Of a stretch of 64,000 nucleotides of DNA, positions 1-64,000 are shown piece by piece. The notes under the pieces were generated by a model. It was given only the letters and a program-made list of their open reading frames with translations. It had not been told where the DNA came from and did not search any database. Every line of letters begins with the position of its first letter. The stretch's first letter is position 1. The position numbers were made by a program, and so were the translations under genes. The stretch comes from Desulfomonile tiedjei (GTDB lineage Bacteria; Desulfobacterota; Desulfomonilia; Desulfomonilales; Desulfomonilaceae): positions 372,001 to 436,000 of the forward strand of contig JACRDG010000048.1 in assembly GCA_016218715.1 (NCBI GenBank), written 5' to 3'.

Positions 1-1001
1 TCCATTTTCGTCAAGGCTATGCCCGTCAGGCCGTTAATGCGGAGACTATGGTTCACCAGGACCAGATCCAACCAGCCGCATCGTCGAGGCCGGCCGGTCG
101 TGGCGCCGAACTCGCCGCCTATGGCGCGTAGTTTTTCACCGAGTTCGTTGACCAGTTCCGTGGGAAAACCACCCTCACCGACGCGCGTGCAGTACGCTTT
201 GACCACGCCCCATATCCGCTTGATGTGGCGCGGGCTTATCCCGGCCCCGCAGCAGACGTTCCCGGCAACTACGTTGGATGACGTGACAAAGGGGTAGGTG
301 CCGTGGTCGATGTCAAGCAGCGTCCCCTGAGCGCCCTCGAAGAGAACCCGGCTCCCTCCTTCGATGCGCTGTTGAACCACGTGGACGACATCGGCAATAT
401 GCGGCTCGAGTTTTTTCCCATACTCCAGGTATTGGTCCGTCACTTGATCGGGATCCAATTTGGGTCGGTGAAACCGGTGCTCGATGAGGAAATTCTTCTC
501 TTCGAGGGCGCCGCGGATCCTCTTTCTCAGGGTCTCCGGGCGCAGGAGATCTCCGAGGCGAATCCCGATCCTTGCAGCTTTGTCCTCGTACGCGGGACCA
601 ATACCTCTTCCGGTGGTGCCGATCTTCGCATTGCCAAGCAACTCTTCCCGGCCCTGGTCGATGATCTTGTGATAGGGCAGGATCGCATGTGCCCTCTCGG
701 ATATCATGAGCTGCTGATCGTTCAGAAAATGACCCTTCTCCCGTAACAGCTCCTTTTCTTCGAGCACGACCGCCGGATCGACCACCATTCCGTTGGCAAT
801 TATGTTGAGGGTGTCCGGGTGGAGTATTCCCGAGGGAACGAGATGGACTATTATTTGCTCACCCGCAACCTTCAAAGTGTGGCCCGCATTGCTTCCGCCC
901 TGGAAACGTACAACGACGTCGGCCCGGCTCGTCAGCAGGTCCACGATTTTCCCTTTTCCTTCGTCTCCCCATTGAGCGCCCACTACAACCAGAGTGTTCA
1001 A
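1..1001 (-). CDS. purA: adenylosuccinate synthetase, 3' end cut by window edge
   Basis: PurA catalyses the GTP-dependent first step from IMP to AMP, joining aspartate to IMP in the cytoplasm. Reading the minus strand from a TTG at 1001 gives an N-terminus LNTLVVVGAQWGDEGKGK, the family's phosphate-binding GDEGKGK signature, followed by GGSNAGHT and, near the window edge, LTGIALTKMD, which matches the conserved LTGLALTKLD. About 334 of roughly 430 residues are inside the window; the C-terminus lies to the left. The TTG start is chosen because the conserved N-terminus begins there and a purine-rich stretch (AGGCGAAGAAG) sits just upstream. serC lies 359 bp upstream on the same strand, with a hairpin repeat between, so the two are probably separate transcripts. 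Confidence 0.95.
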   Translation of the reverse strand, partial: MNTLVVVGAQWGDEGKGKIVDLLTSRADVVVRFQGGSNAGHTLKVAGEQIIVHLVPSGILHPDTLNIIANGMVVDPAVVLEEKELLREKGHFLNDQQLMISERAHAILPYHKIIDQGREELLGNAKIGTTGRGIGPAYEDKAARIGIRLGDLLRPETLRKRIRGALEEKNFLIEHRFHRPKLDPDQVTDQYLEYGKKLEPHIADVVHVVQQRIEGGSRVLFEGAQGTLLDIDHGTYPFVTSSNVVAGNVCCGAGISPRHIKRIWGVVKAYCTRVGEGGFPTELVNELGEKLRAIGGEFGATTGRPRRCGWLDLVLVNHSLRINGLTGIALTKM

Positions 1002-1282
1002 ACTTCTTCGCCTTTCCTCACCAGCGTTCTGTCGCTTCACCGCGACAGTATCGTTCAGCCGGCCTTGTCGGAAGGCCGGGCAAGAGGTCGTGGCCTCTGA
1101 TGGTCCTCTGAAATGGTTCCATCACGGTACAGACGTTGCGGGCAGACGACAACCGCCGAGCCTCATGGCTCTGTTGTTACCGCCCCTGGCCACTAATCGA
1201 GGTCATGTGGTCTCGTCTCCGCCGCGGCGGCACGCGCGGCGCATCGACGACTGATTCCTAAATCGGGTCATACCGATTCGCA
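1002..1282. other. purA upstream region, no gene seen
   Basis: No coding frame with homology could be recognised here. It is GC-rich and forms the leader of purA on the minus strand. No convincing promoter hexamers were found. Confidence 0.4.
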
Positions 1283-1350
1283 TTCAAAGATGTAATCTGG
1301 GGAGAACCTTTTTTAAAAAAGGTTACTGCCCAGACTTACTCTTTGGATTG
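1283..1350. repeat. dispersed hairpin element, copy 1
   Basis: A perfect 20-bp palindrome, AACCTTTTTT followed by AAAAAAGGTT (1306-1325), sits inside GGGGAG...CTGCCC arms. The outer flanks also pair (CAAAGATGTAA with TTACTCTTTG), so the whole stretch can fold into one long hairpin. It lies just past the serC stop and could end serC transcription. The same core and flanks recur near 35.9, 42.5, 44.6, 44.8 and 48.0 kb. Confidence 0.7.
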
Positions 1351-1360
1351 CGACTTGGTA

Positions 1361-2446
1361 TCAGCCGTTTTTCGCGGCAAATGCCTTCATGAAGTCGACC
1401 AGACTCCGTACCCCCTCTACATCCATCGCGTTGTACAACGAAGCCCGGCAACCACCGACGGAGCGGTGTCCTTTCACGCCCCCCAACTGGCTTTGCGTGG
1501 CTTCGGCAATGAATTTCTTCTCCAAGTTCTCGTCGGTAAGTCGGAACGTGACGTTCATCATCGAGCGACTGTCGGGATCCGCGGTGCCTCGGTAGAAATC
1601 ACTATTGTCAATAAAATTGTACAATAACGACGCCTTGTCACGATTGCGGCGCTCGACCGCTTCCAGATTGCCGAAGGAGTCTTCAATCCACTTCAGCACG
1701 AGCTGAACCATATAGATGGCGATACAGGGAGGCGTATTGTACAAGGAATTCTTCTCGGCATGGGTCGTATAGCGGAGCATGGTCGGAATGTCTTTTGGGA
1801 CTCTCTCCAGCATGTCCTCTCTGATGATCACGATGGTAACGCCTGCAGGGCCGAGGTTCTTCTGGGCTCCGGCATAAATCAGGCCGAACGGACTCGGATC
1901 GAATGGCCTGCAGAGGATGTCCGACGACATGTCCGACACCAGCGGAACGCCGTTGGCCTGCGGAAACGCGTCCCATTGGGTCCCCTCTATGGTGTTGTTC
2001 GAGGTAAAGTGGAGGTAGGCCGCGCCCGGTGTCGCTGCCACGTTTTTCGGGATGTAGCAGTAATTCCTGTCCTGGCTGGACGCGATCACCGTGTGATTCT
2101 TGTTGAGGATCTGGGTTTCCTTGATGGCCTTGGCAGACCAGGAACCCGTATTGACGTACTCCGCGGTTGTTCCCTCGGGGATCAAATTCATCGGGACCAT
2201 AAAGAACTGCGAGCTCGCACCGCCTTGCAAAAAGAGCACCTTGCAGGTATCCGATAAATTCATCAATCTCTTCAGACGCGCCACTGCATCGTTGAGCATT
2301 TCTTCAAAAACCGCAGACCGGTGGCTCACTTCGCTGATCGACATGCCGGAGCCCTTGAAGTCGAGGAACTCCGCCTTCACCTGTTCGAGCACCGATAATG
2401 GGAGGGTCGCAGGACCCGGGTTGAAGTTATAGATGCGAGCGGCCAT
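1361..2446 (-). CDS. serC: phosphoserine aminotransferase
   Basis: SerC is a PLP-dependent aminotransferase converting 3-phosphohydroxypyruvate and glutamate to phosphoserine in serine biosynthesis, and also serves PLP synthesis in some bacteria. The 361-residue product starts MAARIYNFNPGPATLP, the typical SerC N-terminus, and has the PLP-lysine motif AGAQKNLGPAG. The C-terminal GHRSVGGCRASLYNA is also family-typical. Start ATG at 2446 is preceded by AGGAGG at good spacing; an in-frame extension upstream has no homology and was left out. A sigma70-like promoter lies about 55 bp upstream (2500-2529). No serA lies beside it here. Confidence 0.96.
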   Translation of the reverse strand: MAARIYNFNPGPATLPLSVLEQVKAEFLDFKGSGMSISEVSHRSAVFEEMLNDAVARLKRLMNLSDTCKVLFLQGGASSQFFMVPMNLIPEGTTAEYVNTGSWSAKAIKETQILNKNHTVIASSQDRNYCYIPKNVAATPGAAYLHFTSNNTIEGTQWDAFPQANGVPLVSDMSSDILCRPFDPSPFGLIYAGAQKNLGPAGVTIVIIREDMLERVPKDIPTMLRYTTHAEKNSLYNTPPCIAIYMVQLVLKWIEDSFGNLEAVERRNRDKASLLYNFIDNSDFYRGTADPDSRSMMNVTFRLTDENLEKKFIAEATQSQLGGVKGHRSVGGCRASLYNAMDVEGVRSLVDFMKAFAAKNG

Positions 2447-2499
2447 CTTTTCGTACCTCCTCGTGGCTTTGGGACATGGGCGCGTAGGGCAGGGGTCGT

Positions 2500-2529
2500 A
2501 TTCTAGCGCAGGGTCCCGGCAGATTTCAA
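2500..2529 (-). promoter_or_regulatory. candidate sigma70 promoter for serC
   Basis: On the minus strand TTGAAA (2529-2524) and TAGAAT (2505-2500) are separated by 18 bp. This predicts a leader of about 45 nt before the serC ribosome binding site. Confidence 0.45.
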
Positions 2530-2626
2530 CACAAAACACGAAGATCGGGAGAACGGCATTGAAAAAGTCGCCTCATAGCATTATGATTTCCGAAGGGATT
2601 TGATATCCGGTCACCGGAGGGACCTC

Positions 2627-2992
2627 ATGCCCGAGAATCTGAAAGACATACTCTATAGCCTCCTTCCTTTGATTCTCATCATTTTCATATCCTGGTTCTT
2701 CAGTTTTCTCGGTCCCAAAATGAAGAAACAGATCGAAGAGGGGACCAAGGCAGGAAACGGCGAATCCCGCAACGAACTCCTGGAAATCTTCCTCGGCCAA
2801 GGATCCGCAAAAGGAGCCGGCCCGCCCGCCGAGAGCCCGGAACCCAGATCGGAGATGCCGGGTCCGGGCCTTTCCATGCCGGGATCCGGGGTGCCCGCGC
2901 CGGGCGATAAAGCCGCACCGATGCCGCTTCCCCGGTATACAGGCCCTCCCGTCACTCCCGAACCCATCAAGCCCAAGTGGTGGGGCGCATGA
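2627..2992 (+). CDS. small membrane-anchored Pro/Gly/Met-rich protein
   Basis: 121 residues of unknown function. Residues about 8-28 form one hydrophobic segment (LLPLILIIFISWFFSFLG). A charged stretch follows, and then a low-complexity tail rich in Pro, Gly, Met and Ser (PGPGLSMPGSGVPAPG). This predicts an N-terminal anchor with a disordered domain. The ATG at 2627 is chosen over an in-frame TTG upstream because GGAGG lies about 6 nt before it. The stop overlaps the next gene's start as ATGA, implying translational coupling. The product at 14276 has a similar layout (N-terminal membrane segment, Pro/Met-rich linker) but no clear sequence match. Confidence 0.6.
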   Translation: MPENLKDILYSLLPLILIIFISWFFSFLGPKMKKQIEEGTKAGNGESRNELLEIFLGQGSAKGAGPPAESPEPRSEMPGPGLSMPGSGVPAPGDKAAPMPLPRYTGPPVTPEPIKPKWWGA

Positions 2993-3501
2993 TTCCAGCC
3001 TCGGGTCTTCGTTCCAGGATTGTGTGGATCGCAGTGTTGGCGTGCCTCTGTTCTGTCTCCGGGACGGGGACTGCTCTCGGACAAATTGATACGGAGTCGG
3101 CCAAGGATAAGGACGGGGACGCGGAATTCACGTGGCAGATGCCGGGCCGCGTTTCGATTCATGACCTTCAGTTCGGTTCTGCCGAGTGGAAGGACGGCCG
3201 CTGGGAGTTCCTCGGAAACAACCGCTCGTTTAGCGCAGGTGTGTTCAAGAATCGCCTGACCCTTATGGTCCGGTTTTCTTACATGGGCTCGAAACCCGAC
3301 ACGGAAATCAAGTTCATCGTCAGGCTCCCCGGCGCAAGGCACTACGAAGAGACGGTTCGGCTCGCCTCGCGAAGCGGGCAATTCAGTTACCGATTCACGA
3401 TTCATAATCCGGAGAATTTCATCGGTACCGGGTCGGTTTCTCTGTACTACGGTTTCAGCATGGTGGATCTCCTCGACTTCACCATCATGCCCGGCACATA
3501 G
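2989..3501 (+). CDS. exported protein of unknown function
   Basis: 170 residues. Residues 1-32 look like a signal peptide: RSR, then IVWIAVLACLCSVSG, then a possible AxG cleavage region ending TALGQ. The mature part is rich in beta-type alternation (RVSIHDLQFGSAEW, RLTLMVRFSYMG) and resembles a small beta-sandwich; no family was recognised. It starts at an ATGA overlap with the preceding membrane protein, so the pair probably forms one transcription and translation unit acting at the envelope. tlyA follows after about 28 bp and may be co-transcribed. Confidence 0.6.
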   Translation: MIPASGLRSRIVWIAVLACLCSVSGTGTALGQIDTESAKDKDGDAEFTWQMPGRVSIHDLQFGSAEWKDGRWEFLGNNRSFSAGVFKNRLTLMVRFSYMGSKPDTEIKFIVRLPGARHYEETVRLASRSGQFSYRFTIHNPENFIGTGSVSLYYGFSMVDLLDFTIMPGT

Positions 3502-3529
3502 GCCCTTTGCACGTCGGTTGACGAGCCTG

Positions 3530-4294
3530 ATGACCAAGATCCCCAAATGCCGGCTTGACACCCTCCTGGTCGAGAAGGGCCTCGCGGTCTCCCGCCACAA
3601 GGCTCAAGCCCTCATCATGGCCGGCAGAATTATGGTGGATGGCCTGAAAGTCGAAAAGCCGGGCCAGTCGGTTCCTTGCGATGCCGATCTGTTGGTTGAG
3701 GAAGAACTCCCGTACGTAAGCCGCGGAGGCCTCAAGCTGGAGGGAGCGCTCAATTCCCTGGCCATAGATGTGTCAGGGCTCGTGGTCCTTGACGCCGGAG
3801 CATCGACCGGCGGGTTCACCGATTGCCTGCTCCAGCGTGGGGCCTCCCGCGTGGTCGCCGTTGACGTGGGATATGGGCAATTGGATTGGAAACTCAGGAA
3901 CGCCCCCCGTGTCACGATGATGGAACGCAGAAACATTCGATTCTTCGGCCAGGACGACCTCCCCTGTCCCATTGACGCGGCCGTGGCGGACCTTTCCTTT
4001 ATTTCGTTGAGACTCGTGTTCCCTGCACTCGCTGCATTGCTGCAGCCCGGCCAATGGCTCCTCGCTCTGGTAAAGCCCCAATTTGAGGTGGGAAGGACGT
4101 CCGTCGGCAAAGGGGGCGTAGTCAGGGACCCCCAGAAGATCAGAGAAGCCGTGGAGAGTATCAAAAGATCTGCGCAGATCCACGGTTTCAAGGTTCTCGG
4201 TGAAGTCGAGAGCCCCATTCGAGGTCCAAAAGGGAACCGGGAATTCTTTTTGTACCTGATGCGGGAAGCGCCGCTCTCACAGGGTGAAAAGTAA
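3530..4294 (+). CDS. tlyA: TlyA-family rRNA 2'-O-methyltransferase
   Basis: TlyA proteins (old name hemolysin A) join an S4 RNA-binding domain to an FtsJ-like SAM methyltransferase that modifies rRNA. Here residues about 6-65 are the S4 domain (RLDTLLVEKGLAVSRHKAQ) and residues about 75-250 the methyltransferase, with the SAM motif VLDAGASTGGFTDCLL and the motifs DLSFISLRLVFPAL and LVKPQFEVGR. The length of 254 residues is normal. An in-frame TTG at 3518 is an alternative start; neither has a strong ribosome binding site. The family and rRNA target are known; the exact site modified here is inference. Confidence 0.93.
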   Translation: MTKIPKCRLDTLLVEKGLAVSRHKAQALIMAGRIMVDGLKVEKPGQSVPCDADLLVEEELPYVSRGGLKLEGALNSLAIDVSGLVVLDAGASTGGFTDCLLQRGASRVVAVDVGYGQLDWKLRNAPRVTMMERRNIRFFGQDDLPCPIDAAVADLSFISLRLVFPALAALLQPGQWLLALVKPQFEVGRTSVGKGGVVRDPQKIREAVESIKRSAQIHGFKVLGEVESPIRGPKGNREFFLYLMREAPLSQGEK

Positions 4295-4358
4295 CCATTC
4301 ACTTTCGCGGGGCACGTGAACGTTTGACCCAGCCCATCAAGCCGGGGAGTTAATTGTC

Positions 4359-4443
4359 CGTCATTCCGGCGGAGGCCGGAATCCAGTCCCGCACTTCGCT
4401 GGGTTCGATACTTCCTGGACCCCGGCCCTCGCAGGGGTGACGA
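4359..4443. repeat. REP-type inverted pair, copy 1
   Basis: Two copies of one roughly 28-bp unit face each other: CGTCATTCCGGCGGAGGCCG on the left and the complement of CGTCACCCCTGCGAGGGCCG on the right, with about 30 bp between. Related pairs lie at 30499-30568 and 42631-42701. It sits between convergent tlyA and pgeF, where it could act as a bidirectional transcript end. Confidence 0.7.
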
Positions 4444-4521
4444 CATGGGGCCACCGGCCTGTCGTTGCAGCAACGGCGTTGCACTTTTGCCTCGAATAAC
4501 TGAATTGTTACGGCGCAAAGG

Positions 4522-5340
4522 TCAGGTCTTGAACCCGACCACCGCGATATGCCTTCCGGACCGCGCACCATCTCTTCGATAAGAAAAGAACCGGCCTGCG
4601 TCACAGCACGTGCACCCCTCGACCTGATGAATGTTCTCCTCCGCTACCCCCTGGGAGATCAATTCCGTGCGATTCACTGCGGCAAGATCCAGCCGAAGGC
4701 TTTCCCTTCCGGGGTTGGCGGTCTTGCCTTGGCGAATAAAGCGTTCCGGATCGGGGACACTTTGCCGAAAAGGGGTCAGGACTGCGTCATCCACTTCATA
4801 GCAACAGGCCCCGATGGCCGGTCCCAGCACCGCGACGAGGTCCTGCGGATCGGTCCCGAAGCGATCCTTCAAGAGGCCGAGGACTTTGCTCGTAATGCGG
4901 TGTACCGCTCCCCGCCAGCCGCAATGCACAGCGGCTGATACCCTCAGGTGGAGATCGAGCAGGAGCACCGGTAGACAATCGGCGGTCTTGACTGCTAGGT
5001 AGAGGTTGGGCGTTGCGGTGACGACCGCATCCGCCACCGGCGGTGCGTTGGGCAGGTCCACGACCACCGCGATCCGATCTCCGTGCACTTGGCGGCACGT
5101 GACAACTCTGAGGGGGTCGATACCGAGACGATTTCCGAAACGCTTGAAGTTCCGGCGGACATTCTCTGCAGAATCGCCTTGACTGACCGAGAAATTGAGA
5201 GTGTCGAAAGGCGGAGGCGAACAGCCTCCCGTGCGAAGGGAGAAGGCCATGATTGCGGACTGTGGCTCCAGCCCGGGCAAGAGAACAGCCACGTCTTCCG
5301 ACCGCGTGAGGTCACCATGGTTCGATAGTATGTTTCTCAT
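4522..5340 (-). CDS. pgeF: peptidoglycan editing factor PgeF (YfiH family)
   Basis: PgeF/YfiH proteins (multicopper polyphenol oxidase fold, LACC1-like) remove misincorporated amino-sugar dipeptides from cell-wall precursors in E. coli. The 272-residue product shows the family's metal-site motifs in order: CRQVHGDRI, VKTADCLPVLLLD, VHCGWRGAVHRI, LGPAIGACCYEV and a C-terminal GCTCCD near the end, followed by FFSYRRDG. The start at 5340 has no obvious ribosome binding site; a later Met (residue 31, just before FSLRTGG) is possible. It is the last gene of a probable minus-strand run after the NYN nuclease gene. Confidence 0.92.
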   Translation of the reverse strand: MRNILSNHGDLTRSEDVAVLLPGLEPQSAIMAFSLRTGGCSPPPFDTLNFSVSQGDSAENVRRNFKRFGNRLGIDPLRVVTCRQVHGDRIAVVVDLPNAPPVADAVVTATPNLYLAVKTADCLPVLLLDLHLRVSAAVHCGWRGAVHRITSKVLGLLKDRFGTDPQDLVAVLGPAIGACCYEVDDAVLTPFRQSVPDPERFIRQGKTANPGRESLRLDLAAVNRTELISQGVAEENIHQVEGCTCCDAGRFFSYRRDGARSGRHIAVVGFKT

Positions 5341-5399
5341 ATGCTGTGAGGTCGAGGTTCAGATTCAGGGGATGAAGTCGGGTTTCGTGCTCGCCGATT

Positions 5400-5864
5400 T
5401 CAAGGGTTCCTTTCGTTGAAGAACTCCATCCATTCTTCGACGTCCAGTTCGTCCTTGGCGTCTATGCTGCCACTTGGCTTCTGCTCTTGGCACTCCTCCA
5501 AGAGAGCCCTGAATTGACCGGAGGCCATGACCTTGGCGCCCTGGCGTCCGGCGAACGATTGCAGTTCTCGGTCGGACGAGACGACGATCAAATCACGTTT
5601 GAATGAGGATCGGACGATGAGTTCCTTGATGCGCGAGTCCGCGTCCGATCCGTGCCTCGCGTAGAGGATGTGCACCCCTTTGAACCTGCGTCCCTCGGGG
5701 AATGCCTCATCAGGCTCACCGTCGAAGACTACGTTGACTTTGGTTCGGCGGACAGCCACAAATCGTACAAGATCATGGATGAGTCTTCTGCGTGCTGCTG
5801 AGCGGTCCTTGTGCCAGCCCACTCGCTGGGCCATGACGTTGTTGCCGTCGACGAGATAGGGCAT
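5400..5864 (-). CDS. NYN-domain (YacP-like) nuclease
   Basis: 154 residues with the layout of YacP/Rae1-type NYN ribonucleases. The N-terminal YLVDGNNV holds the first acidic residues, followed by VNVVFDGEPDE, and GSDADSRIKELI and LIVVSSDREL supply the later ones. YacP-type enzymes cut mRNA or associate with ribosomes in Firmicutes; the activity here is inferred from the fold. It lies 21 bp after the membrane-protein gene and 59 bp before pgeF on the same strand, so the three are probably co-transcribed. A second, unrelated NYN gene is at 47267. Confidence 0.82.
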   Translation of the reverse strand: MPYLVDGNNVMAQRVGWHKDRSAARRRLIHDLVRFVAVRRTKVNVVFDGEPDEAFPEGRRFKGVHILYARHGSDADSRIKELIVRSSFKRDLIVVSSDRELQSFAGRQGAKVMASGQFRALLEECQEQKPSGSIDAKDELDVEEWMEFFNERNP

Positions 5865-5885
5865 TGCCCCGGTTCCTCAGGAGAA

Positions 5886-6182
5886 TCAGTCACGGATGAA
5901 CCCGACGTAGACCAGCAGGAGACCCAGGACACACATGGCTCCAATAAACTGGACAAGATCGCCAAGCCCCGAGCCTTCTTTCGGATAGAGATAGTGCCAG
6001 ATCACTCCACCACCCATAATGCCGCCCACCGGGAGGGAGACGTACTTCTGCCCCGTGAGCAAAGCGTAGATGAAGAGGAGCAGGCAGATTCCGATAAAGA
6101 CCGGATTAAAGACCAGTTCGCCCGGGCTCGATACACCCACGAACTTGTTAAAGGCCTCGAAAAGCTGGGCCAACGAATCCAT
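5886..6182 (-). CDS. small multi-pass membrane protein
   Basis: 98 residues, unknown function. It shows three to four hydrophobic segments: NPVFIGICLLLFIYALLTG, then a glycine-rich one around LPVGGIMGGGVIW, and IGAMCVLGLLLVYVGFI at the C-terminus. The first 25 residues are amphipathic and probably cytoplasmic. It opens the minus-strand run that continues with the NYN nuclease and pgeF. No family was recognised. Confidence 0.6.
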   Translation of the reverse strand: MDSLAQLFEAFNKFVGVSSPGELVFNPVFIGICLLLFIYALLTGQKYVSLPVGGIMGGGVIWHYLYPKEGSGLGDLVQFIGAMCVLGLLLVYVGFIRD

Positions 6183-6571
6183 AGCACACCCCTGATGTTC
6201 GGAAGGCAGTTACCAGCGAAGCGAGCTTAGTTTAGCACGTCCAGCACTCAAAAGGCAAATCGTATCAGCCCGGTAACCCTCTTGACAAGGTTCGGCCAAG
6301 AAGCTTAAAAGGTATGATAGGCCTGGATGGGATTCTTTTCACTTTCTCGATCTCCTTCCCTCCGCCCTGCGTCATTTCCGGAGTCCGGTACCAGCCAGGC
6401 TCAGGCAGCCGCAATCTTTACGGGAGGTCCCGGCAAAACCGTCTGTCTTCAACCTGTCGAGTTCCGCCGGAGGCCGGCATTCGGCGAGCGGGCGGATTGT
6501 CGGTAGGTTGCTGGACCCAGGACTCGCCGGCCTCACGGAGGACGAAGGGACATTCTTTACGGGAGCGATTC
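6183..6571 (+). other. long leader upstream of the EF-G gene
   Basis: 389 bp without a convincing gene. A TTGACA lies at 6282-6287 but lacks a good -10 partner. TCTTTACGGGAG occurs twice (6415-6426 and 6554-6565); the second copy supplies the ribosome binding site for the gene at 6572, while the first has no start codon behind it. A GCCGGAGGCCGGC-like palindrome lies near 6470. Confidence 0.35.
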
Positions 6572-8602
6572 GTGGCTCAAAACCTCTCGAAGATAAGAAA
6601 CATAGGAATCATGGCCCACATTGATGCCGGGAAGACCACGCTTACCGAAAGGATCCTCTTTTATACGAAAAGGATCCATAAAATCGGCGAGGTGGACGAG
6701 GGGTCGGCGACGATGGACTACATGCCGCAAGAACAGGAGCGTGGGATAACCATAACTTCAGCGGCTACCACGTTTCAGTGGAAAGGGTACGACATCCATC
6801 TCATCGACACCCCGGGCCACGTGGATTTCACCATCGAGGTGGAACGTTCCTTGCGGGTCCTCGACGGGGTGGTAGCGGTCATCTGCGGAGTCGGCGGTGT
6901 TGAACCTCAGACCGAAACCGTCTGGCATCAAGCCGAACGATACAAGGTCCCGAGAATAGCCTTCGTGAACAAGCTCGATCGCCTCGGTTCGGATTTTGAA
7001 CGAGCGATTCAGATGATGCGGGAACGCCTCGGCGCCCGACCCGTCCCCGTGCAGATCCCGATCAAGCGCTTCGAGGACCTGCTCGGTGTCATCGATCTGA
7101 TTCGCATGAAAGCGATCGTTTGGGATGAAGAGACCTCCGGCGCGGAATACGAGTACATCGACATCCCTGAAGAGTACCGCGAAGAGGCCGAGAAAGCCCG
7201 TAGCTTCATGTTGGAGGCCGCAGCCGAAATGGACGAGGAGCTGCTGGAACACTACCTCGAGAACGAAGAGCTTGACGAAAAGCAGATCATCTCGGGTCTC
7301 CGCACCGGAACCATCGAGAACAAGATCGTCCCGGTCCTGTGCGGCTCGGCCTTGAAGAACTGCGGTGTGCAGCCCGTCATTGATGCCGCTATCGACTTCC
7401 TTCCCTCGCCCCTCGAGGTTCCACCCATCACCGGCCTAAACCCTTTGACTGGTGAAGAGGAATTACGGGAGCCGAAGGTCAAAGCCCCTCTCTGCGCACT
7501 CGCCTTCAAGGTCATTATGGATCAGGGAAGAAAGGCGACATATTTGAGGGTCTACTCGGGAGAATTGCGCGCGGACCAGGAAGTGCTCAACTCCACACTC
7601 GGGATACGCGAGCGGGTGGCTCGCCTGTTCCTTATGCATGCCAACAAGCGGGAGAAGATAACGTCAGCCCCCGTGGGATACATAGCCCTCGCCGTAGGCC
7701 TCAAGGATACCCGGACCGGCGATACGATTACCGATCCGTCCGCGCCACTGGTCCTCGAGGCTGTCGACCTCCTCAAACCAGTCATTTCCATCGCCATCGA
7801 GCCGATGACCCGAAGCGATCAGGAAAAACTGCTGGCGAGCCTGGAAAAGCTCGCAGCGGAAGATCCGACCTTCCAGCACAGCGAGAGCCAGGACACCGGC
7901 CAGCTCCTGATATCGGGAATGGGGGAGTTGCATCTGGAGATTATCCTCGATCGCCTGAAGCGGGAGTACAACGTCGCGGTCCATACGGGTAAACCTCAGG
8001 TCGTGTACAAGGAGACGATCCTCGGTTCGGGCAGGGCGACCGTGCTGTTCGACCGCGAGATCCACGACGTTCGTCATTTCGGAGAGGTCACCCTCTCGGT
8101 TGAATCCGCAGCCCGCGGAGAAGGCAATGTCTTCCAGGTTGCCCCGGCCCTCAAGGATACCGTGTCTCAGGAGATCATTGGCTCCGTGGAACAAGGCACC
8201 CAGGAAGCTATGTGGGGCGGAGTGCTGACCGGCAATCAGGTGGATGACGTCAAGGTAACGCTCGAAGCGATGGGCGAGAATCTCTTCGCCATGACCCCCC
8301 TCGGCCTGAAAGTGGCCGCCTCTAAGGCCTGCAGAGACGCGTGCGAGAAGGCGTCACCCGTGGTCCTCGAACCGTACATGAAGATCGAAGTCGTGGTGCC
8401 GGAAGAATTCGTCGGGGAAGTGATCGCGGATCTCAATAGTCGGCGCGGCCACCTGGAAGAGGTGACGCCACGAGGCAAGACCTCCGTGCTCGAGGCGATC
8501 GCGCCGCTCGCGATGATGTTCGGCTATTCCACAGCCCTCCGATCCTTGACCCAGGGCCGTGGCATCTTCACCATGCAGTACTCGCACTACGATACGAAGT
8601 AG
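6572..8602 (+). CDS. fusA: elongation factor G, probable paralogue (EF-G2 type)
   Basis: A translational GTPase of 676 residues with all EF-G domains. G-domain motifs: AHIDAGKTT (G1), [12 protein letters not shown] (G2), DTPGHVDF (G3) and NKLD (G4). Then come domain II, domain III with EDPTFQHSE, domain IV with YKETI, and a C-terminal domain V containing [14 protein letters not shown] drives ribosomal translocation and, with RRF, recycling. The gene is not beside rpsL, rpsG or tuf. Its G domain reads [19 protein letters not shown] and lacks the usual domain-G' length, which recalls the second EF-G of spirochaetes and deltaproteobacteria. That subfamily call is inference. GTG at 6572 has GGGAG 6 nt upstream; longer in-frame reading has no homology. 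Confidence 0.93.
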
Positions 8603-8648
8603 GGAGTATTCGCCTGGAAAAGTCGTCCAGACCGCCGGAGAGAAAGAC

Positions 8649-9281
8649 GTGAGCCTGCCTGATTTCTACCGGTTTGAGCGGACAGCCGTGGATTTCAGCC
8701 TGCGCGGAGGCAGTACGAACAGCTATTTCATCCGCGACCGTCACATGCATCTAGTGAGCTACTGCCTCGTCAAAGGGATGTGCATCACGCACCCCACGGT
8801 CTTCCAAGAAACCCCGGAAGCCTCCACCCCCTGGTTCCACATGGTGGCAGAGCGCAAACTCTTGAACAGAGCTTACTTTCTCTTTGAATCCGAGCGGTCA
8901 AGTCCCTTTGCAACCGTCACATCCCGGGGAAAAGGGCATTGGCGGATACTCGACGATGCTGAGCGACAAGTCTGTGTGGTTGTGGATCAGAGTTCCACGG
9001 GAGAAAAGGTCGCCGAGGCCGTGCTCGGCGGATCTCCGGACAGGTACGCGGTGGTCGACGGCGAGCGCGTGCTTGCTCACATCCGGATGGAGCCTCGTCC
9101 TGAAACCGAACCCTCGTCCCAGGAACCGGGGTTCCTGAAGCGAGTCTTCAAGAAATTCATGCGACCGTCCGATTGGGTCATGGTCCTCGAGCCGGGGAGC
9201 GCCGACATGGATCATCGCCCTCTTCTCGCCGGAATGATCCTTTTGATAGAACATACCATCTCGATGGCCAAGTCCAACTGA
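8649..9281 (+). CDS. unknown protein, possibly LURP-one/scramblase-like fold
   Basis: 210 residues. No family is certain, but the alternating beta pattern (YFIRDRHMHLVSYCLVKG, YFLFESERSSPFATVTSRG, RYAVVDGERVLAHI) and the C-terminal hydrophobic helix (RPLLAGMILLIEHTISMA) recall LURP-one-related/tubby-like proteins. Those have a beta-barrel wrapped around a C-terminal helix. GTG at 8649 is chosen because GGAGAGAAAG precedes it; upstream in-frame sequence overlaps the EF-G gene. It lies 46 bp after the EF-G gene and may be co-transcribed. Function unknown. Confidence 0.55.
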   Translation: MSLPDFYRFERTAVDFSLRGGSTNSYFIRDRHMHLVSYCLVKGMCITHPTVFQETPEASTPWFHMVAERKLLNRAYFLFESERSSPFATVTSRGKGHWRILDDAERQVCVVVDQSSTGEKVAEAVLGGSPDRYAVVDGERVLAHIRMEPRPETEPSSQEPGFLKRVFKKFMRPSDWVMVLEPGSADMDHRPLLAGMILLIEHTISMAKSN

Positions 9282-9288
9282 TACCGAG

Positions 9289-9894
9289 TCATTTCTTGAA
9301 GAACTCCCTCGGACCGCCGACGTTGGTGAACGCGGAGTTAAAATTGCGGTACAGCGCGTGATAGTTGGCTATTCTGTGCCATTTCTTCAGGTATCCCGGG
9401 GGCAGATCATCGCGTTCCTCTACCTTGTCCCAGCCGCCCGGGACGGGGAACGCGTAGTACGGCAGCCCTTTGGGAATACCTCGAATCAGCACCACCTGCG
9501 GAATGATCCATTCCCGCAAGGCCATGTAAACCCGGTGCATCCCGTCGTTGACGATCAGGTGCACCGAGCCGTCTCGCTCGATGGATTCCTCCACCACCGG
9601 GGGGAGCAGGTCCACCGGCTCGTCGAATCCCTCAACGGTCAGGCGTAAGAAACCGTCGAGGACGAACAGATCCACTCCATGTTCTTCAAGAGCCCACTTC
9701 AGCGTGCGAACCTTCGTCAGCTCGCTCTTCAGTATATAGTTCTGGGGAGGGGAGAGATGCACCGCGGAAATCTTCTCAAGCGAAATGAACGCGCGGTCGT
9801 AAATCTTCACCTCCGGCGCCTTGAGCATGGTCACCGTCCTGAGCCTTTCCACGAGCTGCTCTTCGGTGAACCGCTCCACATGCGTGATCTTCAT
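9289..9894 (-). CDS. conserved unknown protein, ParB/Srx-like nuclease fold suspected
   Basis: 201 residues. The centre reads HLIVNDGMHRVYMALREW followed by VVLIRGIP, which resembles the DGxHRxxA motif of ParB/sulfiredoxin-fold proteins. The N-terminal part is charged and the C-terminus is rich in aromatic and Asn residues. Start ATG at 9894 lies one base after the stop of the dCMP deaminase-like gene, implying translational coupling. The tight link suggests a role in the same nucleotide-related process, but nothing in the sequence fixes it. Unrecognised beyond the fold hint. Confidence 0.55.
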   Translation of the reverse strand: MKITHVERFTEEQLVERLRTVTMLKAPEVKIYDRAFISLEKISAVHLSPPQNYILKSELTKVRTLKWALEEHGVDLFVLDGFLRLTVEGFDEPVDLLPPVVEESIERDGSVHLIVNDGMHRVYMALREWIIPQVVLIRGIPKGLPYYAFPVPGGWDKVEERDDLPPGYLKKWHRIANYHALYRNFNSAFTNVGGPREFFKK

Positions 9895-9895
9895 G

Positions 9896-10510
9896 TCACT
9901 CGCCCCTGTGGTTCAGAATTTGTTTTAGCGGATCGAGCTCCAGACCACCCGACTCCTGGGGTGATGTGGCGGGGATTCGCCGCGTGGACGTGGTCTTCAG
10001 GACTTCGATGACCATGTCGATCGCTGCCTCGGACAGCGTGATCTGTTCGAAAACGCGAATGTTTTCGTCAGATTCCATGATCTGACGCCAGTAGAGGTCG
10101 AATTCCCTGTTCTTCGAGTCGTAGGCCTCCTCGAAGTAGATCTCCCGTATGCCCGACTGGATCAGTTGCTTGAAGCACCAGTTGCACGGTTCCAGCGTAC
10201 AGTACAGCACCGCGCTTTCCAGGGAGATGCCGAAACGGGCTGCCTGATTGATCGCATTGACCTCTGCATGACTGGAGATGCAGTAGTTGTACTTGTCCGC
10301 GTCGTGAGCTCCAATGCTCCTTCTCAAGCAGTAATCGGGGCCGCGGTCGATGCAATGGGGCGCTCCGTGCACCGCGCCGTTATATCCGGTGGCCAGGACC
10401 CTGTTGCTCCTTACAATCACCGCTCCGACCTTGCGTGAATTGCAGGTGGATCGAACGCTTACCAGCTTGGCCACCATGAGGAAGTATTCGTGCCATCCAG
10501 GTCTAATCAT
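9896..10510 (-). CDS. deoxycytidylate deaminase-family zinc enzyme
   Basis: 204 residues of the cytidine/dCMP deaminase superfamily. The zinc site is complete: SSHAEVNAI supplies His and the catalytic Glu, and TLEPCNWCFKQL supplies the two Cys. The N-terminal SRKVGAVIVRSNRVLATGYNG and the CLR...insert around residues 50-65 are typical of ComEB/dCMP deaminases, which make dUMP from dCMP for thymidylate synthesis. The last 45 residues extend beyond the usual domain. It is the middle gene of a minus-strand run with the patatin-like gene 51 bp upstream and an unknown gene directly downstream. Confidence 0.85.
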   Translation of the reverse strand: MIRPGWHEYFLMVAKLVSVRSTCNSRKVGAVIVRSNRVLATGYNGAVHGAPHCIDRGPDYCLRRSIGAHDADKYNYCISSHAEVNAINQAARFGISLESAVLYCTLEPCNWCFKQLIQSGIREIYFEEAYDSKNREFDLYWRQIMESDENIRVFEQITLSEAAIDMVIEVLKTTSTRRIPATSPQESGGLELDPLKQILNHRGE

Positions 10511-10561
10511 AGAGGAGTCCCTTCGTTGCCGTGAGGAGATGTCGCGCCAGCGGCCCCGCCT

Positions 10562-11632
10562 TTACAGGGGGCGCACCAGCTGGCGAATCGCTTTGGATTC
10601 CACCGATTCGATGAATTCCTCCCAGAGAATCCCGCTGAGCCGCGAGACTTCGTCCCATCGGCGGAACCTTTCGGAGGGGTTGTTCACAAACGTCTCGAAG
10701 TCCTTCCGATCCGGGAGCCGGCCATCAGGGAGCAGCTTCAGGAAATCGGGACCGGGGAACACCTGCAGCACTCTATTCAGGCTCCCTGAAGGAGGCTTGC
10801 GCCAGGGTAACTTCTTGTCAAACCACCCGGGAACGATGCGCTCCTGATAGTGGAAGAAAAGGATCAGCCCCCCATTTCCGGGGTGATAGTCCTGGTTCAA
10901 CTGGTAGTCAAGAAGCCCTCCATCCCGATACACCCCCAGGGGCGCGGCTGGAATGTGCGAGACCCCCGCGATGATATACGGAAGCGACCCAGTTGCCACA
11001 GCCGCCATGCGGAGATTTTCCGCGGTGAGCCGTGCCGACGCGCCGTCAAAACCGTGATTCAGGCATGCCGGCTCCTCAGGGGCGGCATAGAACGCCACCC
11101 GCTGGAACATCAGGCGCATCGCATGGGAAGAAAAGACATTCATCGCGGCCGCTACCAGAAGGGCCGCTCCTTGCACGCCTGCGCGCTCCGAGGCCGCAGG
11201 TCCCCGGCTTCTCACCGTGTGCATGAACAGGTCGTGCACGGGATGGTGCAGGATGAACGGCACGTCCTCCTCATCCACAAAGGCTTCCACGTTCTTCCGC
11301 AGCGCGTCTCCAATGGTTTCCGGGGTGTCCGCCGTGGTGAAGACGTTCCGGGAATAGGCCATTCGTAGCTTTTCATGCGCGGTGAGGGGGTCTCGGCACA
11401 TCATGGCCAGGCATCGCCACGCCCCCGCGGAAGATCCAGCCAGGAGCACTCTCCCCTGCGCTTTCTCAAAGAAATGGCTCTGCATAAGGCCGCGGTCGAA
11501 TCCCACCGAAACAAACCACTTCGGCCCCCCCGCGGGGCCGGCAAAGACGCGTACGCGCCGGGGGGCCAACCCCTCGTCGCGAACAAGTGGCAGGATGTCC
11601 GGGCCGGCTTTGAAACGGAGGTAGTCTTTCAT
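10562..11632 (-). CDS. patatin-like phospholipase family protein
   Basis: 356 residues with the patatin Ser-Asp dyad. The glycine-rich oxyanion segment FAGPAGGPKW is followed by the nucleophile elbow GSSAGAWR (the G-x-S-x-G motif, Ser about residue 68), and YRDGGLLDYQL holds the DGG aspartate. Patatin proteins hydrolyse acyl chains of phospholipids. ATG at 11632 is preferred over an in-frame TTG two codons upstream. It is probably the first gene of the run leading to the deaminase-like gene. Substrate is unknown. Confidence 0.82.
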   Translation of the reverse strand: MKDYLRFKAGPDILPLVRDEGLAPRRVRVFAGPAGGPKWFVSVGFDRGLMQSHFFEKAQGRVLLAGSSAGAWRCLAMMCRDPLTAHEKLRMAYSRNVFTTADTPETIGDALRKNVEAFVDEEDVPFILHHPVHDLFMHTVRSRGPAASERAGVQGAALLVAAAMNVFSSHAMRLMFQRVAFYAAPEEPACLNHGFDGASARLTAENLRMAAVATGSLPYIIAGVSHIPAAPLGVYRDGGLLDYQLNQDYHPGNGGLILFFHYQERIVPGWFDKKLPWRKPPSGSLNRVLQVFPGPDFLKLLPDGRLPDRKDFETFVNNPSERFRRWDEVSRLSGILWEEFIESVESKAIRQLVRPL

Positions 11633-12489
11633 GACCAAGACACGATATCACTGGAACGGGATCGATCCAAGAGGAGGGAGCCATCCGCGTGGTTCTTTGC
11701 ATCAGGTGCTGGAAATAGAGCGGTTGACCAGAATCCTGTTCGATTGCGTGGCCGCTGATCGGAGCCGGCAGGAGGAGTGGCGCCAACTCGTGGCTTTTGC
11801 ATCTATTGTGCTTTGACATATCAACTAGTTACCATGATTACGTCTCATTTAGATGATATATGTTCGAGATTTTGTTCCGAACAAATTGATTTTTAGGTAG
11901 TTTTTTTCTTGACAAAAATGACTGAGCTGTTAAGCGATGAAAATCATAAGGTTGACCCTTGAGGAGGCGTATGTTGAGAAGTAATCCTCCTAATATCTTG
12001 TTCTCTCTAAAATTTCCTCTATGAATCACCCATCGGTCGGTACGCGCCCCGTTCACGGAACCCAGCACCTTTCCTGCGAACTCCGGGGCGGTATCTCCTG
12101 ATGCGCTGATCTGTGCCCGCTTTCTGCTGCGTGAGGAGCGCGGTGGGTCGAGCTTCGCCGCGTTTGTCGTACGCGGTCGGGGGGAGCTTTGCTCTCTAGA
12201 TCACGAGTGCGCTACGCGTACGCGCGGCTGTTTTTGGGGAATTGTGGGGGAATTGCACCAATGTTATCGCTTTAACTCATAGTAAGATTAGCTCATTACT
12301 GCTATTCTATCAGATATAACATTAGATAATTACATTATCAAGATAATATGATGCTCTTTCTACATATTCAAAAAGTTATTTCTCGTAAAACATACAAACT
12401 TTCCGAAATTGCGCTACTTTTTTCTTGACAACATTGGCCAAAGAATATTTAAGCAATACCCGTGAGTTCGAGCTGGGAGGAAGGGTGTC
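11633..12489. other. 857-bp intergenic region with AT-rich island
   Basis: No gene could be supported. From about 11815 the base composition drops sharply, with runs such as GTAGTTTTTTTCTTGACA. A GC-rich block at about 12040-12240 contains a GCGCTACGCGTACGCGC-type palindrome near 12211. A second AT-rich block at 12260-12420 leads into the promoter of the next gene. The mix of compositions suggests a degraded insertion or a transferred segment; no inverted-repeat ends of an IS were found. Confidence 0.45.
12425..12451 (+). promoter_or_regulatory. candidate promoter for the outer-membrane protein gene
   Basis: A perfect -35 hexamer TTGACA (12425-12430) is followed after 15 bp by TATTTA (12446-12451). 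The spacing is short, but this lies 39 bp before the start codon in an AT-rich context. A TTTTTTCTTGACA sequence also occurs near 11905 in the same intergenic region. Confidence 0.4.
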
Positions 12490-13539
12490 GTGAGAAGAAG
12501 CCTTTTTAGTCTATTGGTTTGTCTCTTATTTATAGCTCCGCTATATTCGCCTGTCACATCGTGTGCCTATGGTTCCTCGATTATCCCTGTCATCATCAGC
12601 GAGCAGAGGACAAACGCCGCGGAGTTTGGTGATTCCGATCTCGGCCGGCCGTTGGTGGCCCAAGCCGCTGCACCCGGAATCGGCGGATCCTTCTGTTCCC
12701 CGACCGGTTCCTGTCGGCCCATAACAAAATGTAAGCCGGCGACGGTTCTGCAGCCTCGCGTCTGCATGCCGGCCGCCAAGAGCGGGTGCACGTTGCCCTC
12801 GCGCAGATGCGGGCAGTGGGAAGCGGCTGTGCAGGTTTTGTTCGCCAGGGTCAAGGGGACTTCCCGGTGGGTTGGATTGGTGACTGGCTTGCCTGCTTCG
12901 GACATCGACTACAATGACGATCTGGGCATACCGGCTCACCAGGTATTTCTCGAGTACTCTGCACGGTATCAGTTCCGACCGATGTGGGGACTTTTCTACT
13001 CGGCCATGCCCATTCATCTGGAAGGCTCGAAGATCCTGGAGCGGACTCTGTACTTCGGACCGTACATACTCCCGGTCGGGGCCTCGACGCACACCACCTG
13101 GGATTTCTTCTATCAGAAGGTGGGACTCCTCTATCAACCCATCCTGACCTGCAATGCGTCGGTGTCGCTCTTCGGTGGGTGGGTCTTCAACGATCAGAAG
13201 GTGCAAATAAACAGCCCCACGGTATGTGGCGGAAGCTGCAGCGCGGTGACCCGAACCCGAAACATGGTCGCCACGGGTATGGAGATGCAGAAGTGTCTGA
13301 ACACCGCCTGCAATGGTTCCACTCTGTCGTGCGACAACAAGGTATGGCTGTCTTTCCTTGACGACACTCTCATCGTCGACGTCGAAGCGGGTGTCAGGTA
13401 CAGCGTTCCCATGGGCCCCGGTCGGTGGGGGTACGGCAAGGTCGGCTATCGCTACCTGAGTTTTCAGGAAAGCCGGAACGATGTGCGCATGGACACCATA
13501 TTGGAAGGCGGTTTTGCGGAAGCGGGGATCATCTTCTAA
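12490..13539 (+). CDS. cysteine-rich predicted outer-membrane beta-barrel protein
   Basis: 349 residues. Residues 1-28 form a signal peptide (MRRSLFSLLVCLLFIAPLYS). Residues about 65-110 carry a dense cysteine set (FCSPTGSCRPITKC, VCMPAAKSGCTLPSRRC). From residue 115 the chain alternates in strands with aromatic girdles (WEAAVQVLFARVKG, FGPYILPVG, VSLFGGWVFN) and ends in EAGIIF, a terminal Phe as in BamA-targeted barrels. Further CGGSC and CLNTACNGSTLSC pairs are in an apparent loop, suggesting disulfides. GTG start with GGGAGGAAGG upstream. Family not recognised; outer-membrane location is inference. Confidence 0.6.
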   Translation: MRRSLFSLLVCLLFIAPLYSPVTSCAYGSSIIPVIISEQRTNAAEFGDSDLGRPLVAQAAAPGIGGSFCSPTGSCRPITKCKPATVLQPRVCMPAAKSGCTLPSRRCGQWEAAVQVLFARVKGTSRWVGLVTGLPASDIDYNDDLGIPAHQVFLEYSARYQFRPMWGLFYSAMPIHLEGSKILERTLYFGPYILPVGASTHTTWDFFYQKVGLLYQPILTCNASVSLFGGWVFNDQKVQINSPTVCGGSCSAVTRTRNMVATGMEMQKCLNTACNGSTLSCDNKVWLSFLDDTLIVDVEAGVRYSVPMGPGRWGYGKVGYRYLSFQESRNDVRMDTILEGGFAEAGIIF

Positions 13540-13565
13540 TCCCCAAGGTTTTGTGAATGGCGCCG

Positions 13566-13620
13566 GACTGAATGTCCAATTCTTACAGGGGCTTTTGTAC
13601 CCACCTTGACTGAATGTCCA
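13566..13620. repeat. 13-bp direct repeat, 42-bp period
   Basis: GACTGAATGTCCA occurs at 13566-13578 and again at 13608-13620 in the same orientation. The 42-bp period is four helical turns, which would place two bound proteins on the same face of the DNA. It lies just past the outer-membrane protein gene. No function is established. Confidence 0.5.
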
Positions 13621-13691
13621 TCTTCAAGGCATTGGGCTTCAAAGCACCCCTCCCCGGCGCCATTCCTTCTTTACCTCAAGTCCAGAAAAAC

Positions 13692-13738
13692 GAAAAGCCC
13701 GAAAACGGCCTTGCGGGCCGCCCCTTTCAGGGCTTTTC
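13692..13738. terminator. nested inverted repeat, probable bidirectional terminator
   Basis: Outer arms GAAAAGCCC (13692-13700) and GGGCTTTTC (13730-13738) pair perfectly. Inside them CGGCC (13706-13710) pairs with GGCCG (13716-13720). The A-rich 5' side and T-rich 3' side fit a rho-independent terminator usable from either direction, about 150 bp past the outer-membrane protein gene. Confidence 0.5.
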
Positions 13739-14185
13739 ACTGAAGACGAAAGGGTATGTTGAGAAGTGCCCGTCTCCTACCACATTTCTGGCTGAGGTCA
13801 AGCTTCTTTTTTTCCGCAGTATCAAAAAAAGTTTCCCGTGAAAAATTGCCATAATCATCCCAGTATGTCATGCTATTTTCCTTACCTCTGATCGCTGGAT
13901 CATCTGTAATTGGTCATTTTTTCTTCATTATATCAGTTTCCATGTACTCCGGTGCGCAGTCAGGCTGTGCCGTCCGTAGCGGAGGGGACCTCCCAGGAGA
14001 AACCCTTGGTACGCTCCTCGAATATCACCGGTTATAAAGCGAATTTCTATGAGCAGCTCAAGCAGTCGGGCGCTGGATGCGCTCGGACCCTCGTTTGAGA
14101 GACCGACCCCTTCCGGCCGAATTCACCACTGCGGTGGTCCGTTTCGTACCTCGTGAAAATGGTGAAAGGTACGGATACGAAGCAA
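13739..14185. other. AT-rich intergenic region, no gene seen
   Basis: About 450 bp without a supportable gene. It holds CTTTTTTTCCG...CAAAAAAAGTTT around 13806-13835. GTATGTTGAGAAGT near 13754 also occurs near 11969, on the other side of the outer-membrane protein gene. Confidence 0.4.
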
Positions 14186-14214
14186 TTTACAGTGAGTTAG
14201 AAATGTGGTATAAT
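14186..14214 (+). promoter_or_regulatory. sigma70 promoter, extended -10
   Basis: TTTACA (14186-14191), a 17-bp spacer and a perfect TATAAT (14209-14214) preceded by TGG. The start of transcription would be near 14221, leaving a leader of about 55 nt before the gene at 14276. Confidence 0.6.
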
Positions 14215-14275
14215 TCTCCAAATTTATCTCGAAGTTTCCCGCGTTCGGTTTCCATCGAGCAAGGAGGCACCAAGC

Positions 14276-14989
14276 ATGGCCGCTCAAGACGATAACGCAC
14301 GGCGTCCCGGGGATTTTGGTTGGACAGCGATGCACTCCTGGATCTTTCTCGCCATCATCGCTGTGGGTCTGTTGATTGTCGTCGTTCAGAACCGCTATTA
14401 CTACATCAGCCCCCTTGGAATCGGAAAAGCGTACCGGATAGACAAAATGTTCGGGGGTATCCAGGAATTCGACCCGGACAAAGGATGGGTTAAAGCCCTG
14501 ATTCAGAATCCTCCGGCGCCTTCTCCCATGTCCATGATGCAACCGCCCATGCAGCCCGGTGGACCCAGTCTCCCCTCGCAAATGCCGGGAATGATGCAGC
14601 CCCCATTGGTCTCCGAGTCTCCTACTACACCATCGAAGCCGCCGACTGCGGCTCGGGAAGAACCGGGCCTGCAGCCTCCGGTGACCCAGCTTCCGAAAGA
14701 GGCGTCCAAGCCGAAAGAGCAAACGAAAAAAGAAACGCGGGAACCGAGCCCGGCCGAGAAGCTCGAGATGTTCAAGAAGGTTTTTCCTGATTACGGAAAG
14801 GAAGAATTCGCGCTCGCGAATGACGACCTATACCCCGACTGGAAGAAGAAAGCTGCCCCAGCAGGCACGTGGTCTGAATTTCTCCAGGTCTACGGTGATT
14901 TCGTCCAGTGGTGGAACGATCAGGGACAGCCGCCGGAACCCGGCATGAAACTGTGGAGAGATTTTCTCGCCTCGCGGCCCAAGCGGTAG
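14276..14989 (+). CDS. membrane-anchored protein with Pro/Met-rich linker
   Basis: 237 residues of unknown function. Residues about 20-41 form one membrane helix (WIFLAIIAVGLLIVVVQN). Residues 80-165 are a low-complexity linker rich in Pro, Met, Gln and later Lys and Glu (MQPPMQPGGPSLPSQMPGMM). The last 70 residues look folded and aromatic-rich (LYPDWKKKAAPAG, FVQWWNDQGQPPEPG). AAGGAGG precedes the ATG and a strong promoter is present, so it is probably well expressed. It stands alone between AT-rich DNA and the convergent PIN-TRAM gene. Confidence 0.65.
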   Translation: MAAQDDNARRPGDFGWTAMHSWIFLAIIAVGLLIVVVQNRYYYISPLGIGKAYRIDKMFGGIQEFDPDKGWVKALIQNPPAPSPMSMMQPPMQPGGPSLPSQMPGMMQPPLVSESPTTPSKPPTAAREEPGLQPPVTQLPKEASKPKEQTKKETREPSPAEKLEMFKKVFPDYGKEEFALANDDLYPDWKKKAAPAGTWSEFLQVYGDFVQWWNDQGQPPEPGMKLWRDFLASRPKR

Positions 14990-15122
14990 GCATCGCGACC
15001 GCACCGGTTGTCAGGATTGGACAACCCTTCATACCAGTTGGCATGCCAGCGAGTACTAGCGGGGGGAACGCTCATGAGCAAAGAGGTTCCCCTCGAGTTG
15101 TTTCTGTGAATGCGACCGGGTA

Positions 15123-16106
15123 TCAGCCTTTCATGACGGAAAAGATCATTCGTCCTGCCGTGGTTTGCAGCACGCTCGTCACGGTCACCTCCACGGTTCG
15201 CCCCATGTGGTATCTCCCGGCATCCACCACCACCATGGTCCCGTCGTCCAGGTATGCGACCCCTTGGCCGGACTCTTTCCCCTCTTTGATGACCTGCACC
15301 CGAATCGTCTCACCGGGGAGAACCACCGGCTTGAGCGAGTTGGCAAGCTGATTCACGTTGAGCACGCGGATCGAGTGGACCTCTGCAACCTTGTTCAGGT
15401 TGAAATCGTTGGTAAGGATGGCGTACCCGGTCTGCTTGGCCATGCTGATGAGCTTCTGGTCGACTTCTTTTACCCCTGGGTAGTCAGTAGCATCAATGAT
15501 TATCTTTATATAGGATTGTTTCTGCATCTTGTTTAGTATGTCGAGGCCCCTTCGCCCTCTCGTCCGCTTGATCGACTCCGACGAATCGGCAATTGCCTGG
15601 AGTTCCTTGAGCACGAACTCGGGAATGACCAGATCGCCGCTGAGAAAGCCCGTTTCACAGACGTCCGCGATTCGTCCGTCAATAATGACCGATGTGTCGA
15701 GAATCCCGAGCACACCAATATTCGCGTCGGTCTCTGCTCGCGCCTCCTTTTTCAGTTCGGCGAATTTCACGGATCCGAGCTGAACTCCCACGAGACTGAA
15801 CACGAGCACGATGAAACAATACGCGACGCTCGTGACCTCAGGCCTCCAGAAGAGGTGGGCAGTCGTGGAACCGAGCATCATCCCCAGTACGGCCCCGACA
15901 AACAAACCGAGAACTCCGCCGGTCACCTTGTCCGCGTCTGCCCGGAGCCATAAGCGGAGCAGTCGCAGCAGGGCAAGAGCACTCACGAGACCGATAGCGG
16001 ACCCGACCGGGATCCCCCAGATGTCAATGCTCCAATAGTAACCGAGGCAGCCGCCGAATGTTATAAATGCCAGCACCAGAGCCGCGGAAAGAAGCATATC
16101 AGGCAT
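15123..16106 (-). CDS. PIN-TRAM membrane protein (YacL type)
   Basis: 327 residues matching the YacL/Ycf-type layout: four N-terminal membrane helices (residues about 5-115), a PIN nuclease-fold domain (about 130-260, GILDTSVIIDGRIADVCETG, later LTNDFNLNKVA) and a C-terminal TRAM RNA-binding domain (GETIRVQVIKEGKESGQGV). The acidic PIN residues (Asp of ILDTS, Asp of IIDGR, Asp of TNDFN) are present, so nuclease activity is plausible. It lies 70 bp after carD on the same strand, a pairing also seen in other bacteria. RNA target unknown. Confidence 0.88.
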   Translation of the reverse strand: MPDMLLSAALVLAFITFGGCLGYYWSIDIWGIPVGSAIGLVSALALLRLLRLWLRADADKVTGGVLGLFVGAVLGMMLGSTTAHLFWRPEVTSVAYCFIVLVFSLVGVQLGSVKFAELKKEARAETDANIGVLGILDTSVIIDGRIADVCETGFLSGDLVIPEFVLKELQAIADSSESIKRTRGRRGLDILNKMQKQSYIKIIIDATDYPGVKEVDQKLISMAKQTGYAILTNDFNLNKVAEVHSIRVLNVNQLANSLKPVVLPGETIRVQVIKEGKESGQGVAYLDDGTMVVVDAGRYHMGRTVEVTVTSVLQTTAGRMIFSVMKG

Positions 16107-16176
16107 AAATCGCGGATCCTTTCGGCTGAAGAGAAGAAAACGGCAGGGAGAAGATCGAGCTGGTATCCGTGCCCCT

Positions 16177-16692
16177 TCAAGGGGACTCAGGAGCCTTTTC
16201 TTTTTCGAAGATCATGCTGATGGTGCGTTCGATGTCAGTCTCGTCGGTGCGTTTGGCAATGGAGAGTTCCTTGATCAAGAGGTTTCTCGCCTGGTCGAAA
16301 AGCCTCCGTTCACCGTGGGACAGGTCTTTGGTCTCTTTCAGGAGCACCAGGTCGCGGTAGACCTCTGCTGCCTGAAAGATGCTGCCGCTCCGCATCTTTT
16401 CTTGATACTCGCGATGTCTTTTGTTCCAGGTGAGCGAGTCGTTTTTCGTGGCTCGCAACTTCAGGATCTCAATTATTTTGGGAACTTCCGATTCATCGAC
16501 GATTTTCCGCACCCGATTTGACTCGACCTTGTCTACGGGGAGCTTAATGACGGGACGGTGACTGATCGCTTTGATTTCGGTTTCCAGGATATAGCAGAGC
16601 TGGTGGGCATTACCTATTTTTTCTTCTTTTATGTCGGTTACTCGCGCTACACCGTGAATCGGGTAGACGACAACGTCTCCGATCTTGAACAT
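16177..16692 (-). CDS. carD: CarD-family RNA polymerase-binding regulator
   Basis: 171 residues. The N-terminal half (about 1-70) is the Tudor-like RNA polymerase interaction domain, starting MFKIGDVVVYPIHGVARVT, which binds the beta subunit. The C-terminal half is helical and DNA-contacting (RSGSIFQAAEVYRDL, LSHGERRLFDQARNLL). CarD proteins stabilise open complexes and tune rRNA and stress promoters. A good promoter lies about 220 bp upstream, giving a long leader. It is followed by the PIN-TRAM gene as a likely operon. Confidence 0.93.
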   Translation of the reverse strand: MFKIGDVVVYPIHGVARVTDIKEEKIGNAHQLCYILETEIKAISHRPVIKLPVDKVESNRVRKIVDESEVPKIIEILKLRATKNDSLTWNKRHREYQEKMRSGSIFQAAEVYRDLVLLKETKDLSHGERRLFDQARNLLIKELSIAKRTDETDIERTISMIFEKEKAPESP

Positions 16693-16913
16693 TACCCAGC
16701 TCCCTTTCTTTGTTCACTGACGCGAAAAAGAAGGCTTAGCACTTGAGATTTCGTTAGCACCCCATTCGCAGAAGACTAACACGAATAAGGGTTGTTTGGA
16801 AACACGGGAGGAGGCTCCGTTGCTTTTGGGCTTGCGCGTCCGTCAGATTGAGGGGTAAGATTCCCCCCGAGCGCCCTTCACTAAAAGGTCGCTCTCTCCC
16901 TCAGACGGGGGGG

Positions 16914-16942
16914 AGAATATACAAGCAGTTGTGCCTTGTCAA
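16914..16942 (-). promoter_or_regulatory. sigma70-like promoter for carD
   Basis: On the minus strand TTGACA (16942-16937), 17 bp, TATTCT (16919-16914). Transcription would start near 16907 and leave about 215 nt before the carD start. The divergent cutA start lies at 16968. Confidence 0.5.
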
Positions 16943-16967
16943 CCAAAAAGCACAATATGGAGTGAAT

Positions 16968-17294
16968 ATGGGTCCATACATCGTATGCCTCGTTACCATT
17001 GACGATCCTGAAAAAGCCGCTCAGATCGCCAAAATTCTGGTGGAGAAAAAGTTGGTAGCCTGTGTGAATATCCTCCCGCAAATACGATCTATTTACACAT
17101 GGAAGGGGCAATTGTGCGATGAGACCGAGCTTTTGATGATCATGAAGACGAGGGGGGATCGCTTCGGAGAACTGCAAGTCGCGGTCAAAGAGCTCCATCC
17201 CTACGAAGTTCCAGAAATTATTTCGCTAAATATCGAGGGCGGGTTTGCAGCGTACCTTAAATGGATTGATGAGTCTACCACGACAATACCGTGA
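16968..17294 (+). CDS. cutA: CutA-family divalent-ion tolerance protein
   Basis: 108 residues, the normal length of CutA1, a trimeric ferredoxin-like protein linked to copper tolerance and signalling. Family motifs are clear: CLVTIDDPEKAAQIAK, VEKKLVACVNILP, SIYTWKGQL and HPYEVPEIISL. ATG at 16968 has GGAGTG upstream; longer in-frame reading has no homology. Its last 26 bases overlap the start of rsmG, so the two are likely translationally coupled. Physiological role here is unproven. Confidence 0.95.
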   Translation: MGPYIVCLVTIDDPEKAAQIAKILVEKKLVACVNILPQIRSIYTWKGQLCDETELLMIMKTRGDRFGELQVAVKELHPYEVPEIISLNIEGGFAAYLKWIDESTTTIP

Positions 17295-17952
17295 TTTCGC
17301 GCGCCTTATAACCGATGGCGCGCGCGAGTTGGACGTGTCATTGGATCAGCCTGCTGTGGCGAAGATCGTCCGCCACATGGAACTCCTCGTCGAGTGGAAT
17401 GATCGAGTCAATCTCACAGCGCTTCGGAATCTCAGGGAGATTGCGGTCTACCATTTTCTCGACTCGTTGACGGTGTTCAAAGTGATTCGGCGGAATGCCG
17501 GGCTCCGTGTCCTTGATATTGGCTCTGGTGCAGGTTTTCCTGGTGCCGTCCTCGCCGCTGTGGATGATTCGTTACGAATGACGTTTCTCGATCGGGACCC
17601 CAAGAAAATTGTGTTCCTGAAGATTCTCATACGTGCCCTGAATACGCGCGCGGCCTCCTTCATAAATGAAAGCATCGACAGCTTCATCAGCAGATCGCTG
17701 AAAAAACCCTTCGACTTGCTCGTTTCACGTGCCTTTTCTTCCGATCCGGGGATGATCGACGCGTTCCATCCACTGGTCGAAAGCGGCGGTTTGCTCGTTT
17801 ATATGGGGGGACCGTCGGTACTCGCGCAGGAATTGTCCCTCCACCACTTCGAAGCACGCACTTCGTGGGAAGGAATACTCCCTTTTTCCGATAGATTTCG
17901 AAAGGTAATCCTCTATTCGCGTCGCGCGCAGCCACTGCTTCAAAAGACCTAA
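17269..17952 (+). CDS. rsmG: 16S rRNA (guanine-N7) methyltransferase RsmG
   Basis: RsmG (GidB) methylates G527 of 16S rRNA using SAM. The 227-residue product has the SAM site LDIGSGAGFPGAVLA, the preceding NLTALR and HFLDSLT motifs, and LVSRAFS. The start ATG at 17269 lies inside the end of cutA (26-nt overlap). As in many bacteria it sits just upstream of parA-parB near the origin; mnmG, its frequent partner, is not adjacent here. A GTTTCACGTG sequence at 17721-17730 inside the gene resembles half of a parS site. Confidence 0.94.
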   Translation: MSLPRQYRDFARLITDGARELDVSLDQPAVAKIVRHMELLVEWNDRVNLTALRNLREIAVYHFLDSLTVFKVIRRNAGLRVLDIGSGAGFPGAVLAAVDDSLRMTFLDRDPKKIVFLKILIRALNTRAASFINESIDSFISRSLKKPFDLLVSRAFSSDPGMIDAFHPLVESGGLLVYMGGPSVLAQELSLHHFEARTSWEGILPFSDRFRKVILYSRRAQPLLQKT

Positions 17953-18148
17953 TCGGCCGTAAAAGGGGTTGAAATCCCGCCTCGTGTCGTCCATGGCCGT
18001 GCCCATGCCTCTTAGGCTCGATTGACTGTCCATGCCAAAATTTCGGACTTCTCGCGAGCGGCCGATATTTCGCTTTGGCTTATGCCTCGACTTGTGATAT
18101 GAGGGTCACCCGGGCTCGTGTACTACTATATCTTGTGGGTTGGACATC

Positions 18149-18925
18149 ATGGGACGCGTAATCTGCGTATGCAATCAGAAAGGCGGGGTCGGGAAGACCA
18201 CCACCGCGGTCAATCTGGCATCCTGCATGGCTCTGGCGGAGAAGCACACGCTCCTCATCGATCTTGACCCCCAGGCAAACGCGTCCAGTGGATTGGGTAT
18301 CAGACTTGCGGCAGGGGAGAAATCGGTCTACGACCTTCTCCTCGAACGCGAATTATGCAAGGATCTCCTCAAACCCACCGCGCTTGAGTATCTGCATCTG
18401 CTGCCTGCTACCCAGGACCTCATCGGAGCCGAAGTGGAGCTGATCACCCTCGAGGCTCGAGAGCGTTTGCTTTCCAAGGCGCTCGCTGGGATCCGGACGT
18501 TATACGACTATATTTTCATTGATTGCCCCCCGTCGCTGGGATTCCTCACACTCAATGCGCTGGTCGCTGCCGACACGGTGCTAGTCCCGATTCAGTGCGA
18601 GTACTATGCGCTGGAAGGGGTTGGAAACCTGATACACACGATTCGGCGGGTGCGTGCGAGTTACAACAACGCTCTGAGAATTGAAGGTTTTCTCTTGACC
18701 ATGTTCGACTCTCGGAACAATCTGAGTCATCAGGTGGCAGAGGACGTGAGGCACAATCTGACCAGTCAGGTTTTCCACACGGTTATTCCGCGAAACGTCA
18801 AGCTCTCGGAGTCACCGAGTTTCGGCAAGCCCGTTGTGCTCTACGACCTCACCTCGCGTGGCGCAGTCAGTTATCTCGATTTGTCGAAGGAGATCATGGA
18901 TGCTGAAGGCAACGGAAACGCCTAA
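18149..18925 (+). CDS. parA: chromosome-partitioning ATPase ParA/Soj
   Basis: 258 residues. ParA is a deviant Walker ATPase that moves ParB-bound origins apart. The deviant Walker A CNQKGGVGKTTTAVNLA, Walker A' LIDLDPQANAS and the switch region IFIDCPPSLGFLTLNAL are all present. The chromosomal type lacks an N-terminal HTH, as here. ATG at 18149 is chosen over an in-frame TTG three codons upstream. The 3' end overlaps parB by 26 nt. Its place next to dnaA and oriC is the usual one. Confidence 0.96.
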   Translation: MGRVICVCNQKGGVGKTTTAVNLASCMALAEKHTLLIDLDPQANASSGLGIRLAAGEKSVYDLLLERELCKDLLKPTALEYLHLLPATQDLIGAEVELITLEARERLLSKALAGIRTLYDYIFIDCPPSLGFLTLNALVAADTVLVPIQCEYYALEGVGNLIHTIRRVRASYNNALRIEGFLLTMFDSRNNLSHQVAEDVRHNLTSQVFHTVIPRNVKLSESPSFGKPVVLYDLTSRGAVSYLDLSKEIMDAEGNGNA

Positions 18926-19799
18926 GAGACGCACTGCTTTGGGCCAAGGGCTTCAGGCATTGATCCCAGTCGAGGAAACAGCCGATCAGAGAGTCTCCGA
19001 TCGTTCGGTCAAATGGATACCGATCGATTCGTTGCTTCCCAACCCCTATCAGCCTCGACGGACCTTCGCTGAGGACGCACTGCGGGATCTCGCCGCTTCC
19101 ATCAAGGAGATGGGGGTGATTCAGCCGCTCATCGTGCGGAAGACCCCGGCCGGTAAGTACGAGATCGTCGCGGGGGAGCGGCGGTGGCGTGCCGCGGGCA
19201 TGGCGGAATTCACGACTATCCCGGTGATCGTGCGACAGCTCTCCGATTCTGAATCTCTGGAGATAGCCCTGATAGAGAATCTGCAAAGGGAAAACCTCAA
19301 CCCGCTCGACACCGCCGAAGCCTACGACACGCTCATCGCAAAATTCTCGTATACCCACGACAGCCTCGCTAAGCGCATCGGTAAAGACCGCACGAGCGTC
19401 ACCAATCACCTGCGACTACTGAAGCTGCCGGAGCCGGTGAAACAGCACCTCCGCAACGAACTCATTTCCATGGGCCATGCGAGGACCCTCCTGGCCGTGG
19501 AAAGTGTGCCGACCCTCCTGAAACTTTCCGAGAAGACCATCAATCGCAAGCTTTCCGTCAGAGAGCTGGAGAGAATCGTCCAGAATTATAAGGACAAACA
19601 TCAGGTTAAAGCAGCCCCCGTTCCCGTCCGCGATGAAGAGACAGCCGCTCTGGAAACGAGGCTGTCACGCTATCTCTCTACCAGAGTGACGATCAAGACA
19701 AAGAACAATAATGCCGGTAAGATAGAGATTCACTTCCACTCAAAGGAAGAACTGGCACGTCTTCTTGACGCGGTTGGCTATTCGGAAGATTTCTCTTGA
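18900..19799 (+). CDS. parB: chromosome-partitioning protein ParB/Spo0J
   Basis: 299 residues. ParB is a CTP-dependent clamp that loads at parS sites. Residues about 40-130 form the CTPase domain with PNPYQPRRTF, the C-motif region GVIQPLIVRK and the P-motif GERRWRAAGMA. ENLQRENLNPLDTAEAY follows, and then an HTH (SLAKRIGKDRTSVTNHLRLLKL) and a C-terminal dimer domain. The start at 18900 lies inside parA. N-terminal RTALGQGLQALIP is typical of chromosomal ParB. dnaA follows 67 bp later. Confidence 0.96.
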   Translation: MLKATETPKRRTALGQGLQALIPVEETADQRVSDRSVKWIPIDSLLPNPYQPRRTFAEDALRDLAASIKEMGVIQPLIVRKTPAGKYEIVAGERRWRAAGMAEFTTIPVIVRQLSDSESLEIALIENLQRENLNPLDTAEAYDTLIAKFSYTHDSLAKRIGKDRTSVTNHLRLLKLPEPVKQHLRNELISMGHARTLLAVESVPTLLKLSEKTINRKLSVRELERIVQNYKDKHQVKAAPVPVRDEETAALETRLSRYLSTRVTIKTKNNNAGKIEIHFHSKEELARLLDAVGYSEDFS

Positions 19800-19866
19800 A
19801 ATCGCTAGCCCCTCGTGTTACCTTTGTTTTATTATACTATTAAAAATATTGGTGTTTTCGTTAACG

Positions 19867-21219
19867 ATGGACCAGACCTGGACACGTTGCATGGATCTCT
19901 TGCGCACTCAACTGAGTCAGCACGCGATGGTGACTTGGCTGGAGCCGATCGTGTGCGAGAAATTCTCGGACAGCCGAATTGCTCTGTCCGTCCCCAACAA
20001 CTTCTTCATAGTCTGGATCAAGGATAAGTACCTGGGGCTCATACGGGACGCTCTTCTGCAAACCACCGGTTCAGAGTACGAAATCGAGATTCAGTCACGG
20101 GATGACGCAGTGCCCGACCAGGAGAGCTCTCTTCCCAGCGAGGCGACCGCTACCGCGTCCTCTCCGGATGATCCTTCCATCACGGATGAATTCGCGCTCA
20201 CGCACAATCTGAACCCAAGGTACACCTTCGAGAGCTTTGTGGTGGGCTCCTGTAATCAGTTTGCTCACGCAGCAGCCATGTCCGTTGCCGAGAACCTGGG
20301 AGGGAGCTACAACCCGCTGTTCATATACGGTGGAGTCGGCCTGGGAAAGACCCACCTGATGAGTTCGATCGGCTACGCGGTCCTGTCGAGAGACAAGAGC
20401 AAGAAAGTCTCTTTCACGACCTCAGAGGAATTCACGAACGAGATGATCAATTGCATTCGTTTCGATCGTATGCCTGAATTTAGACAAAAATATCGCAACG
20501 TAGACTTGTTACTTATTGACGACGTTCAGTTTCTCGCGTCAAAGGAGCGAACTCAAGAGGAATTTTTTCACACATTCAATAGTATCTACGAAAACCGAAA
20601 GCAGATCGTCATCACCTCGGACAGGTCTCCCAACGAGATCTCCGAGATGGAACACCGGCTCCGATCGCGTTTCAGTTGGGGGCTCATCGCGGATATGGGG
20701 GTGCCGGACCTCGAGACAAGGGTGGCAATCCTGAAGCGGAAGGGCTTTGAGGATCAAGTGGAGTTGCCGGATTCGGTCGCATATTTTCTGGCCGAGCATA
20801 TCACTTCCAATGTCCGTGAACTGGTCGGGTACCTCGTTCGGGTGATCGCCATGAGCACCTTTCAGGCTGTCCCTTTATCCAAAGAGCTGGCCGAGGCCGC
20901 TCTACGCGACATTATCCATCGGAACGTCAAGAAGGTGACCATCGACGATATTATCCTTCAGGTGTCCAAGGCCTTCAACGTCAAGCCGTCGGACATTAAG
21001 TCCAAGAAGAAGCACAAGTTATACTCTCTGCCGCGGCAGGTCGGCATGTTTCTGGCCAGGGAACTGACCGAACTCTCTTACCCGGTGATCGGGCAAGCCT
21101 TTGGAGGAAAGGATCATTCGACGGTGATTCACGCCACGAGGAAAATCGAAAAAGCTCTTGAAAACAATCATACTCTCAGAAATACGGTGGACGCGCTAAA
21201 ACGGGACATCCGGGGGTGA
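19867..21219 (+). CDS. dnaA: replication initiator DnaA
   Basis: 450 residues. Domain I (1-80, MDQTWTRCMDLLRTQL) is followed by a short linker and then the AAA+ domain with Walker A YGGVGLGKTHLMSSIG, Walker B LLLIDDVQFL and sensor/arginine-finger region RLRSRFSWGL. Domain IV carries the DnaA-box-binding signature GQAFGGKDHSTVIHA. The ATG at 19867 is chosen by homology of domain I; no good ribosome binding site is seen and upstream sequence is AT-rich. The origin follows directly. Confidence 0.97.
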   Translation: MDQTWTRCMDLLRTQLSQHAMVTWLEPIVCEKFSDSRIALSVPNNFFIVWIKDKYLGLIRDALLQTTGSEYEIEIQSRDDAVPDQESSLPSEATATASSPDDPSITDEFALTHNLNPRYTFESFVVGSCNQFAHAAAMSVAENLGGSYNPLFIYGGVGLGKTHLMSSIGYAVLSRDKSKKVSFTTSEEFTNEMINCIRFDRMPEFRQKYRNVDLLLIDDVQFLASKERTQEEFFHTFNSIYENRKQIVITSDRSPNEISEMEHRLRSRFSWGLIADMGVPDLETRVAILKRKGFEDQVELPDSVAYFLAEHITSNVRELVGYLVRVIAMSTFQAVPLSKELAEAALRDIIHRNVKKVTIDDIILQVSKAFNVKPSDIKSKKKHKLYSLPRQVGMFLARELTELSYPVIGQAFGGKDHSTVIHATRKIEKALENNHTLRNTVDALKRDIRG

Positions 21220-21443
21220 AAATGTCTGCCGGTTGGTTGTGGATAACCTGTTCAAGGCTTCCGGATAACGTGAGCCCCCTGTCCTGTGCACTTTTGGTTA
21301 ACTGTTCCATCCACAGGAACTCAACAGGTGACTTTGGCCGGCAGCAAGGGTTTCGATGCGTTTTTCACAAATTCACAGCCCCTTCTAGTGCTACTAGATA
21401 TTTAATTATTTATAATTATTAAGAGGGAAGAAAGGAGATTTTC
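21220..21443. other. oriC: replication origin (oriC) candidate
   Basis: 224 bp between dnaA and dnaN. TGTGGATAA at 21238-21246 is a perfect DnaA box (TTATCCACA) on the minus strand. Seven-of-nine matches lie at 21260-21268 (minus), 21307-21315 and 21361-21369. A roughly 27-bp stretch of almost only A and T (21396-21422) beside dnaN fits a DNA unwinding element. Boxes on one side and the AT tract on the other is the usual bacterial layout. The parA-parB-dnaA-dnaN-gyrB context supports it. Confidence 0.75.
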
Positions 21444-22541
21444 ATGATCTTTGAGATAGCGAAGGAATCCCTCCTCGACGGCCTAACCAAGGCCGTTCCG
21501 ATCACCGAAAAGAAATCGGCTCTTCCGATCCTTTCGCACGTGCTCCTTAACGCGACTGATCCTGAGCTGGTTCTCATCGCTACGGATCTCTCCGTCGGCT
21601 TGCGGATGCAGTATCCGTGTGAGATAAAGGAAGCCGGCATCCTCGCGGTTCCCTGTAGGAAACTGTTCGAGATGGTCAAAGAGCTTGGGACGGGGACGGT
21701 TCATCTTTCGCTCGGTGAAACGGGGCGTCTCAAGATCATGTCCGGCAAGAGTGTGTTCGAGCTGGCGGCCATGGATGCATCCGATTATCCGGCTTGGTTG
21801 TCTTATGAAGAAGTGGAGACCGCTCCTCTTCAGTCCGAAAAACTCGTATTCATGCTGGACAAGACCCTTTTCGCCTGTTCCAACGATGAGTCGAGGTTCA
21901 ATCTCAACGGGGTCCTTTTCGAGCAGAATGAGGACAGGATCAAGCTGGTGGCCACGGACGGGCACCGGCTTGCGACTATCGACGAAGATCTGGGGATGGT
22001 TATTCCGTCCCGGAAAGTCGTGGTTGCCAAGAAGAACCTGATCGAGTTGAAAAGGATGCTGGAGGGGTTCAAGGAAGAGGTACGACTCGGTTTTGAGGCG
22101 AAGAACCTGATCGTGAAGACGGATCGTTTCATGATGACGGTTCGCCTCACTGAAGGAGACTACCCTGATTACCGCAAGGTGATACCCAAGCCCGGAGCCC
22201 GGATTGTCAAGACGAATCACGACCAGGTGATACAAACATTGAGGAGAGCTGCGGTCCTTACGTCCGAACGGAACAAGGGGATAACGATTGACGTGAGACC
22301 CGGCGCGATGGAAATCACCGCGGTACATCCTGACCTGGGGATCGCGCAAGATGTGGTTGATGCCAGTTACGAGGGCGAAGCGTTTTCGGTCATTGTCAAT
22401 GTCAATTATCTCATGGATTCTCTGGCTTCTATTAATACTGAGGCAGTATCCTTTGATTTTCACGATGACGGCGGCCCTATCGTCGTGAATGCGGAGCCTG
22501 CAGCAAATTACTTCAACCTGGTAATGCCCATGAGAAAATAG
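21444..22541 (+). CDS. dnaN: DNA polymerase III beta sliding clamp
   Basis: 365 residues, normal for the ring-shaped processivity clamp. The three-fold repeat is visible, with N-terminal LLDGLTKAVPITEKKSALPI, central LLFACSNDESRFNLNGVL-like segment (residues about 130-150), and the C-terminal VMPMRK that forms part of the partner-binding pocket. AAAGGAG precedes the ATG. An intrinsic terminator lies between it and gyrB, so a share of transcripts probably end here. Confidence 0.97.
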   Translation: MIFEIAKESLLDGLTKAVPITEKKSALPILSHVLLNATDPELVLIATDLSVGLRMQYPCEIKEAGILAVPCRKLFEMVKELGTGTVHLSLGETGRLKIMSGKSVFELAAMDASDYPAWLSYEEVETAPLQSEKLVFMLDKTLFACSNDESRFNLNGVLFEQNEDRIKLVATDGHRLATIDEDLGMVIPSRKVVVAKKNLIELKRMLEGFKEEVRLGFEAKNLIVKTDRFMMTVRLTEGDYPDYRKVIPKPGARIVKTNHDQVIQTLRRAAVLTSERNKGITIDVRPGAMEITAVHPDLGIAQDVVDASYEGEAFSVIVNVNYLMDSLASINTEAVSFDFHDDGGPIVVNAEPAANYFNLVMPMRK

Positions 22542-22547
22542 CCCACG

Positions 22548-25019
<2,472 letters not shown>

Positions 25020-25028
25020 TCTAAATTC

Positions 25029-25046
25029 GCCTTCAGACTTGAAGGC
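25029..25046. terminator. short hairpin after gyrB
   Basis: GCCTTCA (25029-25035), loop GACT, TGAAGGC (25040-25046): a perfect 7-bp stem ten bases past the gyrB stop. No T tract follows on either side, so termination is uncertain. Confidence 0.35.
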
Positions 25047-25156
25047 ACGGCGAGTAGGAATGCGATAAGAATGATTCCAGGGGAACGCCCGTTTCCGGTG
25101 TCACCCTGGAACCACGTTTCGCGGGAACTCAGATCCTCTTGAAGGGTCAAAGCTGC

Positions 25157-26092
25157 TTATACGGCAGGTCTTGGCAAGAGGCCTGCCATCTCGGCGATTT
25201 CTCCCACCTTTTCTTCCCATTCGATGGCCATGATGTGCACGCCTGCGACACCGGGGACCTGCTTGAGTTCCTGGATGATCTCCACGGCGATCTTGATCCC
25301 CTCTTCGGCCTGCTTTTCCTTTGGCGTGTCCTTCATGCGCTGGATCAAATGATCGGGCACATCCATTCCCGGCACTTTGGAGGCCATGTACCGCGCCATT
25401 CCCAGCGACTTGAACGGGGTGACTCCGCCCAGGATATACACCTTCTCATGAAGGCCGCGGTCCACGACCCCTTTCATCCACTCCTTGAACTTGTCAAGAT
25501 TGAAGATGCACTGGGTCTGGATGAATTCCACTCCTGCCGCGACCTTCTTGGCCAGACGAGGCACGCGGATCGCGAACGGGTCGGCAAAAGGATTCTCGGC
25601 CGCACCGATAAAGAGTTTCGGAGCGCCCTTGATATCGTCTCCGCCCATGAACTTCCCCTCGTCCCGCATGGTTCGCACGGTGCGAATCAACTGGATCGAG
25701 TCGAGATCGAACACGTTCTTTGCCTGGGGATGATCCCCGAATTTCTGGTGGTCCCCCGAGAGGCAGAGCATGTTCTTGATGCCGAGTGCGGCGCCTCCCA
25801 GAATATCGCTCTGGATGGCTATGCGGTTGCGGTCACGGCAGACCATCTGCATGACCGGCTCGAGTCCTTCCTGCATCATGACGACAGCGGAAGATATGGA
25901 GGACATCCGGACCACGGAGGTCTGGTTGTCGGTAATGTTGAAGGCATCGGCCTTGCTCTTGAGCAGGGCGCACTTCTTGCGAATGACCTCAGGATCGGCG
26001 CCTCTGGGAGGACCGCATTCGCCGGTGACGGCAAATTGGCCTGATTTCAGGATCTTTTCTAGTCTACTGTCAGTCTTGCACTCGCCGCTCAT
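25157..26092 (-). CDS. metF: methylenetetrahydrofolate reductase MetF
   Basis: 311 residues of the FAD-binding TIM-barrel MTHFR family, reducing methylene-tetrahydrofolate to methyl-tetrahydrofolate. Visible segments include FAVTGECGPPRGADPE at the N-terminus, LCLSGDHQKFG, GAAENPFADPF and TQCIFNLDKFKEW. It overlaps metV by 4 nt and ends the mvhD-metV-metF run. This arrangement is known from acetogens and sulfate reducers, where MetF works in the methyl branch of the Wood-Ljungdahl pathway rather than only in methionine synthesis. Direction (CO2 fixation or acetate oxidation) cannot be read from sequence. Confidence 0.94.
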   Translation of the reverse strand: MSGECKTDSRLEKILKSGQFAVTGECGPPRGADPEVIRKKCALLKSKADAFNITDNQTSVVRMSSISSAVVMMQEGLEPVMQMVCRDRNRIAIQSDILGGAALGIKNMLCLSGDHQKFGDHPQAKNVFDLDSIQLIRTVRTMRDEGKFMGGDDIKGAPKLFIGAAENPFADPFAIRVPRLAKKVAAGVEFIQTQCIFNLDKFKEWMKGVVDRGLHEKVYILGGVTPFKSLGMARYMASKVPGMDVPDHLIQRMKDTPKEKQAEEGIKIAVEIIQELKQVPGVAGVHIMAIEWEEKVGEIAEMAGLLPRPAV

Positions 26093-26757
26093 CTCTGAAA
26101 GTCCTCCCTGATCATCTTGCGGGGACCCCCGTCCCTGTTGGTTCGCCAGTCGCAGGCCATGTTGATTTCTTCATACCGATCCATTTGGCCGAGGGCTTCG
26201 AGGCGATCGACAATGAGTTGCCACCCGCACGGGACTTCGGGGTCGATTTCGCACTTGCCTTTGGTGGATCCGCCGCACGGACCATTCAGGAGGCTCTTGG
26301 AGCATCGAGCAATCGGGCAGATGCCGCCGGTATAGGCGAGCTTGCATTCGCCGCAGGTCTGGCATCGCTCCACGTAGTATCCTTCTTTGACCGAGCCGCC
26401 GACAAAGGTAGTATTCAGAGCCGGATACAGAGGGGTGGTGGTGTACCGTTCGGCCATGAACTGCACTCCGGCGCCGCAAGCCATGGAGAGGACCGCATCG
26501 ACCTCAGGTATCAGCGCGGCTACCTCTTCTACATATTCCGGGTCGCACTGTCGTTCGACGGTCTTTTCGATAATCTCCAGCGGAGAGCCTTCGTTATCTC
26601 GGGCCATCCTCAACTGGCTTGAGAGGACCTGAACCGCGTCATGTCCTCCCGTGAGACAAACGGTCACGCAACCGCCGCAACCGAGGACTAGGACCTTCTT
26701 GTGACCCTCGAGCGTTTTCTTTATTTCGTCGAAGGGCTTTCTTTCGCCTACAACCAT
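26089..26757 (-). CDS. metV: MetV, zinc-binding MTHFR partner subunit
   Basis: 222 residues of the MTHFR C-terminal / MetV family. The N-terminal half has GCGGCVTVCLTGGH and MACGAGVQF. The C-terminal half has a cysteine cluster CQTCGECKLAYTGGICPIARC followed by CSKSLLNGPCGG. MetV forms a complex with MetF and passes electrons to it in acetogens. It overlaps metF by 4 nt and follows mvhD by 48 bp. Metal content (zinc or FeS) is inferred from the cysteines and family data. Confidence 0.88.
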   Translation of the reverse strand: MVVGERKPFDEIKKTLEGHKKVLVLGCGGCVTVCLTGGHDAVQVLSSQLRMARDNEGSPLEIIEKTVERQCDPEYVEEVAALIPEVDAVLSMACGAGVQFMAERYTTTPLYPALNTTFVGGSVKEGYYVERCQTCGECKLAYTGGICPIARCSKSLLNGPCGGSTKGKCEIDPEVPCGWQLIVDRLEALGQMDRYEEINMACDWRTNRDGGPRKMIREDFQR

Positions 26758-26805
26758 CTTATGCCTCCAAAGGGACGTTCCGGGAAAAGCTTGCTGATGA
26801 GCGGA

Positions 26806-27246
26806 TCATGCGGCTTCTTCCTGTGGTGCTTTCGTTTTCTTGCTCAAGGGGCTCGGTCCGAGTTCTCGTATGCGCTCGGTAAATTCCCGGGCCACTTCAG
26901 CGAATCTGGGACCCATGGCTGCGCTCATGTTGAACATTTCAAGACGTTCGGGTTCGAGACCGACTTCCTGAATGAGTTTCTTCGTGTAATTGACTCGAGG
27001 CTTTGCCACGAGATTTCCATGCATGAAATGGCAGTCACCTTCAAGGCAGCCAGCAACGTACACACCATCCGCGCCCTTCTCGAAAGCTCTCAGCAAGAAT
27101 CTCGGCGTGACCTTTCCCGTACAGGGGAGTCGGATGACTCGGATGTTTGGGGGATATTCCAGCCTCATACTTCCCGCCAAGTCTGCTGCGCCATAAGCAC
27201 AGTAATGACAACAGAATGCAACGATAACTGGCTCGAAATCTGCCAT
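26806..27246 (-). CDS. mvhD: MvhD/FrhD-like [2Fe-2S] electron-transfer subunit
   Basis: 146 residues of the MvhD/HdrA-partner delta-subunit family. The iron-sulfur cysteines are in AFCCHYCAYGAADLAG, RLPCTGKV and GCLEGDCHF. In methanogens and acetogens MvhD links a hydrogenase or dehydrogenase to HdrA. Here it precedes metV-metF with no hdrA, hdrB or hdrC in the neighbourhood, so its electron donor must be encoded elsewhere. CAGGAGA lies 9 nt before the ATG. The last 25 residues are a Lys/Pro/Glu-rich tail. Confidence 0.9.
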   Translation of the reverse strand: MADFEPVIVAFCCHYCAYGAADLAGSMRLEYPPNIRVIRLPCTGKVTPRFLLRAFEKGADGVYVAGCLEGDCHFMHGNLVAKPRVNYTKKLIQEVGLEPERLEMFNMSAAMGPRFAEVAREFTERIRELGPSPLSKKTKAPQEEAA

Positions 27247-27532
27247 TAGATCGGTCTCCTGAATGTAATGGTGATTGGAGAGGCGAAGGGGACAACTTCA
27301 TTTTTAACCGAATCAAGAAAAAATTGCAAGGGGTTGACGATCCAAAATTCTCCGAGTCGTGTCGCGTGTTCTTCGAATCGGTCGTGTTGGGGTTTCGGCC
27401 AATGACACGTTGACTCCCGATGCGGGACCCGATATATTTGCAGCTCCAATTCCTGAAAACAGGCTATTCACGAACGGTCGGCGTGACGAACGACGCTGGA
27501 TAGCCGCAAGGATACAGCAGGTTCGCGTGGGA

Positions 27533-28528
27533 ATGGATAGCGATATCAGGAACGACCTCATGGGACCGGTGAGCGAGCCTTGCTTTCTCTCGGTGGTGAT
27601 TCCGGTCTACAATGAAGAAGAGAATGTGGAACCGCTTCACCAAAGCGTCGTGACCGCGCTGAGCGGACTGAACCGATCGTACGAGATCGTGTACGTAGAC
27701 GACGGCAGCACGGATGGAAGTCTGGCAAAGCTGGAAAAAATAGCCGAAGCGAGTCCGTTTGCCACAGTGATCCAGTTGCGGCGCAATTTCGGCCAGACAG
27801 CCGCGATGGCTGCTGGGATCGACCACGCGTGCGGAGAGATCATTGTGTTCCTGGACGCGGATCTGCAGAACGATCCGGCGGACATACCCATGCTCCTCGC
27901 GAAACTCGATGAAGGGTACGACCTGGTCAGCGGGTGGAGAAAGAACCGGCAAGACAACTGGTTTTGGCGTAAGTTACCGTCAACAGTAGCTAATCGAATC
28001 ATATCATTCACCACCGGCGTCCACTTGCACGACTATGGCTGCACCCTGAAAGCATACCGGAGTGAAGTCCTCAAAGGTATTCGCCTGTACGGCGAGATGC
28101 ACCGTTTCATTCCGGCATTTGCCCGGCAGGTTGGAGCGACGGTCACGGAACTCCCGGTGAACCACCGCCCGCGGGTGCACGGACAGTCCAAGTACGGCAT
28201 AGGGAGAACATTTCGGGTTGTTTTGGACTTGGCCACGGTAAAATTTCTCGCGAGTTTCTCCGGAAATCCTATCTACCTGTTCGGCGGCTCGGGATTGGTC
28301 TTCATCGGTTTAAGCCTTATCACGGGCCTTATCATGGTCCTGAACAAGCTCCTGTACGGGATCTACTTCATCCAGTCGCCGCTGCTCTTGCTCTCAGCGC
28401 TCTTATTCATCCTCGGGTTTCAATCCATTCTCTTGGGCCTCACCGCGGAACTCCTGGTTCGCACGTATCACGAATCCCAGGGTAAACTGACCTACGTGAT
28501 ACGCCGGATCTTCAGATCGAAGGAATGA
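27533..28528 (+). CDS. DPM1/ArnC-like family 2 glycosyltransferase
   Basis: 331 residues. The N-terminal GT-A domain has SVVIPVYNEEENV, VDDGSTDGSL and VFLDADLQNDPADI (the DxD metal motif), and HRPRVHGQSKYGIGRT as in dolichyl- and undecaprenyl-phosphate sugar transferases. Two C-terminal membrane helices (about 250-310) anchor it. Such enzymes load a sugar on a polyprenyl phosphate for lipid A, glycan or protein modification. Start is uncertain between ATG 27533 and ATG 27560; the latter has AGGAA at good spacing. asnB begins 9 bp after the stop, so the pair is an operon. Confidence 0.87.
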   Translation: MDSDIRNDLMGPVSEPCFLSVVIPVYNEEENVEPLHQSVVTALSGLNRSYEIVYVDDGSTDGSLAKLEKIAEASPFATVIQLRRNFGQTAAMAAGIDHACGEIIVFLDADLQNDPADIPMLLAKLDEGYDLVSGWRKNRQDNWFWRKLPSTVANRIISFTTGVHLHDYGCTLKAYRSEVLKGIRLYGEMHRFIPAFARQVGATVTELPVNHRPRVHGQSKYGIGRTFRVVLDLATVKFLASFSGNPIYLFGGSGLVFIGLSLITGLIMVLNKLLYGIYFIQSPLLLLSALLFILGFQSILLGLTAELLVRTYHESQGKLTYVIRRIFRSKE

Positions 28529-28537
28529 GGTCCGGAT

Positions 28538-30442
28538 ATGTGCGGCGTTTGCGGCATCGTTAACCGCGACAGTGAGAGGAGCGTCGATCGCGCAATCCTG
28601 CTCGCCATGACGCGATCCATGGCTCACCGAGGCCCCGATGACGAGGGTTTCTATACCCAGGGGCCAGTCGGCCTCGGGCATCGGCGTCTCTCGATCATCG
28701 ATCTCTCCACTGGACGCCAGCCGATACACAACGAGGACGAGACCGTCTGGATCGTATACAACGGAGAGCTGTACAACTCACCGGAACTACGCGTCGAGCT
28801 GGAGAAACGAGGCCACGAGTTTTCCACTCGCAGCGACACCGAGGTGATCGTCCACGCGTACGAAGAGTATGGACCGGATTGCGTGAACGTTTTCAACGGT
28901 ATGTTCGCATTCGCCATCTGGGATACGGCTCGGAAAAGGCTCTTTATTGCGCGGGACCGCGTCGGAATTAAACCGCTCTACTACGCGGAGCTGAAAGACT
29001 GCTTTATCTTCGGTTCAGAGCTGAAAGCGCTGCTCGCTCATCCGTCGGTCGAGCGCAGCATTGATATTACGGCTCTGAATCAGTATTTGGCTTTCGAATA
29101 CGTTCCGACGCCTCGTACCATCTTCGAAGGAATAAACAAACTCCCGCCGGGTCATCTCCTCATATGGGAAAACGGCAGTCTCGAGATCAGGCAGTACTGG
29201 GACCTGCAGCTCGTTCAGTGCGAGAACGGAAACCGAAAGAGCGAAACTGAGTACGTCCTGAATCTCCTGGAAACGCTGAAGGAATCGGTTCGAAAAGAAC
29301 TCATTGCCGACGTGCCGACCGGTGTGCTGCTCAGTGGCGGGATCGATTCCAGCGCGGTGGCCTGCATGATGGCCCAATGCATCCCGGGAAACGTGAAGAG
29401 CTTTTCCATCGCGTTCGAGGACCCGTCCTTCGATGAGTCGAATTACGCTCAACTCGTCAGCCGGCATCTCGGCACCGAGCACCATGAGATCACCCTTACC
29501 GCGGGGATGATGTTGGACCTGGTACCGCAAATCGCCGGATTCCTCGATGAGCCTCTCGGAGATTCTTCGATAATCCCCACGTATTTGCTCTCCAGCTTCA
29601 CCCGGCAGTACGTGAAGGTCGCGCTGGGCGGGGACGGTGGAGACGAGCTTTTTGCCGGATATTCGACGCTTCAGGCACATCGCCTCTCCGACTATTACCA
29701 GCGCTTTCTGCCGAAGCTGATCGCCCGGCGAGTCGTCCCGTGGGTCGTGGACAACTTGCCGGTTTCGTTCAACAATATAAGCTTCGATTTCAAGGCCAGA
29801 CGCTTTCTTGCAGGCCAAGGGTTGCCGCCGGTCCTACGACACCATCTCTGGCTGGGCTCTTTCTCCACACCCGAGCGAAGTCGCCTCCTTGGGCCGCGCG
29901 CTCAAGGGCACGAACGAGACGCGGAGCAGCTTTCGTACGCGCATCTGAACGCGTGCTCCGCTCATGATTACCTGAACCAGATCCTCTATTGCGATATGAA
30001 GCTGTATCTGGAAGGGGATATCCTGCCAAAAGTGGACCGGGCGAGCATGGCGAATTCTCTGGAAGTGCGGGTGCCGCTGCTCAATCAGCTCATGCTCGAA
30101 TACGCGAATCGTCTTCCGCATACCTTTAAATTGAAAGGCCTTACCACGAAATACATCCTGCGCAAGGCTCTCCAGGGATTGCTCCCTCGGCCGATCCTCG
30201 CGCGCGGGAAGAAGGGCTTCAACATGCCGGTGGCCAAATGGTTGACCGGTCCGCTCAAACCGCTTGCGGAGGAGATGTTTTCTGCAGATCGGCTGAAACG
30301 GGAAGGGCTTTTCGATCCGTCGTACGTCAGATTTCTGCTGGACGAGCACCTGGAGCATCGCCGGGACAACCGCAAATTGCTCTGGACCCTGCTCGTCTTC
30401 GAGCTCTGGTACGATAAATGGGCGAAGCATCGGGCAGATTAA
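28538..30442 (+). CDS. asnB: asparagine synthetase B (glutamine-hydrolysing)
   Basis: 634 residues, full length for bacterial AsnB. The N-terminal class II glutaminase starts MCGVCGIV with the catalytic Cys exposed after Met removal. The synthetase domain has the PP-loop VLLSGGIDSSAVA and GGDGGDELFAGY. It makes asparagine from aspartate, glutamine and ATP. Because it is coupled to a polyprenyl-type glycosyltransferase, a role in amidating a surface polymer is possible, as with some AsnB-like enzymes in glycan clusters, but ordinary asparagine synthesis fits equally well. Confidence 0.94.
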   Translation: MCGVCGIVNRDSERSVDRAILLAMTRSMAHRGPDDEGFYTQGPVGLGHRRLSIIDLSTGRQPIHNEDETVWIVYNGELYNSPELRVELEKRGHEFSTRSDTEVIVHAYEEYGPDCVNVFNGMFAFAIWDTARKRLFIARDRVGIKPLYYAELKDCFIFGSELKALLAHPSVERSIDITALNQYLAFEYVPTPRTIFEGINKLPPGHLLIWENGSLEIRQYWDLQLVQCENGNRKSETEYVLNLLETLKESVRKELIADVPTGVLLSGGIDSSAVACMMAQCIPGNVKSFSIAFEDPSFDESNYAQLVSRHLGTEHHEITLTAGMMLDLVPQIAGFLDEPLGDSSIIPTYLLSSFTRQYVKVALGGDGGDELFAGYSTLQAHRLSDYYQRFLPKLIARRVVPWVVDNLPVSFNNISFDFKARRFLAGQGLPPVLRHHLWLGSFSTPERSRLLGPRAQGHERDAEQLSYAHLNACSAHDYLNQILYCDMKLYLEGDILPKVDRASMANSLEVRVPLLNQLMLEYANRLPHTFKLKGLTTKYILRKALQGLLPRPILARGKKGFNMPVAKWLTGPLKPLAEEMFSADRLKREGLFDPSYVRFLLDEHLEHRRDNRKLLWTLLVFELWYDKWAKHRAD

Positions 30443-30498
30443 CGCGCTTTATGACGGGTCAACTGTATTGATTCTAGGATGATACCTGGCCCCCACGT

Positions 30499-30568
30499 CG
30501 TCACTCCAGCAGAAGATTTTGAATCCTGCGAAGCGCCGGACTGGATTCTGGCCGCCGCCGGAATGACG
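30499..30568. repeat. REP-type inverted pair, copy 2
   Basis: CGTCACTCCAGCAG... on the left faces CTGGATTCTGGCCG...GGAATGACG on the right, the same two-unit inverted layout as at 4359-4443 and 42631-42701. The left arm is more diverged. It lies between asnB and the DtxR-type gene. Confidence 0.6.
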
Positions 30569-30655
30569 GGGAACGAGGTCCTCTCGCTTGTGGTCGAGGT
30601 TGAGCACTTAAGTGTCCCGGGTAAGTCAATGGATACTTGCGGGTCAGGCTTTGCC

Positions 30656-30684
30656 TTGACAACCTGAGAGGGCTGTTTCATACT
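30656..30684 (+). promoter_or_regulatory. sigma70-like promoter for the DtxR-family gene
   Basis: TTGACA (30656-30661), 17-bp spacer, CATACT (30679-30684). The transcript would begin near 30691, about 24 nt before the start codon. No clear inverted operator overlapping it was recognised. Confidence 0.5.
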
Positions 30685-30714
30685 GACTTTTGTATTAATT
30701 CAGGGGGAATAAAC

Positions 30715-31464
30715 ATGCCACCTTCTGAATCTCTTCCAGCGCTTACGTCCGCGATGGAAGACTATCTGGAAGCGATCTATCACCTGGAGCGGGAGCGGCG
30801 TATTGCCCGCGTACGGGACATAGCGAAGAGACTCGGCGTAAAGATGTCTTCGGTGAGTTCCGCGCTGAAAAGCCTCGGGGCCCGGGGATTGATCCAGTAC
30901 GATCCGCACCAGTTCATAACCCTCACGGAACCGGGCATCCAGAAGGCCCGCCAGATCGTGCGGAAGCATGAAATACTGAAACGGTTTCTCATCCGAGTGC
31001 TGAAGATCGACGAATCGACCGCGGAGGACAATGCGTGCCGCATCGAGCATCACCTGGACCCTGAAGTCATCGAGCAGTTGATTCGATTTGTCGAGTTCAT
31101 GGACCGCTGCCCGCTCGACCAGACGAGGTGGCTCGAGCATGTCGCGGAAACCTGCGCCGAGTGTATTCCCTGTCTGGATGAGGCCAAAGCAAAGGTCATC
31201 AGCCGCGTCAAGGCTCAGCAGGCAGCCCTCGAGGGAGGAATGACCCTGGCCGAAGCCTGCGCGGGCGCACAGGTAATCATCGAAAGCGTGAAGGGGAATG
31301 CGAAGTCGAAGAAATCACTCGCACAACAGGGCCTGGAAAGCGGAGTGGTCGTAGAAATGGAGAAGAAAGAGCCTGACGCAGAGCATATCGTGGTGAACAT
31401 AAAGGGGTACCACGTTCCGGTCGCGGTCGACCAGGCCACGAAGATCTTCGTCAAACCTATTTAA
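30715..31464 (+). CDS. DtxR/MntR-family metal-dependent repressor
   Basis: 249 residues. Residues 12-75 are the winged helix (AMEDYLEAIYHLERE, RVRDIAKRLGVKMSSVSSAL). Residues 75-140 form the metal-binding/dimer domain (RKHEILKRFLIRVLKI, CRIEHHLDPEVIEQL). Residues 185-249 form an FeoA-like SH3 domain. Family members bind Fe(II) or Mn(II) and repress uptake genes. It is convergent with feoA-feoB-feoB-associated, which makes that cluster the obvious target; this is inference. GGGGGAA precedes the ATG. A CAECIPC motif near residue 145 is unusual and could bind metal. Confidence 0.9.
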   Translation: MPPSESLPALTSAMEDYLEAIYHLERERRIARVRDIAKRLGVKMSSVSSALKSLGARGLIQYDPHQFITLTEPGIQKARQIVRKHEILKRFLIRVLKIDESTAEDNACRIEHHLDPEVIEQLIRFVEFMDRCPLDQTRWLEHVAETCAECIPCLDEAKAKVISRVKAQQAALEGGMTLAEACAGAQVIIESVKGNAKSKKSLAQQGLESGVVVEMEKKEPDAEHIVVNIKGYHVPVAVDQATKIFVKPI

Positions 31465-31527
31465 CGCCCGAACGAACAATTACTTCGTGGTTCTTCCAAC
31501 AACCCCACTACTTCGGAATGGCCTTTT

Positions 31528-31713
31528 TCATCGATCCGCCTTCATGTCCTTCGACACACGGCAAGGAGACTCATGCTCGCCCTGACACGCGCAGGACGAG
31601 CATTCGCATCCCGCCTCCGCGTTCCTCGCGGCCGCAAGGTTCTTTCGGACGCGGAGCGCCATAAAGATCACCGATCCTGCCACCACCAGACCCACAGCAA
31701 TTTCCTGCCACAT
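31528..31713 (-). CDS. FeoB-associated Cys-rich membrane protein
   Basis: 61 residues with one N-terminal helix (EIAVGLVVAGSVIFMAL) and a cysteine cluster (CECSSCACQGEHESPC). This is the shape of the small FeoB-associated Cys-rich proteins found after feoB in many anaerobes. It lies 98 bp past feoB on the same strand. Role in ferrous-iron uptake is inferred from position and family; the cysteines may bind iron or sense redox state. Confidence 0.8.
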   Translation of the reverse strand: MWQEIAVGLVVAGSVIFMALRVRKNLAAARNAEAGCECSSCACQGEHESPCRVSKDMKADR

Positions 31714-31811
31714 CGTCCCATCTCCCTACTAATTCTGCCTATACAGTCGTTCACCGGGCTAATCGTGATCCCAGCAAGTTGAGTGTATCCCGGTGAAGAG
31801 TTACCTGCCGA

Positions 31812-34196
31812 TCAAGCGACCCCGATCCTCAAAATCGACCCCACCGTGTGCACGAGAAGGGCCACCAGGTACGCGAAGACGGTGGTGTACACCATGGCGA
31901 AGACGGTCCAGCGCCACTTCCCCGACTCGCGTCTGATCACCACGAGAGTGGTGAAGCACGGGTTATAGAGCATCACAAACATGATGAGCGTGAAAGCCAG
32001 GAGCGGGGTCCAGCCCGGCTCATGCCTCAATCGTTCCGAAAGGCCTTCGCTCTGGTGGGTATCGACTTCTCCCAGGCTGTACGCGGTTCCGAGCGTAGCG
32101 ACGACGACCTCCTTGGCCACAAAACCGCCGACGAGTGCCACGTTCGTCCGCCAGTCAAAACCGAGCGGCCCGGTCACGCGTTCCAACCAGATCCCGATCC
32201 GGCCGCCGATCGTATTTCTGAGGTGCGCCATCTGCTTTTCCGACTCGACGGTCGACTTTGCCGTGCGAAAAGCCTGATACGCCTCTGCCGCCTGCACGAT
32301 TTCGGGCCGAGGCTTCTTTCCGGTCGATTCGGGCGACAGTCCTGCGCTTTGGCTGTCCACGACGAGGGCGAGTTCCCCGAAAAGCGGGCTGTTGGCCCCG
32401 AACTCCGGCTCAGTGCCCCTCGTGAGTCTCTCTCGGAACCGTTCGAATTCACCGAGGGCCTCCTCTGAAGGAAGAACCTGCCGGACCGCCGGATCCTTGA
32501 GGAAGTCTGCCGTCAATGTCGCGACCTTCTCATCAAACGGTTTTGCCGCTTCCGGGGACAAAGAGGGAAAGGTCATCATTGCCCAGAGCACGATCGACAC
32601 GGCCAAAATCACGGTACCAGCCTTCTTGATGTACATCCAGGTCCGCTCCCAGGTGTGGATCAGGAGACCCTTCGCAGTGGGAACGCGGTACGGGGGGAGT
32701 TCCAGGACAAACGGCGCTGACGGCCCACTGAGCACGGTAGCGCGAATGACCTTCGCGGCCAACAAGGCCATGCCCCACGAAACGAAGGTGAGCAGGAACA
32801 TTATCTGCGCCTTCTTGTCCGGAAAAAACGCTCCGATGAGCAGCGCGTACACCGGCAGTTTAGCCCCGCAGTTCATGAGTGGCGCGACGAGAATGGTCAC
32901 GAGACGTTCTTTCGGCTCTTTCATTGTCCTGGTGGCCATGATCCCCGGCACCGCGCATCCCCCCGCGAGCCCGCCCGATACCATCAGAGCCAGCATCGAC
33001 GCCCCATGAAGACCGAACCCGCGGAGCACTCGATCGAGCATGAAAGCGATCCTGGCCATGTATCCCGTATCTTCCAGGATGGCGATCGCGAGAAACATGA
33101 ACGCAATGAGCGGCGTAAAACCGAGAACCCCGCCCACGCCATGAATCACTCCACTCACCAGCAACGAGCGGAACAACCCTTCCGGCAACGCGTTCTCCAC
33201 GAGATTTCCCAGGCTCTTGAACCCGGCCTCGAAGAGCTTGACCAGCGGCTCGCTCCCCTGAAACGTGAACATATAGACGAGGTACAGGACTGACAGGAGA
33301 ATGACCGGTCCCAGTAGTCGGTTGGTGAGCACCGTGTCGATGGTTTGGCTGAGATGCACCCGGTCGGTCGCTTCCAGGTGGACCGATCGTTTCATGGCTC
33401 CGGAGATGAAGCCGTACCGCGCGTCGGTCAGAATGATCTCGGGGGTGTCCTCGAAGATGTCGGTGAGATGTGCGCGGCTCGCCTCAGCCTGCTTGAAGAG
33501 TCCATCGAGCCCGCCTTTTGCGGACAGCCTCTCGGTTATTTCCGTGTCACCCTCCACCAGCTTGAGAGCGACCCATCGCGAGGACAATCCATCGAGATTC
33601 ACCGACGACGCGGCAAGCGATCCCTCGATTATCTCCAGCTCTTCTTCCACCTCCGCGCCGTAACGGATGAAAGACCGCTTACGGTAATCATCCTGTGGCG
33701 CGTCGGATGCGGCGATTGCCGTTTGCAGCAGCTCGTCGAGTCCGATCCCCTTTTTACCGTTGGTCGAAACCACGGGCACGCCGAGAAGTTCCGAGAGCTT
33801 CGGCACGTCTATCTTGATGCCTCGCCCCTGGGCCACGTCGATCATGTTCAGAGCGATGACGACCTTCGCGCCCATTTCCAGCAGTTGCACCGCGAGGTAC
33901 AGGTTGCGCTCGAGATTCGACGCGTCAACGACATCGATCACAACATCGGGGGGCGATTCCACTATGAATTTGCGAGCGATGATCTCTTCGAGGGAATAGG
34001 CAGTGAGGGAATAGGTTCCAGGGAGATCCACGACGTGGATTTTCTGGCCGTTATAGGTGGTGGTCCCCTCTTTTTTTTCTACCGTGACGCCCGGCCAATT
34101 GCCCACATGCTGTCGAGCTCCGGTAATAGCATTGAAAATTGTGGTCTTGCCTGCATTGGGATTGCCCGACAACGCGACAGTAAGGGTACGGCGCAT
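31812..34196 (-). CDS. feoB: ferrous iron transporter FeoB
   Basis: 794 residues. The N-terminal G domain has GNPNAGKTTIFNAITG (G1), DLPGTYSL (G3) and NMIDVAQG (G4). The membrane part has two Gate motifs with the cysteines GGCAVPGIMATRTM and NPCFTTLVV, and GCAVPG/MNCGAKLPVYALL typical of FeoB. Between the two membrane halves (about residues 560-670) is a long hydrophilic insert. It moves Fe(II) across the inner membrane. feoA lies 12 bp upstream. No second copy is in the window. Confidence 0.96.
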   Translation of the reverse strand: MRRTLTVALSGNPNAGKTTIFNAITGARQHVGNWPGVTVEKKEGTTTYNGQKIHVVDLPGTYSLTAYSLEEIIARKFIVESPPDVVIDVVDASNLERNLYLAVQLLEMGAKVVIALNMIDVAQGRGIKIDVPKLSELLGVPVVSTNGKKGIGLDELLQTAIAASDAPQDDYRKRSFIRYGAEVEEELEIIEGSLAASSVNLDGLSSRWVALKLVEGDTEITERLSAKGGLDGLFKQAEASRAHLTDIFEDTPEIILTDARYGFISGAMKRSVHLEATDRVHLSQTIDTVLTNRLLGPVILLSVLYLVYMFTFQGSEPLVKLFEAGFKSLGNLVENALPEGLFRSLLVSGVIHGVGGVLGFTPLIAFMFLAIAILEDTGYMARIAFMLDRVLRGFGLHGASMLALMVSGGLAGGCAVPGIMATRTMKEPKERLVTILVAPLMNCGAKLPVYALLIGAFFPDKKAQIMFLLTFVSWGMALLAAKVIRATVLSGPSAPFVLELPPYRVPTAKGLLIHTWERTWMYIKKAGTVILAVSIVLWAMMTFPSLSPEAAKPFDEKVATLTADFLKDPAVRQVLPSEEALGEFERFRERLTRGTEPEFGANSPLFGELALVVDSQSAGLSPESTGKKPRPEIVQAAEAYQAFRTAKSTVESEKQMAHLRNTIGGRIGIWLERVTGPLGFDWRTNVALVGGFVAKEVVVATLGTAYSLGEVDTHQSEGLSERLRHEPGWTPLLAFTLIMFVMLYNPCFTTLVVIRRESGKWRWTVFAMVYTTVFAYLVALLVHTVGSILRIGVA

Positions 34197-34208
34197 ATCC
34201 TTCTCGGC

Positions 34209-34520
34209 TCAGGCGGCTTGTCCGGGTTCGCTCATCAGAATGTCCGAGGCCTGGTCACGTCTGAGGGTCAAGTGGTAACCTTTAACAATAAATTCAATAG
34301 GATCGCTCAGAGGCGCGTACTTGACCACCATCACTTCGGTCCCTCTGACAAATCCCATCTCCATCATTCTTCTCCGGAAATCGGGGTCTCCGCAGATCTG
34401 GAAGATAGTCCCCTTCTGTCCGGGACGGTAAGAGGAGAGCTTAACCCCTTGGTTTGCCAGGCAATTCTCGTCATCCAATGCTGGGCAGTTGGCGCATTTT
34501 TCCGTGTGGGGCAAAGGCAT
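34209..34520 (-). CDS. feoA: FeoA-family protein with N-terminal Cys cluster
   Basis: 103 residues. The C-terminal 75 residues are the SH3-like FeoA domain (FRRRMMEMGFVRGTEVMVV, IEFIVKGYHLTLRRDQA). The first 25 carry HTEKCANCPALDDENCLANQ, a cysteine motif absent from enteric FeoA. FeoA supports FeoB in Fe(II) uptake. ATG 34520 is chosen because AGGAGG lies 8 nt upstream; the longer in-frame reading lacks homology. It leads the feoA-feoB-FeoB-associated run. Confidence 0.92.
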   Translation of the reverse strand: MPLPHTEKCANCPALDDENCLANQGVKLSSYRPGQKGTIFQICGDPDFRRRMMEMGFVRGTEVMVVKYAPLSDPIEFIVKGYHLTLRRDQASDILMSEPGQAA

Positions 34521-34960
34521 AACAACGGCCTCCTGATTCTTTCTCCGGAACAGCAAGCTTATCATGGGTCCAACCTTGGGGGGAAGATCTATCTTAGTTA
34601 GTCTCGTCAAACTATTGTTTGCCTCCAGGACTTCAGTTTGTCAAGCTCCTTTTTGGGGGTGAGGGAAATTTTTGAAATACCGGAGAAAAAACCGCTGAAG
34701 GGAGAATCGTTCTTTTCCCCGCTGGTCCATGAGTTTAGGAATAATATTGAACGATTGGATGGCTGATGGTCTGAAGGACCCCCTCACTACGGACAACGCG
34801 AGGCCGTTAAACATCTGTTCGGGGTCCCTCAGAGCGTCGTGGTGAAACGGTCAAAATTCGCCACTCCTATGAGTGAACGGTTACCGGGTTGTCTTTTGCT
34901 CCCGTCCAGGGCACTATCATCTTCCGGTAGTGAGACCACGCGATTGTGGAGAGGCAAATC
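34521..34960. other. divergent intergenic region between feoA and MBL gene
   Basis: About 440 bp without a gene. On the minus strand a TTGACA lies at 34644-34639 but its -10 is poor. An inverted repeat lies at 34770-34833. CACTATC...GTAGTG near 34914 could form a small hairpin upstream of the gene at 34961. Confidence 0.35.
34770..34833. repeat. inverted repeat, 13-bp arms
   Basis: TCTGAAGGACCCC (34770-34782) pairs with GGGGTCCCTCAGA (34821-34833) with two mismatches; 38 bp lie between. It sits in the leader of the metallo-beta-lactamase gene and could be an operator or an RNA stem. Confidence 0.5.
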
Positions 34961-35857
34961 ATGGAGACCCGCTACGATCGGAAAACTCCTTTCCCGCAGC
35001 GACTCGCGGAAGGGCTTGCAGTATTGGGGAATTACTATTTCAACCTGTACCTCGTTCAAGGGGAACAGGCTTCTGCTCTCATTGAGGTCGGCGTGTCCGG
35101 CGTCGTGGACCTGGTGATCGGCCAGCTGGACGCGCTCGGGGTCAAACCGACATTCCTCGTCGTAACACACCCCCATTCCGACCACACTACCGGTCTGGCC
35201 GCGCTCAGGGAACGTTTTCCCGGTGCTCTGGTAGTTACCGCGGAGGCTGCCGAGGAGTTCATCAAGCATCCGAAGGCAGCTACCGCGCTTGTAGAAGAAG
35301 ACGCGCATATGACAGCGTTCCTTGAGACACATGGGATGATACCCGGCAGAACTTCGGTCACCGAGCCGCCGTCGCTGGCGAACTCCCTCATCGCACGTGA
35401 AGGGGATAAAATGGACCTCGGGGGGCTGACCTTGCATTTCCTCGAGGTGAGCGGACACTCGCCCGGTCAGTTGGTAGTGCATGTTCCGGAGATCGACTGT
35501 CTGATTGCATCGGATTCGGTCGGGTTCCGGTTTCCGGGGCGGGACGTGTTTCCGATCTTCTTGACGAATTATGCCGACTACGTGGCGACCCTGGACCGGC
35601 TGGAAGGTCTGAAGCCTTCGATTCTCGGAATAGCCCATCAGGGACCGGTCCTTGGCGAGGACGCCGTCCGGCAGGCGTTCCAAGAAGCGCGGCAGCGGAG
35701 CGTCGAGCTTCGTTCTCGGATCGTGAACGATCCCCGTCCCGCGGAGGAGCTGGCCCCAGAGGTCTTCGCGGAATTCTACAAAGACGAACTCACCATGTAC
35801 ACCGAGGAAAATATTATGACCTGCACACGGCTGATTATCCGCCGCGCGCGGGAATAG
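34961..35857 (+). CDS. metallo-beta-lactamase fold hydrolase
   Basis: 298 residues. The metal site reads THPHSDHTTGL (HxHxDH), with later ligands in VSGHSPGQLVV (His), IASDSVGF (Asp) and IAHQGP (His). The fold is that of glyoxalase II-like and oxidoreductase-like hydrolases. The C-terminal 60 residues are helical. GGAGAGG lies 7 nt before the ATG. No neighbour fixes its substrate. A hairpin element directly past the stop could end its transcript. Confidence 0.85.
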   Translation: METRYDRKTPFPQRLAEGLAVLGNYYFNLYLVQGEQASALIEVGVSGVVDLVIGQLDALGVKPTFLVVTHPHSDHTTGLAALRERFPGALVVTAEAAEEFIKHPKAATALVEEDAHMTAFLETHGMIPGRTSVTEPPSLANSLIAREGDKMDLGGLTLHFLEVSGHSPGQLVVHVPEIDCLIASDSVGFRFPGRDVFPIFLTNYADYVATLDRLEGLKPSILGIAHQGPVLGEDAVRQAFQEARQRSVELRSRIVNDPRPAEELAPEVFAEFYKDELTMYTEENIMTCTRLIIRRARE

Positions 35858-35867
35858 TACCAAGCCA

Positions 35868-35937
35868 CTTTCAAGGAGGTAATCAGGGGAAACTTCTCTA
35901 TACAAATAGGTTTTCCCCGATATTACTTCTTTTCAAG
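35868..35937. repeat. dispersed hairpin element, copy 2
   Basis: TTTCAAGGAGGTAATCAGGG leads into a GGGGAAACTT...GGTTTTCCCC hairpin and ends TTCTTTTCAAGC. Flanks and arms match the element at 1283, 42511 and 44609. It lies 10 bp past the metallo-beta-lactamase gene. Confidence 0.65.
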
Positions 35938-36001
35938 CGCTTTCAGAGTTTGCGGCAACTGCAGTATCATGCGGGATCGACAGACAGGATGGGCGAAACC
36001 G

Positions 36002-36325
36002 ATGGACTTCAAAGCTATACAGATCTTGTGTATGGCCGTTTCCACCCTGCTGGAAGAGATGAACTGGGGGGTCTACGGCACCCAGGAATTCCACACGCCG
36101 GTGTTGGTTGAGGAAGCGGACTGCCGAAAACTGGACCTGCTCATAGACATGATGGGTACCCTCACGAGAATGATGGACACGCGGCTCAACTTCGTGACGA
36201 CCGAAGGGAAGGTCATCCGAGAATGGATCGAAACGATCCTCGAAGTGGGGGGGAGGTACCTGCGAGAATTGCAGACCCTGGAGAAACTCGAAACAACAGT
36301 AAAAACCAAGTTTTCAGTCGACTGA
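36002..36325 (+). CDS. small protein of unknown function
   Basis: 107 residues, probably helical and cytoplasmic (MDFKAIQILCMAVSTLLEEM at the start, DLLIDMMGTLTRMMDTRLNF in the middle). No motif or family was recognised. An in-frame ATG at 35969 is possible but adds 11 unconvincing residues. It ends 12 bp inside the convergent membrane-protein gene at 36314. Confidence 0.5.
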   Translation: MDFKAIQILCMAVSTLLEEMNWGVYGTQEFHTPVLVEEADCRKLDLLIDMMGTLTRMMDTRLNFVTTEGKVIREWIETILEVGGRYLRELQTLEKLETTVKTKFSVD

Positions 36326-36676
36326 ATCCTCCCCCGAAGATCCCCGCCGTTTTTCCTTGTGGCTCCGGACGCGGGTTCGCATTGCTTCCCGGTCCGACTC
36401 CGCGGGTTCGGGACTTGAATTCCCGTGCTCTGTCGGGGTGTCGCTCTCTGAGGTGCGACTCAACGAGTCTTTCCCGCTCATGGTCGTAAGGACGTAGAAA
36501 AACAACAACCCCCACAACGTGTAGAGAACCCAACCGACGTACCCGGTCAACGACCACCCGGCCTCCGTGGCCCCAAAGAGGAGCAACACCAAACTGCACG
36601 CGACCAGCAGCACGCGCGCGAGCTTGACAAGCCAGGGGGAACCTTTTGGAACAAAAAGCGCAGTCATTGAGGGCAT
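36314..36676 (-). CDS. small two-helix membrane protein
   Basis: 120 residues. Two hydrophobic segments (LARVLLVACSLVLLLFGA and YVGWVLYTLWGLLFFYVL) make a hairpin in the membrane. The last 50 residues are charged and Ser/Glu/Arg-rich (SKEKRRGSSGEDSVD-like). Start may be residue 4 (36667). Unknown function; convergent with the gene at 36002. It lies 123 bp past the kinase-like gene on the same strand and could be co-transcribed. Confidence 0.55.
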   Translation of the reverse strand: MPSMTALFVPKGSPWLVKLARVLLVACSLVLLLFGATEAGWSLTGYVGWVLYTLWGLLFFYVLTTMSGKDSLSRTSESDTPTEHGNSSPEPAESDREAMRTRVRSHKEKRRGSSGEDSVD

Positions 36677-36799
36677 CGATGGAGGGGCAGAGACTCCGGT
36701 CGGGGTAGCCGTCGCCGGGAAGAGTCCGGCACCAGTTGGCCCAGTTTGGGGTCCGAGCGCGAAATCGTATCATAACGGATCAAAGATACCTCGAGATGT

Positions 36800-38125
36800 T
36801 CAAGGTTGAAGCTTCACCGCAATCTGCTCCAGCTTGAAGAGGACCGACTCCGCGAGAACCCTTCTCGATTGAATCTTCTCCGGGCACCCGTCCAGGAGGC
36901 GCTGGAATCGTTTCTTGGGATCTTTATCGAGCATCGACGAGAGCAGGTCGCGTAGGAGTTCGTTTATCGGCGAAAAGTCGAACTTGGTCAACAGGATCGA
37001 ATTGACCATGTCTCCGAGGTTCTTCGGTTCCCCGAACGGGAACTTGCCGCCGGAGAGAAACTGATACAAGGTGACGCCGAGCGCCCAGATGTCATCCATC
37101 TGGGATCGTTTCATTTTAATGGTACGCACAGCCTCGAGGGGCTTTCCCAGTTGCAGGTACTCCTGATAATCCGTTCGCAGGGTCTGCAGGAGGTAGAGGA
37201 TCGCCTCCGGGGGCATAAACGGCCAGCTTCCTACCGTTCCCAACCCTTTTGGTGCTGGGTCGGCTATATCTACGGAATTGTCGAGATGATCCACCATAAT
37301 GAATTCGGTAGTGAGACATGCACCGCTCGGCGGCCGGTAGTACGTCTTCGGATAGTGGAAGAACGTGTACTTGGGAAGCCGGCTGGCAGGCTGGGCTCCT
37401 TTCTTGATGAATGCCTCGGGCCTGAGGTTGAGGTGCAGCCGGCGCTCCTCCACATGGAGATGGCACAACCCCACGGCACAGTCCACCGCCCAGGAGACCA
37501 AATCCACCAAATCGCCTCCCATGTCCGCGGGGTCGACCTTACCGATAGGATCCACCGCAAGTAGTTCCATCAGCAAGAACAGGTAATCACCGGCCTGGCC
37601 AACCTTGTGGATTTGGACGAGGCGCCTCGCTCGAGCGTACACTCCGGAAGGCTTGCGCCTGAGTACTTGTTTGCCGAGATCGGTCAAGGTGCCCGGATGT
37701 TCCTCCTGTTCCAGGTCGTAGAGCACGCCTGCCAGGCCGAACTTACCGTGCGTCTGCATGAGTTCGTGCAATTGCGCGGCCGAATAAATCTTGAGGGCGT
37801 ATGGCTTCTTCTCCACGGACACGGAATAGACCGGTCCGGTATTGCCGAAGCCGAGGAACTTCTCGGCCTCGCACGAGACCCGCGCGGCCGCGGGGCTTTT
37901 GGCCGCATCCGTGAGATCGAAGAAGCGGATCTCACCGGTCTTGTCTATTTGATCGATGAGACTCCGAAAGAGCTGTTGCGTGAGCACGCGCTCTTTTTTG
38001 GTGATTTCCGCGGCCCCCTGAAACGTGGACGTGAGAGGATCGAGTTTTCGTTGGGTAAAGGCGTCGTAAACCCCCTTCTCTCTGAGTCCTTCAATGAGTT
38101 GCGTAATGCCGATCTTTTGTGTCAT
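36800..38125 (-). CDS. protein-kinase-fold protein lacking the catalytic Asp (pseudokinase)
   Basis: 441 residues. Residues 1-85 are an N-terminal region of unknown fold. The rest follows the Ser/Thr kinase order: glycine loop LGFGNTGPVYSV, the ATP lysine in PYALKIYSA, the catalytic-loop position LHLNLRPEAFI, the DFG position IMVDHLDNS, the APE-like GSWPFMPPEA and DDIWALGVTLYQFLSGG. The HRD aspartate is Asn and DFG reads DHL, so phosphotransfer is unlikely. It may be a scaffold or nucleotide sensor. ATG 38125 has GAGGGGA upstream. Divergent from the usp gene. Family position is clear; inactivity is inference. Confidence 0.8.
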   Translation of the reverse strand: MTQKIGITQLIEGLREKGVYDAFTQRKLDPLTSTFQGAAEITKKERVLTQQLFRSLIDQIDKTGEIRFFDLTDAAKSPAAARVSCEAEKFLGFGNTGPVYSVSVEKKPYALKIYSAAQLHELMQTHGKFGLAGVLYDLEQEEHPGTLTDLGKQVLRRKPSGVYARARRLVQIHKVGQAGDYLFLLMELLAVDPIGKVDPADMGGDLVDLVSWAVDCAVGLCHLHVEERRLHLNLRPEAFIKKGAQPASRLPKYTFFHYPKTYYRPPSGACLTTEFIMVDHLDNSVDIADPAPKGLGTVGSWPFMPPEAILYLLQTLRTDYQEYLQLGKPLEAVRTIKMKRSQMDDIWALGVTLYQFLSGGKFPFGEPKNLGDMVNSILLTKFDFSPINELLRDLLSSMLDKDPKKRFQRLLDGCPEKIQSRRVLAESVLFKLEQIAVKLQP

Positions 38126-38305
38126 GAACGTCCCCTCGCGTGGGTATCCTCCAACAGGCGAACGGACCAGCGGGCGAGAATCACCGAGATATGCCGTAAG
38201 GGAGTTTAACAAGCACCGGCAACCGCGTCAACAGATTTGCCCCTGATCCAAGGGCTCAGTAGTGACCGGCTCCCGCGGACCGGGAGTGGTACCTCTCTTC
38301 ACGCA

Positions 38306-38335
38306 TGGACGTTCATCCGGGGAACGTGCTATAGT
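38306..38335 (+). promoter_or_regulatory. weak candidate promoter for usp
   Basis: TGGACG (38306-38311), 18 bp, TATAGT (38330-38335), about 98 bp before the usp start codon. The -35 matches only four of six consensus bases. Confidence 0.3.
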
Positions 38336-38432
38336 GCCGCGCATTAAGAATAGGGGCGCTGGTCACGGGAAAGCCATTGACCTTTTTGAGAATCCGCCGG
38401 TGGCAATCAGCTCGACGAAAGGAGTCTGATAC

Positions 38433-38888
38433 ATGATCCCAAAGAAAATCCTTCTTTGTACGGACTTTTCCGAAAACTCTGTTCCGGCCCGCATTTGCGC
38501 GGTCGAGTACGCGAAAACCTTTGGCGCGAAGCTGATCATATTCCACGTCGTCAACTCGCGCCTGATCGGGTATCCGGAGTTTGAGGCGAAGATTCCGGTC
38601 GATATGGCGATGCTGATGCAGAACATTGAAGAAGGAGTGCGGGAAGAACTCGATTTGTTGAGCAACGACAGCCGCCTCGACCTCGAGGACGTGGAGGCAG
38701 AATACCGCACCGGCGCGCCTGCCGACGAGATCGTCAAGTTCGCGGAAGAGGCCTCCGTGGATCTCATAATAATGGGTACCCACGGCTGGAGCGGGCTCAA
38801 GCACCTCATTCTGGGGAGCACCGCGGAGAACGTGGTCCGCACGGCACACTGTCCCGTGATGACGGTGAGGGCAGCCGGAGCATCATGA
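38433..38888 (+). CDS. universal stress protein (UspA family)
   Basis: 151 residues. The ATP-binding Usp motif is intact: IIMGTHGWSGLKHLILGSTAENVV (split here as GTHGWSGLKHLILGS) and CPVMTVR at the end; the N-terminal KILLCTDFSENS is the typical first strand and loop. Usp proteins bind ATP and help survival under stress. AAAGGAG precedes the ATG. Its 3' end overlaps that of the convergent GAF-like gene by 6 bp. It lies between the pseudokinase and the GAF-like gene, hinting at a sensory group. Confidence 0.92.
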   Translation: MIPKKILLCTDFSENSVPARICAVEYAKTFGAKLIIFHVVNSRLIGYPEFEAKIPVDMAMLMQNIEEGVREELDLLSNDSRLDLEDVEAEYRTGAPADEIVKFAEEASVDLIIMGTHGWSGLKHLILGSTAENVVRTAHCPVMTVRAAGAS

Positions 38889-41234
38889 GACCGAGAGGCT
38901 GTTACCTGCCCTCTTCGCGAGGAGTGGCGACTCCACGTTGACGCCGACCCGAAGCGCCCTGAGACCCTGAACGCCCGGTAGATCGTCCAGGTCAAGCTGT
39001 TCCAGATCATCCCGGAGAATCTGTCTGTTCTGGAGAAAGCCGATGTGCCCGAGCATTTCCTGAGATTCATCGGACCGGGAATAGACGATAGCGATCTTTT
39101 CAGGCTGGGTGAGTCGTTCGTTTCGGCCGCGGACCGTCGCCTTGTCGATCCGGGAGCGAATGATCTCATGCGCCACATCATAGGCCCCGTCCACGTCGAA
39201 TCGTTTCTCGTCGAACCTGAACCGGACCGCCAGCGGACTGCGGTGGGCCAGAATCAGATGAGTGGCGGTCAGCGGAACTTTGAGGACGCCCTTAAGCTGA
39301 TCCGCATGCCATGCGATGCCGCATGCCAATATAATCTGCCAGAGCCGCAAACTCTTTACCAACAGATCGCTGAACTTCCCGTTCTCTACAAGGGATGCGC
39401 CTGCGTAGATCACGTACTCGATCCCGTCGGTCTGGTGTTTTTCGAAATAGTGGGGAAACGCCGCCTGCGCGCGAGCTTCTTCCGCATCGAGGTATGAGGA
39501 GATCTGCTGGTTGAAGAGTGACACGCTCTCCTCGAAATCCTTTCGCTTCCGATACACGGAGCCGAGGTTGCCTTCCATGGCCTTCTCGTATGCGTCGATG
39601 GCTTCGTTCACCGACGGCCCGAAATCCCGCAGCGGAAAAAAGAGCGGTTCCAAGTCGGTGCGCATGAACTGGATCACCGACTCTTCCGCGCCGGAACTCA
39701 GTCCGTTTCGGATCTGATCGAGGTACAACTCCATCCGATAGCCAAGCTCTTCGAGGAGCGGTAGGTCCTTGGCCTTCCATGCCGATCGCACCACATCGAG
39801 CGCGAGGCTCAAATGTTCGGTCAGATCGTCACCTATGGAACGATTCCGTCCTTCGGAAGATCCCCGAATGTCGGAGGCCGCGTACAAGGGGTACACTTCC
39901 CGGAAGACTATCGGCTCCAGTTCGGACGATTCTCCGTTGTGGACTCGTTCCAAATGATCGAGGACCGCTTTTCGGAACCGCCACTCCACTGAAGGATGAA
40001 TAGCCGTGCACTTCTCCTTGATAATGCCGTCGATCTGGCTGTCCAGCTCCTGGAGTGCCCGTCTCAGTGCCACGGAAAAAATGGGCACGATCTGGTTCGC
40101 CAGCAGAGCCTCTGCCGGCCCTAGTTCTCCCGGCAGGGGTGCCCCGAGTTTCAGGGTCCCGATGTGCTGGCCCTGATCGTAGAGCGGCGCAACCAGTACC
40201 GACCTGATCCCGGCCTCCAGCATCTCTTCTTCAATCCGGGTCCGTGGAGACCGCTCCAAGAGATCCCGGATCACCAGGACCTTTTTCTCGTTCACCGCCT
40301 CTTCGAAGACAGAACCGATGAATTCCGCGATGGGAACGTGACGGGATGCGGCGAAGATACAATTCTGCCGCATTTCGCACCCCCTGTTCAGCAAGAGGAC
40401 TTGATCGCCCTGCACCGCTGCCAGGCTCGCCACCATTTCAGGAAGTCGGAAGAGCGTCCGCAGGTTTTGCTGCAGTTTTTCAAAGCCCACGTCAGACACG
40501 ATCGACCCTTTTTCCGTGATGCTCCTCTCCAGTTCCGCCCGGATTTCGGATTCGGTTACATCCACCGCGTGCACCGTGGTGAATCCCTGCAGCTCGAACT
40601 CCTCGGGCGGAAGAATGGACCGAAGCACCTCCGGTTCGGTAATGTGCTCCAGCATCTCTGACAGGTCACGCTGCGAGAGTTTTCGCGGTTTCTTCCGGGC
40701 CTTGGCCCACACATACCGGACATGGGAGTTGATGCTGTAACGACGTTCGAGCCCCGTCCTGGGATCGGGTACACTGCGAATTACCGGGTAATCCAAGTCC
40801 TTTTCCACCCCGTACAAATCCTTAAGGATAGCAAGGTAGGCCCTGACAATTATCCGGGAACGTGCTTGTTTCTGGTGCTGGAGCCTGCCGCGGAGAGTCC
40901 CGTCAGCGTTAAGAAATCTCTCTCGGAATGGCGGGGAGACGTACACCGGTTGCAGGGATATCGGTATAAGCGCTCCCATCGGCTGCGTCTCCCAGGACCC
41001 CGGTGGAAAGACTGCGCTCATGAGGGTCTTAACCAGATCCCAGTGGTCGTCCAGAATGGAAAGGTCTTCGATCGGCCCCGTGAGTTCAGGCACTTTGGCG
41101 AGCCGCTCCTGAACCGAACGCAGCATCCGCGCCCACTCCTCGCTCCATGACGCCACCGACCGTTCCCAGAATTCGACCAAAGGACCGAAACTGAACACAC
41201 AGCGGAAAGGATACTCACTCAGGATCTCTTGCAT
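38883..41234 (-). CDS. large GAF-like multidomain protein of unknown function
   Basis: 783 residues, mostly helical. Around residues 290-430 lies a GAF-like sensory domain (VLVIRDLLERSPRTRIEEE, AGIRSVLVAPLYDQGQHIGT, LKLGAPLPGEL). The N-terminal 200 residues contain PVYVSPPFRERFLNADGTLR. The C-terminal 300 residues have AHRSPLAVRFRFDEKRFDVD and end near LLAKRAGNSL. No kinase, GGDEF, HD or HTH domain was recognised, so output is unknown. GGAGG lies 8 nt before ATG 41234. Convergent with usp. It may bind a small ligand through the GAF domain. Confidence 0.65.
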   Translation of the reverse strand: MQEILSEYPFRCVFSFGPLVEFWERSVASWSEEWARMLRSVQERLAKVPELTGPIEDLSILDDHWDLVKTLMSAVFPPGSWETQPMGALIPISLQPVYVSPPFRERFLNADGTLRGRLQHQKQARSRIIVRAYLAILKDLYGVEKDLDYPVIRSVPDPRTGLERRYSINSHVRYVWAKARKKPRKLSQRDLSEMLEHITEPEVLRSILPPEEFELQGFTTVHAVDVTESEIRAELERSITEKGSIVSDVGFEKLQQNLRTLFRLPEMVASLAAVQGDQVLLLNRGCEMRQNCIFAASRHVPIAEFIGSVFEEAVNEKKVLVIRDLLERSPRTRIEEEMLEAGIRSVLVAPLYDQGQHIGTLKLGAPLPGELGPAEALLANQIVPIFSVALRRALQELDSQIDGIIKEKCTAIHPSVEWRFRKAVLDHLERVHNGESSELEPIVFREVYPLYAASDIRGSSEGRNRSIGDDLTEHLSLALDVVRSAWKAKDLPLLEELGYRMELYLDQIRNGLSSGAEESVIQFMRTDLEPLFFPLRDFGPSVNEAIDAYEKAMEGNLGSVYRKRKDFEESVSLFNQQISSYLDAEEARAQAAFPHYFEKHQTDGIEYVIYAGASLVENGKFSDLLVKSLRLWQIILACGIAWHADQLKGVLKVPLTATHLILAHRSPLAVRFRFDEKRFDVDGAYDVAHEIIRSRIDKATVRGRNERLTQPEKIAIVYSRSDESQEMLGHIGFLQNRQILRDDLEQLDLDDLPGVQGLRALRVGVNVESPLLAKRAGNSLSVS

Positions 41235-41816
41235 GACAGAATCCTCCGTTGGTTGTCTTTTAATTATGCCTTGCAGGTAAAGGAAAAGTCCAGAAGAGGT
41301 TCGACTGCAACTTCGTTTCGAGCGCGTCAAAAGCTGGAGGGCTCTTTACACCCTGTAAAGAATGCTGACAGATGCCCGCACATCCGATGCCTTTGTCCTG
41401 AGGTCCCGAGGGAGACGGGCGTCCCGCCTGTCATTTCCTCATGGGCCGGCAAGATGCCGGCCCCACTGGACAGCCAAGGGCAAAGACCCCGAGGGAGACA
41501 CCGCATTTGCGAAAAGGTGCACTAAGCCTTGTCGGTTACCCGACATTTCTCTTGGCAATTACTCCCGGAGATGGGCTGCGATTCCCGTGGACCCTGGCAC
41601 ATCCGTTGCAAAGGAAAAATTGTGTTTACTTCGCGGGGCGAAGCCGTATGATCCGGAAGATGTGCATAGTATGGCCCGGATCAGTCCCAGGCGAGACAGG
41701 GGATGCCCCGCAGAGCCCTGCAACATTCGGGGCCGGGGAGCCTTGTTGACGGCAAGGGCTTTAAAGAATGAGCGCTCCGGGACGAGAGCAGCCCGGGTTT
41801 ATAGGGAGGACGCAAA
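41235..41816. other. 582-bp intergenic region with a dispersed repeat
   Basis: No supportable gene. Open frames crossing it run through a palindromic repeat (41410-41472). TATAGGGAGGACGC at the end is the ribosome binding site of the CBS-ACT gene. Confidence 0.45.
41410..41472. repeat. GGCATCTTGCC-type repeat, reverse orientation
   Basis: Read on the minus strand it runs TGGGGCCGGCATCTTGCCGG, CCCATGAGGAAATGACAGG, CGGGACGCCCGTC. The same order (GGCATCTTGCC, GGAAATGACAGGCGGGACGC) appears on the + strand at 58441-58500. Each copy holds two small palindromes. Confidence 0.6.
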
Positions 41817-42500
41817 ATGCTGGTACGAGATTGGATGAGCAAAAACGTGATCACCATCGAATCCACCGAGCCCATGCAACAGGCCATTAACCTGCTGATG
41901 GAACATCACGTCGGCATGCTTCCGGTGATGGAAGAAGGGAAGCTGGTGGGCATTGTCACCGATCGCGATCTGAAGCGCGCGTCCCCTTCCGACGCCACTC
42001 TCATGGATATCCAGCACGTCCTGTATCATCTTTCGAGGCTCGAAGTCGGCGCGATCATGAGCCGATATCCGATTACCATACCTGATGAGTTCACCATGGA
42101 AGAGGCAGCGGAAGTCCTCCTGAACAACGGGATTTCCGGAGCGCCCTGTCTGGACAAAGACGGGCGGATAACAGGCGTCATCACCAAGAACGATATGTTT
42201 AAGGCCTTCATCGCCTTGAGCGGTCTGGCCAAGCGGGGGGTCCTGTTCGGTTTCCTCCTGGAGGACCGACCGGGCTCCATAAAGGACGTCACCGACTTGA
42301 TACGCAAGTACAACGCGAGGCTGGTGAGCATTCTTACGTCGTACGAAAAAGCCCCGGAAGGGTACCGGTACGTGTACATTCGAGCCCACGACGTGAATCG
42401 GGAAACGCTTCCTCAATTGGAACAGGAGCTAAAGCAAACGGCCAAGCTCTTGTACAAAGTCGATCACCGTGCGAACACGAGAGCGTTCTACGACGTCTGA
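41817..42500 (+). CDS. CBS-pair plus ACT domain protein
   Basis: 227 residues. Two CBS motifs (residues about 3-62 and 78-135: RDWMSKNVITIES with GIVTDRDLK, and IMSRYPITIPDEFTMEEAA with GVITKNDMF) form a Bateman module that usually binds adenine nucleotides. An ACT-like domain follows (GVLFGFLLEDRPGSIKDVTDLIRK). The pair is typical of AcuB-like regulatory proteins. GGGAGGACGC precedes the ATG. It stands alone, so the regulated partner is not evident. Confidence 0.9.
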   Translation: MLVRDWMSKNVITIESTEPMQQAINLLMEHHVGMLPVMEEGKLVGIVTDRDLKRASPSDATLMDIQHVLYHLSRLEVGAIMSRYPITIPDEFTMEEAAEVLLNNGISGAPCLDKDGRITGVITKNDMFKAFIALSGLAKRGVLFGFLLEDRPGSIKDVTDLIRKYNARLVSILTSYEKAPEGYRYVYIRAHDVNRETLPQLEQELKQTAKLLYKVDHRANTRAFYDV

Positions 42501-42510
42501 TATCAAGTCG

Positions 42511-42569
42511 CTTTCAGAAATGTAATCCGGGGAGAATGTCTTTGCACAAGGAAGTTTCCCCCAAGCCCC
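42511..42569. repeat. dispersed hairpin element, copy 3
   Basis: CTTTCAGAAATGTAATCCGG leads into GGGGAGAATGTCTTT, a short loop, then AAGGAAGTTTCCCCC. It begins 11 bp past the CBS-ACT stop. Confidence 0.65.
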
Positions 42570-42630
42570 ATAAGCGCTAGCTTTTCGGTCACTCCATTGT
42601 GATTTCATGTGGTTGACTCGACAAGAGCGA

Positions 42631-42701
42631 CGTCACCCCGGCGGAGGCCGGGGTCCAGGAGGCATCAAGAAAACTGGATTCCGGCCTTCGCCGGAATGAC
42701 G
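42631..42701. repeat. REP-type inverted pair, copy 3
   Basis: CGTCACCCCGGCGGAGGCCG faces the complement of CGTCATTCCGGCGAAGGCCG. The right arm matches the left arm of copy 1 (4359) with one change. Confidence 0.7.
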
Positions 42702-42829
42702 GACGGTGGAACGGCCCAGCCTTGGGTTAGCGCCTATGCCCCCAAGCTCCCTTCAAGAAACTCTATTGCCCTCGCCTTGCCGCTGCCGTTTTTCTCCCGA
42801 CGTGAAAAAGCAGTCCCGCTGCACGAGCA

Positions 42830-42858
42830 TTTTCAAGTACAATCCCGCTCACTATATT
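42830..42858 (+). promoter_or_regulatory. weak candidate promoter for the M3 peptidase gene
   Basis: TTTTCA (42830-42835), 17 bp, TATATT (42853-42858), 39 bp before the start codon. Confidence 0.33.
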
Positions 42859-42896
42859 TTGGTACAGATTATATCGACTAGGAGAAGGAGCACGTG

Positions 42897-44597
42897 ATGT
42901 TCAATACCCTTCCCAGTGAGGCAACCGGCCTGCTGGATTGGACCTGGCCTCAATTCGAGCCTTATTACGCGGACCTGGAGGCAAGAGAGGTTTCCGCGGA
43001 GAACGCGGAAGAGTTTCTTGCCGATTGGACCCGCGTGAGCGAACTGGTGGATGAGGTGTCCAGCCGCCTGCACGTCGCCACCACGGTCAATACTGCTGAC
43101 GTAGAAGCGGAACGGCGCTTTCACCGGTTTCTCGATGAGGTCTATCCGTCGGTGGAACAAGCCGAACAGCGGCTCAGAACGAAACTCCTCGACGCGGGGG
43201 TGGAGCCTCGCGGGTTTGAAATACCACTGGTGCGTATGCGCGCGGAGGCCGAACTCTTCCGCGAAGAGAACATCCCCCTTACCGTGGAAGAGCACAAGCT
43301 CTCCATGGAGTACGACAAGATCGTGGGCGCTCAAACGGTCCAATGGGAGGGACAAGAGGTCACCATCGTTCAGTTGCGACCGGTGTTTCAGCAAACTGAC
43401 CGCAGCCTCAGGGAACAGGCCTGGCGCCTCGCGACCCAGCGGCAATTGGAGGACCGGGAAGCCATCAACGCACTGTGGCGCCGCTTCATGGAGATACGCC
43501 TGAAACTGGCGGCCAATGCCGGTTTCGAGGACTATCGCTCGTTTCGCTGGAAACAGCTGCTCCGCTTCGATTACCAGCCTGACGACTGCAAGCATTTTCA
43601 TCGAGCCATCGAGGAGGCGGTGGTGCCGGCCGCGGCTCGCATCTACGAGAGGCGCCGGAAGCTCCTGGGACTCGACGCGCTCCGTCCCTGGGACCTCGAG
43701 GTGGATGTTTTCGGCCGCGCGGCGTTGGCCCCCTTCTCCGACGTGAGCGAATTCCGGAGCCGTTCGTCAGCGATTTTCCATCAGGTCGATCCAGCTCTGG
43801 GCTCCTATTTCGACATCATGATCCGTGAGGGGCTCCTGGACCTGGAAAACCGCAAGAATAAGGCCCCGGGCGGGTACTGCACGGAGTTTGCCGCGGCCAA
43901 GCGCCCATTCATCTTCATGAACGCGGTGGGGCTTCACGATGACGTGCAGACGATGCTCCACGAGGCTGGCCACGCGTTTCACGCGTTCGAACGCGGCCTC
44001 CTCCCCTATTATCAGCAGCGGCACGTGGGGATGGAGTTCGCTGAAGTGGCCTCCATGACCATGGAGCTGTTGGCCGCGCCGTATCTCGACCGGACCGCGG
44101 GAGGATTCTATTCGGACGCTGACGCGGCCCGCGCGCGGGTGCAACACCTGGAATGGTGCATCCTTTTCTGGCCGTACATGGCTGCGGTGGACGCGTTCCA
44201 GCACTGGGTGTACGAAAATCCGACCTATTCGTGCGATCCCGCGATGTGCGACGCACAGTGGCAGAGAGTGTCGCAACGGTTCATGCCCGCGGTCGACTGG
44301 ACCGGGCTGGAGGAGGAGTTCAAAACCGGCTGGCATCGCAAGCTCCACATCCATACCGTTCCGTTTTACTACGTGGAGTACGGACTCGCGCAACTCGGAG
44401 CGGCCCAGGTGTGGGGGAATGCCCTCAAGGATCAGGCTGCCGCGGTGGCAGCCTATCGCAAGGCGCTCGCCCTGGGCGGGACCGTCCCGCTGCCGGCGCT
44501 CTTCGAAGCCGCTGGCGCACGGTTCTCCTTTGACACAGCCACCCTGGCTTCCGCGGTATCGCTCATGGAAACGACTATCGACACCCTCAGCACCTGA
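42897..44597 (+). CDS. M3-family oligoendopeptidase
   Basis: 566 residues. The zinc site is TMLHEAGHAFHAFE (HExxH, residues about 355-368), with the third ligand in the following EFAEVASMTMELL, as in M3B (PepF-like) peptidases. FIFMNAVG precedes the site and HIHTVPFYYVEYGLAQLGA lies in the substrate groove, both family-typical. Such enzymes cut short peptides in the cytoplasm. ATG 42897 has AAGGAG 6 nt upstream; the GTG one codon earlier is less well placed. Flanked on both sides by repeats, it appears to be a single-gene unit. Confidence 0.94.
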   Translation: MFNTLPSEATGLLDWTWPQFEPYYADLEAREVSAENAEEFLADWTRVSELVDEVSSRLHVATTVNTADVEAERRFHRFLDEVYPSVEQAEQRLRTKLLDAGVEPRGFEIPLVRMRAEAELFREENIPLTVEEHKLSMEYDKIVGAQTVQWEGQEVTIVQLRPVFQQTDRSLREQAWRLATQRQLEDREAINALWRRFMEIRLKLAANAGFEDYRSFRWKQLLRFDYQPDDCKHFHRAIEEAVVPAAARIYERRRKLLGLDALRPWDLEVDVFGRAALAPFSDVSEFRSRSSAIFHQVDPALGSYFDIMIREGLLDLENRKNKAPGGYCTEFAAAKRPFIFMNAVGLHDDVQTMLHEAGHAFHAFERGLLPYYQQRHVGMEFAEVASMTMELLAAPYLDRTAGGFYSDADAARARVQHLEWCILFWPYMAAVDAFQHWVYENPTYSCDPAMCDAQWQRVSQRFMPAVDWTGLEEEFKTGWHRKLHIHTVPFYYVEYGLAQLGAAQVWGNALKDQAAAVAAYRKALALGGTVPLPALFEAAGARFSFDTATLASAVSLMETTIDTLST

Positions 44598-44608
44598 TGC
44601 TGAGTCGG

Positions 44609-44680
44609 TTTCAGAGAAGTATTCCGGGGGGAACTTCTTTACACAAAGAAGTTCCTCCCGTAGTCCCCCTCAAGAAAGTC
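44609..44680. repeat. dispersed hairpin element, copy 4
   Basis: TTTCAGAGAAGTATTCCGGG leads into GGGAACTTCTTT, loop ACAC, AAAGAAGTTCC. It begins 12 bp past the M3 peptidase stop and probably ends its transcript. Confidence 0.7.
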
Positions 44681-44742
44681 TATCGCCCTGGGTGTTCCGA
44701 CTTTCCTCGACGAGGAAAACCGGAATACCCAGGTAAATAGAA

Positions 44743-44815
44743 GTTTTTGGAGAGGGGTGTGGGGAGAAACCTTTTTTCAAAAAGGTTCTCCCCAGATTCC
44801 CTCTTTGAAAGCGAG
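44743..44815. repeat. dispersed hairpin element, copy 5
   Basis: GGGGAGAAACCTTTTTT, loop C, AAAAAGGTTCTCCCC, then AGATTCCCTCTTTGAAAG. It is the most symmetrical copy and lies 20 bp before the next gene's start, only 60 bp from copy 4, giving two elements in tandem. Confidence 0.7.
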
Positions 44816-44834
44816 TTCGGATGAGGAGAATACG

Positions 44835-45578
44835 ATGGGAGGAACGGCGTTTCTGATCCCGGGCAAGCTTGCGGAGCATCACTGGCAGCCGGCGCCGGAG
44901 AAGCGGAGCTTTCTCGATAGGGTAATGGGGAAGCGCGGGTTTACCAAGCCTCGGGTAACGGAGTTGGGGCCTGGGGCGAGGCTGATTGAGCTGCCGCCTG
45001 GGCCGCTGGTCGAACTCGCAGCCGACTTCCGGGATTTTCTCTCACGTCGCCTGGTCGAACCGTGGGAAGCATCGCAGCTCGTGTTGGACTATCTCGACGA
45101 CGGTGTTGTGACCGTATTCCTCCGGGGCGAGCAGTCACCGGAGCGGACGGAGCCGCATTATTACTTGCAGGTAACGTTTTCCGGCTGCGCGGGTATGGCG
45201 GAAGTGTCTGCCGAAGTGGCTTGGCACTGGGCCGCGCTCTGGTACCAGGACGGGTACGAGCGTGTCGCGGATCGGTTCTTTGAGCCGTTCGGCTTTGTCC
45301 CGTCGTACTCCGAGGCTCACGAGCTGCCGGCGAACCCGTTCCTGCCGCTGGGCAAGCTCGGGTACGGGATGTACGTGGGGAAGCTTCCCGGCACCCCGGA
45401 CGAGGAGGCCCCGAGCCAACTGTTCGAACTCGACGCATGGGTGATGGAATCGCTGGACGATACCGAAGATCTCTCGATAATCGGGCAGCTGGACACCAAG
45501 TTCGGCTCGCTCATGGCTGACGCCCAATGCCGATGCCAGCTCTGCATGCCGGAGTTTGAGGCGAACTTGGGCAGGTGA
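44835..45578 (+). CDS. unknown protein with C-terminal CxC-x2-C
   Basis: 247 residues, no recognised family. The central part looks folded and aromatic-rich (VSAEVAWHWAALWYQDGYE). The C-terminus carries DAQCRCQLCMPEFE, a small CxC-x2-C cluster that could bind metal. GAGGAGA precedes the ATG; in-frame extension upstream runs into the hairpin repeat and was rejected. It opens an accessory block with the RHH-like and HExxH genes, but no tight coupling is seen. Confidence 0.6.
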   Translation: MGGTAFLIPGKLAEHHWQPAPEKRSFLDRVMGKRGFTKPRVTELGPGARLIELPPGPLVELAADFRDFLSRRLVEPWEASQLVLDYLDDGVVTVFLRGEQSPERTEPHYYLQVTFSGCAGMAEVSAEVAWHWAALWYQDGYERVADRFFEPFGFVPSYSEAHELPANPFLPLGKLGYGMYVGKLPGTPDEEAPSQLFELDAWVMESLDDTEDLSIIGQLDTKFGSLMADAQCRCQLCMPEFEANLGR

Positions 45579-45651
45579 ATCGTATAAATCAGCCAATGTC
45601 GTAAGCCGGAAAATTGTCCCTGGATTGCGCACCCAAAGGAGAGAGAACGCT

Positions 45652-45951
45652 ATGAGGAAGATTACCCCGCATAAAGACAGACCTATGAAGCATATCTTCA
45701 TCAGGGTGCCCGAGGATGTCCTGGAAGATCTCAAACGGATCGCCCCGTTGAAGGGCATGGGAGGATATCAGGCTCTCATCAAGTTCTACATCAGCCAGGG
45801 GCTGAGAAAAGACCTGCGAGAGCTTTGGGAAGCAGAACACGGAAGGGTTGAAACGGTGCTCACTGAGTGTGGGATAGATCCTGACCAGAGACAAGAAATC
45901 CTCAACCGGTTGAAGGAAGACCCATCGTCAGGGGTTGATGTTCCGGTGTAG
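45652..45951 (+). CDS. CopG/BrnA-like antitoxin-type protein
   Basis: 99 residues. KHIFIRVPEDVLEDLKRIAPLKG-type residues (MKHIFIRVPEDVLEDL) followed by GYQALIKFYISQGLRKD resemble the strand-helix-helix of ribbon-helix-helix proteins in BrnA/CopG antitoxins. The last 40 residues may be a toxin-binding tail. AAAGGAGAG precedes the ATG. No toxin gene (BrnT, RelE, MazF type) was found on either side, so it is orphan or its partner is the unrecognised neighbour. Function uncertain. Confidence 0.6.
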   Translation: MRKITPHKDRPMKHIFIRVPEDVLEDLKRIAPLKGMGGYQALIKFYISQGLRKDLRELWEAEHGRVETVLTECGIDPDQRQEILNRLKEDPSSGVDVPV

Positions 45952-46016
45952 GAGTTTGTTGCGGGGCCGCGTTCCTAACCGCTGCCACGCGTTCCTCGAC
46001 TTGAGGGGGTTCTGTA

Positions 46017-46811
46017 ATGTTCGGGTGGTTCACTGCATGTTGCCCGTGCGATCCTGCGGCCAAGGAGTGGATCGAGCGGCGTTTGGGCTGGCTTTCACGC
46101 CAATTCCCTTCAAATGTGTTCACCGATCGTCCTCTCATCCTGCCGACTCCGGAATTCTTTCCCGAACCGTGCCAACCTACGAAGGAGTCCGCGAAGGCGC
46201 TTCTCGATCGGATCTGCGGGTTCATGGGCGTATCGACGAATCGCGTGATGCTCAAGTTGCAGCGCGACTCACAGAAGACGCTGCTCGTAAATGACCGAGG
46301 GGACTTTGTGCCACTGCAGGCTGCCGGCACGTACTTACGCGTGCACAAACGTTATGTCATCACTGTGGATGCCGACGCGCTCTATCATCCGGCCGACCTG
46401 ACCACGACCATGGCTCACGAGCTTGCCCACGCGCGCCTCCTCGGAGAAGGGAGGACGCGATACGGCCGGTACGATAGCGAGATCCTCACGGATCTTACCG
46501 CCTGCTTCCTCGGCTTTGCCATATACTTGGCCAACTCACCGCGGGTCTGGAAAAGCGATTTCACCAAGTGGCCGGGTACGGAGTACAACAAACCCGAGTA
46601 CATGACCCCGCCCATGTACGGGTACATGCTGGCTCACTTGGCATGGTTCCAAGGCCAAAAGAAGCCCTCCTGGGCCCGGTATCTCGCTCCCTGCGTCATC
46701 AATGACTTCAGGGATGCCACCCGCTTCCTGTTCAAGACGGAGGACTCCACTTTCCGGCCCGACCGACTTGCCACCCGGCCGCTCGGTGAGCGCTCCGAAT
46801 GGTGTCCCTAA
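46017..46811 (+). CDS. HExxH putative zinc protein of unknown function
   Basis: 264 residues. TTTMAHELAHARLLGEG holds HExxH, and SEILTDLTACFLGFAIYLANS follows about 25 residues later, giving a likely third acidic ligand. This HELxHxxLLGE ... LTDL ... ANS pattern recurs in uncharacterised proteins of several phyla. N-terminal FTACCPCDP is Cys-rich. The start ATG at 46017 lacks a clear ribosome binding site. The last 70 codons are duplicated at 47035. Peptidase activity is inferred only from the motif. Confidence 0.65.
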   Translation: MFGWFTACCPCDPAAKEWIERRLGWLSRQFPSNVFTDRPLILPTPEFFPEPCQPTKESAKALLDRICGFMGVSTNRVMLKLQRDSQKTLLVNDRGDFVPLQAAGTYLRVHKRYVITVDADALYHPADLTTTMAHELAHARLLGEGRTRYGRYDSEILTDLTACFLGFAIYLANSPRVWKSDFTKWPGTEYNKPEYMTPPMYGYMLAHLAWFQGQKKPSWARYLAPCVINDFRDATRFLFKTEDSTFRPDRLATRPLGERSEWCP

Positions 46812-46864
46812 GTACACTTTTTCGCAAATACGGTGCCACTCGGTACCTAACTCCATCCCGTTTC

Positions 46865-46926
46865 GTAGGGCCCGGCGTCCCTGCCGGGCCATTCTGAACG
46901 ACCGGCACGGAGGCCGGTCGCTACCA
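46865..46926. repeat. palindromic repeat related to the GGCATCTTGCC family
   Basis: GGGCCCGGCGTCCCTGCCGG, a short spacer, then CGACCGGCACGGAGGCCGGT. Two hairpins in tandem, between the HExxH gene and its duplicated fragment. Confidence 0.5.
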
Positions 46927-47034
46927 TCGAAGACGGCCGTTGCCCTCACAAGAGTAACGAGAATCCGCGATGGTATTTAGGAAATGGAGTACTAAGCCAA
47001 CGAGAAAGAACTCCCGAGGAGTCACTTCCGGAAG

Positions 47035-47253
47035 CCCGAGTACATGACCCCGCCGATGTACGGGTACATGCTGGCTCACCTGGCCTGGTTCCAGGGCCAA
47101 CGCAAGCCGTCGTGGGCCCGGCATCTCGCTCCCTGCGTTATCAATGACTTCAGGGATGCCACCCGCTTCCTGTTCAAGACAGAGGATTCCACGTTCCGGC
47201 CCGAGCGGCTTGCCATTCGGCCGCTAGGCGAGCGTTCCGAATGGGACGCCTGA
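47035..47253 (+). pseudogene. duplicated 3' fragment of the HExxH gene
   Basis: Bases 47035-47244 repeat 46593-46802 with the same length (210 bp) and few differences, mostly silent. The reading frame is intact from TPPMYGYMLAHLAWFQGQ to RPLGERSEWDA and then stops. The HExxH part is missing, so it cannot work as the parent does. Differences are mainly at third positions, so the frame was under selection for part of its history, or the copy came from a diverged paralogue. Confidence 0.75.
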
Positions 47254-47266
47254 GAAAAAGGGTTTA

Positions 47267-47818
47267 TCACACCTTCGTTGCTATCTTCTGGTCTAAGAGT
47301 TGACTAGCTTTCACATGATAATAGTCGTCACAGGCACCCGCGAGCTTCGCGGGTGCCTGACAGCAAACGCTTAACAGACCGGTTCTGCACCCGAAATCTT
47401 CAACTCTTCGAAGCACGTAGAAAAAATCCGTATCGACCGTGACCACCAGGGCGTATTCACAATTGCGACTCGCAGCGTGATATATCATATCAGCGACGAG
47501 CAGCGCATCGACTCCCTTTTCTTTAATGTTCCCGTCCTTCTTCGGCACTCCCTCACCCAACACTACGCGGATTCCGTCGCAAAAACGATCCCCGTGGATC
47601 TTCTTCGCCTCGTCCAAATGCTGCTCAACAGTGTAAAGATAGGCCCTCGCCAGTTGGCGACTACCCACATAAGGACTAACAAGTCGCAGCAGGCTGGAAA
47701 CCCTAAGAGTCTCCGCTTTTAGGCGGTAAAATAGGTTTGTCCCATCAATAAAGACCATTGCTTTTTGAAAGGACTGCGGACTCGGCCCTCCGCCGCCGAC
47801 ATTACCAATACCGGCCAT
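47267..47818 (-). CDS. LabA/DUF88-type NYN nuclease
   Basis: 183 residues of the NYN/LabA family. KAMVFIDGTNLFYRLKAE carries the first Asp, EKGVDALLVADMIYHA the second and VVTVDTDFFYVLRRV the third, a complete PIN-like metal site. GCRTGLL then follows. Such proteins are predicted RNases. It is convergent with the duplicated HExxH fragment. The N-terminal 16 residues are Gly/Ser-rich. Unrelated in detail to the NYN gene at 5400. Confidence 0.82.
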   Translation of the reverse strand: MAGIGNVGGGGPSPQSFQKAMVFIDGTNLFYRLKAETLRVSSLLRLVSPYVGSRQLARAYLYTVEQHLDEAKKIHGDRFCDGIRVVLGEGVPKKDGNIKEKGVDALLVADMIYHAASRNCEYALVVTVDTDFFYVLRRVEDFGCRTGLLSVCCQAPAKLAGACDDYYHVKASQLLDQKIATKV

Positions 47819-48009
47819 TGGTTCACCTCAAGCAAACACAGTGTTTTTCAAGACTCCCGCGGGGTTTTTCGGTCAGAATACCGCCTTTCACAGGCAGAGC
47901 AAGCCTTGCCGCTACAGATGAATTCCCTTCGATGGGCAACAGTTCCACGTTTCCTAATACCACCCCGAGTTCATGTAACGTTGTACCAAGCGCTTCCAGC
48001 GCTTGCAAG

Positions 48010-48089
48010 CAGAGAGTTCTTGAAGGGGGTGCCGGGGGAAACTTCTTGCAAGAAGTTGCCCCAGGCAGATCTTCGAGCTCTCTCTTGCT
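48010..48089. repeat. dispersed hairpin element, copy 6
   Basis: GGGGGAAACTTCTT, GC, AAGAAGTTGCCCC at 48034-48063. Outer arms AGAGAGTTCTTGAAG and CTTCGAGCTCTCTC also pair. It lies just past the stop of the last molybdenum-enzyme gene and probably ends that operon. Confidence 0.65.
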
Positions 48090-48100
48090 TTGCCGCTCTG

Positions 48101-49081
48101 CTAGCCTTTGGCCATGGCGGTGAGCTGTTCTTCCATGACAGCTTTGAAGAGCGGGATCTTGTACGCGTTGTGTTCCAGCGGCTGTGCGTTCTTGACCGTC
48201 GCGGCCGCTGCTTTGGCTATGGTCGAGGCATCGAGCTTCTTGCCGGTGACGATCTCCTCGACCTCTTTCACTCGCCACGGCACAGGTGCGGCGCCGCTCA
48301 GGACGACCCGCGCTCGCTCGACCTTGTCTCCTTTGAAAGCCACAGCCAGAGCGACTCCGGCCAGCGCGAAATCCCACGATCTCCGGGCCCTGACTTTGCG
48401 GTAACTGCTTCGGGTCCCGGCCGCGGGCTTCGGGAGGACGATCTCGGTGACGATTTCACCCTGCTCCAGGACCGTCTCTTTCTCGACGTTCTCCGCGGGG
48501 AGGACGTGAAACTTCTCCATGGGGACCAGTCGGGTGCCTTTCGGCCCCACCACGCGCACGGTCGCTTCAAAGGCAACGAGTGCGGGTGAAGGGTCCGAAG
48601 GATGGACGATACAGCATTTATTGTCCGTTCCGAAGATCGCGTGGAACTGGTTCTCGCCGCCAAAGGCGTAGCAGAGCGTGCCGCCCTTTCTCAGGCAGTG
48701 GAACTCACCGCGGTAGTACCAGCACCGCGGCTTCTGGCAGATGTTCCCGCCGATGGTCCCCTGATTGCGGAGCTGCGGGCTCGCAGCCTCTCCCGCGGCC
48801 TGGGCCAGCCCCGGAAACCGCTCCTTGAGCTTGGGACTGTCGATCAGTTCCGTCAAGGTGGTCAGAGCGCCGATGCGCAATCCGCCGTCCGCGGTCTCTT
48901 CGATGCCGCGCAGCTTGTCGAGACGCGTGATGCTCACGAGCTTATCCGCGGGAAAGATCCGGTCGCGCAGGCAACCGAGGAGGTCGGTCCCGCCGGCAAG
49001 GACTCGCGTCTCCGGCGATGTCAGTCCTTCCACAGCCTGTTCGAGGGAATTGACGCGCAGGTAACTGAAATTGGGCATCAT
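48101..49081 (-). CDS. paoB: FAD subunit of a PaoABC-type molybdenum hydroxylase, with 4Fe-4S insert
   Basis: 326 residues of the xanthine-dehydrogenase FAD-subunit family. FAD motifs are VLAGGTDLLG and RNQGTIGGNICQ. Residues about 118-165 form an insert with KPRCWYYRGEFHCLRKGG and later LCYAFGGEN and KCCIVHPSD, the cysteine set that binds a [4Fe-4S] cluster in E. coli PaoB (YagS). This separates it from CoxM-type subunits. It follows the large subunit by 3 bp. Symbol is by similarity; substrate (probably an aldehyde or aromatic) is inference. Confidence 0.86.
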   Translation of the reverse strand: MMPNFSYLRVNSLEQAVEGLTSPETRVLAGGTDLLGCLRDRIFPADKLVSITRLDKLRGIEETADGGLRIGALTTLTELIDSPKLKERFPGLAQAAGEAASPQLRNQGTIGGNICQKPRCWYYRGEFHCLRKGGTLCYAFGGENQFHAIFGTDNKCCIVHPSDPSPALVAFEATVRVVGPKGTRLVPMEKFHVLPAENVEKETVLEQGEIVTEIVLPKPAAGTRSSYRKVRARRSWDFALAGVALAVAFKGDKVERARVVLSGAAPVPWRVKEVEEIVTGKKLDASTIAKAAAATVKNAQPLEHNAYKIPLFKAVMEEQLTAMAKG

Positions 49082-49084
49082 GGC

Positions 49085-51418
49085 TCACTTCCTCCTGTCA
49101 CGTTCCGCGAGCATCAGGCAGAGCTTCACGGGACTCATCGGCGTTTCCGTCACTCGGATACCCGTCGCGTTGTACACCGCGTTGGCGATGACGGCCGCGG
49201 TCGGTATGGTGACCGGTTCGCCGAGGCCTTTGGCTCCGGTGCTGTTCGCTTCCGTGTCCCCCGGATCGATGGGGACCGAAACGATTTCGCGGGGCACGTC
49301 CAAGGCGGTGGGGAGCTTGTAATCGTGCCAGTTGCGGTTGCACATCTTCCCGGTTTCGTTCCCGTCGAGCACGCGCATCTCGGTCAGGCCCAGGCCGATA
49401 CCCATGGTAATGCCGCCGATCACCTGGCTGTCGTACGTGAGCCGGTTCATGACCCGGCCGCTCTCCTGTGCGGCGACAAAGCGAACCACCTCGATCTCGC
49501 CGGTGCGCATATCGACCTTGACTTCGCAGAATTGCGCACCGAACGGATTGACCCATTTATTCGAGGGATTCGGGCCTCGGTACCCGATCCCAACGATGAC
49601 ACCTCGCTGTTTCAGACCCTTCAGGTCGGGGATCTTGATCCTTTTCGCCGGTTCGCGGCTGGATAGGATTTCGCCGTTCCGGATGGTCAACGCCTGGACG
49701 TCGGTTTTCAGCTCGTCTGCTGCGATCTTCAGGAGCTGTCGTTTCACCTCCACCGCGGCAGCTCGGACGGCCGGGGACTCGGTGGGGACCGTTTTGCTCC
49801 CACCGCTCGCGGTGGCGTACTGCGTGGCGCCGGTATCCGCGTTTTCGATCTGGATGTTGTGGATCTTCAGGCCGAGTTCCTCCGCGACCACCATGGCCAT
49901 GACGGTCTTGGTGCCGGTCCCGAGATCGCTGGCCCCCATATTCAGGTTGGCGCTGCCATCGGAGAACAATTTCAGGACAATGGTAGATGGCGGTCTGCCT
50001 CCACCCACGAACCAGAGGCAAGCACCCATACCGATCCCCGTTCGAATGTGCCCTTCCTGCTTGGTCTGGGAGAGTTTCTTCCTCGCCTCTTTCCAGCCGA
50101 ATGCCGCGGCTCCCTTCTCGATGCATTCCTTCAAGCCGGTTGTGGTATACGGCGGATCTCCTGCCCGAGCCTGGCTGTACAGCGGGATATTCTTCAGCCG
50201 GAGGTCCACCGGGTCCATCTTGATGGCTTCCGCGAGCGCGTCGAGGGTTTGTTCCAGGGCCCATGAGCCTTGCGGATGGCCGGGCGCCCGGAACGGTCTC
50301 GCGCACCCCGCGTTGATGAATACGTCGTTGCATTCGCAGCGCACGTTGGGGCAGGTGTACAGATCGCGGATGAGCCAGTCCACCAGCGAGATCCCACCGG
50401 ACTGGTACGCTCCGCCAGTTCCGAGGCACGTGAACTCCAGCGCGGTGAGCGTGCCGTCCTTCTTGACCCCTGCCTTCAACTTCATATTGCTCGGCGGCCG
50501 ATTCCCGGTGGAGAGGAACGTCTCTTCCCGACTCAGGAAGAGCTTGACCGGCCTGCCGGTGGCCTTGGCCAGGAGCGAAGCTATGACCGTGTATTTTCCG
50601 GCCTGCAGTTTCGAGCCGAAGCCGCCACCCATGTAGTGGCCGATGACCCGTACCTTGGCCAGCGGCATGCCGAGCACGCCTGCAACGTCCTGTTGCACGG
50701 GGTAGACCCCTTGCGTCGATTCCCAAATCGTAAGCCGATCCCCGTCCCAGCGAGCAACACAGCCATGAAGTTCCATCGGCGTGTGGATGAGGCACTCGGT
50801 ACGGTATTCGGTTTCCAGGACGACGTCAGCCTCGGCAAATCCTTTGTTGACGTCCCCGCGCTCGTACGTGTCGGGTTTCCCCACGTGGTTGTCTTTTCCG
50901 TGGATAACCGGCGCTGCCGGGTCGAGCGCTTTCCGCTCGTCCACAACAAAAGGGAGCACCTTGTACTGCACCTCGACCGCGGCCGCGGCATCCGCTGCCT
51001 GGTACGGCGTATCCGCCGCGATGCCCGCCACAGCATCTCCTTCGAACCGGCAGTGAGGATCGAACAGCTTGGATTTGCTGTTCCCGTAGGGCCATTTCCA
51101 GGTGAGGTCCGCGCCGGCGGTCGAGCCGGTGATCACCGCGCGGACGCCCGGCATTTTCTCCGCCTTCGACGTATCGATCCGCTCGACCATTGCATTGGGA
51201 TGCGGAGAACCAACCACCACACCGTAAATCATGTCGGGAAACGACACGTCCGACGGGTAGATCGCGGAGCCGCTTACGCGCTGGTATGCGTCCACGCGCG
51301 GGAGCGGCTTGCCGATGACGAACGTCTCTATCCAGGGTTTAGGGTCCTCACCCGGAGCGGGTGTTTCCGGGACGGGGAAACCTTCCATATAGTAGAGTTC
51401 GGGATCATCTACTTTCAT
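49085..51418 (-). CDS. paoC: molybdopterin-binding large subunit of a PaoABC-type hydroxylase
   Basis: 777 residues. MoCo-binding motifs: GGGFGSKLQAGKYTV, CARPFRAPGHPQGSWALEQ and GAKGLGEPVTIPTAAVI near the C-terminus, where the GLGEP Glu is the catalytic base of the xanthine oxidase family. N-terminal DAYQRVSGSAIYPSDV is the usual linker to the substrate channel. The ATG overlaps the stop of the [2Fe-2S] gene as ATGA. The gene order 2Fe2S-large-FAD here differs from paoABC (2Fe2S-FAD-large). Exported with the Tat-bearing small subunit, it would act in the periplasm. Confidence 0.9.
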   Translation of the reverse strand: MKVDDPELYYMEGFPVPETPAPGEDPKPWIETFVIGKPLPRVDAYQRVSGSAIYPSDVSFPDMIYGVVVGSPHPNAMVERIDTSKAEKMPGVRAVITGSTAGADLTWKWPYGNSKSKLFDPHCRFEGDAVAGIAADTPYQAADAAAAVEVQYKVLPFVVDERKALDPAAPVIHGKDNHVGKPDTYERGDVNKGFAEADVVLETEYRTECLIHTPMELHGCVARWDGDRLTIWESTQGVYPVQQDVAGVLGMPLAKVRVIGHYMGGGFGSKLQAGKYTVIASLLAKATGRPVKLFLSREETFLSTGNRPPSNMKLKAGVKKDGTLTALEFTCLGTGGAYQSGGISLVDWLIRDLYTCPNVRCECNDVFINAGCARPFRAPGHPQGSWALEQTLDALAEAIKMDPVDLRLKNIPLYSQARAGDPPYTTTGLKECIEKGAAAFGWKEARKKLSQTKQEGHIRTGIGMGACLWFVGGGRPPSTIVLKLFSDGSANLNMGASDLGTGTKTVMAMVVAEELGLKIHNIQIENADTGATQYATASGGSKTVPTESPAVRAAAVEVKRQLLKIAADELKTDVQALTIRNGEILSSREPAKRIKIPDLKGLKQRGVIVGIGYRGPNPSNKWVNPFGAQFCEVKVDMRTGEIEVVRFVAAQESGRVMNRLTYDSQVIGGITMGIGLGLTEMRVLDGNETGKMCNRNWHDYKLPTALDVPREIVSVPIDPGDTEANSTGAKGLGEPVTIPTAAVIANAVYNATGIRVTETPMSPVKLCLMLAERDRRK

Positions 51419-52050
51419 GGCTTACCCCCTTTTCCGGCCTTGAGGTGTGCGGCACGATCTGCTGCCTTGAAGATGTTGAGATACGCGCCGCAACGGCAGA
51501 GATTGCCGCTGGCCCCCAAACGGATCTCCGCATCTGAAGGATGAGGGTTCTTGCGCAGGAGCCCTTCGACAGCCATAATCTGTCCGGGTGTGCAGTATCC
51601 GCACTGGAACGCGTCATGTTCCACGAACGCGACCTGCACCGGTCCCAACTCCTCGCCACTCATGAGCCCTTCGAGGGTGGTGATTTCCTGGCCTTCCGCC
51701 TCTATGGCAAGGGTGAGGCAGGCATAACGCGGCACTCCGTTCACCAGCACCGTGCATGCGCCGCACTCCCCGCGTTCGCAGCCTACCTTGGTCCCCGTCA
51801 GACCGAGCTTCTCCCGCAACACGTACAGGAGCGACCACCTTGGCTCAACCAACATGCGATGTTTTCGCCCGTTGATGAGCAGGGTGATCTTCGCCATCTC
51901 TTCCGGTTTGACCACCTGAGGCTCCGCCGTCTCGGCCGTCGTGACGCCGGTGGCGGCCACCACCGCACCGACTCCCACCGACGCAATGAATCCACGTCGC
52001 GTGACCCCGCCATGACTCGCCCGGTCGTTTTCGTCCGAGTCTTTTCCCAT
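51415..52050 (-). CDS. paoA: Tat-exported [2Fe-2S] subunit of the molybdenum hydroxylase
   Basis: 211 residues. The N-terminus has a Tat signal (VTRRGFIASVGVGAVVAATG, twin Arg at about 18-19). The plant-type ferredoxin cluster is CERGECGACTV and the second [2Fe-2S] is CGYCTPGQ with NLCRCGAY. Electron transfer from the molybdenum site to FAD passes through these. GGGGGAAG precedes ATG 52050; an in-frame ATG 19 codons earlier is less likely. First gene of the three-gene operon. Co-export of the whole complex by Tat is the usual route for PaoABC and is inferred here. Confidence 0.9.
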   Translation of the reverse strand: MGKDSDENDRASHGGVTRRGFIASVGVGAVVAATGVTTAETAEPQVVKPEEMAKITLLINGRKHRMLVEPRWSLLYVLREKLGLTGTKVGCERGECGACTVLVNGVPRYACLTLAIEAEGQEITTLEGLMSGEELGPVQVAFVEHDAFQCGYCTPGQIMAVEGLLRKNPHPSDAEIRLGASGNLCRCGAYLNIFKAADRAAHLKAGKGGKP

Positions 52051-52414
52051 AACGTCTTCCCCCTTGAAGAATCGTCTGCAGACAATGTAGGGCAGGTTAT
52101 ACCTCACTCATGCGTAGTTTAGACCACTTACCGGTGTCCTTGTTCCAGACCCACAAGGGGTTTCCAGCTTCCTTATGGAAACGCTAACGCATGACATGGA
52201 ATTTACAGGGTTTTGACCTCCACTACCGAATGGCAGGGAGCGAAAGCCTACTCAAAAGCAGCCATAGTTCCCTGAAATTAAAGCTGATTTGACAGCAGCT
52301 CGTTGAATGTTCAGTCTAAGAGCTAGAAAGTGTACCAGACATTCATTTGGTCGGATTGTGGGCGAGCCGATCAATGCCAAGAACCATATAGAGAGCACAG
52401 AGGGAGTTGAGTAT
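52051..52414. other. divergent intergenic region, pao operon / SH3b gene
   Basis: 364 bp without a gene. A TATAAC on the minus strand near 52100 may serve the pao operon but has no good -35. TTTGACAGCAGC near 52288 on the plus strand has no convincing -10. Confidence 0.35.
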
Positions 52415-53533
52415 ATGAGAACCTTAAGTTATTCACTGGTGATGTCATCTCTTCTCGCCTTCGTGGTGGTGTTTGCGGTCGCGGTAGCACCTGCTCTGGC
52501 TGCTTCCCAGGACAAACCTGAGGCCGCTACGGAAGGGATTACCGGCGGGGCGCAACAGGAGAAGAAAGCCCCGGACGTGAAGAAAGACGTCCAAGCGCCT
52601 GAACGAGAAAAGCAAATGAAGGCCGGTGAAGCCCAAATGGAAAAGAAAGAGGGCGGCGCGCAAAAGGGCGTGAAAGAAGAGAAGTCCCGCGAGATGAAGG
52701 GCCAGACCATGCGTGAAGGGGAAGGCGCCATGCCGGCTCAGAAACCCAAGGCTGAAACCTCGCGGGAAGTGAAGCCTGGGACGTCTGGTGCTCCAACATC
52801 CCACGAATTCGGCGGGGCAAAGCGCGAAATGACCAGGGAGCCAAAGGCGGGCATGACCGAGCAACCCAAGGCTGGTGTCATGGAGCGCGGTCGCATGCGC
52901 ACCGAGCAAGGGCGTGAGATGGCGAAGCCTGAGGCAAAGGCCGAGGTGAAGGGTGGAGAGGCCACGGTGGCTCGCGTGGACAGGCCGGACAACTGTCTGC
53001 GAATTCGAAGCGGGCCGTCCGTTTCCGGCAATATCATCGCGTGCCTGCCCGTAGGAGAAAGCTTGCACCTGACCGGTGTGTTCAGCAAGGACGGACGCTG
53101 GGCTCAACTGGACAATAACGGCTGGGTCTTCGTCGGCCAAATCAAAACCAGCGTGGCACTGCCTCGCAGGGCCGCGCGAGAGCGTGAAGAGTTCGAGACG
53201 TACGAGTCGTGGGAGGTGCCTGCAGGAGCCGGACGCTTCTACCGCCGCGAGGGTTTCGAACCGTACGAGTCCTACGAGTTGTGGGAAGTGCCGGCTGAGG
53301 CCGGAAGAGTCCATCGCGGTCGGGGTTTCCGTGCGTACGACTATCCCTACGAGAGATGGGACGTGCCTGCGGGAGCAGGGAGTGCGTACTGGGGGTACAG
53401 TCCGTATGGATATACCTCGTATTACTATGGTAGCCCCTACGCCTATTATGGGTCCGGGTGCTCCACCTGTGGTGGTGGCTACGGCCACTCCTCCTTCCCA
53501 TCCCTTGGATTGGGATTCGGATTCGGTCGCTAG
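52415..53533 (+). CDS. secreted SH3b protein with charged and Tyr-rich repeat regions
   Basis: 372 residues. Residues 1-30 are a signal peptide (SSLLAFVVVFAVAVAPALAA). Residues 31-185 are low-complexity, rich in Lys, Glu, Met and Pro, with repeated PKAxMxxEP-like words. Residues about 185-243 are a bacterial SH3 domain (CLRIRSGPSVSGNIIACLPV, WAQLDNNGWVFV). The tail has three repeats built on YxxWEVPAGAGR and GFxxYE, then a Gly/Tyr-rich end with CSTCGGGYGH. Such SH3b proteins bind cell-wall or act as envelope stress factors; role here unknown. GGGAG precedes the ATG. Confidence 0.7.
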   Translation: MRTLSYSLVMSSLLAFVVVFAVAVAPALAASQDKPEAATEGITGGAQQEKKAPDVKKDVQAPEREKQMKAGEAQMEKKEGGAQKGVKEEKSREMKGQTMREGEGAMPAQKPKAETSREVKPGTSGAPTSHEFGGAKREMTREPKAGMTEQPKAGVMERGRMRTEQGREMAKPEAKAEVKGGEATVARVDRPDNCLRIRSGPSVSGNIIACLPVGESLHLTGVFSKDGRWAQLDNNGWVFVGQIKTSVALPRRAAREREEFETYESWEVPAGAGRFYRREGFEPYESYELWEVPAEAGRVHRGRGFRAYDYPYERWDVPAGAGSAYWGYSPYGYTSYYYGSPYAYYGSGCSTCGGGYGHSSFPSLGLGFGFGR

Positions 53534-53650
53534 GACGCACTGAGCCGTTTCCTTAGTAACTCGATCCTGCTGCGGTTCGGGTCGCACAGGCCCGGACTGC
53601 AGCCCCCATCCCAAGCCGACGCTACTCGGCAACTTCAAGGGCACTTCGCT

Positions 53651-53685
53651 CGGAGAAACCCTCCCCGCAATTCCCTCTTCCGAAG
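53651..53685. repeat. fragment of the dispersed hairpin element
   Basis: GGAGAAACCCTCCCCGCAAT followed by TCCCTCTTCCGAAG resembles the right half of copy 5 (GTTCTCCCCAGATTCCCTC). It lies past the tilS stop on the minus strand. Confidence 0.35.
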
Positions 53686-53700
53686 GGTAATCTCAAAGCC

Positions 53701-55122
53701 TCAATCCAGCCCCTCTGAATGCTCCACCAGGCGAATTTCCAAAACGCGTCGAGCTTCAGGCGTTACTGGAGCTACGGAACTCCGACGGACGCCAACGATC
53801 CAGAGGATCTGCTCCTCTCGTGTCAGCAGCGGCAGGCATGCTCGCTGCCGAAGAGGAATCTTTGCGTCTATGAGCACTTTCTTCAGTTTGCGCGTTCCGT
53901 CGAAGCCCCACGGACGAAATCGGTCACCGGCCTGGGGCGGACGAACTACCAGCGGGAACGGGACCTCGTCCGCGTCGAAGATCGCGACATCGGGGGGCGT
54001 TTCCACATCAGAGATGGCGTCTCGCGGGAGGATGCGCACCTGCAATGCCATCCCTGCTTCGGGAATCAAGGTCCTTCCCGGCCCTGCGAGGGCGATGGAG
54101 AAGGGTGACGGTTCCTCCGCGATCGTTGCTCGTGAGAGAATCAGTCGATCGTATTCTCTCCGAGCAATCAAGCCCCCAGGCAGATTCACCGCGGCGGACG
54201 GCCTCCGGCTGCCCGCAAGAGCGGCAACGGAAGATACGTGGACGCGCTGCCATCGGATGTCAGGTCCGGACAATTCGTACAGAGCTGCCAGGATCACCCG
54301 CGCACGCAAGACCTCGGGACAGGCCCGGACTTTGGGGAGATCCAGCGTCAATGCTTCTGTCCCGCGGGCGACCGCGGCCGAAAAGACCTTCATTGCCTCC
54401 TGATTGAGGAACGCGTCTTCCTGCTCGATCAGATCGGCAGTGCGCTTCGCTGGCAGTCGGAAATCGGGAAAGCGCTCCCGGATCAGAGGGAACAAGCGAT
54501 TTCTGATGAAATTCCGGTCAGTGTCGGTCTCGAGGTTTGTTCGGTCCAATCTATAGGGGATCCCCTGCTCGTACAGAAACCGAAGAATATCCTGTCTCGT
54601 GACCTGGATGAACGGCCGAATGATTCTCCCTCGAACCGCGGGGATGCCCCCAAGCCCTCGCATCGACGCGCCGCGGAAGATCCGGAGAAAGAACGTTTCC
54701 AACTCATCATCGAGATGATGGGCGGTTGCGATCCTATCGGCAAGGACAGAAGTCCTGACCTTCTCGAAGAAAGCGTACCGGCACCGACGGCCTGCCTCTT
54801 CAATGCTGATCCCTTCTCGTATCGACACCTCCCGGACGTCTGCGCGTTGCACGTGTACCGGAACCCCCAGGGCTGAGGCCGTGTCCGAAACGAACCGAGC
54901 GTCCTCCGCGGATTCCGCGCGAAGTGCGTGGTCCAGATGAGCTGCCACGACCCGGAAATCCATACGGGGGCTCAGCGCGGTCAAGACGTGCAGGAGCGCT
55001 ACCGAATCTGAGCCGCCGGATACTCCTACCACGACGCGGGACCCAGGCTGCACCATGTGGTGCCCTTTGAGCGTGCTCCGTGCTATATTAGAAAGTTCAG
55101 TTCCGGCATCCATAGAGATCAT
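53701..55122 (-). CDS. tilS: tRNA(Ile)-lysidine synthase TilS
   Basis: 473 residues. TilS changes C34 of the tRNA-Ile CAU anticodon to lysidine using ATP and lysine. The PP-loop is VVVGVSGGSDSVALLH; IATAHHLDDELETFFLRIFRG is the second nucleotide motif; the C-terminal TilS domain has GDRFRPWGFDGTRKLKKVLI and ends with IVGVRRS. AGGAG lies 10 nt before ATG 55122; a Met three codons later is an alternative. It is divergent from rplU, whose promoter lies between them. Confidence 0.95.
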   Translation of the reverse strand: MISMDAGTELSNIARSTLKGHHMVQPGSRVVVGVSGGSDSVALLHVLTALSPRMDFRVVAAHLDHALRAESAEDARFVSDTASALGVPVHVQRADVREVSIREGISIEEAGRRCRYAFFEKVRTSVLADRIATAHHLDDELETFFLRIFRGASMRGLGGIPAVRGRIIRPFIQVTRQDILRFLYEQGIPYRLDRTNLETDTDRNFIRNRLFPLIRERFPDFRLPAKRTADLIEQEDAFLNQEAMKVFSAAVARGTEALTLDLPKVRACPEVLRARVILAALYELSGPDIRWQRVHVSSVAALAGSRRPSAAVNLPGGLIARREYDRLILSRATIAEEPSPFSIALAGPGRTLIPEAGMALQVRILPRDAISDVETPPDVAIFDADEVPFPLVVRPPQAGDRFRPWGFDGTRKLKKVLIDAKIPLRQRACLPLLTREEQILWIVGVRRSSVAPVTPEARRVLEIRLVEHSEGLD

Positions 55123-55167
55123 GACACGATGGCTCCTCGCCTCAATCGCGCGATCGAGCGTTTTGAC

Positions 55168-55196
55168 TTGACAGTAGGATACGGTGATGATTTAAT
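55168..55196 (+). promoter_or_regulatory. strong sigma70 promoter for rplU
   Basis: TTGACA (55168-55173), 17 bp, TTTAAT (55191-55196), only one mismatch from consensus. Transcription would start near 55203, about 20 nt before the ATG. A strong promoter fits a ribosomal protein gene. Confidence 0.6.
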
Positions 55197-55222
55197 AATC
55201 TTTTCCCTTCAGGAGGCAGGTG

Positions 55223-55546
55223 ATGTACGCCATAGTACAGACAGGCGGAAAGCAATACAAAGTCCAGACCGGTGATCAGGTCAAAGTGGAAAAGCTCACG
55301 GGCGAACCCGGGACCGCGATCGAACTCGATCGGGTCCTCGCAGTGAGTACCACAGAAGGCATCAATGTGGGAAGGCCTTTCATCGAAAATGCCAAGGTGA
55401 AGGCCATCATCGTCAGGACTGCCCGGGATCGCAAGATCGTGGTCTTCAAGAAGAAGCGTCGTAAAGGATACCACAAGAAACAAGGGCATCGTCAGTGGTA
55501 CACGCTTCTGAAGATTGAGGGTTTCGAGGTGAGTCCGACCGCCTGA
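55223..55546 (+). CDS. rplU: 50S ribosomal protein L21
   Basis: 107 residues, normal length for L21. MYAIVQTGGKQYKVQTGD at the start and KKRRKGYHKKQGHRQWYT near the end are family signatures. It binds 23S rRNA in the large subunit. ATG at 55223 is six bases after AGGAGG; the GTG one codon earlier is too close. It opens rplU-rpmA-obg-proB. Confidence 0.97.
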   Translation: MYAIVQTGGKQYKVQTGDQVKVEKLTGEPGTAIELDRVLAVSTTEGINVGRPFIENAKVKAIIVRTARDRKIVVFKKKRRKGYHKKQGHRQWYTLLKIEGFEVSPTA

Positions 55547-55705
55547 GCCCGCATCCGAGTGGTCGCTCGAGGCTCACGGGACGGATCGGCTCGATCGAGC
55601 CGACGAGGGGAACGAGTTATCTGGCCCCGAGTCGCGGTCCCGATCGCCCATTGAACCGAACACATCCGCCGATGTCATAATCGGTAGAGTATAGGAGGAT
55701 ACACC
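55547..55705 (+). other. spacer with perfect 16-bp palindrome
   Basis: CGGCTCGATCGAGCCG at 55587-55602 lies between rplU and rpmA. It has no T tract and is more likely an RNA stem or binding site than a terminator. Confidence 0.35.
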
Positions 55706-55969
55706 ATGGCCCACAAGAAAGCAGGCGGAAGCTCTCGAAACGGACGGGACAGCCCCGGTCAGCGGTTCGGAGTGAAGCGATTCGCCGGCCAGGTGGTACG
55801 AGCCGGCAACATCATCGTCCGGCAGAAGGGGACGAGCATCCATCCCGGTGACAACGTCGGCATGGGCCGTGATTACACCCTCTTTGCGCTGACAGACGGG
55901 CTCGTGAAGTTCGAGCGGAAAGACAGATCCAGAAAAAAGGTGTCGATAGTGCCGGTTACGGCAGCCTGA
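55706..55969 (+). CDS. rpmA: 50S ribosomal protein L27
   Basis: 87 residues. [20 protein letters not shown] is the classic L27 start with no N-terminal extension, so no Prp-type cleavage is needed. [20 protein letters not shown] follows. L27's N-terminus reaches the peptidyl-transfer centre. TAGGAGG precedes the ATG. A clear intrinsic terminator lies 50 bp past the stop. Confidence 0.97.
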
Positions 55970-56018
55970 TCACGGGCTGATTATCGACATTCAGCGCGGA
56001 CAATCCGCACGTTATGAG

Positions 56019-56061
56019 ACCCTCTCCCGGACCTAATGAGGTTATCCGAGAGAGGGTTTTC
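56019..56061 (+). terminator. intrinsic terminator after rpmA
   Basis: ACCCTCTC (56019-56026) pairs with GAGAGGGT (56050-56057); inside, CGGA pairs with TCCG. TTTTCT follows. It would reduce transcription from the ribosomal genes into obg. Confidence 0.6.
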
Positions 56062-56169
56062 TGTCGGAAACGGGTGACGGTGTGTTCATACCGGACACTT
56101 TTCCATGGAGGGTTCGCGCGAACAGGATCACATCTCCGTTTTCGCCTTTCCTCCCAGCACGACACGGCA

Positions 56170-57174
56170 TTGAAATTCGTAGATCAAACACGCATTACTG
56201 TCATTTCCGGCTCCGGGGGCCGAGGGTGTCTCAGCTTCCGTCACGAGCCGTACGTCCCGAAGGGTGGCCCCGACGGCGGTGACGGCGGAAACGGGGGTGA
56301 CGTCCTTATCCAGGCAGACCCTTCGCTGAACACGCTCCTCGATTGCCAGTATCAGCAGCTCTACCGCGCGCGCCGCGGTACACACGGGAAGGGGAGCAAT
56401 TGCCACGGCCGCAACGCGCCTTCCCTGATCATCCGCGTTCCGCTGGGGACGCTGGTGTGGGACGATGAAACCGGCGAACTGGTGGCAGACATTGACCGGG
56501 AAGAGAGCATGGTCGTGGTGGCCAAAGGCGGCGATGGCGGGCGCGGAAACGCACGATTCGCAACCTCCGGGAACCGCGCGCCGAGGCGATTCGAGGAGGG
56601 GTGGCCCGGTCAAGAGCGGCGCCTGCGGCTCGAGCTGAAGCTCATTGCCGACGTTGGGTTGGTAGGGCTTCCCAACAGCGGCAAATCGACCCTGATCTCA
56701 CGGGTAAGCAATGCACGGCCGAAGATCGCGGATTACCCGTTTACCACCAAAGTCCCCGCACTGGGCGTGGTCCGCGTCGTAGACAAGGTTGACCTCGTTA
56801 TGGCCGATATTCCCGGGCTCATCCGAGACGCACATCTCGGGGCAGGGATGGGACATCAGTTTCTCCGGCATATCGAGCGCACCCGGGTGCTGCTCCACCT
56901 GATAGATCCTTCCCCACATCTGACCCCGACCGCAGAGGAACGCTTCGATATCATCATGAGAGAGCTTGATTCGTACGATTCCCATCTGCTAGAAAAGCCC
57001 ATGATTGCGGTGATCACGAAGCTGGATCTGCCGGAGAACGTGGAACCGGCCGAGCGCCTGGGGCTTTGGATCGAACAACGAGGGATGCCGGTTCACAGGA
57101 TTTCGGCACTGACTGGCCAAGGGTTGAAGGAACTCCTGCTCCAGACGGCTCGAACGATCAAGCGACGCCGCTAA
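56170..57174 (+). CDS. obg: ribosome-assembly GTPase Obg (CgtA)
   Basis: 334 residues from a TTG start. The N-terminal glycine-rich Obg fold begins KFVDQTRITVISGSGGRG and has KGGPDGGDGGNGGDV. The G domain has VGLPNSGKSTLISRVS (G1), DYPFTTKVPALGVV, DIPGLIRDAHLGAGMGHQFL (G3) and TKLD (G4). Obg binds the 50S subunit and (p)ppGpp. TTG 56170 is chosen by homology; no strong ribosome binding site is seen, and in-frame sequence upstream crosses the terminator. proB starts 41 bp later. Confidence 0.94.
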   Translation: MKFVDQTRITVISGSGGRGCLSFRHEPYVPKGGPDGGDGGNGGDVLIQADPSLNTLLDCQYQQLYRARRGTHGKGSNCHGRNAPSLIIRVPLGTLVWDDETGELVADIDREESMVVVAKGGDGGRGNARFATSGNRAPRRFEEGWPGQERRLRLELKLIADVGLVGLPNSGKSTLISRVSNARPKIADYPFTTKVPALGVVRVVDKVDLVMADIPGLIRDAHLGAGMGHQFLRHIERTRVLLHLIDPSPHLTPTAEERFDIIMRELDSYDSHLLEKPMIAVITKLDLPENVEPAERLGLWIEQRGMPVHRISALTGQGLKELLLQTARTIKRRR

Positions 57175-57215
57175 GTAGGTCCCGTACGGAATTTCTCATC
57201 AGAGAAGTGCGCGAT

Positions 57216-58355
57216 ATGAATGAGAGCACGGTCAGACAACAAGTTCTCTCCTGCGTCAAGAGGGTAGTCCTGAAACTTGGCTCGAGCGTGGTGACTGCGG
57301 ATAGAGGCCTGGACCACCAGACCATAGATGGCATCGTGGACGACGTGTCGCAGCAGGCCAAGGCGGGCAAGGAGTTCATCATCGTTTCCTCCGGCGCGAT
57401 TGCCGCGGGGGTGCGACGGTTGAGCCTCAAAGAGGGAGCCCGGACCATACCGCAGAAACAGGCTGCGGCCGCGGTGGGCCAGAGTCGGCTCATGGCCGTG
57501 TACGACAAGTCGTTCGGCCGCCATGGTATTCGCGTGGCCCAAATCCTGCTGACGCGGGACGATCTGACACACCGGCAACGGTACCTCAACGCGGCCAATA
57601 CGATCAACACGCTCCTCTCGTGGGGGGTGGTCCCCATCATCAACGAGAACGACACGGTCATGGTAGACGAGATCAAGTTCGGCGATAACGACCACCTTTC
57701 CGCGCTCGTGGCCACCCTCTGCGACGCGGACCTCTTGCTGACGTTGACGGACATGGAAGGGCTCATGGACTGCGATCCACGCACCAATCCCGACGCATGC
57801 CTCATACCCATCGTGGAAGACATAACTCCCGAGCTGAAACAGCTAGCCGGCGGCACCACCTCGAGGGTCGGGAGGGGCGGAATGGCGTCCAAACTGGAAG
57901 CCGCATCGGTGGCCCGGAAATCCGGAATCCCCATGATCGTGGCCAAAGGCAAGGCCTCCCATGTCGTGACTCTTGCGCTGCGCGCGGAACTCTGCGGAAC
58001 CCTCTTCCTTCCCGGTAAAGACCGGATCTCCGCGCGGAAGCACTGGATCAGGTACAACCTCTGTCCTGAAGGAGCGGTGACGGTGGACGCAGGAGCCCTG
58101 CGCGCGATTACGCTGGGAGGAAAGAGCCTTCTTCCCATAGGCGTGACCGAGGTCGTCGGCGATTTCGAGGACGGCGCCGCTGTATACGTCCAGGATCAGG
58201 AAGGAAAAAAGGTCGCGGTGGGGCTGGTCAACTACTCTTCCGGCGAAATGACGAAAATTATGGGCCGCCAGACCGCGGAGATCGACTGGATCCTCGGCCT
58301 CAGACATAACGAGGAGGCCATCCACGTGGATAATCTGGTCCTCCTCGACACATAG
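57216..58355 (+). CDS. proB: glutamate 5-kinase
   Basis: 379 residues. ProB phosphorylates glutamate in the first step of proline synthesis. The amino-acid-kinase domain (1-255) has RVVLKLGSSVVT, VSSGAIAAGVRRL and INENDTVMVDEIKFGDND. The C-terminal PUA domain (about 280-370) begins GAVTVDAGALRAITLGGKSL. ATG 57216 gives the normal N-terminus; the upstream in-frame stretch overlaps obg. The obg-proB order is common. proA does not follow. Confidence 0.96.
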   Translation: MNESTVRQQVLSCVKRVVLKLGSSVVTADRGLDHQTIDGIVDDVSQQAKAGKEFIIVSSGAIAAGVRRLSLKEGARTIPQKQAAAAVGQSRLMAVYDKSFGRHGIRVAQILLTRDDLTHRQRYLNAANTINTLLSWGVVPIINENDTVMVDEIKFGDNDHLSALVATLCDADLLLTLTDMEGLMDCDPRTNPDACLIPIVEDITPELKQLAGGTTSRVGRGGMASKLEAASVARKSGIPMIVAKGKASHVVTLALRAELCGTLFLPGKDRISARKHWIRYNLCPEGAVTVDAGALRAITLGGKSLLPIGVTEVVGDFEDGAAVYVQDQEGKKVAVGLVNYSSGEMTKIMGRQTAEIDWILGLRHNEEAIHVDNLVLLDT

Positions 58356-58678
58356 ACCGAAGTACTCGTTTTCCCAAGTTAGGTCACGCGCTTGGCCGGG
58401 ATGCGGTGACCCATGGAAAGCGCATCCCAAGCAACTGTATTGGTGGGACAGGCATCTTGCCTGTCCATCCGGAAATGACAGGCGGGACGCCTGTTCCACC
58501 GAACAGCCAGCGAGGCGACGGCGATAAACGGAAACGGTGTCCTTTGGGAATACCCGGCCGCATTTAGAAAGTGGCCTACTAAGCCGCCGGATTATTCCGG
58601 ACGTCATTGAGAACGGAAGTCCGTTCCCAATGCGCTCCGGAAGACCTCAGTCCCGCCAGATCGAAACGATTCGACGAT
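58356..58678. other. intergenic region with repeats
   Basis: No gene. It holds the GGCATCTTGCC-type repeat (58441-58500). ATTTAGAAAGTGGCCTACTA at about 58563 also resembles ATTTAGGAAATGGAGTACTA at about 46975. Confidence 0.45.
58441..58500. repeat. GGCATCTTGCC-type repeat, forward orientation
   Basis: GGTGGGACAGGCATCTTGCC, TGTCCATCC, GGAAATGACAGGCGGGACGC, CTGTTCCACC. It matches the reverse of 41410-41472. GGACAGGCA...TGCCTGTCC and the outer GGTGG...CCACC arms pair. Confidence 0.6.
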
Positions 58679-60106
58679 CTAACCGGCACTCCCCACTGCG
58701 ATCGATACCGTATCGACATCTATCCTGGGACCCCCCGTACCGGTGTTACCCATGTCGTTGGTCACGACGGTAACGCTCGCGGAACCGGAGTACCCGGTCA
58801 ACGGCGTAAAGCTCATACCGTTCAGCGCGGCGTTCACATCAGCCATCGTCCCGTTGAGTACCATGAACGAGTCCGCTGTACCGTCGCCGAGGCCAAAGGT
58901 CAATCCGTTCGTGGAGCCGAGGGTCAGCGAGCCCGGAATGGAGACCAATGTCAACTGGAACTGGCCTGTACCTGCATCAACGTCAGAGACTGAGATGCCG
59001 TTGCCGAGCGTTGCGTCGAACGTCAAGGCCGTGTCGGCGAGGGTGCTCTGAGCCCCCGGCACTGTGGCAACCGGCGCGTCGTTGAGAGCCGTCACGGTGA
59101 CATTCACCGTACCCGTCGCTGTGGTCTCGGAGTCGGAAGTGGACACTACGGAGTACGCCAGCGTGTCGGTTCCATTATAATCCAGCGCGCCGACATACTT
59201 CACTTTGGGTTGCAGGACCGCGTCAGTCCAGCTTATTACCTGGCCCAGAGCGGCTTCCTCACCGGATTCCAGTCGATTGTTGTAGTTGCTGTCGATAAAA
59301 AGTGTCCCATGACCGGGGAGACTCGTGATGGAAATAGAGGAATTCGCCTGACTGCTCGCGTTTGCACCACCCCAGCCGACGATCGTGCCCACGGTGTCTT
59401 CGAAAAGGGTCACCGCTACGGTTTGTGACGACGGCGTATCCGTTTCCGGAGTTACCGTGATGGTGAGGACGTCCACGTCAACCCCGGGCCCCGTGTCACC
59501 GGTGGAACCGAGATCGGTTGTCATAACCACCAGGCTCGCGGGCCCGCTGAAACCGTCTTGAGGCGTGAAGCTCATCCCCTCCAGCGCTGAGTTGATCGCG
59601 TCTAGCGTCCCGATGAAGCTGACGACCAAATCGTCGTCGCCAGTGCCTGTAGCGACGGTGATCCCGTCGGTGCTTCCGAGCGATAGCGAACCGGGGCTCG
59701 ACCAGAGGGTCACCTGGATGTCGTTGCTCCCCGCATCCGGGTCGGCCACGGAGATCGCATTGCCGTTGGCCGCGCTGAATACCAAGAGCGTATCCTCGGT
59801 TACGGTCTGTGATGCAGGGACCGTATTCACAGGCGGCTGGTTGACTATGGGATCGCTGACCGTAGTGTCCGGGACGACGCCAGTGGGGGACACGTCCAAG
59901 GTCGAGTCGTAGTCCAGCGTGTACGTCGGATCGACAAACGGGTCCAGCGGAATGTCGTACGTGTACGTCGGATCGATGAGCGTGTCCTGCGGGATGCCGT
60001 ACGTGGCGTAGGGGCACGACGCGTCGAGAACGATGCGCTCCTCGAGTTGTTCGAAAATGAGTGTGGGTCTATAGAACGTTGCCTCTTTGGCGAACCGATG
60101 ACGCAT
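58679..60106 (-). CDS. surface protein with cadherin-like modules (B-A-B) and LEPR-like N-terminus
   Basis: 475 residues. The N-terminus FEQLEERIVLDA matches the LEPR-XLL-type motif near the start of large exported proteins in several phyla. Two short IDPTYTYDIPLDP-type repeats follow. Then come three modules: B (about 90-225, SVADPDAG...GMSFTPQDG), A (about 225-345, LPGHGTLFIDSNYNN with ESGEE, a DxNxNNxxxSGE EF-hand-like loop) and B (about 345-475). A and B match the last A-B pair of the larger gene at 60440. It probably sits on the cell surface. Promoter at 60260-60288. Exact family uncertain. Confidence 0.75.
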   Translation of the reverse strand: MRHRFAKEATFYRPTLIFEQLEERIVLDASCPYATYGIPQDTLIDPTYTYDIPLDPFVDPTYTLDYDSTLDVSPTGVVPDTTVSDPIVNQPPVNTVPASQTVTEDTLLVFSAANGNAISVADPDAGSNDIQVTLWSSPGSLSLGSTDGITVATGTGDDDLVVSFIGTLDAINSALEGMSFTPQDGFSGPASLVVMTTDLGSTGDTGPGVDVDVLTITVTPETDTPSSQTVAVTLFEDTVGTIVGWGGANASSQANSSISITSLPGHGTLFIDSNYNNRLESGEEAALGQVISWTDAVLQPKVKYVGALDYNGTDTLAYSVVSTSDSETTATGTVNVTVTALNDAPVATVPGAQSTLADTALTFDATLGNGISVSDVDAGTGQFQLTLVSIPGSLTLGSTNGLTFGLGDGTADSFMVLNGTMADVNAALNGMSFTPLTGYSGSASVTVVTNDMGNTGTGGPRIDVDTVSIAVGSAG

Positions 60107-60259
60107 GTTACACCTCTCAAGTGCAGGTTGGACGGAGCAGCGCTCGCGACAACGCTCCGTCGCGTGGTACTGGTGATCCCCACGCGTGGTAAAGACATAG
60201 CCCAGGGAACTAAGAAATCACTTACTTGAATCAGGCTAACTATCTATCTGTTTTGGATT

Positions 60260-60288
60260 AGTTTATCAGCATTAATCCGACATGTCAA
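60260..60288 (-). promoter_or_regulatory. sigma70-like promoter for the smaller surface protein
   Basis: On the minus strand TTGACA (60288-60283), 17 bp, TAAACT (60265-60260). It predicts a leader of about 145 nt. Confidence 0.45.
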
Positions 60289-60351
60289 TAAAATCCAAAT
60301 AAGACTTGAGGTTATCAAGATTACTATTTGAAATAATGACTATTAATTGGC

Positions 60352-60389
60352 ATAAAATAGATAGAGGGACAACGCCTGAGTTGCCCCTC
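60352..60389 (-). terminator. intrinsic terminator of the large surface-protein gene
   Basis: On the minus strand GAGGGGCAAC, loop TCAGGC, GTTGTCCCTC (60389-60364) with one G-U pair, then TATCTATTTTAT. It lies 50 bp past the stop at 60440. Confidence 0.55.
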
Positions 60390-60439
60390 CTGTGACCGGT
60401 CCTGGGATATGCGAAATGCTAGCTTGCGGAAAAACGAGG

Positions 60440-63400
60440 TCAGACCACTCGATTGCCTACGTTGATCGATACGGTATCGACGTCTAGCATAGGACCGCCC
60501 AATCCACTGTTGCCCAGGTCATTGGCGATGACCGCAATGCTGGCGGCACCATTGTACCCCGTCTCCGGGATGAATCTCATGCCATTCAGCGCTGTATTCA
60601 CGGCAGTCGAATTGCCGGTGAACACTGTGAACGGGTCTCCGGTCCCGTCACCGGCCAGAAATGTCAAGCCACCGGTGGACGCGAGACTGATTGTACCGCG
60701 CATGGAGGACAACTGCAGTTGAAGCTGGCCGGTCCCCACATCCGGGTCAGCCACTGAGACGACGTTTCCTCGAGTTGTGCTGAATGTCAGCGGTGTATCC
60801 ATGGCCGTACTCTGAGGTCCCGGAATCGTGTTGACCGGCGGGTCGTTCACAGCAGCCACGGTGATGTTCGCGGTCTCCGTCCCGCTCCCCAGCGACCCTC
60901 CTGCATCCCGAACCGCGTAGTTCACGAGATCCGGGCCGCTGTAATTCAGCGATCCGAGATACTTCGCCTTCGCCCTCATCACGGCATCAATCCAACTGAT
61001 GTCTTGATTGAGACCGACCGCCTCCCCGGAATCGACTCGATTGTTGTCGTTGGCATCGACGAAGAGAGTTCCGTGAGCGGGGAGACTCGTGATGGTAATT
61101 GCCTGAGGCCATTCGCCATCTCCGTCAGTTGCGGCCCATCCCGCGATGGTTCCCACAATGTCTTCATACACGGTGACCGAAAAGCCTTGAGCCACCGGCA
61201 GGTCCGAAACAGAGGTAATCGTTATTGGTATGTTGTCCGCGTCAGCTCTCACCGACCCTGCGCCAGAGGCGCCAAGGTCGCTCGTGACGATAGAGACCGC
61301 GGCATATCCAGCGTAGTTCGCCTGAGGAGTAAAACGCAGCCCATCAAGCACGGTGTTGACCGCGTCGATCGAGCCCCGGAAAGTCACCACCCAATCGTCG
61401 ACTCCATCACCTGAGAGGAGCGTGACACCCGAGGTGCTGCCAAGGGTCACCTTGCCATAATAGGAGTACAACGTCACTTCGAGGGGACTGGTCCCGACAT
61501 CGGGGTCAGCCACCGAGATCTGATTTGCGTTGGCCGTGCTGAAGACCAGCACCGAGTCCTCCGGGACGGTCTGTGCTCCCGGCAGGGTATGGACCGGCGG
61601 ATCGTTGGGGCCAACGCCTATGGTACCAGTCCCTTGAAAGGTTCCCACCGCGCCTGATGCGTCGATGACCACGTAATGGAAGGAATCGACGCCGTCATAG
61701 CCCACCTGCCCGAGGTACTTCACCCCTTGAAAAGAATTGACCTGGGACCAAGGGATCTCCTGGCCCGCCGTGATCCCTTCTCCCGCGTCAAACAGGTTGT
61801 CCCCGTTCGCGTCGAGGAAGAGCGTACCGCGCGTGGGGAGCGATTCTATCCGTACGAAACCGGGCGCGTCGTTCTGTGCATCAGTGTAGTTCCACCCCGT
61901 GATCCACCCGACGCTGGGCCAGGTCGGTGTCGAACTCATAACGGCGACGGTCAGATTCCCGGCCATCGGGAGATTCGGATCCGAGACCACGGTTACCGCG
62001 ACCGTATCCGAATCGCTCTTCGGCCCATCGGCTCCGGTATTTCCCAGATCGTCGGTGAAGATAATCAGGTTCGCCGCGCTGCCCGAATAGTTGAGCACGG
62101 GAGTGAACGTCATGCCGTTCAACGCCTCATTGATCGCGTCGGTGGCACCGACGAAGGTCATCGTCGCGTCTGCCGTCCCGTCACCTGCGCTGAAGGTCAA
62201 ACCAGTGGTCTGTGCGAGCGAAAGGGTCCCATTGGCACCTGTGAGACGCACCTGAACGGGCGCGGTGCCTGCATCCGGATCTGAAATCGAGAGGGCGTTA
62301 CCATTGCCGGTACTCAGAATCAGGGGTGCGTTCTGCACCGTACTCTGAGCGGAGGGAACCTGGTTTACCGGTGGATCGTTTACCGGATCGCCGACGTCAA
62401 TGCCGACGGTCCCCGCGACAGTACCCACGGTCCCTGCAGTATCGGTCACCACGTACCGCACGGTATCGGGACCGTTGTACCCTGCAACGGATTGATACTT
62501 CACCAGGGGTGTCGTTTCTGCATCCGCCCAAGAGATGACCTGATTCAGCGTCACGGCCTCTCCGGCGTCGATCACGTTGTTTGCGTTCGCATCGCGGAAC
62601 AGTGTCCCGTGCTGCGGCAGAACGGTTAGGGTGATCGATTGGGCCTGGTCTCCATCAGGATCGGTGAAAGTCCATCCGTCAAGACTCACCACGGTTCCCG
62701 CATCTGCGTACAAGGCGAAATCGCCCGCAACGGGCGGGTCTTGAACTGCGCTGACCGTTACCAAAAGGGTATCAGTGTCAAATTTGGCTCCATCAGCACC
62801 GGTGTGGCCGAGATCGTTGGTAAAGACGGTGACTCCACCCCCCAGGCCGTTGTAGTTGGGCGAAGGCACGAAACGCATGCCGTTCAATGCCGTGTTGATA
62901 GCGTCAATGGTGCCGGAAAAAGTCACGGAGGAGTCTGAGGTTCCGTCACCTGCGCTGAAGGCCAAACCAGTCGTCTGTGCGAGCGTAAGGGTTCCGTTGG
63001 CACTACTGAGCTGCATTTGAACGACCGCGGTCCCTGCATCAGAATCGGAAATCGAGATCGCGTTCCCATTCCCGGGACTGAATACCAGAACGATGTCCTC
63101 CAGAATCGTTTGGTTCGGCGGGAAGTGGTTCACCGGCGGGTCGTTCACAGTATCGCTCACCGTGATGCTCCCGGTCCCAGCAACCGTTCCAATCGCTCCT
63201 CGCGTGTCGGTCACCAGGTACTGCACGGCGTCAGGACCGATATAGGCCCCGGTGGAGACATATTTCACCAGGTGGGAAGTGCTGGCGTCGGCCCACGTGA
63301 TCACCTGATTCAGCGCCACAGCCTCGCCGGCGTCGATCGCGTTATTTGTGTTCGCATCACGGAAGAGCGTACCGCGATCCGGTAGATTGGTTACGGTGAT

Positions 63401-63502
63401 GGATTGGGCCGGGTCGCCGTCCGGATCGGTAAAATTCCACCCGTCAACGGGGACCGCCACTCCCTGTGCCCCGTTCAGGGCAAAGTTCCCCGCGACCGGC
63501 GG
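60440..63502 (-). repeat. four tandem A-B repeat units, about 765 bp each
   Basis: Unit limits by translated similarity: 63502-62740, 62739-61965, 61964-61203, 61202-60440. Units 1 and 2 are the most alike (DANTNNAIDAGEAVALNQ versus DANANNVIDAGEAVTLNQ). Unit 4 is closest to the modules of the neighbouring gene at 58679. Confidence 0.75.
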
Positions 63503-64000
63503 TTGGTTCGGGGTCGTGCCCGGGACATATCTCCATGGCTCATAGCCGAGCCCCGAGCTCTGCGCGAAGAAATAGAGGGTCCCGTTCACATTCGTCATGT
63601 GAATCGGGGAGGCGCTGCTGCTGCCGGGCCAGATGTCCTGGACCATGGACGTGCCCCCCGCTGTCCCGTCAGTCTGCCACAACTCTATCCCGTGAACCGC
63701 ATCATCCATGACAAAGTTCGCGGTCCCGCCCACGTTCATCATCTGGACCCACCATGTCCAGTAATGGACCGGCGAGGGGTCGGCCACCATGAAGGTACCT
63801 CCAGGAGTACCGTCGCTCCTCCACAGGGTGTCGCCGAGGGCGTTGTCATAGGAGATGAAAAGCAAAGCGCCATTCACATCCGTCAGGTTGAAGGGGTAGT
63901 TCCCTTGGGAGCCGGGGCCGATATTCTCCACCAAAGCCGTTCCTGTGGTGGTGCCATCGCTTCTCCAGAGTTCTTCGCCGTTGACGCCGTCATTGGCCGC
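60440..64000 (-). CDS. large cadherin-like repeat surface protein, 5' end outside window
   Basis: At least 1187 residues; the reading frame is open to the right edge, so the start is missing. The N-terminal 160 residues have ELWxSDGTxxGT repeats (EELWRSDGTTTGT, DTLWRSDGTPGGT, IELWQTDGTAGGT). Four tandem A-B pairs of about 255 residues follow (63502-62740, 62739-61965, 61964-61203, 61202-60440). A modules carry HGTLFRDANxNNxIDAGE, an EF-hand-like calcium loop; B modules carry NGNAISISDPDAG and ALNGMxFxP. The protein ends right after B4. Likely a calcium-dependent adhesin or matrix protein; export signal not visible. Confidence 0.82.
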   Translation of the reverse strand, partial: AANDGVNGEELWRSDGTTTGTALVENIGPGSQGNYPFNLTDVNGALLFISYDNALGDTLWRSDGTPGGTFMVADPSPVHYWTWWVQMMNVGGTANFVMDDAVHGIELWQTDGTAGGTSMVQDIWPGSSSASPIHMTNVNGTLYFFAQSSGLGYEPWRYVPGTTPNQPPVAGNFALNGAQGVAVPVDGWNFTDPDGDPAQSITVTNLPDRGTLFRDANTNNAIDAGEAVALNQVITWADASTSHLVKYVSTGAYIGPDAVQYLVTDTRGAIGTVAGTGSITVSDTVNDPPVNHFPPNQTILEDIVLVFSPGNGNAISISDSDAGTAVVQMQLSSANGTLTLAQTTGLAFSAGDGTSDSSVTFSGTIDAINTALNGMRFVPSPNYNGLGGGVTVFTNDLGHTGADGAKFDTDTLLVTVSAVQDPPVAGDFALYADAGTVVSLDGWTFTDPDGDQAQSITLTVLPQHGTLFRDANANNVIDAGEAVTLNQVISWADAETTPLVKYQSVAGYNGPDTVRYVVTDTAGTVGTVAGTVGIDVGDPVNDPPVNQVPSAQSTVQNAPLILSTGNGNALSISDPDAGTAPVQVRLTGANGTLSLAQTTGLTFSAGDGTADATMTFVGATDAINEALNGMTFTPVLNYSGSAANLIIFTDDLGNTGADGPKSDSDTVAVTVVSDPNLPMAGNLTVAVMSSTPTWPSVGWITGWNYTDAQNDAPGFVRIESLPTRGTLFLDANGDNLFDAGEGITAGQEIPWSQVNSFQGVKYLGQVGYDGVDSFHYVVIDASGAVGTFQGTGTIGVGPNDPPVHTLPGAQTVPEDSVLVFSTANANQISVADPDVGTSPLEVTLYSYYGKVTLGSTSGVTLLSGDGVDDWVVTFRGSIDAVNTVLDGLRFTPQANYAGYAAVSIVTSDLGASGAGSVRADADNIPITITSVSDLPVAQGFSVTVYEDIVGTIAGWAATDGDGEWPQAITITSLPAHGTLFVDANDNNRVDSGEAVGLNQDISWIDAVMRAKAKYLGSLNYSGPDLVNYAVRDAGGSLGSGTETANITVAAVNDPPVNTIPGPQSTAMDTPLTFSTTRGNVVSVADPDVGTGQLQLQLSSMRGTISLASTGGLTFLAGDGTGDPFTVFTGNSTAVNTALNGMRFIPETGYNGAASIAVIANDLGNSGLGGPMLDVDTVSINVGNRVV

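Follow-up and report, generated by a model that had tools for sequence, protein, structure and literature searches.

The locus and its product

The window analysed here is a stretch of 64,000 nucleotides from a Desulfomonile tiedjei genome (G000; 5.55 Mb in 124 contigs), corresponding to positions 372001-436000 of contig C4. On its minus strand lies a gene for a predicted pseudokinase of 441 amino acids, with the ATG at 38125, the stop codon at 36800-36802 and an intact frame between them, so that the interval 36800-38125 given by the first-pass annotation was exact. The sequence GAGGGG precedes the ATG; the alternative longer start would be a TTG at 38212, and the alignment with the orthologues begins near the ATG. 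The features that the argument depends on are the following.

36800..38125, minus strand: predicted pseudokinase gene, stop codon included; 441 aa, orthologues in three other genera
37874..38125, minus strand: N-terminal region, residues 1-84; modelled as four helices followed by a strand, and matched clearly by the orthologues only
37835..37852, minus strand: glycine-rich loop G92-F-G94-N-T-G97; the three Gly identical in all four family members
37790..37792, minus strand: beta3 lysine K112 (in ALK); identical in all four, aligned with the beta3 Lys of 17 kinases of the same genome
37406..37459, minus strand: degraded catalytic loop LHVEERRLHLNLRPEAFI, residues 223-240; HRD to HLN, Lys to R235, Mg-binding Asn to A238
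37355..37366, minus strand: TFFH, residues 254-257, invariant; the DFG place according to MAFFT and hhalign, a register that is barely informative
37280..37309, minus strand: TEFIMVDHLD, residues 273-282, with D279, H280 and D282 invariant; the DFG place according to the first-pass annotation and the model
37205..37240, minus strand: P+1 loop and APE-like motif GTVGSWPFMPPE, residues 296-307, from alignments and hhalign
37112..37204, minus strand: family-specific insert 308-338, from PPE to the alpha-F helix; poorly conserved, mostly gap in the kinase rows
37076..37093, minus strand: alpha-F motif D345-IWAL-G350 (in DDIWALG), from the Pfam match and alignments

No family other than Pkinase scored above its Pfam cut-off in the 441 residues. 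The kinase domain runs from residue 85 to the end, and a transmembrane segment is apparently absent, as judged by eye. An N-terminal domain of 85 residues had been proposed from the sequence, and a region of about 84 residues is indeed present. In the guided model described below it is built as helices at 7-16, 22-32, 39-52 and 54-63 followed by a strand at 65-70, with block confidences from 59 to 94, and 17 of its 84 positions are invariant among the four orthologues. Its only Pfam match was DUF655 (E 0.038, under that family's cut-off), and residues 1-86 searched alone against 18 genomes returned the four family members and one marginal match, also at E 0.038.

The neighbouring genes are a divergent Usp gene upstream (38433-38888), a gene for a GAF protein beyond it (38883-41261) and a small ORF downstream (36314-36676). 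The GAF protein, encoded on the minus strand, has 792 residues, weak TPR matches and a weak match to LmuA of PADLOC (E 4e-4). The neighbourhoods of the four family members were compared by blastp of ORFs of at least 80 aa (window 26001-50000 and orthologue stretches of 19.5, 12.9 and 5.4 kb); no family except the pseudokinase, together with antisense frames, was common to all four, and hence no partner gene was found in these stretches. Both G000 and G006 carry a glycosyltransferase-like and then an asparagine-synthetase-like gene 6-7 kb from the pseudokinase gene (window 27338-30439; L015 17058-19499); the arrangement differs, and the identities between the two genomes are 26% and 48%, respectively. 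Near the orthologue in G001, a CHASE2-type adenylate cyclase look-alike and a canonical kinase were recognised by eye (L016 1511-3610 and 5958-7388), the kinase having an apparent N-terminal cyclic-nucleotide-binding domain, also by eye.

Homology to protein kinases

The kinase fold claimed in the first-pass annotation was borne out by Pfam Pkinase, by hhalign and by a guided structural model. The Pfam match, at 34.2 bits (cut-off 31.7; E 2.3e-8), is confined to the C-lobe (residues 341-407); all four family members match Pkinase at E <= 0.1. A six-frame search of the genome gave 25.5 bits at the same place, under the cut-off, which makes the protein the second weakest among 21 kinase-like matches of its own genome. 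Comparison of the four-member family with 18 kinase domains of that genome by hhalign gave a probability of 99.5 and an E-value of 2.6e-22 over residues 87-410; judged from these profiles, the kinase homology is beyond chance and covers both lobes. Identity to the 17 aligned kinases of the same genome is 17-24%, and a phmmer search of solved structures matched kinase C-lobes, that of CaMKK2 among them, with a best E of 1.8e-5. The canonical Ser/Thr kinases of the genome, such as that at locus L003, have the kinase domain in common with the pseudokinase, but 16 of 18 retain HxD where it has HLN; both HxD and the beta3 Lys are present in 16 of the 18 aligned domains (18 of the 21 matches could be compared in the alignment).

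An AlphaFold model from a 21-row alignment (four family members and 17 kinases of the same genome) reached a pLDDT of 76.8 and a pTM of 0.80, and one from the four family rows alone a pLDDT of 40.5. The guided model has a predicted two-lobed kinase fold. With VIA-align its best PDB chain scored Z 20.3 (rmsd 2.9, 257 residues aligned), a match that is partly built in, since 17 of the 21 alignment rows are kinases and the fold is guided by them; for the 50 PDB kinase matches listed for this guided model, Z is about 20 and about 250-260 residues are aligned. Among its Foldseek matches is CASK, a metal-independent relative of the kinases.

Retained and substituted motifs

The glycine loop and the ATP lysine, which the first-pass annotation described as intact, and the DxW-G region that it recognised in DDIWALG are retained throughout the family. 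By alignment and by codons, G92, G94, G97, K112, H231, L232, N233, R235, E237, A238, E307, D345, G350 and R406 are invariant in all four members. Against HRDLKPEN the family reads H-L-N-x-R-x-E-A, that is, the catalytic Asp has become Asn (N233, codon 37427-37429, in the context LHLNLRPEAF), the loop Lys has become Arg and the Mg-binding Asn has become Ala. The replacement of HRDLKPE by LHLNLRPE, with loss of the catalytic Asp, had been seen in the single sequence, and the question had been raised of whether the Asn is fixed among relatives. Alignment with kinases and relatives shows Asn in all four family members, and a search among relatives and genome contigs for close homologues with HRD, which had been named as evidence that would speak against a pseudokinase, found none. 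By the sequence definition, loss of at least one of the beta3 Lys, the HRD Asp and the DFG Asp, the protein is therefore a pseudokinase, its HRD Asp being Asn in four of four.

Two further departures add to the earlier description, namely the loss of the Mg-binding Asn (A238) and the lack of a conserved alpha-C Glu. No conserved Glu was found between beta3 and beta4 in the four orthologues; the sole all-acidic column within 116-168 is 137 (D/E/D/D), which could substitute for it. The APE-like stretch has the form GTxGSW..PPE, with E307 closing MPPE, and the insert that follows is invariant at 3 of 30 positions over 309-338.

The position of the DFG motif

Three segments are candidate equivalents of DFG: TFFH (254-257), VDHL (278-281) and ADPA (288-291). 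The first-pass annotation had taken DHL to stand in place of DFG, and MAFFT and hhalign pick TFFH instead. The initial reading of TFFH as the certain DFG equivalent was weakened by masking tests, in which the hhalign score fell from 156.72 to 155.76 with 250-261 masked, to 156.03 with 272-284 masked and to 156.30 with 284-292 masked. Because masking lowers the score by less than 1 of 157, the profile's choice of TFFH carries almost no weight. A point that counts against DHL is that the aligner, when TFFH was masked, still placed DFG there and made no shift to DHL. The guided model, on the other hand, has strand 7 at residues 239-242 and strand 8 at residues 274-277, immediately ahead of VDHL, although the kinase rows of the alignment had placed DFG at TFFH; model confidence is below 50 at residues 246-280. 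From D279 to the Glu of PPE there are 28 residues, a spacing near that between the DFG Asp and this Glu in ordinary kinases. DPA (289-291) was weighed for its spelling VDIADPA; D289 is invariant, its neighbours are variable and a strand of two residues (285-286) precedes it.

As a matter of judgement we lean towards DHL as the DFG place, a proposal that is weakly supported, and we consider TFFH less likely to be it. The distinction matters for the chemistry, since the metal-binding Asp (D279) would be retained if DHL is the DFG place and lost if TFFH is. Whichever register is right, the DFG part of the aligned sequences carries an insertion peculiar to the family, very roughly 25-30 residues long.

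Distribution and selection

The three orthologues are 52-58% identical and all come from the same GTDB family as G000. A profile search of 18 genomes of this family gave five matches at E <= 0.01, four of which are the orthologues including the protein described here and the fifth a short C-lobe match (E 0.007). With the single protein as query, six of 60 relatives matched at E <= 1e-3, four being the family (own genome included, the other three at 53-58% identity) and two being kinase-like proteins of other kinds, matched over a short part of the C-lobe. Among 395 genomes drawn from the phylum, two matched at 1e-8, namely G000 and G006; neither of the remaining genomes with an orthologue was among the matches of this draw. 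A pattern-based scan of genome contigs confirmed three loci from 70 pattern matches, a count that distant members would escape since the scan relies on short conserved peptides. A first contig scan with the single protein confirmed none of 20 pattern matches, the scan of viral contigs none of 140, and the plasmids searched gave no match to the pseudokinase. As far as these searches reach, the distribution is narrow and patchy (4 of the 18 family genomes). Genus g6 includes both G005 and G012, of which one, near-complete (99%, in 2 contigs), gave no match and the other has the pseudokinase, a pattern that points to recent loss or gain within the genus.

Codon positions differ between the orthologues far more at the third position (56-64% of codons) than at the second (22-30%), which shows purifying selection, and in all four genera the reading frame stays open for about 440 codons. 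Of 13 defined segments the catalytic loop is the best conserved, with 14 of its 17 positions invariant where the whole protein has 34%, so that constraint acts on the pseudo-active site itself. Within it LHVEERRLHLN (223-233) forms an invariant run of 11 residues, a length reached by 32 of 20000 shuffles of the invariant positions; the shuffle disregards clustering of conservation and is a guide only. As a control we used an orthologous canonical kinase that all four genomes encode (71-78% identical to its query, with HRD and DFG in four of four). Its longest run, 14 residues, was reached by 374 of 20000 shuffles and lies outside the catalytic loop, and its corresponding loop is invariant at 13 of 17 positions. 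This comparison indicates that the pseudokinase changes faster overall while its altered loop (14 of 17) is held about as tightly as that of the control.

Comparison with known pseudokinases

By analogy of motifs and presumed function, HER3 and the JAK JH2 domains are the closest functional analogues of the protein. HER3 carries the same Asp-to-Asn change, has no Glu in alpha-C and is a binder of ATP (about 1 uM), and JAK JH2 domains likewise have Asn for the HRD Asp, according to the account in PMC4718504. The likeness to HER3 is at the level of motifs and functional analogy; both have Asn for the HRD Asp with the beta3 Lys kept, and the alpha-C Glu that is lacking in HER3 is not conserved here. 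HER3 differs in keeping the Mg-binding Asn and the DFG Asp and in being part of a receptor, whereas the present protein has Ala at the former position, a different N-terminal region and a bacterial host. JAK2 JH2 similarly combines the Asn with a retained Lys, and its Lys to alpha-C Glu bond is described as missing; it keeps the Mg-binding Asn (PMC4718504), in contrast to A238 in all four family members. The pseudokinase described here is a stand-alone candidate with no second Pfam family above cut-off. JAK2 JH2 adjoins an active kinase within one chain.

Seven bacterial pseudokinase families, defined by sequence, and 42 bacterial Ser/Thr kinase families were named in a 2025 review (PMC12599244). 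Judged by sequence motifs against the descriptions given there, our protein fits none of the seven. ActPs2 shares with it the change of the HRD Asp to Asn and additional residues that lie after beta3, ahead of the helix before beta4. In the review's description, however, the beta3 Lys of ActPs2 is mostly Arg (K112 in four of four here), DFG is mostly deleted, about 250 residues are inserted in the activation loop, the C-terminus often carries a membrane segment and the hosts are mainly actinobacteria (PMC12599244). CP1 has a mixed motif loss in which the pattern seen here could occur, no membrane segment and proteobacteria among its hosts; all CP1 proteins are, however, said to be linked to a COG3899 domain (PMC12599244), whereas no second Pfam family scores above its cut-off in these 441 residues. 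DLHK and DYD have lost the beta3 Lys, whereas here K112 is kept and the HRD Asp lost, and ActPs1, ActPs3 and GLW are given as diverged in all three motifs (PMC12599244).

MAD6 of the MADS defence system was considered as an identity and rejected, the NCBIfam MAD6 score being 20.2 bits against a cut-off of 460. The PADLOC mad6 model did match (54.4 bits in two stretches, the best at 339-406), and this match was also rejected, as the model reacts to kinases in general: at E <= 1e-30 PDLC04138 finds matches in 187 of 297 genomes, ordinary kinases of G000 score 230-242 bits and kinase-domain matches in other genomes 222-289 bits among the matches listed, where two full-length matches reach 380-389 bits. 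Calls of mad6 from PDLC04138 alone would thus be over-counted.

Possible function

Tentatively, we infer a stand-alone pseudokinase that would be inactive, would bind nucleotide and would act through contact with another protein. The loss of the catalytic base (Asp to Asn) and of one Mg ligand (Asn to Ala) would make normal phosphotransfer unlikely, and a pocket with the glycine loop, the beta3 Lys and the basic R235 would probably still bind nucleotide, perhaps with one metal ion or none. Nucleotide binding would then determine the conformation that the kinase domain and the N-terminal helical region adopt to make contacts, the contacted protein most likely being a canonical Ser/Thr kinase of the cell or a substrate of one. 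Possible client kinases exist, given the 16 kinase domains of G000 that have HxD and the beta3 Lys. Counting against this proposal are the Ala at the position of the Mg-binding Asn that holds the cation in HER3 and JAK2 JH2, the result that no neighbouring gene is common to all four orthologues in the stretches compared, the patchiness of the gene, which argues against a role in an essential pathway, and the size of the family, which is four sequences only.

The same losses in all four members, of the catalytic Asp and the Mg-binding Asn, with an alpha-C Glu that is not conserved, would also suit a pure scaffold, in which the kinase fold is a docking platform that binds no nucleotide, as in EssB/YukC or the pseudokinase domain of MviN, and the review describes EssB and MviN as functioning without catalysis (PMC12599244). 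We consider this rather unlikely, in view of the invariant glycine loop, beta3 Lys and basic residue of the catalytic loop and of the pseudo-active loop being the most conserved segment, whereas the pockets of EssB and MviN are described as degraded or filled (PMC12599244).

A weakly active or unconventional kinase, in which the Asn still permits transfer at a low rate, would fit the retention of the Lys and the glycine loop and, if DHL is the DFG place, of D279 as a metal ligand; HER3 is described as autophosphorylating in vitro at high local concentration (PMC4718504). Such activity is improbable, as the four members have lost the catalytic Asp together with the Mg-binding Asn and share no conserved alpha-C Glu. 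Marginally less probable still is the reuse of the kinase fold for another ATP-dependent transfer, in which the intact glycine loop and the Lys would hold ATP and the active site would be rebuilt around HLN, TFFH and VDHxD. H231 and N233, TFFH, and D279, H280 and D282, which include extra His and Asp residues, are invariant in all four, and SelO (AMPylation) and SidJ (glutamylation) are precedents (PMC12599244); the argument is one from invariant residues, and the model, with confidence below 50 at 246-280, gives little guide to the geometry of these motifs. A decaying gene or a sequencing error, for which the patchy distribution could be cited, is very improbable given the same substitutions in four separate assemblies, the intact frames and the strong codon-position bias, and the 52-58% identity excludes a single contaminating source.

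The proposal of a nucleotide-binding pseudokinase that acts by contact has the merit that a single gene could be taken directly to a test of nucleotide binding without catalysis. Bacterial pseudokinases are hardly studied, and our literature search found no paper pairing Desulfomonile with a pseudokinase. The family described here is a real, conserved and small one and a modest addition to a known class. Its motif pattern is its own: the Lys and the glycine loop are retained, HRD has become HLN and Ala replaces the Mg-binding Asn. With it, the HRD Asp to Asn change of HER3 and JAK JH2 is seen fixed in one further lineage.

Other kinase-like proteins of the same genome also depart from the canonical motifs. 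L034 (C34:47719-48510, plus strand; a 464-aa frame) has HIF for HRD and DCG at the DFG place with the Lys kept, and is a probable second pseudokinase of G000, judged by these motifs. L035 (C29:93755-94513, minus strand) is a kinase-like region in a frame of 1098 aa, with Arg for the beta3 Lys, HFN for HRD and, at the DFG place, GLG; it too has Asn at the position of the catalytic Asp, yet is a different protein from the pseudokinase at 36800-38125.
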